Part shown: piece by piece, positions 1-21,923 of the stretch
How positions within the stretch are numbered: the first letter of the stretch is position 1
Layout of the letters: every line of letters starts with the position of its first letter
IMG/VR virus record: IMGVR_UViG_3300021961_000718
Location: 1-21,923 of that record
Origin: a virus
DNA: 21,923 bases
Reading direction: 5' to 3' (one strand)
Position numbers and translations under genes: made by a program
Notes under the pieces: generated by a model
Databases searched by the model: none
What the model was told of the DNA's origin: nothing
The model's input: the letters and a program-made list of their open reading frames with translations, nothing else

Positions 1-73
1 ACAAAGACTTGGCTTCATCGATCTAATCGACGGCGCTACTTCAAAGTGGGCACAAATGTACAAATCAGCATAA
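1..73 (+). CDS. C-terminal end of upstream gene, probably major capsid protein (partial)
   Basis: Reading from base 2, an open frame enters from outside the window and stops at TAA 71-73. Its last residues read QRLGFIDLIDGATSKWAQMY followed by KSA. This stretch is richer in G and C than the genes that follow, and it is followed 26 nt later by a strong intrinsic terminator. In siphovirus late operons the gene directly before the head-tail connector is usually the major capsid protein, and a terminator behind it fits a highly expressed gene. The identity rests on position and terminator; 23 residues are too few for a family call. The rival frame that is also open here (starting at GTG 46) reads through the terminator hairpin and gives an unlikely N-terminus. 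Confidence 0.55.
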   Translation, partial: QRLGFIDLIDGATSKWAQMYKSA

Positions 74-99
74 TTAATCCCTTAACGGATAACATGGCT

Positions 100-128
100 T
101 GGGGCGAGCCTTATCGCCCCACTTTTTT
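100..128 (+). terminator. Intrinsic terminator after the probable capsid gene
   Basis: GGGGCGA (101-107) pairs perfectly with TCGCCCC (114-120) around a 6-nt loop, and T100-A121 adds one pair. Six Ts follow at 123-128. A GC-rich 7-8 bp stem followed by a T tract in a very AT-rich region is the classic rho-independent design. It lies 26 nt after the stop of the upstream gene and just before the best start of the next gene, so it probably lowers transcription into the neck genes without blocking it fully. Confidence 0.85.
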
Positions 129-132
129 AACT

Positions 133-729
133 ATGGCAGATTTAATAACAGTACAAGAATACAAAAATTCGGAGGGTCTTAATAGCCAAAAAGACGATCA
201 ACGTTTAGATATAATTGTACCACAAGTTAGTGAACTTGCTAAAAAGTACTGCGGTACAAGTTTTATTGATTACTATAGCAGTGCAAGAACAGAAACATTT
301 TCGATACATGATAACTACACTAGTACCATAATTGTGAGTGAAAGTCCGTTAGTTTCAGTATCAAGTGTTCAAGAAAGAACAGGGTATGCAGATGCATACT
401 CTACTTTATCTACAAGTAACTATGAGTACTATGTAGATACTGCCGCAGATGCAATTATAAGAACAACAACAAGCGGCGGAAAAGCATACTGGGCAAGTGG
501 CGTTGGTAGTGTAAAAGTTACTTATACTGCAGGATACGCTACAACTCCAAAAGATTTAAAACTTGCTTTATTTGATTTAGTAACTTACTATCTTAAAGAT
601 GAGCATAAAGAAAGAAGAACAATAGCTGGAGCAACACTACAGAATCAAGGAACATCTGGAGTAAGAGATAATACTGATTTTCCAGATCATATTAAGAGAG
701 TACTTGATTTATATAGAGTAATTATATAA
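133..729 (+). CDS. Head-tail connector (gp6-like adaptor)
   Basis: A protein of 198 residues. It begins MADLITVQEYKNSEGLN, a typical opening for gp6-like head-tail connectors, and continues with a helical segment (DDQRLDIIVPQVSELAKKYC). It then has a beta-rich middle with GSVKVTYTAGYATTPKDLKL, a hallmark of this family, and a closing helical bundle (LALFDLVTYYLKDEHKERR). These proteins form a ring under the portal and bridge the head to the tail. The frame is open from base 1, with possible starts at GTG 46, ATG 94 and ATG 133. I chose 133 because it fits the family N-terminus and lies just beyond the terminator stem and T tract; the earlier starts would encode the terminator. No clear ribosome site precedes 133, so the start is uncertain. 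The stop overlaps the next ATG by one base. Confidence 0.75.
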   Translation: MADLITVQEYKNSEGLNSQKDDQRLDIIVPQVSELAKKYCGTSFIDYYSSARTETFSIHDNYTSTIIVSESPLVSVSSVQERTGYADAYSTLSTSNYEYYVDTAADAIIRTTTSGGKAYWASGVGSVKVTYTAGYATTPKDLKLALFDLVTYYLKDEHKERRTIAGATLQNQGTSGVRDNTDFPDHIKRVLDLYRVII

Positions 730-2186
730 TGTCTGATGCAGCACTAGGAGCGCTATTAGAAAAACAAATAATTCCTATAGTTGCAAAGTCTGCTAGTAAG
801 CATAAAGGTGGACATAGAACAGATGTAGAAACGTACCCAGGACAAATATTTAGATTTGACTGGAAAGCACATGTAAATGTACTTTTAAGAATGCACAAAG
901 CGGGACAATTTTTAAATGATCCTAAAGCAAAAAAAGCATTAACAGAAAACGAAATAAAAGCGCATTTAAAAAAGATATTTGATAACTACAAACAAAAAGA
1001 GGAATCATTAGTAGTTGGGTATAGTAGAGAATTAGCATCTTTCCAAGATGGAAAACCTGTAAGAGTTACTGTAACAAAAGAAAGGTTTAAAGAATTAAAA
1101 GATATTGCTAAAAAAGAAACAAGATATTGGACAGTTGTTGTAAGAAATTATAGAAAAGCACAAGAATTTACAACACCTTCTAAGTTTGAATCTACTCATA
1201 ATTTAAATAGACAATTAAACGAATTAGATAATAAAATATCAGGTAAAAATATTGATTTTAAAAACAAAGATCAAGCAGGTCGATTTAATTTTGAACAAGA
1301 AGTTGGACATGGATTTGGTAAAGGATTAGCTTCTTCTGGGTTTGCAGCGGGTAGAGCTACAGGGAAACTTCAACAAGTAGCTGCAAATAATAGAATTGTT
1401 AAAGATGTTCTTGAAAAAGACGAAATAAAATCAAGACTTTATAAATTAAATAGAAAATTTGGCGTAGATTTAGAACACGCTTTTAAACTAGCAGACAATG
1501 ATTTTGCTAAAGACTTTGTGCTTGTTTTAACAACACAAGATAAAGCAAGTAATAGAATAGATGCAATTGATGAAAGACAACTTTTAGCAGATTTACAAAA
1601 ATTATTCGAAGAAATAGTGCTAGAAGTAAAAGCTTCACCTTCATTAAGAGACTCTTTTGAAGAACAAATATTTAGTTATTTTGAAGATAATAAACATTTA
1701 AAAGTATCAGGTAAAAAAAGTAAATCAAGATTTTCTTCAAATAATCAAGCAAAGAAAACAACAAAAGTAACTACTAATGAAACTGTTCCAATTGTAACTG
1801 GTGGAGTAAAAATACAGACAAGTAAAATTAGAAGACAAAATAAAAGAACAAGAAATCCTAAACCAGTAAGCCCTTTAGGATTATTAATGCTTTTAAATAA
1901 AAAATTACCACAAAAAATACAACAAAAAATGGGCTTACCAGGATTAGTAAACAGAACAGGAAGATTTGCATCGAGCGTACAAGCAGTTAATGTAACAGAT
2001 GATGCTCAAGGAATACCTTCTATAGCATATACATATCAGAAGAATCCTTACCAGATATTTGAAACTTCCACAGGACAAAGACCTTGGTCAACTTTAGAAA
2101 GAGACCCAAGAACATTAATTGACGAGTCAATAAGAGAGTTAGCTGCAGAAATGGCTCTAGGTAGATTTACAACAAGGAGAGTTTAA
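729..2186 (+). CDS. Neck/tail-completion protein with long N-terminal extension (HK97 gp10 / lambda Z-like C-terminus)
   Basis: A protein of 485 residues, starting in a TAATG overlap with the connector gene. Position between connector and tail terminator is that of the neck or tail-completion protein. The last ~90 residues support this: LVNRTGRFASSVQAV (about 404-418), then a YTYQKNPYQIFE stretch, and a final helix (TLIDESIRELAAEMALGRF). That pattern is typical of HK97-gp10/gpZ-type proteins. Those are usually 110-200 residues, so the first ~370 residues are extra. They are Lys-rich, mostly helical in appearance, and contain a Gly-rich stretch (GHGFGKGLASSGFAAGRATG, about 195-214). I do not recognise this part. 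The stop overlaps the next start. Confidence 0.55.
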   Translation: MSDAALGALLEKQIIPIVAKSASKHKGGHRTDVETYPGQIFRFDWKAHVNVLLRMHKAGQFLNDPKAKKALTENEIKAHLKKIFDNYKQKEESLVVGYSRELASFQDGKPVRVTVTKERFKELKDIAKKETRYWTVVVRNYRKAQEFTTPSKFESTHNLNRQLNELDNKISGKNIDFKNKDQAGRFNFEQEVGHGFGKGLASSGFAAGRATGKLQQVAANNRIVKDVLEKDEIKSRLYKLNRKFGVDLEHAFKLADNDFAKDFVLVLTTQDKASNRIDAIDERQLLADLQKLFEEIVLEVKASPSLRDSFEEQIFSYFEDNKHLKVSGKKSKSRFSSNNQAKKTTKVTTNETVPIVTGGVKIQTSKIRRQNKRTRNPKPVSPLGLLMLLNKKLPQKIQQKMGLPGLVNRTGRFASSVQAVNVTDDAQGIPSIAYTYQKNPYQIFETSTGQRPWSTLERDPRTLIDESIRELAAEMALGRFTTRRV

Positions 2187-2635
2187 TGGCAGCTAGAGAT
2201 TATACAACAAGACGAAGCAGCGTTGTTAACGCCTTTGTAGAAAAATTACAACAAGTCAATGGCACTGGTAAATATATGTCAGATATTGCAGAGGTCTCTC
2301 CTAGAATTAAATTTTGGGATGAAGTAACAGAGTTTCCTGCAGTACATATTAGCTCAGGAACAGAAACAAGAGATTATAGAGGGGCAGGAGAAAAGTTTAG
2401 ATTTTTAACTTTAACTTTTCGATGCTATGTTAACGAAGAAGACGCAGTAACAGCATTAGAAAAATTATTAGAAGATGTTGAAACTGTAATAGAGGATAAT
2501 ATTCCTTTAAGTTACACAGATCCTTTGGGAAATACAGTAACAACTATACAACATACAATTATTAGTATAGATACTGACGAAGGAGTTTTAGAACCATTGG
2601 GAATCGGAGAAATAATAGCCGAAATCCAATATTAA
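2186..2635 (+). CDS. Tail terminator protein
   Basis: A protein of 149 residues. Tail terminators (lambda gpU type) cap the tail tube when it reaches the tape-measure length and give the docking face for the head. The family signs are a short N-terminal helix, the middle FPAVHISSGTETRDYR, alternating strands (FRFLTLTFRCYV), an acidic helix (DAVTALEKLLEDVETVI), and the C-terminal IGEIIAEIQY strand. Length and position before the major tail gene agree. The start is supported by AAGGAGA at 2174-2180, five bases before ATG 2186, inside the end of the previous gene. Confidence 0.78.
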   Translation: MAARDYTTRRSSVVNAFVEKLQQVNGTGKYMSDIAEVSPRIKFWDEVTEFPAVHISSGTETRDYRGAGEKFRFLTLTFRCYVNEEDAVTALEKLLEDVETVIEDNIPLSYTDPLGNTVTTIQHTIISIDTDEGVLEPLGIGEIIAEIQY

Positions 2636-2686
2636 ATGAAAACGGTAAGGCAGACAAAAGTCTCGCCAACCCCTTTTCAAAGCAAC

Positions 2687-2693
2687 TAGGAGA
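2687..2693 (+). promoter_or_regulatory. Strong ribosome binding site of the major tail gene
   Basis: TAGGAGA lies six bases before ATG 2700 in one of the few true intergenic gaps (2636-2699). Its TAG is also the stop codon of a 17-codon reading frame that begins directly after the tail terminator gene. The strength fits the high output expected of the tail tube gene. Confidence 0.75.
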
Positions 2694-2699
2694 AAATAA

Positions 2700-3863
2700 A
2701 TGGCGGATACATTTTATTTTTCGCGAGATACGAAAGTCCATATAACACCGAATGATAGTAGTGGAACTGCAACCAGTGACGTTTACTACATTCCAGTATT
2801 AGATGGATTTAGTTTTTCTCAAGCAACTAATGTTACAGAAGTAACTTTAAATGAGATGGCAACTGCAGCAGGAGTTAGCAGAAGAGCTAGACAAATGTTT
2901 ACTGACTCTTACGCTCCAGCAGAGTGGTCATTCTCAACTTACATTAGACCATTTGCTTCAGCGGGGGGTACAAGAGGAACAGCAGGACATTCTTCAGCAA
3001 CAGATGGAGAACATCATGTTGTAGAAGAAGCTCTTTGGAATGCACTTGTAGCAGCTGACGAAGTAACAGGATCAAATGATGGTTGGACATATACTGGAAC
3101 AACTAAAGCAACTTTGGATGCAGCAAATTCAAATAAAGTAGCTTTAAACACTTTTACAATGCATGTAGAGATGGGTTCAGGAAAATCAAGTCCAACTATT
3201 TATAAATTAGACAAATGTGTTGTAAATGAAGTTTCTATTGATTTTGACATTGATGGAATCGCTACAGCTAACTGGAGTGGTTTTGCTTCAATTGTTACAG
3301 AAGAAAGTGCAATGACAACTGCAACAATTTACGAAGGCACAGATGCTAACGACACAAATAACTTTATTAGAAATAGATTAACAGACCTTACTGTCACAGC
3401 TGCGGATACAACAACTTTCCCAGGTGCGTCAAATAATGGTGTTTACTCACTTACTTTAACAGGTGGAAACGTTACTATTTCAAATAACATGACTTATTTA
3501 ACCCCAGAAACTTTGGGAGTTATTAACCAGCCTCTAGGTCATGTTACAGGAACACGATCAATTTCAGGTAACTTTACTTGTTACTTAAATACTCCTTCAA
3601 GCGGTGCTTCAAGTGCTGACTTGTTTGAGGATCTAATCGAGGCAACAACAAAAATCACTAACTCTTTCGATCTTAAGTTTGTAGTTGGTGGAACTGGAAA
3701 TACTCCAAGAATGGAACTCAATATTGATACTGCGCACTTAGAAGTGCCAACACATTCTATTGATGACATCATAAGCTTAGAAACTAACTTCCATGGCTTA
3801 CCGTCTTCAGTAGATGCGACTGATGAGTTCACTATTGACTTTGTAGGACCAGACGTAACTTAA
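2700..3863 (+). CDS. Major tail (tube) protein
   Basis: A protein of 387 residues in the position of the major tail protein, between the tail terminator and the tail chaperones. It opens MADTFYFSRDTKVHITP, followed by IPVLDGFSFSQATNVTEVTL, then a Trp/Phe-containing strand stretch (SYAPAEWSFSTYIRPF). This resembles tube proteins of the larger T5/marine siphovirus type. The C-terminal half repeats a beta-sandwich style pattern (VYSLTLTGGNVTISNNMTYL; TRSISGNFTCYL), so a second, surface-exposed domain is likely. The protein polymerises as stacked rings around the tape measure. It has the strongest ribosome site of the upstream region and is followed by a terminator, as expected for an abundant structural protein. 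Confidence 0.8.
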   Translation: MADTFYFSRDTKVHITPNDSSGTATSDVYYIPVLDGFSFSQATNVTEVTLNEMATAAGVSRRARQMFTDSYAPAEWSFSTYIRPFASAGGTRGTAGHSSATDGEHHVVEEALWNALVAADEVTGSNDGWTYTGTTKATLDAANSNKVALNTFTMHVEMGSGKSSPTIYKLDKCVVNEVSIDFDIDGIATANWSGFASIVTEESAMTTATIYEGTDANDTNNFIRNRLTDLTVTAADTTTFPGASNNGVYSLTLTGGNVTISNNMTYLTPETLGVINQPLGHVTGTRSISGNFTCYLNTPSSGASSADLFEDLIEATTKITNSFDLKFVVGGTGNTPRMELNIDTAHLEVPTHSIDDIISLETNFHGLPSSVDATDEFTIDFVGPDVT

Positions 3864-3870
3864 TCTAACA

Positions 3871-3895
3871 GGGAGGGGTAATTCCCTCCCTTTTT
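3871..3895 (+). terminator. Intrinsic terminator after the major tail gene
   Basis: GGGAGGG (3871-3877) pairs perfectly with CCCTCCC (3884-3890) around a 6-nt loop, followed at once by TTTTT (3891-3895). The stem begins seven bases after the stop of the major tail gene. The next gene starts 13 bases beyond the T tract, so partial read-through must supply the chaperone, tape measure and tip genes. Confidence 0.92.
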
Positions 3896-3908
3896 ATAGG
3901 AAAAAATA

Positions 3909-4337
3909 ATGACAGAAGAAAACAAAAAAGTATCACTAGCGAGTTTACTAACTCCAAGCAAGACAGTAACAGTCGATTACCCTGGAATGATAGGGTTCTC
4001 TGTAGATCTTTGTTACTTAGCTAGAGAAGAACTACTAAAATTAAGAAGTAGATGTATTTCTCAAAAATTTAATAGAAAAACTAGAGCTTTTGACGATCAA
4101 CTTGATGAAGATAAGTTTTTAGTTGAATATTGTAAAGCAGTTATTAAGGGATGGAAAGGCTTAAAATATTCTTACTTAGAAGAGCTTCTATTGGTGGATA
4201 TTAGTGCTCTTAATCCTGACGATGAATTAGAATTTAATCAAGAAAATGCTGAAACTCTTATGAAGAATGCAGCAGATTTTGATACTTGGGTAACCGAAGT
4301 CACAGGAGATTTAGAAAATTTTACCAAAGTCAAGTAA
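3909..4337 (+). CDS. Tail assembly chaperone (gpG-like, unshifted product)
   Basis: A protein of 142 residues, starting after AGGA (3898-3901). Tail assembly chaperones bind the tape measure and guide tube polymerisation around it; they are absent from the finished virion. Family signs are the opening VSLASLLTPSKTVTVDYPG, the repeated YLAREELLKLRSRC helix, the FNRKTRAFDDQLDEDKFL segment and KAVIKGWKGLKYSYLEELL. It sits directly before the tape measure, as G does in lambda. Its last codons overlap a second frame in the -1 relation, with a slippery heptamer at 4316-4322. Most ribosomes should stop at TAA 4335-4337 and give this short form. Confidence 0.85.
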   Translation: MTEENKKVSLASLLTPSKTVTVDYPGMIGFSVDLCYLAREELLKLRSRCISQKFNRKTRAFDDQLDEDKFLVEYCKAVIKGWKGLKYSYLEELLLVDISALNPDDELEFNQENAETLMKNAADFDTWVTEVTGDLENFTKVK

Positions 4338-4747
4338 CAGAAATCTTAGAGTTACTTGATAATTATTATAAAGACGGTCAAATATCTTTAGATACATATT
4401 TGGATATATGTGAACAAAAAGGTATTTTACCTAATGAAAACGAAATGCCACCAACTACATCGGATTTTCCGTATGAAGTTCAGGTGGCTTTTTTTATACA
4501 TGATTTATTATCTGATCGTTGGGAAGGAATGAGCGGTTATTACATGGGTAAGGATTTTTCAAATTTAGAAACATTATTAAAAATTTGGGAAGTAGAAGAT
4601 AAAAAAACTTGTATATACTTTATAAAGCATATAGAACACAGAAATGCTCGTAAAGTAAATAAAGAAATGGAGCGTAAACGTAAGACAGCTGAAAATAAAG
4701 CTAAGAATAGTTCGTCAGGAACAAATATAAGAAAGGTAAATGGCTAA
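3909..4747 (+). CDS. Tail assembly chaperone GT fusion by -1 programmed frameshift
   Basis: Predicted join of 3909-4322 and 4322-4747. The ribosome decodes to AAT TTT, slips back one base and continues with TAC CAA AGT, giving ENF then YQSQVTEILELLDNYY. The fusion has 279 residues: 138 from G and 141 from the T frame. The T part carries FPYEVQVAFFIHDLLSDRWE, GMSGYYMGKDFSNLETLL and a Lys/Arg-rich C-terminus, which is typical of the T half of such chaperones. The T part joins the tape measure to the tube subunits. An ATG at 4286 in the T frame lies inside G, before the slip site, and has no convincing ribosome site, so separate translation is unlikely. The stop overlaps the tape measure start by eight bases. 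Confidence 0.85.
4316..4322 (+). promoter_or_regulatory. -1 frameshift slippery heptamer A_AAT_TTT
   Basis: In the G frame the codons are GAA AAT TTT, so bases 4316-4322 read A_AAT_TTT and match the X_XXY_YYZ rule. After slipping, the same tRNAs pair with AAA and TTT. The new frame is the T frame and stays open to 4747. The site is 15 nt before the G stop codon. Confidence 0.88.
4330..4359 (+). promoter_or_regulatory. Frameshift-stimulating stem-loop
   Basis: TCAAGTAAC (4330-4338) pairs perfectly with GTTACTTGA (4351-4359) around a 12-nt loop; a G-U pair (4329/4360) can extend it. The stem starts 6-7 nt after the slippery heptamer, the usual spacing for a stimulator. The stop codon of G (4335-4337) is inside the 5' arm. 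Confidence 0.75.
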
Positions 4748-7700
4748 AAAAGAAGTAAGAATTCCTATTAAAGTTGATGGAAAAGAAATTCTATTAACCC
4801 AAAAAGAGATAAAAAAATTAGCAAAAGAAACTACTAAAGCCTCAAGAGGCTTTGATGCTCTATCTACTTCTCAACAAGGCGCTGATCGTGCTGCTAAAGG
4901 CTTAACTCGCCAATCTTCAAACCAAACAAAAAACTTTTCAAAAATTCAACAAGGTATTAGTGGGGGACTTGTTCCCGCTTATGCAACTCTTGCCGCTCAG
5001 GTATTTGCTGTGTCTGCAGCCTTTCAATTCTTACAAAATTCTGTAAACTTCAAAAATCTTATTGAAGGTCAAAAAGCTTTTGGAGCTGTTACAGGTACAG
5101 CTTTTGCAACTATTACAGGAGCAGTACGAGCAGCTACAAATGGGCAATTAGCTTTTCAAGATGCAGCACAAGCAACAGCTATTGGTACCGCTGCAGGATT
5201 AAATAGAGCTCAATTAGAACAATTAGGAAAAGCCGCACGAGATACTTCATTAGCTTTAGGAAGAGATCTCTCAGATTCTTTTAATCGCCTTATTCGAGGC
5301 GTAACAAAAGCAGAACCAGAATTATTAGATGAATTAGGTATTATACTAAGACTTGATCCTGCATTAAAAGCTTATGCTACAGCAATAGGAAAAACTAAAG
5401 ATGAATTAAATGCTTTTGAAAGAACACAAGCAGTCTTTAATGAAGTTGCTGGTCAAGCCGAAAATAAATTTGGAAGAATTACAGAAATAATGAACCCTAG
5501 TGCTTTTGCATTATCACAGTTTGCAACTGCATTTGATGATTTATTAAATATACTAAAAACAGGGGTAGGTATAGTTGCACAAACCGTACTTCCTTTCTTT
5601 ACTAAAAACATAGCTGCATTAACTGCAGCTTTATCTCTTTTTGCTATTCCAATTATAAAATCTATTCTACCTTCTTTTGATGCTATGGAAAAAAATGCAA
5701 AAGAAAAATTAAAAGGAGTAGAAGGATCTCTAAAAGCTACTCAAAAAGAAATGAAAAACTTAGCAATTGCTCAGCAAGCCGCAGGAGGGGATGCAGCATC
5801 TCTTTCTCAAATGGCAACTTCTGGACAAAAAGGAGCAAAAGCAATGCTCTCAAAAGCAGGAGTAAGTGTTAAAGGAGATTTAAGTCAAAGACAAGTAGCA
5901 GCATATAAAAGATCCATGGATCAAAAAACAGGGATTTACAATAAATTTAATAGACAAGAAAGAATTGCCTTTAATGCACACTTAGCTAAATTAGATGCCG
6001 TACATAAAGCTTCTACAAACAAAAGAAAATTACAAACTCAAGTTGCAGAACAACAAAAGCAAGCTATGTATAAAAGAAGCCAAATGGTTTATCAACAAGC
6101 TCAAATTAAAATGACTCAAGCCACAGCTTTTGCTGCAAAAGCTATGAACAAAGCTATGGCAGCAGCGGGTATTATAGGTATAATAACTTTGATTGCATCT
6201 GCAGCAGTATCATTATTTAACTTTTTTAGGACAAAAGATGAAGAAGCAGAAAAAGCAAAAGAAAGAATGAATGAACTAACTGATGCTGCAAGAACTTTGA
6301 ATACAGAATTAGGTAGATCACTTGAAGTTAGAGCACAAGGACTTTTGCAAGTAGGGCAAATTGCACTGCAAACTGCAAAAATGATACAAAGTGCAAGTGC
6401 ACAACAAATGGCACAAGAATTTCAAACAACAGCAGCAGGAGCAAGCAAAAAGAAATCAATTAGAGTTGAGAAAGGAGTAAGAAAAGAAGTATTTGCAGAC
6501 AGAGGATTCCAACAAAATGTAGAACAAACAAGTAAAACTTTCTCTAATTTAGCAAAAGCAACAACAGGTCCACTTAAATCGGCATATGAAAGTATAGCAA
6601 AAACTATTGCAGACGGAAACGCTCCTACAGCAGAACAGATACAAAATTTAATGAAGTTAGAAGGCGAATATATGGGCCTTGCTACTTCTGTTGAGCAAGC
6701 AGCAGAAGTTCAAAAAACTTTTGATCAAGCTTTAAGAGGTGCAGTTGGTCCTAAAAGACAGTTTCAAGCTTTGCGACAAGCTTCTGGAGCTTTGTCAGAA
6801 AATATTCAGAATCAAATAAAAATGCTTGAGCTTGATGCAGAGCAAAAAATGCAAGAAGGTCCTGTAGGAGCTAAGTATATAGCTGAATATGACAAACAAA
6901 CAAAAGAACTAAAAGGACAATTATCAACACAACAAAAATTAGATGCAGAATTAGAAGGAATATTAGAAAAAGAAGATAAAATTGCAGAAGCAACACAAAA
7001 AAATTTACGAAATAAATTAGCAATAAGTCCTTTAAGTACAGTTGAAAATCAAATGGCAACTGCACAAGCTGGAATAGTAGACAAAGTATTAGCAGCAAGA
7101 AGACAGCAATTAGCTGTAGAAGTAGCACAAGCACAACTAGATGCTGCAGGAACAGCCGAAGAAAAGAAAGACGCTCAATTTAATTTAGATTTACAAAAAG
7201 ATATACTTGAAACAAGTAAAGCACAAATAACTGCTGAAGCAGAAAAAGTTGCTTTACAAGAAATACAAATTAAAAATGCTGAAATACTGAAAAAATTAGG
7301 AATGGAATCTACATTAGCAAAAGGAAATGTTGATGTATTTAACCAAGCTTTTTCAGGAGCAAATAGAATGTTCTCTGGAACAAATGCTTCTAAAATGGCA
7401 CAAACAGCAGCTTCTGCCGACCTTAGAATACAAGCACAACGAGCAGAAACAGAACAAAAAATTGCTGCATTAAGTGCACAAAAAGTAGAAGCAGATACTA
7501 AAATGAAAGCATTATTAGATGCAAGAATTTTACAAGAACAAGAATTAGGCAAATTAAAAGAAGAAGAAATAAGACAAACTTCTTCATTATTAGATCAAAC
7601 TTTATTAGGAGCACAACAAGCAGGAATAGGTGCGCTTGAATCTTCAGCAACTTCAAATATTATGTCTGTTGCAAAAGGAGAGAAAAGTGGAGAAGAAGCA

Positions 7701-8246
7701 CTAAAAGCTACAGCATTATCTGTTGCAGAAGCAATATTACAAAGTATAATTAGTAGTTTAGTATCTTCAGCGATAGCAGCTTTAGGAATTACAACTCCAG
7801 CAATAACAAGTGCTCATGCAGCAGGTGGAACAACTGCAGCAGGATTAATAACAACAGCATTTAGTACTGGAGGAGCCGCTGCAGCCGCACTAATACAAGC
7901 AGCAATGATAACTGGAGGGGTAGGTAAAGGTTTTAGATACGGAGGTATTGTAAGTGCAGCAGAAGGAACAGTAGCATCAGGACCACAATCAGGATATCCA
8001 GCCATTCTTCATGGAACAGAAGCCGTAGTACCTCTAGGACAAGGGAAAAATGCAATCCCTGTAGAATTTACAGGTAATGGAAATATGGGGAATGTAAATA
8101 ACTCTGTAGTAAATGTAACAGTTAATTCAGATGGAAGTACAATGACTCAAGAAGATGCTACAAAATTTGGAAAAGGAATAACTGCAGCAATTCAAGCAGA
8201 AATTGCAAGACAACAACGATCAGGAGGGCTACTTAGCACAACATAA
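4740..8246 (+). CDS. Tail tape measure protein
   Basis: A protein of 1168 residues and one of the largest here, directly after the chaperones. It sets tail length and usually helps DNA pass the host membrane. Long Ala/Gln/Lys-rich helical stretches dominate, especially about 500-980. Hydrophobic segments lie near 73-100 (GLVPAYATLAAQVFAVSAAF), 275-310 (FFTKNIAALTAALSLFAIPI), 473-495 (AAAGIIGIITLIASAAVSLF) and 990-1060. The C-terminal region carries the common tape-measure ending: RYGGIVSAAEG at about 1065, then HGTEAVVPLGQG. I see no lysozyme or peptidase motif. The start overlaps the end of the T frame by eight bases, so translation is probably coupled to frameshifted ribosomes as well as a GAAAGG site at 4731-4736. 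At roughly 0.15 nm per residue the tail would be about 175 nm. Confidence 0.92.
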   Translation: MAKKEVRIPIKVDGKEILLTQKEIKKLAKETTKASRGFDALSTSQQGADRAAKGLTRQSSNQTKNFSKIQQGISGGLVPAYATLAAQVFAVSAAFQFLQNSVNFKNLIEGQKAFGAVTGTAFATITGAVRAATNGQLAFQDAAQATAIGTAAGLNRAQLEQLGKAARDTSLALGRDLSDSFNRLIRGVTKAEPELLDELGIILRLDPALKAYATAIGKTKDELNAFERTQAVFNEVAGQAENKFGRITEIMNPSAFALSQFATAFDDLLNILKTGVGIVAQTVLPFFTKNIAALTAALSLFAIPIIKSILPSFDAMEKNAKEKLKGVEGSLKATQKEMKNLAIAQQAAGGDAASLSQMATSGQKGAKAMLSKAGVSVKGDLSQRQVAAYKRSMDQKTGIYNKFNRQERIAFNAHLAKLDAVHKASTNKRKLQTQVAEQQKQAMYKRSQMVYQQAQIKMTQATAFAAKAMNKAMAAAGIIGIITLIASAAVSLFNFFRTKDEEAEKAKERMNELTDAARTLNTELGRSLEVRAQGLLQVGQIALQTAKMIQSASAQQMAQEFQTTAAGASKKKSIRVEKGVRKEVFADRGFQQNVEQTSKTFSNLAKATTGPLKSAYESIAKTIADGNAPTAEQIQNLMKLEGEYMGLATSVEQAAEVQKTFDQALRGAVGPKRQFQALRQASGALSENIQNQIKMLELDAEQKMQEGPVGAKYIAEYDKQTKELKGQLSTQQKLDAELEGILEKEDKIAEATQKNLRNKLAISPLSTVENQMATAQAGIVDKVLAARRQQLAVEVAQAQLDAAGTAEEKKDAQFNLDLQKDILETSKAQITAEAEKVALQEIQIKNAEILKKLGMESTLAKGNVDVFNQAFSGANRMFSGTNASKMAQTAASADLRIQAQRAETEQKIAALSAQKVEADTKMKALLDARILQEQELGKLKEEEIRQTSSLLDQTLLGAQQAGIGALESSATSNIMSVAKGEKSGEEALKATALSVAEAILQSIISSLVSSAIAALGITTPAITSAHAAGGTTAAGLITTAFSTGGAAAAALIQAAMITGGVGKGFRYGGIVSAAEGTVASGPQSGYPAILHGTEAVVPLGQGKNAIPVEFTGNGNMGNVNNSVVNVTVNSDGSTMTQEDATKFGKGITAAIQAEIARQQRSGGLLSTT

Positions 8247-8248
8247 AA

Positions 8249-8620
8249 ATGGCTATAGGATTTACAGATTTAACAAGCACACAAAGAATACCTGATAAAG
8301 GATTAAATTCTACAAATACCCCTAGAACTTTTACAGTTCAATTTGGAGACGGGTATGAACAAAGAGTTGCAAAGGGAATAAATAATTTAGAACAGAAGTT
8401 TTCAGTAGAATTTAGAAATCGAACAAAAGAAGAAATTGATGATATAATTGCATTTTTTGTAAATAAAGGAGCAGTAACAGCTTTTAACTTTACATATCCA
8501 GATTCAAATAATAGTGGGGAAACAACTATAAAAGTAATTTGCGAAACTTGGAGTCAAAATTGGGCATATGATGATTTTTATGATGCAAATGCAACATTTA
8601 GAAGAGTATACGAATCATGA
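8249..8620 (+). CDS. Minor tail protein M-like
   Basis: A protein of 123 residues, starting two bases after the tape measure stop. The phage minor tail protein M family is shown by TFTVQFGDGYEQRVAKGINN (about 27-46), the strand FSVEFRNRTKEEIDDIIAFF, FNFTYPD, and the ending WAYDDFYDANATFRRVYES. Lambda gpM is of similar length and is part of the tail tip at the end of the tube. It overlaps the L-like gene by four bases (ATGA), as in lambda-type tip operons. Confidence 0.87.
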   Translation: MAIGFTDLTSTQRIPDKGLNSTNTPRTFTVQFGDGYEQRVAKGINNLEQKFSVEFRNRTKEEIDDIIAFFVNKGAVTAFNFTYPDSNNSGETTIKVICETWSQNWAYDDFYDANATFRRVYES

Positions 8621-9858
8621 GTGATAAATTAATGGTAGAAGATCTTCAAAAGCAAGATCCAGGTTCCAATTTAATTTTTCTTTATGAACTAGAAATTAGC
8701 TCTAGTAGTACTGTATATTTCCATTCAGGAGTAGAGGCAGATTTATCAACAGTACAATTTAGACAAGAAGACGGGACAATCAATACTTATGTAGCTATAC
8801 CAGTACAAACTGAGGGTTTCGAAATAAATCCAAGCGGTGCAGTTGCTAGACCTCAAATAGCTTTTGCAAATGCAACTTCAGTTTTTGGAAATGCAGTAGG
8901 AGATTACGACTCGTTATTAGGTGCAAAAGTAACGAGAAGAACAACTTTAAAAAAATATTTAGTAGGAGAGTCAGGAGATTCAACTCCTCCTGTAGAATTT
9001 CCTAAACAAGTTTATTTTATAGATAGAATATCTGAAAAATCCAAATCTATAATAAGTTTTGAACTTGCTGCAAGTTTTGATTTAGAAGGAGTAACCTTAC
9101 CTGCTAGACACATTATTGCTAATGCTTGTCCTTGGATTTATCAAGGAGCAGATTATACTTTAAATGAGTATGAAAAAGTAGGCGGGTGTACTTGGAATAG
9201 AGAAAGTAAATATAAAGTAGCATATCAACCTAGTACTACAGGGCTTGACGGTACTACAGAGTACATTGCTCTTGTAAATGTTGACGATGAATATATAGTG
9301 CCCGGGGCAGGAGAATCAGGTGCGGTAACTTTTTCTACTTCTGTTTCTTCTATAACTGCAAACTCTTACTATTCAACAACAACAACATTAGGAACAGCAA
9401 GTAAAATAAGAAGATTAAAAGTTGATGGAACTATAGATACTTCGGCAGATTCAACAACAGTAAATAATTATTGGCAAGCAGTAAAAACTACATCTAGCCC
9501 AGGAACCCTTAACGATTCTAATACAAATGTAAATAGAGTGCGAATTTGGGATACATGGAGTAGTAGCACAACATATTATGCTTATACTGATGACAGATAT
9601 AATGATTATGTTAGATATACAAGTGGAGGGCTTACTCGCTTGTGGAAATCTAAGAAAACAAGTTTAAATCAAGCTCCTGGATTCAATGAATATTGGGAAT
9701 TAGGAGATATGTGCGGAAAAACAACTAAAGCTTGTAAAATGAGATATGGATTTAATCCAATAAGTGCAGGAACTGCTACTTCAACAGGAAAAGCAGCTAC
9801 AAATACTACTGTTGTATTACCTTTTGGAGGTTTTCCTGGTGCAAAATCTTTTTCATAG
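8617..9858 (+). CDS. Minor tail protein L-like, iron-sulfur tip protein with a large insertion
   Basis: A protein of 413 residues against 232 in lambda gpL. The N-terminal part (LMVEDLQKQDPGSNLIFLYE; YVAIPVQTEGFEINPSGAVARPQ; ITSFE-like strands) matches the L family. The C-terminal domain of gpL proteins holds an iron-sulfur cluster through four cysteines. Here the protein has exactly four: C171 (NACPWIYQG), C191 (GGCTWN), C366 (DMCGKTT) and C373 (KACKMRYG). The ending LPFGGFPGA is also typical. Between C191 and C366 lie about 175 extra residues, ending in a segment that resembles chitin-binding CBM5/12 modules (WSSSTTYYAYTDDRYNDYV, then RLWKSKKTSLNQAPGFNEYW). The insertion may form a surface domain at the tail tip that touches host glycans; that role is inference. 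It overlaps the K-like gene. Confidence 0.85.
   Translation: MSDKLMVEDLQKQDPGSNLIFLYELEISSSSTVYFHSGVEADLSTVQFRQEDGTINTYVAIPVQTEGFEINPSGAVARPQIAFANATSVFGNAVGDYDSLLGAKVTRRTTLKKYLVGESGDSTPPVEFPKQVYFIDRISEKSKSIISFELAASFDLEGVTLPARHIIANACPWIYQGADYTLNEYEKVGGCTWNRESKYKVAYQPSTTGLDGTTEYIALVNVDDEYIVPGAGESGAVTFSTSVSSITANSYYSTTTTLGTASKIRRLKVDGTIDTSADSTTVNNYWQAVKTTSSPGTLNDSNTNVNRVRIWDTWSSSTTYYAYTDDRYNDYVRYTSGGLTRLWKSKKTSLNQAPGFNEYWELGDMCGKTTKACKMRYGFNPISAGTATSTGKAATNTTVVLPFGGFPGAKSFS
9826..9830 (+). promoter_or_regulatory. Ribosome binding site that decides the K-like start
   Basis: GGAGG lies eight bases before GTG 9839, inside the last codons of the L-like gene. No comparable site precedes the in-frame ATG at 9764, so translation should begin at GTG 9839. 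Confidence 0.75.
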
Positions 9859-10177
9859 TTTTTTACCTGAAATATATAAAGAAGCTGAAAAAGCTGCACC
9901 AAAAGAAATGTGCGGACTTATAATTCAGCAAAATGACAAAACAAAATGGATTTTGTGTGAAAATATTTCCGCAGAAAAAGATGAGTTTAAAATTGACGAG
10001 AAAGTTTTCGTTAAATATCAACTCACTTCTAAAATTTTATATGTAGTCCATAGTCACTACAATCAAAAAATTTGCAAACCCAGTGGATATGATGTTGCAA
10101 ATTGTAATGCAATAAATATTCCATATTTAATTGTAAGTTATCCACAAAAAGAACATTATATATTGGAACCAAAATGA
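9839..10177 (+). CDS. Tail assembly protein K-like, stand-alone JAMM/JAB metalloprotease domain
   Basis: A protein of 112 residues from GTG 9839. The N-terminal half of lambda gpK is a JAMM (Mov34/JAB) domain and the second half is NlpC/P60; only the first is present here. The JAMM residues are E23 (KEMCGLI), H71 and H73 (VVHSHYN), S82 and D85 (KPSGYD), followed by NAINIPYLIVS, as in phage K proteins. The spacing from H73 to S82 is eight residues, one more than I would expect for the usual phage form. The catalytic set for zinc binding is complete. Likely roles are processing of a tail-tip protein or local cell-wall action during entry. An earlier ATG at 9764 would add 25 residues that only mirror the L-like gene in another frame. 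It overlaps the L-like gene by 20 bases and the I-like gene by four. Confidence 0.82.
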   Translation: MQNLFHSFLPEIYKEAEKAAPKEMCGLIIQQNDKTKWILCENISAEKDEFKIDEKVFVKYQLTSKILYVVHSHYNQKICKPSGYDVANCNAINIPYLIVSYPQKEHYILEPK

Positions 10178-10914
10178 CAAGAAATATTTATTTAAATGGA
10201 AAAATGGGAGAACTTTTCGGTAAAGTATGGCGCCTTAATGCGTCTACTGTTCGTGAAGCAATGCATGGTATAGATGTTCAAAGAGAAGGTAAACTTAAAC
10301 AATATTTAATGAAATGTACAGAAGAAGGAATTGAATTTACTGTTCAAAAAGGAGAAGAATTTTTAGATTATGATAATCTTCAAATGGAACTAGGAAAAGA
10401 AGATTTAATTATTACACCAATTCCTCAAGGAGCTTTAGGAGCAACAGAAAAAGCTATATTAGGAGTTGCTTTAGTTGTAGCTTCATTTTTTGTTCCTGGG
10501 GGAAGTACAGGATTAAAGGTTTTAAAAATTGGAATGATGGTAGTAGGTAGTATTCTTGCAACACAAGGATTAACTGAAATGATGACTCCAGATTCTCCTT
10601 CAGAGGCAAGAGAAGGTTATTTATTTAATGGACCAGAAAACTCAATAAAACAGGGTATTCCAGTTCCTCTTTGTTATGGACAATTAATAGTTGGAGGAGC
10701 TCCAATAAATTTTGGTTTTATAGGAGATATTACTCGTCCTGCTGGGTTTACTTATGCAGGTAAACAAGGATATTCTCCCCCAAACTCAGATGATCCCGTA
10801 GGAAGATACTGCTTTGTTTCAGGCTCTGCAGGCGATTCAGGAGGAGATAATAGATCACAGGATGCAAGAAGTGGAAATGGAAGCTCCAATAGTAAAGAGG
10901 CACAGTTACAATAA
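10174..10914 (+). CDS. Tail assembly protein I-like
   Basis: A protein of 246 residues. The first ~75 residues look ubiquitin/ThiS-like: YLNGKMGELFGKVWRLNAST, then VREAMHGIDVQREGKLKQYL. This is followed by DLIITPIPQGALG and two hydrophobic segments (AILGVALVVASFFVPGG at about 94-110; IGMMVVGSILATQGL). The segment NSIKQGIPVPLCYGQLIVGG is the usual I-family signature that precedes J. The last ~50 residues are Gly/Ser/Asp-rich and low in complexity. Lambda gpI acts in assembly of the tail tip with K and J and is not found in the mature particle. It starts in ATGA overlap with K and shares one base with J, so the block is translationally coupled. Confidence 0.87.
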   Translation: MTRNIYLNGKMGELFGKVWRLNASTVREAMHGIDVQREGKLKQYLMKCTEEGIEFTVQKGEEFLDYDNLQMELGKEDLIITPIPQGALGATEKAILGVALVVASFFVPGGSTGLKVLKIGMMVVGSILATQGLTEMMTPDSPSEAREGYLFNGPENSIKQGIPVPLCYGQLIVGGAPINFGFIGDITRPAGFTYAGKQGYSPPNSDDPVGRYCFVSGSAGDSGGDNRSQDARSGNGSSNSKEAQLQ

Positions 10915-13900
10915 TGGCTAGACCAAAAAATACAGAAACAGGAACAGGAACAGGAGCGGGCGGAGGAAGTCAACAGTCTGCTTTTTATAGAATTTCAACA
11001 AGTGAAAGACAAAATGCTATTGTTTACGATGTATTATCTGAAGGACCAATACAAGGACTTGTAAATGGACCAAGTTCCATATTTTTAAATGATACTCCTT
11101 TAATGGAAAAAAGTATACAAGGACTATACTCTGCAACAACTTCTAGTGATATTAGTTATAACTCATCTACAGGAGTTGTAACAGATAATACAAGTAAAAT
11201 GTTTACCAATCGAGATGCAGAAGAAGGAACATATACAATATTAATTGCTGGGGCTAAAAAAGCATCTTCAGGAATAGGATCAGCTACAGCAGGTTCTACT
11301 ACAATAACTACTTCTTCAAGTTTTTTCGCAGCAAATGATGTTAGTATAACAACATTACCACAATATGTTACTTTAAAAGGAGCTGGTGCAGCAGACTGCG
11401 AGTATATAGGAAGAATAGTAGAGTATGTTAGTGCTACAGAAGTACGTGTACAACCAGAAATAACTACAACAGTTTCAAATAAAGATATTGCAATTGATTT
11501 AGTAGATACAATTGATAGTTTTTCAAGTAATACTGCAACTCTTACTAATGGGGGAGGAATAACAGTAAGTAATGTTTACGGTCAATTAAGCACCCCAACT
11601 CAAACAGTAACAAGTACTCCAAAATATAATTTTGAAAATGCTTCTTTTTCTTTTAGAGTAGGTACAAGAGATCAAGATTATTTAACAGGTCCTGCAGGGT
11701 TAGGATCTTCTTCTATTGTTTATAATGCTTCAGACGAATTACCCCCAACAGATTTTAGTGCTTTAAGTGGTTTTGGTGCAAATTATTTTGCCGCTGGTGA
11801 TTGGAACAATGTAACAGAGGCAACAGATACTGGATTTTTAAAAGAATCTTCAACAATGGGAGTAACAAATCCAGAAGAAGTAGATTTAGTCAAAGTTTCT
11901 ATAAAATTTCCGCAAGGATTATACGCACATAAAGCAAAATCAGGAGCAGAAGATGATACTTTTGCAGAGTTTCAAATCTATTTTGAATATACAAGAGATG
12001 GAACTAATTACACCTCTGATTTAATTATAGGACCCACAGATGCTGAATTATCAAGTCGTTCTATAGATTGGGGAGGACGTGCAGGAAGAGCAGTAAGTCC
12101 TAGCACAGGATTTATAAATGCTTTTAATAAAACTCCTTTTGTAAAAACAATATCAATAGATATTTCAGATTATCAACCTATAACTAATTATAGAATAAGA
12201 GTAAAAAGAATAACTCCTGCAAATGCTCAACATGGAGATTATGTACACTATAATGCAACTCAATTACAAGCAATAGAAAATGTTATTACAGATAAATTTT
12301 CTTATCCCTATACTGCATATGGAGCAGTATCATTTTCAGCACAAGACTTTACAGATATTCCAAGAAGAGGATATGAAATTCGAGGATTAAAAGTAAAAGT
12401 TCCCACTAATTATTTTTCAAGATATGAACTTGGCAGTTCTACAGAAGCAGCGTATACTAGAAATGTTACTACAGGAGCAAATTCAGGAAGTTATCAAGAC
12501 TGGGACGGAAATTTTAGAGGAGATATAAAAACTTTTACAAGTAAATCTAGCCCTAATTATAATCCTGTATGGACAGATAATCCCGTATGGATTTTAATGG
12601 ATGTACTTACAAATGATAGATATGGTATTGGTAAATATATAGATCCTGATGATTCTTTTTCCACTATTGATAAATATCAATTATTTCAATTAGCAAAATA
12701 TTGTGATGAATTAGTTCCTGATGGAAAAGGAGGGCAAGAACCTCGATTTTCCTGCAATGTATATTTAAAAGATACTCAAGAAGCACAAAAAGTAATCAAA
12801 GATTTATTACAAGTTTTTAGAGGAATGTTAGTATGGTTTGATGGAAAAATAAGCCCTGCTATAAATGCTTACAAAAGTCCAGTTTATACGTTTACAAAAG
12901 GAAATGTTGTGGGCGGAGAATTTGGGTATCAGTCTACAAGTAGAAGATTTAGATCTAACCAAATAAGAGTTACATGGAATAATCCTGATAATTTTTATAA
13001 ACAAGAAGTAGAAATTGTAGAAGATTTTGAAAATATTATAGAAACAAATAGAATAAACCCAAAAGAAGTAGTAGCTTTTGGATGTACTTCTCAAGGACAA
13101 GCACATAGATTTGGAAAATGGCATTTATTTACCGAAAAATTAGATAAAGAAGTAGTAAATTTTAGCACAGGATTAAATGCAGCATTTCTAAAACCTGGGG
13201 ATGTAATAGAAGTACAGGATCCTGATATAACAAATACTCAATATAGTGGTAGAGTAGCAAGTGCAACTTCTTCAACGACAACTAAAGTATATTTAGATAG
13301 AGCAATAGATTTAAGTGCTTCTGGGCAAAGTTTTGAACTTAATTTAATTTATCCAAAGGGAGGAGCATATTTAGCACAAGAATCTGCTACAATTAATTCT
13401 GTTGAATACCAAAGGGGTGATTTGTTATTAACAGATGAAGGCGGAAATGCAATAGATACAGAAGTAAAAGCTAATAATTTAAAAGATGATAGCAATAATT
13501 TAGTACAATTATTTTGGTCAGAAAATGTAAGAATAGAAACTCAAACTATATCTAGCTATAACTCAAGTGGAGATGTAACTGTTTCTTCTGCATTTACAGA
13601 AGCACCAAATTCAGAAGTTATATGGTCAATAACAAATAGAACAGTTGCAACAGGAGAAAAATTACCTGCAGCCCCTAAAGAATACATTATATTATCAATT
13701 TCTGAAAATACAAATGAACAAACTTTTGATATTACAGCAGCTAATCATAGCAATGCTAAATTTGATTTAATAGATAGAGGATATGTTATAGAAACAGTTC
13801 CTGAAATAAGAAAAGAACCAACAAGAACAGATACTGTACCTGCCCCTAGAAATCTTTCTTTAAGTATTGTTTCTTCAGGCAGAGATAGTTTAGCGGATAC

Positions 13901-16277
13901 TACAGATGTAAATTCAAATGGATTAGATTTAATTGTCAGTTGGGAACACCCTCGCTCACAAAGAACAGATTCACAAGGAAATGCAATAAATTCAAAATAT
14001 GAATTTATCGCAGGTTATGAAATTAGAAATAATATATTTGAAGGCACAGAAGGTAAAATAACCAATATTAAAAAAGTTGGAGCAGAAGTAAGTTCTTATA
14101 GATTTAAAAATATTAGACCTGATATCTATACTATTGAAGTTAGAATGAAAAATAATGGAGGAAACTACTCCAAATATATACAAAAAAGAATAAATGTAAA
14201 GTCAGGCAAAGAACCAATTAGTAGTGGATCAAGAATTAATTCTATACCAAGAGGAGGTCAAGTAGATAAATCTTTGACTATAAACTCTTCAACAGGCTTA
14301 GCAGAATTTAGTTCCTCTACCTATAATTTAACAACTTCAAATGCAAAAGACTTTAATTTTACTGCAACAGGATCAGCAAACTATCAACAAAGTTTTTCTG
14401 GTATGGGAGCAAATGCAATTGCTTATTTATTATTTGATGCAAGTGCAACCTCTGATCATTTAAAGGCTATAAAAGTAATAAATAATACTACAGCAGTTGA
14501 TGCAAATAATAATAAATTATTTATAGATTATGTATCAGAAGTAGGAGCTGCAAATTCAGGATTAACCGCAGTTTCAGGAACAGTAACTTTAGCAGCAGAT
14601 AGTACTGAAGTTACAGGTAGTAGTACTACTTTTGAGTCTGACTTTGAACCAGGAGATAGAATATTCTTTGGTAGTGGAACAACTCTTTTTGCTGCAAAAG
14701 TAACTTTTGTGGATTCTAATACAAAGTTACAAATAGATAGAACATCTAGTAGAGCTTATACTGCGGATACAGGGTCTAAACTAAGTTTTATTCCAGATTT
14801 TACAGAAGATACAATATTGGCACAAGTTATAACAGATGGAAGTACTAATTATTCTTTTCAAAATACATATGCAGTAACCGCAGGACTAATAGGAGCAGAT
14901 GGAGAAGATGGAGCAACAGGAGCAAGTGTAAACATTGTATTCCAAAGAGCCTCTTCTGCCCCTACAACACCTTCTGCATCCGCAGGAGTACCTTCAGGAT
15001 GGTATGACTCTCCACCTTCTGGAACAGATTTATTATGGGCGGTTAAAGGAACAAAAGCAGTTGGTGCAAGTACATTTACTTGGGGAACAGTATTTCAAGT
15101 AGAAGGAACAGCAGTTGCAGAAGTAGCAATTTATAGAAAAGCTGCTTCAGTTACAACTCCAACAGGTGGAAGTTATAATTTTACAACAAGTACATTAACT
15201 GCTCCAACTTCTTGGAGTACAAGTGTTCCTACACTATCAGCAAATGGTGATAAAGTTTATCTTTCCGTAGGATTATTTACAGGGTCTCCTGAACAAACAG
15301 CCGCAACTACAACTTGGTCAACTCCTGTACTATATGCACAAAGAACAGATGGAGCAACAGGAGGTACAGGTCCAAGAACAGCAACAGGATATATTTATTA
15401 TCAATCTTCAAGTGCGACTAGCCCAACATCAGGAGCGGCTGTCTCAACAACTTCTGTAACTTATAGTTTTAGTACATCTTTACTTAGTGGCGGAGTAATC
15501 GGAACAGGTTCAACAAATTGGAATCAAAATCCTCCAACTTATACAGGAAGCAACGCAAATAAATATTGGTATGCATATTATAATGTAATAGAATCTAGCT
15601 ATGGAGGATCTTATACAGTTACTTTCAGTATTCCGTATCAAGGGCAAAACTTTACAGGTCTTGTAACATTTACTGGAACAAATACAATTAGTGATGGAAC
15701 AAATACTACAACAGCTATTACATCAGGGGACTTAGGATCAAGCGGAACAACTATAATTGATGGAGGAAGAATTGAAACAGGAACTATTAGTGCAAATAGA
15801 ATTTCAACAGATTTATTAAGAGTTGCGGATGCAGACAGCGAAGTAAATGATGCAGCTAAAACTGCAGGAAGTGTAGGTGGATGGACTATTGATTCTTCTG
15901 CGATTTATAGCGGAACAAAAGATACAAGTGGTTATACAAGTACAAATGGACACATAACAATAAGTAGTAGTGGCTCTATACATACTCCTACCTTTTATGT
16001 AAATACAGACGGAACTGCTGGTTTTAAAGGAACTGTGACCGTTGGAGGAACTGATTTAACAACAAGTAATACATTAAATGTAAATACTACTAAAACAGAC
16101 GTGGGATTAGGAAATGTAGATAATTTGGATTCCTCTGGACAAATACAGGATGCTTTTGATAATTCAACCTTAATTGATTCAGGAAAAATAAAACTTTCTG
16201 CAACTTCTGGTTCAACTACAAATTATATTGAAATAGATGCCACAAACGGCAGAATACTTATAGCGGATGCTTCATAA
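10914..16277 (+). CDS. Central tail tip protein J-like (host specificity)
   Basis: A protein of 1787 residues, larger than lambda gpJ (1132). It opens with a short Gly/Thr linker and then SERQNAIVYDVLSEGPIQGL (about 25-45), the J-family signature, followed by GLVNGPSSIFLNDTPL. The TipJ-type core runs to about 960, with KEVVAFGCTSQGQAHRFGKW near 716. A fibronectin III-like domain lies at about 974-1095 (LDLIVSWEHPRS; YRFKNIRPDIYTIEVRM). A beta-domain at about 1215-1280 (FEPGDRIFFGSGTTLF) and a short collagen-like stretch (GADGEDGATGA, near 1330) follow. The C-terminal ~180 residues include GGRIETGTISANRIS and TDVGLGNVDNLDS, a motif common in tail fibres. The J core closes the tube and the distal part probably contacts the receptor. 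It shares one base with each neighbour. Confidence 0.9.
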   Translation: MARPKNTETGTGTGAGGGSQQSAFYRISTSERQNAIVYDVLSEGPIQGLVNGPSSIFLNDTPLMEKSIQGLYSATTSSDISYNSSTGVVTDNTSKMFTNRDAEEGTYTILIAGAKKASSGIGSATAGSTTITTSSSFFAANDVSITTLPQYVTLKGAGAADCEYIGRIVEYVSATEVRVQPEITTTVSNKDIAIDLVDTIDSFSSNTATLTNGGGITVSNVYGQLSTPTQTVTSTPKYNFENASFSFRVGTRDQDYLTGPAGLGSSSIVYNASDELPPTDFSALSGFGANYFAAGDWNNVTEATDTGFLKESSTMGVTNPEEVDLVKVSIKFPQGLYAHKAKSGAEDDTFAEFQIYFEYTRDGTNYTSDLIIGPTDAELSSRSIDWGGRAGRAVSPSTGFINAFNKTPFVKTISIDISDYQPITNYRIRVKRITPANAQHGDYVHYNATQLQAIENVITDKFSYPYTAYGAVSFSAQDFTDIPRRGYEIRGLKVKVPTNYFSRYELGSSTEAAYTRNVTTGANSGSYQDWDGNFRGDIKTFTSKSSPNYNPVWTDNPVWILMDVLTNDRYGIGKYIDPDDSFSTIDKYQLFQLAKYCDELVPDGKGGQEPRFSCNVYLKDTQEAQKVIKDLLQVFRGMLVWFDGKISPAINAYKSPVYTFTKGNVVGGEFGYQSTSRRFRSNQIRVTWNNPDNFYKQEVEIVEDFENIIETNRINPKEVVAFGCTSQGQAHRFGKWHLFTEKLDKEVVNFSTGLNAAFLKPGDVIEVQDPDITNTQYSGRVASATSSTTTKVYLDRAIDLSASGQSFELNLIYPKGGAYLAQESATINSVEYQRGDLLLTDEGGNAIDTEVKANNLKDDSNNLVQLFWSENVRIETQTISSYNSSGDVTVSSAFTEAPNSEVIWSITNRTVATGEKLPAAPKEYIILSISENTNEQTFDITAANHSNAKFDLIDRGYVIETVPEIRKEPTRTDTVPAPRNLSLSIVSSGRDSLADTTDVNSNGLDLIVSWEHPRSQRTDSQGNAINSKYEFIAGYEIRNNIFEGTEGKITNIKKVGAEVSSYRFKNIRPDIYTIEVRMKNNGGNYSKYIQKRINVKSGKEPISSGSRINSIPRGGQVDKSLTINSSTGLAEFSSSTYNLTTSNAKDFNFTATGSANYQQSFSGMGANAIAYLLFDASATSDHLKAIKVINNTTAVDANNNKLFIDYVSEVGAANSGLTAVSGTVTLAADSTEVTGSSTTFESDFEPGDRIFFGSGTTLFAAKVTFVDSNTKLQIDRTSSRAYTADTGSKLSFIPDFTEDTILAQVITDGSTNYSFQNTYAVTAGLIGADGEDGATGASVNIVFQRASSAPTTPSASAGVPSGWYDSPPSGTDLLWAVKGTKAVGASTFTWGTVFQVEGTAVAEVAIYRKAASVTTPTGGSYNFTTSTLTAPTSWSTSVPTLSANGDKVYLSVGLFTGSPEQTAATTTWSTPVLYAQRTDGATGGTGPRTATGYIYYQSSSATSPTSGAAVSTTSVTYSFSTSLLSGGVIGTGSTNWNQNPPTYTGSNANKYWYAYYNVIESSYGGSYTVTFSIPYQGQNFTGLVTFTGTNTISDGTNTTTAITSGDLGSSGTTIIDGGRIETGTISANRISTDLLRVADADSEVNDAAKTAGSVGGWTIDSSAIYSGTKDTSGYTSTNGHITISSSGSIHTPTFYVNTDGTAGFKGTVTVGGTDLTTSNTLNVNTTKTDVGLGNVDNLDSSGQIQDAFDNSTLIDSGKIKLSATSGSTTNYIEIDATNGRILIADAS

Positions 16278-19200
16278 TGGCAAACAGAGTTCGACTAGGC
16301 TATGACGGCAGTGACTATTCTTTACAAATCTCTAAATCAGGGGATGATATAGTAACCGATACTATAAATACGAGAGATTTACTTTTTAATTCAAAGGATA
16401 ACTACCGTTCTGGTGTTATTGTTTCTGATACTGATGTAACTACTATGACAACATCAGGAGTTAGCTTGTCTACAACTGCGGATGCAAACTCAAACAATTA
16501 TATTCCAGCATACCAAGTAATTGAAAAAGGTGTAAAAACACCAGTATTGTATTTTCTTGACGATAGAACAACAGGAGGTGTGGGCTTTGACTTTGAAGCA
16601 ACAATGCAATCTGGAGTACCAACAACAGGAGGAGGAGGATTATTTGAATTTTCTCTCGGAGGCTCAGGTTCTACAGTTAATTTGGTAAAAGCAGCATTTA
16701 TCGATATTGTTGAATCTGAAAGTATTGTTAATCACGGACTCTCTGGGTATGATTACTTTTCAACAAATAATTATCCCTTTTTAGAAAATACTCGTACAAG
16801 AGGAAGCAGTGATGGCACTGTAAATATTTTAATGTTGCGCATACCTTGTCAATATGGAAAAATGACAAATGATGCAACTCTTTTTGGAAATTCTGTATTA
16901 ACTCCAAGTTCTTCTGGCGGAGGGGGCTCTGGTGGCGGAGGAAGTGTAAGTGCTCCTGCTGACCCAACTGTAAGTTTAAGTTCAAGAACTTCAACTACGG
17001 ATACTGTGAGTGTCTCTTCAAGTTCTGGTAGCGGTAACTCAGGCACAATTACTTTTGCTCAAACAACTACAAATGTTAGCCCTACTACTGGGTTTACAAC
17101 AACAACAAGCTACACACAGCCTCGCGGGTCTACAAGATATTATTGGGCTTCACAAGGAGGTTATGTTTCTGGAAGTACTTCTTTTGTTTCTCCCGCGTAT
17201 GATAATACTCCAACACAATTTACTTTTAATGATGTAACAGGAGCAACTCTTAGTACAGTTTATACATCAAACCAAGAAACAATCGCAGGGTTAGATAATA
17301 ATGACAGTGCAGCCGTATCGATTACAGGAGGAACATATAGCAAAAATGGAGGTACTTATACTTCATCGGCGGGAACTGCAGTAAATGGCGATACTTTTAC
17401 GGTTAGACAAACTTCAAGTTCTTCTTATGGAACAGCAGTAAATTGTACACTTACAATAGGAACTATAAGTGATACCTATACAGTTACAACAGGAGCAGCG
17501 GCACCTTCTAACCCCACAGTCTCTTTCTCTTCTAGAAATAATACGAATGAAACTGTAACCGTTTCCTCTACTTCGGGCAGTGGTAACTCAGGTACAATTA
17601 CATATGCCCAAACAACAACAAATTCTTCTTCGGGAGCTAGTTTTACAACTACAACAACATATACGCAACCGAGAGGGTCAACAAGATATTATTGGGCACA
17701 ACAAGGAGGACTAACTTCTGGAAGCACATCATATACTTCTCCTGCACTTGACCAAAGCCCAACAGCTTTTAGTTTTAATGATGTAACAGGAGCTTCTCTA
17801 AGCACAACTTATACTTCTAACACTATAACTGTTGCAGGGTTAGATTATGGAGATTCTGCAACAGTATCAGTTTCTGGTGGTACATATAGTAAAAATAGTG
17901 GAGGCTATACTTCTTCAAATGGAACAGCGGTAAATGGAGATACTTTTTCTGTTCAACAAACTTCAAGTGGAAGTTTTAGTACAACTACAAACTGTACTCT
18001 TACAATAGGAACAGAGAGCGACACTTATTCAGTAACAACTCTAGCTGCAGATACAACTCCAGACGCTTTTGACTTTACAAATCAAACAGGAAAAGAATTA
18101 AGTACTTTATATACATCAAATGTTGAAACAATTACTGGCTTAAATACAGGAGCTTCTGTTTCAATTAGTGGAAACTCAGCACAATTTAGTATCGCTGGAG
18201 GAGCTTGGTCAACCACAGGAACAATTACAAATAATCAAAGTTTACAACTAAGAATGTATTCCAGTTCTTCTTATAGTACATCAGTATCAACAACAGTAAA
18301 TGTTGGAGGAGTTACTGATTCTTGGGCACTTACTACAAGAGCCCAAGTACTAGCGAGTACTCCAAACGCTCCTACAGTAACACAAACAAACAATCCAAGT
18401 GGAAGCGTAAATGTAGATGTAACTTCAAGTGGAGGGTCTGGTACAATACAAGTTTCCCCCGATAATTCAAACTGGTATTCAAACGGACAAGATTTTACAC
18501 AGGCAAGAGGAAGTACTGTAACTTATTATGCTCGTTGTGTATCGACAGATAATCATGTAAGTTCTTCAGCAAGTACAGCAAAATTTGTACCTCCAACAGT
18601 AACTCTTGGCGCATTTTCAACCGTAAATTATAATTCTAGTGGAGGAACAAATAATTATACAATTACTACACAGAAATCTTCTGGAAACTTTGACACTTAT
18701 AGTAGTTATTGGGGGACAGTTTCTTATTCAGTAAGTAATAATTCTGGTGGGTGGCTTACAAGTAGTATAACTAATACAAGTAGTGGAGCTTATTCTTTAA
18801 CAGCAAGTTCTTTTTCGACTGTTGGGGGTTCAAGAAGTGCTACAGTAAGTTATACTGTATCTACTCAATTTGGCTATCAATATACAGGGACATTTACAGT
18901 ATCACAAGACGGTCCCGCTGCAGATACAACTCCTGACGCTTTTAGTTTTACAAGTAATTTTGCAGCAACACAAGGTCAAACCTATACAAGTACAGTAACT
19001 ATAACAGGAATAAATATAGGAACAACTCTGACTTTTAGTGGAACAACAGGCGCAGATTATAGAATAAATAGTGGAAGTTATACAACATCAAGTCAAACAG
19101 TAAATAATAATGACACTGTAACAGTAAGAATAACAGCAGCTTCTTCCGCTGGAGTTACAAGATCAGGGGCAGTAACTATTGGAGGAGTCTCTAGTACAAT

Positions 19201-19540
19201 GTATGTAGCTACCCCAGCTGATTTAGTTCCAGACCAATTTACTTTTACAGATGTTACAAATGCCGAGATTCAGGTTACTTATACTTCTACAATTACACTA
19301 TCTGGTATGACCCCTGGGTTTAGTACAAATGCTACTTTTTCGGGGTCAAGTTTAGCAGATTTTAGAGTAAATTCAGGAAGTTATTCACAATCCACAAAAT
19401 CAGTACAAAATGGGGATACTATAACAGCACGAGTAAGTGGGTTAACAACTTATGATACAACTTATACCGCACAAATTACAGTAGGAGGAGTATCAGACAC
19501 TTTTAGTGTAGCTACAGAATCACAAAATACAACAACATAA
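16277..19540 (+). CDS. Large multidomain tail adhesin with docking domain and tandem Ig-like beads
   Basis: A protein of 1087 residues, very rich in Ser, Thr and Gly, with few charges. Residues 1-50 (MANRVRLGYDGSDYSLQISK, then LLFNSKDNYRSG) match the N-termini of the genes at 20473 and 20883 and probably form a common tail-docking domain. A globular region follows to about 210, then a natural (G4S)2 linker (214-223). Beyond it lie beads of two kinds. Type A (about 229-308, 409-491, 693-770) carries GSGNSGTITFAQTTTN and PRGSTRYYWA. Type B (about 309-408, 492-591, 592-690, 882-979, 980-1087) carries FTFNDVTGA, GTAVNGDTF and a closing GVSDTFSV strand. A segment at about 770-880 resembles a BACON domain (SGGWLTSS; SATVSYTVS; FTVSQDG). 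No depolymerase motif is visible. The likely role is receptor or surface-glycan binding. It follows J with a one-base overlap. Confidence 0.7.
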   Translation: MANRVRLGYDGSDYSLQISKSGDDIVTDTINTRDLLFNSKDNYRSGVIVSDTDVTTMTTSGVSLSTTADANSNNYIPAYQVIEKGVKTPVLYFLDDRTTGGVGFDFEATMQSGVPTTGGGGLFEFSLGGSGSTVNLVKAAFIDIVESESIVNHGLSGYDYFSTNNYPFLENTRTRGSSDGTVNILMLRIPCQYGKMTNDATLFGNSVLTPSSSGGGGSGGGGSVSAPADPTVSLSSRTSTTDTVSVSSSSGSGNSGTITFAQTTTNVSPTTGFTTTTSYTQPRGSTRYYWASQGGYVSGSTSFVSPAYDNTPTQFTFNDVTGATLSTVYTSNQETIAGLDNNDSAAVSITGGTYSKNGGTYTSSAGTAVNGDTFTVRQTSSSSYGTAVNCTLTIGTISDTYTVTTGAAAPSNPTVSFSSRNNTNETVTVSSTSGSGNSGTITYAQTTTNSSSGASFTTTTTYTQPRGSTRYYWAQQGGLTSGSTSYTSPALDQSPTAFSFNDVTGASLSTTYTSNTITVAGLDYGDSATVSVSGGTYSKNSGGYTSSNGTAVNGDTFSVQQTSSGSFSTTTNCTLTIGTESDTYSVTTLAADTTPDAFDFTNQTGKELSTLYTSNVETITGLNTGASVSISGNSAQFSIAGGAWSTTGTITNNQSLQLRMYSSSSYSTSVSTTVNVGGVTDSWALTTRAQVLASTPNAPTVTQTNNPSGSVNVDVTSSGGSGTIQVSPDNSNWYSNGQDFTQARGSTVTYYARCVSTDNHVSSSASTAKFVPPTVTLGAFSTVNYNSSGGTNNYTITTQKSSGNFDTYSSYWGTVSYSVSNNSGGWLTSSITNTSSGAYSLTASSFSTVGGSRSATVSYTVSTQFGYQYTGTFTVSQDGPAADTTPDAFSFTSNFAATQGQTYTSTVTITGINIGTTLTFSGTTGADYRINSGSYTTSSQTVNNNDTVTVRITAASSAGVTRSGAVTIGGVSSTMYVATPADLVPDQFTFTDVTNAEIQVTYTSTITLSGMTPGFSTNATFSGSSLADFRVNSGSYSQSTKSVQNGDTITARVSGLTTYDTTYTAQITVGGVSDTFSVATESQNTTT
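16916..16945 (+). repeat. (G4S)2 linker coding segment
   Basis: Codons 214-223 of the large adhesin spell GGGGSGGGGS. It separates the N-terminal docking and globular part from the bead region. The codons are mixed (GGC, GGA, GGG, GGT), so this is not a simple nucleotide slippage repeat. Confidence 0.9.
16961..18055 (+). repeat. Two tandem copies of a 183-codon A+B bead unit
   Basis: The first copy starts at 16961 and the second at 17510, an offset of 549 nt (183 codons). Shared blocks include SGSGNSGTIT, FTTTTSYTQPRGSTRYYWA and FNDVTGA. DNA identity is high in places, for example ACAAGATATTATTGGGC occurs in both, while other parts have drifted. The copies therefore arose by duplication and diverged under selection for the fold. 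Additional single beads follow to 19540. Confidence 0.85.
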
Positions 19541-20094
19541 TGTTTTATTATAGGCTAGGAAATCTTATAACAACTCAACAATGGAATCGCCCAACAAAAG
19601 AAGTATTTTTACAATGGGCAAAAGAGTGGTTAGAGAACTACCAAGTAGATTACAAAGTTACATTTTTTGGTTGCTGTGCTGAAAAATTTTATGGAGATTG
19701 TGAGTTAGACACTTGGGATATTGATATAATGCTCGAAGGGGAAATAAAAGATTATCAATACCTTAATTTACTACTTACAGAAGGAACAAAACTTGGATAT
19801 AAATATGGTTTAAAGATAGATATATTTCATGTAAATAAACCATACGACTCAAAAAATTGGCAACCTTACGAACAAATAAGATTTTATAAAGATATGCACT
19901 TTATAAAAGAAAACACAAATAATAAATTTGATTTTACAACAGTAGCAGATATAGAAGAACTTCCCTATAATCTGTATAAATACAGAAGAAAAAGAAAAAG
20001 TGGAAGTTATGAAAAATTTAAGAAAAGATTAAAACACGGATTCTATAAAGATATAAGACTTGACTTAAAGGAGTTAATTAGTGAAAATTATTGA
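19540..20094 (+). CDS. Nucleotidyltransferase-fold protein (pol beta superfamily, putative)
   Basis: A protein of 184 residues, sharing one base with the adhesin stop. The first half reads VTFFGCCAEKFYGDCELD, then TWDIDIMLEG, and later YKYGLKIDIFHV. This matches the nucleotidyltransferase pattern: a hydrophobic-G turn (G44), a DxD pair (D60, D62) on a strand, and a third acidic residue (D94) on the next strand. The usual G-S after the first strand is G-C here, so activity is uncertain. The C-terminal third is very basic (YKYRRKRKSGSYEKFKKRLK), which would suit binding nucleic acid or another polyanion. No toxin or antitoxin partner is visible. Its place among adhesin genes suggests modification of a host surface molecule or a tail protein, but this is open. 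It overlaps the next gene by 14 bases. Confidence 0.6.
   Translation: MFYYRLGNLITTQQWNRPTKEVFLQWAKEWLENYQVDYKVTFFGCCAEKFYGDCELDTWDIDIMLEGEIKDYQYLNLLLTEGTKLGYKYGLKIDIFHVNKPYDSKNWQPYEQIRFYKDMHFIKENTNNKFDFTTVADIEELPYNLYKYRRKRKSGSYEKFKKRLKHGFYKDIRLDLKELISENY
20067..20073 (+). promoter_or_regulatory. Ribosome binding site supporting a GTG start
   Basis: AAAGGAG lies seven bases before GTG 20081, inside the end of the nucleotidyltransferase-like gene. It is the main reason to accept the non-ATG start of the next gene. Confidence 0.8.
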
Positions 20095-20476
20095 TAAAAA
20101 TGCTTATATTTCTAAACCTTATAAAATGAGGTGCCTTATATCAAATTTGGAATTTGAAGACGAACTGCATACTTTTGACACAGAAAATATGAACCAAGCA
20201 ACAGATTTAGTAGATACAATTACTACAAGTTTAGTAACAAGTTTTTATTATACGGTAAATGGTTTAAAAGTAGAAGGAGATCTAGAATTTTATAATCGAA
20301 AAGATGGAACATGGAGCTGGACAAAAGCAGAAGAATTAACTCTCGGTAGTTTTCTTTTTACAGATCATAATAAATTAGAAATGATAACACAAATAGACAA
20401 TACAAATGATTTATTAGAAGGATGCAGTTTAGTTACAGATACGAATTTCTTTGTAGGAGGTTATTTAGCGAAATGA
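20081..20476 (+). CDS. Stand-alone Hint (intein-like) domain protein, catalytically degenerate (putative)
   Basis: A protein of 131 residues from GTG 20081. The order of elements follows the Hint fold: EDELHTFDTENMN (26-38, like the usual GDxVxxFDxxT strand), FYYTVNGLKVEGDLEFY (55-71), GTWSWTKAEELTLGSFLF (76-93, like WxxAxxLxxGDxL), and SLVTDTNFFVGGYLAK at the end (like the strand that leads to the His-Asn of inteins). The catalytic features are missing: no Cys or Ser nucleophile at the domain start, Leu68 where inteins have the TxxH-block histidine, and no terminal HN. Splicing or self-cleavage is therefore unlikely. A structural or binding role in the tail is more probable. The call is from motif order only. 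It overlaps the next gene by four bases (ATGA). Confidence 0.55.
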   Translation: MKIIDKNAYISKPYKMRCLISNLEFEDELHTFDTENMNQATDLVDTITTSLVTSFYYTVNGLKVEGDLEFYNRKDGTWSWTKAEELTLGSFLFTDHNKLEMITQIDNTNDLLEGCSLVTDTNFFVGGYLAK

Positions 20477-20883
20477 GCAATAGAATATTATTAGGCAAAA
20501 TAGATTCAAGTGATTATGGATTAATTATTTCAAAACCTGGTGTAAATGTTGTAGGTGCAAATGCAGATCAACTTATTTTTGATAGCCGTGCAAAAGGGTA
20601 TAGTCAAGTCATATTTAAAGAGACTATAACACTAACAAGAGGAACTTCACAAACTAGAACTTTTTCTAGTCAATCTATACCGAATCCCGCAATAATAGTT
20701 TTTGGGGATGATTTTGTACAAGTATCAAATATAACCGCAACACAGGCAACATTTCTTGTACCAAATTATTATCCTACTTATTATAGTATATACACAAATA
20801 CAAGTTTTACCTCAGAAAATCAAAATCCACAACCACCAAGTTCAACAAGTTTAACTTACGCAGTAATACGAGGACATATATAA
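20473..20883 (+). CDS. Small tail-associated protein with shared docking N-terminus (paralog 2)
   Basis: A protein of 136 residues, starting at ATG 20473 in ATGA overlap with the Hint gene; AGGAGG at 20455-20460 lies 12 bases upstream. An in-frame ATG at 20422 would add a stretch that only mirrors the Hint gene and is rejected. Residues 1-40 (MSNRILLGKIDSSDYGLIIS, then KPGVNVVGANADQLIFDSRA) align with the starts of the genes at 16277 and 20883. The rest is beta-rich, with an RTFSSQSIPNPAIIVFGDDF segment and a Pro/Ser-rich piece near the end (NQNPQPPSSTS). I do not recognise the payload. The context suggests a virion surface protein. Confidence 0.65.
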   Translation: MSNRILLGKIDSSDYGLIISKPGVNVVGANADQLIFDSRAKGYSQVIFKETITLTRGTSQTRTFSSQSIPNPAIIVFGDDFVQVSNITATQATFLVPNYYPTYYSIYTNTSFTSENQNPQPPSSTSLTYAVIRGHI

Positions 20884-21464
20884 TGGCAAAAAGAATATTA
20901 TTAGGAAAAGCGGCAAATGCAGATTATGGGTTATATGTTACAAAATCAGGAAGTGATGTCGTAGATGGAAGTAATAATTTAGCAACTGCAACAAACTTAA
21001 TGTTTGATTCACGAGTTGGAATAGGTTCTTTAAATTTAAAGTATCATGGACAAGGACTACTTGGCGTACCAGGAAATAATTTAAGCACGGCTACTAATTT
21101 AAATACTTCTGATACCTATGCAACAATTACTCATAATTTAGGATTTGTACCCTTTGTTATAGTTCAATGGTGTTTTCAAAGCGATTTAAGTAGCGGGGTA
21201 GCAACTAAAATGTATCCTGCTTCATTAGATTTTAATGCAGAAGCAAATAGAAATTTTGCCGTATTTGGAAATACTTATAATCAGCAAGGATTAGTAAGAG
21301 GAGGCGTAAGTTATTCTGTAAACTCAACAACTTTAACAATAACGAATAATTTTATAGGACAAATATATATTAGTACAGTAAATGGATTTGAAAGTAGCAG
21401 AGAATACCAAGGCGGAGAAAGCATCGCATATGCATTTCTCATTTTTGATTTACAAGGAGCATAA
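20883..21464 (+). CDS. Tail-associated protein with shared docking N-terminus (paralog 3)
   Basis: A protein of 193 residues, starting in a TAATG overlap with paralog 2. The N-terminus MAKRILLGKAANADYGLYVT, then KSGSDVVDG and NLMFDSRVG, is clearly related to paralog 2; 14 bases, AGAATATTATTAGG, are identical at the same place in both genes. After about residue 50 the proteins differ. Here a domain with LNTSDTYATITHNLGFVPFV follows, a pattern often seen in phage tail proteins just before a beta-sandwich, and then strand-rich sequence ending AYAFLIFDLQGA. A receptor-binding or capping role is plausible from context only. Confidence 0.65.
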   Translation: MAKRILLGKAANADYGLYVTKSGSDVVDGSNNLATATNLMFDSRVGIGSLNLKYHGQGLLGVPGNNLSTATNLNTSDTYATITHNLGFVPFVIVQWCFQSDLSSGVATKMYPASLDFNAEANRNFAVFGNTYNQQGLVRGGVSYSVNSTTLTITNNFIGQIYISTVNGFESSREYQGGESIAYAFLIFDLQGA

Positions 21465-21466
21465 TA

Positions 21467-21790
21467 ATGACAACAGCAGTTTTTTCCGAAATAGGAACAA
21501 CAGAAACAATAATTTATACTTGTCCCGCTGCAAAAACTGCAACGGTATCAAGAGTAAGTGTAGCAAATATATTAGAAAGTGAAGTCACTTTTCATATTTC
21601 TTATTATAATGCTACTGATAATACAACCGTCTATTTTATTAAAAATGGACATTTAAGTTCAGGACAAAATTATATTAGTATAAGTAATTCTAATACTTTG
21701 TCTATGAGCGCAAACGATTACATAACAATTTTAAGTAATACTGAATCTTCAATAGATGCAATCATAACTTATGAGGAAGAAAGCGTCTAA
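21467..21790 (+). CDS. Small beta-sandwich virion protein (putative)
   Basis: A protein of 107 residues, starting two bases after paralog 3. The opening GTTETIIYTCPAAKTATVSR, then VSVANILESEVTFHISYYN, and the later LSMSANDYITILS are typical of small all-beta phage structural proteins found near tail fibres. It lacks the docking N-terminus of its neighbours, so it may attach differently or be a head or tail decoration. There is no signal peptide or membrane segment. It is the last gene before the promoter and closes the accessory cassette. Confidence 0.6.
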   Translation: MTTAVFSEIGTTETIIYTCPAAKTATVSRVSVANILESEVTFHISYYNATDNTTVYFIKNGHLSSGQNYISISNSNTLSMSANDYITILSNTESSIDAIITYEEESV

Positions 21791-21814
21791 TGATTGACAT
21801 TCAAAATTTAATGC

Positions 21815-21844
21815 TTGACATCAGGTGAATTTTTTTGGTATAAT
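21815..21844 (+). promoter_or_regulatory. Consensus sigma70-type promoter with extended -10
   Basis: TTGACA (21815-21820) and TATAAT (21839-21844) are both perfect and 18 bp apart. TGG directly before the -10 adds the extended -10 element. Transcription should start near 21850-21852, only a few bases before a GGAGG ribosome site (21854-21858). A second TTGACA lies 21 bp upstream (21794-21799). Confidence 0.88.
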
Positions 21845-21853
21845 TAAGACATT

Positions 21854-21858
21854 GGAGG
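21854..21858 (+). promoter_or_regulatory. Ribosome binding site of the last gene
   Basis: GGAGG lies 14 bases before ATG 21873. The spacing is longer than ideal, but the gap is all A-rich and no better site or nearer in-frame start is visible. Confidence 0.6.
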
Positions 21859-21872
21859 TATAAGAAAAAAGC

Positions 21873-21923
21873 ATGAGTGCAGGCACATATAACATAACCA
21901 TTGATCAGGGATCAGATTTTTCT
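21873..21923 (+). CDS. Start of a virion-associated protein (partial, cut by window end)
   Basis: Seventeen codons are visible: MSAGTYNITIDQGSDFS. The NITIDQGSDFS opening resembles the start of small phage proteins that often lie near tail genes (a short strand, then DQG and a Thr/Phe-rich strand). It has its own strong promoter and ribosome site, so it begins a new transcription unit. Too little is present for a firm family call. Confidence 0.65.
   Translation, partial: MSAGTYNITIDQGSDFS

Follow-up and report, generated by a model that had tools for sequence, protein, structure and literature searches.

Phage lambda makes two tail assembly chaperones from a single start by a −1 slip near the end of G, the genes lying between those for the tube and the tape measure; its slip heptamer is GGGAAAG. 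Different phages use −1, −2 and +1 shifts, and certain tailed-phage shifts seem to lack stimulatory signals (Atkins et al., 2016; PMC5009743). The Escherichia coli dnaX gene carries an upstream SD-like sequence, a heptamer and a 10 bp hairpin at the mRNA entry (PMC7282821). Here we analyse a 21,923 nt fragment of an uncultivated marine phage (IMG/VR record IMGVR_UViG_3300021961_000718; 34% GC), hereafter the window. It holds a siphophage tail module with head–tail adaptor, tail terminator, major tail protein, G, T, tape measure and minor tail proteins, in which G and T lie between the major tail protein gene and the tape measure gene, as in lambda. Its sequence makes it highly probable that a programmed −1 frameshift cassette produces two tail assembly chaperones from one start.

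Gene pair and slip site in the window

The relevant features are as follows.

2700..3863, + strand: major tail (tube) protein gene; PHROG 3575 'major tail protein', E 7e-49
3909..4337, + strand: G, short tail assembly chaperone, 142 aa; PHROG 313 'Tail assembly chaperone', E 2.7e-13
3909-4322 joined to 4322-4744, + strand: predicted GT fusion, 279 aa, by a −1 join
4304..4308, + strand: SD-like AGGAG, separated by 7 nt from the heptamer downstream; window anti-SD duplex −7.4 kcal/mol
4316..4322, + strand: slippery heptamer A_AAT_TTT, in phase with G; Asn codon AAT in 145/146 relatives
4322..4747, + strand: T, −1 frame extension; PHROG 3914 'tail assembly chaperone', E 7e-16
4330..4359, + strand: hairpin 1, arms 4330-4338 and 4351-4359, with a G4329-U4360 wobble; from folding, conservation and covariation
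4335..4337, + strand: G stop codon TAA, within the 5' arm of hairpin 1; from the sequence
4442..4493, + strand: hairpin 2, a terminator-like stem followed by a T run, inside T; from MFE against a synonymous-codon null
4740..8246, + strand: tape measure protein gene; PHROG 3779 'tail length tape measure protein', E 7e-40

Sequence homology links G and T to known tail assembly chaperones, and the predicted fold of G matches BFVD models named 'tape measure chaperone' from T5-like phages (TM 0.75–0.80). Searches of the PDB with G, by sequence and by fold, gave no significant match to a solved structure; an Rfam search of the window gave no match, and there was no close DNA match to the window among phage records or in plasmids. 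The tape measure protein is presumed to be the client of G/GT, and the major tail protein the partner of the T domain. In the gap that separates G from the major tail protein gene, an intrinsic-terminator-like hairpin (AGGGAGGG...CCCTCCCT, then TTTTT) is present at 3870-3891.

The last codons of G read ...GAA AAT TTT ACC AAA GTC AAG TAA, which places A_AAT_TTT at 4316-4322 in the right phase, as an earlier reading of this DNA from its sequence only had it. The rest of the geometry claimed there also holds: the spacer between heptamer and stem is 7 nt, or 6 nt if the G-U wobble is counted; the stem is a perfect 9 bp, or 10 bp with the G·U pair; and the stop codon of the short product lies in its 5' arm. 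T is in the −1 frame relative to G and is open up to 4747. The −1 product reads ...GDLENF-YQSQVTEILELL... across the junction, in agreement with the ENF-YQSQ fusion of the sequence-only reading, and the tryptic peptide predicted to cross it is NAADFDTWVTEVTGDLENFYQSQVTEILELLDNYYK. Of the 52 in-phase X_XXY_YYZ heptamers in the genes of the window, the one at 4316 stands far ahead in its well-placed hairpin: that hairpin folds at −10.8, the runner-up at −5.3, and no other heptamer has a well-placed one below −6.

We infer the exact slip step, its efficiency and the roles of the chaperones along the following lines. Most ribosomes would translate G to its TAA, while a minority would slip on A_AAT_TTT, the Asn-tRNA moving from AAU to AAA and the Phe-tRNA from UUU to UUU, and continue in T to yield the 279-aa GT. 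Two elements would impose a pause, arranged as in dnaX: hairpin 1, with its base at the mRNA entry, 12–13 nt 3' of the first P-site base, and the AGGAG, which would pair with 16S rRNA to the rear of the ribosome. As in lambda, the tape measure protein would probably be coated by G and tied to the tube protein by GT, the G:GT ratio being set by the slip rate.

Conservation of the heptamer and its flanking signals

Relatives came from IMG/VR scans, with the window G and four related G proteins as queries (one scan adding L175), and from a scan of GTDB genomes. This yielded 321 usable loci with 175 distinct overlap regions and G identities of 42–100%; T is in the −1 frame in 167 of these regions and in the +1 frame in eight. 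The conservation counts rest on 146 close, distinct −1 relatives, and they overstate independence because these relatives share ancestry.

The heptamer is A_AAT_TTT in 140 of the 146, A_AAT_TTC in three, G_AAT_TTT in two (L078 and L098) and G_CAT_TTT in one (L076). Every relative with Asn at this position encodes it by AAT (145/145), compared with 69% elsewhere in G; the remaining relative has CAT, and AAC is found in none of the 146. Phe is TTT in 143/146, compared with 81% elsewhere in G, and the codons adjoining the heptamer vary freely among synonyms. The hairpin is retained at two of these rare, non-canonical slip sites, G_CAT_TTT at L076:1677-1683 and G_AAT_TTT at L078:3408-3414; slipping of one tRNA on T_TTT might be enough there, or the sequences might be in error.

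In hairpin 1 of the window, the 5' arm TCAAGTAAC (4330-4338) pairs with the 3' arm GTTACTTGA (4351-4359) across a 12 nt loop. Its MFE is −10.8 kcal/mol (z −3.9), with one of 200 dinucleotide shuffles as good; p is 0.003 under a first-order Markov null and 0.03 upon synonymous exchange of the 3'-arm codons. Two registers account for the best hairpin after the heptamer in 142/145 relatives: 92 have the 3' arm of the window and 50 have a 3' arm 9 nt nearer, with a common 5' arm around CAAGTA. The register has switched at least six times on the GT protein tree and 11 times on the G DNA tree, and the number of switches therefore depends much on the tree used. A hairpin with E ≤ −8 is found in 125/145 relatives, against 1.5% by chance. 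When the 3' codons are replaced by synonyms, preserving the protein, the family mean is −3.3 as compared with the actual −10.5, with p ≤ 0.05 in 111/145.

The sequences assigned to a register were selected partly by their pairing, and among them register 2 shows 56 double-changed cells, against 19.6 ± 3.2 in shuffled data. In this register, the third position of the stop codon and its partner in a Leu codon change from G-C to A-U (69/12), and C-G, A-U, G-C and U-A all occur at the adjacent pair; in register 1, one pair is C-G in 29 and G-C in 12. Tree contrasts for individual pairs, given as same versus opposite direction, are 4–5/0, 4–5/0, 2/0, 1/0, 1/0 and 1/0, amounting to about 12–14 in the same direction and none opposite; in independent-pair tests on single columns, which are underpowered, none reaches 0.05 alone. 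These patterns point to selection on a hairpin near the mRNA entry, as at dnaX, and hairpin 1 plausibly sets the G to GT ratio. The stop codon is at least partly paired in both registers; a placement of the register-1 stop in the loop was considered and rejected, folding showing the TA of the stop to be paired.

The SD-like sequence upstream in the window is CAGGAGAT. Across the family, anti-SD energy has a sharp peak 13 nt before the heptamer (mean −6.4, compared with about −0.5 at most flanking positions). Against a synonymous-codon null, p ≤ 0.2 is reached in 95/145 relatives but in 12% of control sites; taken on its own, the window does not reach significance (p 0.385). The codon preceding the Gly GGN of the element is ACA or GTA in 94/111, and that preceding Ser AGN is GTG in 25/34, though GTG accounts for 9% of Val codons elsewhere. 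Codon choice across the family thus supports selection on the element.

Because AGGAG is selected across the family, the cassette is better described as dnaX-like, with three elements, than as lambda-like. It shares with dnaX the SD-like sequence, an in-phase canonical X_XXY_YYZ heptamer and the entry hairpin; it differs in that dnaX slips on A_AAA_AAG, that the shifted product of dnaX is the shorter one, and that the 3' arm switches register in the window family. The sequence-only reading had placed the locus with lambda-type phages that make G and GT by −1 slipping. The gene pair and the logic of the fusion bear this out, whereas the signal does not: A_AAT_TTT stands in place of GGGAAAG, and is accompanied by an SD-like element and a strong hairpin. 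Tail-chaperone frameshifting is a known type, of which the combination of A_AAT_TTT, SD-like element and hairpin is, as judged from its elements, a variant. Comparison of the relatives demonstrates those elements and their conservation at the sequence level.

Alternatives to stimulated frameshifting

If T were a separate gene translated from its own start, either the TTG at 4286 or a later ATG, and perhaps by reinitiation after the G stop, no slip would be needed. The window does have this T-frame TTG, and the T homologues of the T5 family are usually annotated as ORFs of their own with internal starts. The TTG, however, has no preceding SD, and most relatives have no start at that place: 137/146 lack one anywhere from the upstream T-frame stop to the heptamer, which that stop abuts in 43/146 (ctTGA AAA TTT). 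The first T-frame start 3' of the heptamer comes 16–73 codons on, usually about 43, past conserved T residues. With no start before the heptamer and late starts after it, the conserved N-terminal part of T is reachable only by frameshifting in most relatives, and the −1 T ORF is accessible solely via slipping, as in a lambda-type G/GT pair. An independently started T would also leave the invariant AAT TTT and the covarying hairpin unexplained, and we regard it as extremely improbable. The sequence-only reading had proposed an alignment of the overlap in relatives, and had held that an unconserved heptamer, with T translated from its own start, would tell against frameshifting; in the alignment the heptamer is kept, the stem changes are compensatory and T lacks a usable start. 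The conserved heptamer, covarying stem and startless T support its proposal that a −1 frameshift on A_AAT_TTT makes G and GT.

The stem might instead be a by-product of dual coding or of AT-rich composition, the heptamer alone being what matters. Strong stems are indeed absent from L306, L308 and L310 and from a distant −1 group that we label 'freshwater' as shorthand rather than as a habitat record, and lambda-type sites have been reviewed as functioning without stimulators (PMC5009743). But the codon-preserving null is rejected in 111 of the 145 relatives, changes in the stem are compensatory, and the stem is retained while its 3' arm shifts by 9 nt, all of which makes this explanation very unlikely. 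We give equally little credence to the coupling suggested in the sequence-only reading, in which a ribosome terminating on G melts the stem around the stop codon and the stem then refolds, or to the timing of the next frameshift by such a cycle. Part or all of the stop codon does pair in both registers; nevertheless, a stem that starts 6–8 nt past the slip site must contain a stop located five codons later, which accounts for the stop in the 5' arm, and any terminating ribosome would unwind such a stem. Moreover, the stop of L294, two codons after Phe, lies upstream of its weak stem. The coupling is thus unsupported, and a −1 frameshift promoted by hairpin 1 and the SD-like element is the reading that we prefer.

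A second hairpin, and putative slip sites in other branches

Segment-wise folding revealed a further structured region, hairpin 2, located 119–128 nt past the slip Phe codon. In the window it folds at an MFE of −21.4, where synonymous codons would lead one to expect −9.2; the median over 144 relatives is −24, that of their synonymous versions −10.8, and p ≤ 0.05 in 134/144. Among 76 sequences chosen from the close clade, 98.6% of outer-stem cells are paired, and one pair of this stem changes from U-A to C-G in 25 sequences. Comparison with synonymous sequences thus demonstrates RNA-level selection on hairpin 2 beyond codon constraint in most close relatives. Most of the +1 and G_GGA_AAC members lack hairpin 2, and L174, L271 and L277 have hairpin 1 without a typical hairpin 2. 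There is some small chance that frameshifting also gates transcription through this terminator-like structure: ribosomes ending at the G stop would leave hairpin 2 free to form, while those that had slipped into T would cover it. Slipping would in that case determine not only the G:GT ratio but also how often transcription reads through to the tape measure gene.

In the freshwater −1 group the usual heptamer is G_GGA_AAC, one codon upstream; A_AAT_TTC occurs in two members and C_AAT_TTT in one. Moderate hairpins are present in a few of the group, none of them consistent. A +1 T is found in the T5-family phages and in seven IMG/VR contigs; leaving aside the +1 contig L311, which has no junction motif, all 17 carry a C directly after UUU (CGN in 15, CAC in two). 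The window has no such site, as its T is −1 and A follows UUU. The T5 family (Demerecviridae) resembles the window in that G (29–40% identity) and T are homologous and joined at the same residue; unlike the window, it has a +1 T at UUU_C, no SD-like peak and no consistent stem. In phage T5 itself (L083) the end of G is at about 1880-1902, with the codons ACT TTT CGT, where a +1 shift would give the junction DTF-VAQK; its homologues L082-L094, L303-L307, L324, L325 and L330 likewise have a +1 T at UUU_C; such +1-frame pairs are usually annotated as two separate genes. The +1 site UCC_UUU_CGU of influenza A PA-X, an unrelated virus and gene, has a UUU_CGN like that of 15 of the 17 +1 relatives, the other two having UUU_CAC; the likeness is to the T5-type relatives and not to the window.

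From the frame, the motif and conservation upstream of the annotated starts, we infer that the T5 family uses +1 frameshifting at UUU_C, although T may instead be reached there by a −2 shift. This would be a frameshift in a family for two members of which, T5 and Sugarland, one paper has no predicted signal (PMC6256483). A search restricted to non-subscription papers turned up no account of a +1 site in T5. The idea nevertheless has some precedent: the record of Salmonella phage Sw2 is annotated with a frameshift join, +1 in length, and a fused-length chaperone of 277 aa from the T5-like phage Shivani is listed in UniProt. On a 95-row GT protein tree, built by a quick method and read as unrooted, there is one change of direction between −1 and +1 (SH-aLRT 97), and fusion lengths are collinear across the slip classes. 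One homologous chaperone pair, joined at the same residue, thus has at least three slip solutions: A_AAT_TTY −1 with SD-like element and stem, G_GGA_AAC −1, and an apparent UUU_C +1. The evolution of recoding direction and of stimulators is therefore testable with this natural series.

Two other genes of the window may be mentioned. A Prok-JAB domain protein (Pfam PF14464), whose start codon is uncertain, is encoded at 9812-10177 in the minor tail protein region. At 16277-19540 there is a 1087-aa protein with internal repeats (TPxxFSFxxVTGAxLSTxYTSN-like) and no Pfam match, which is probably a tail fibre or Ig-like repeat protein.
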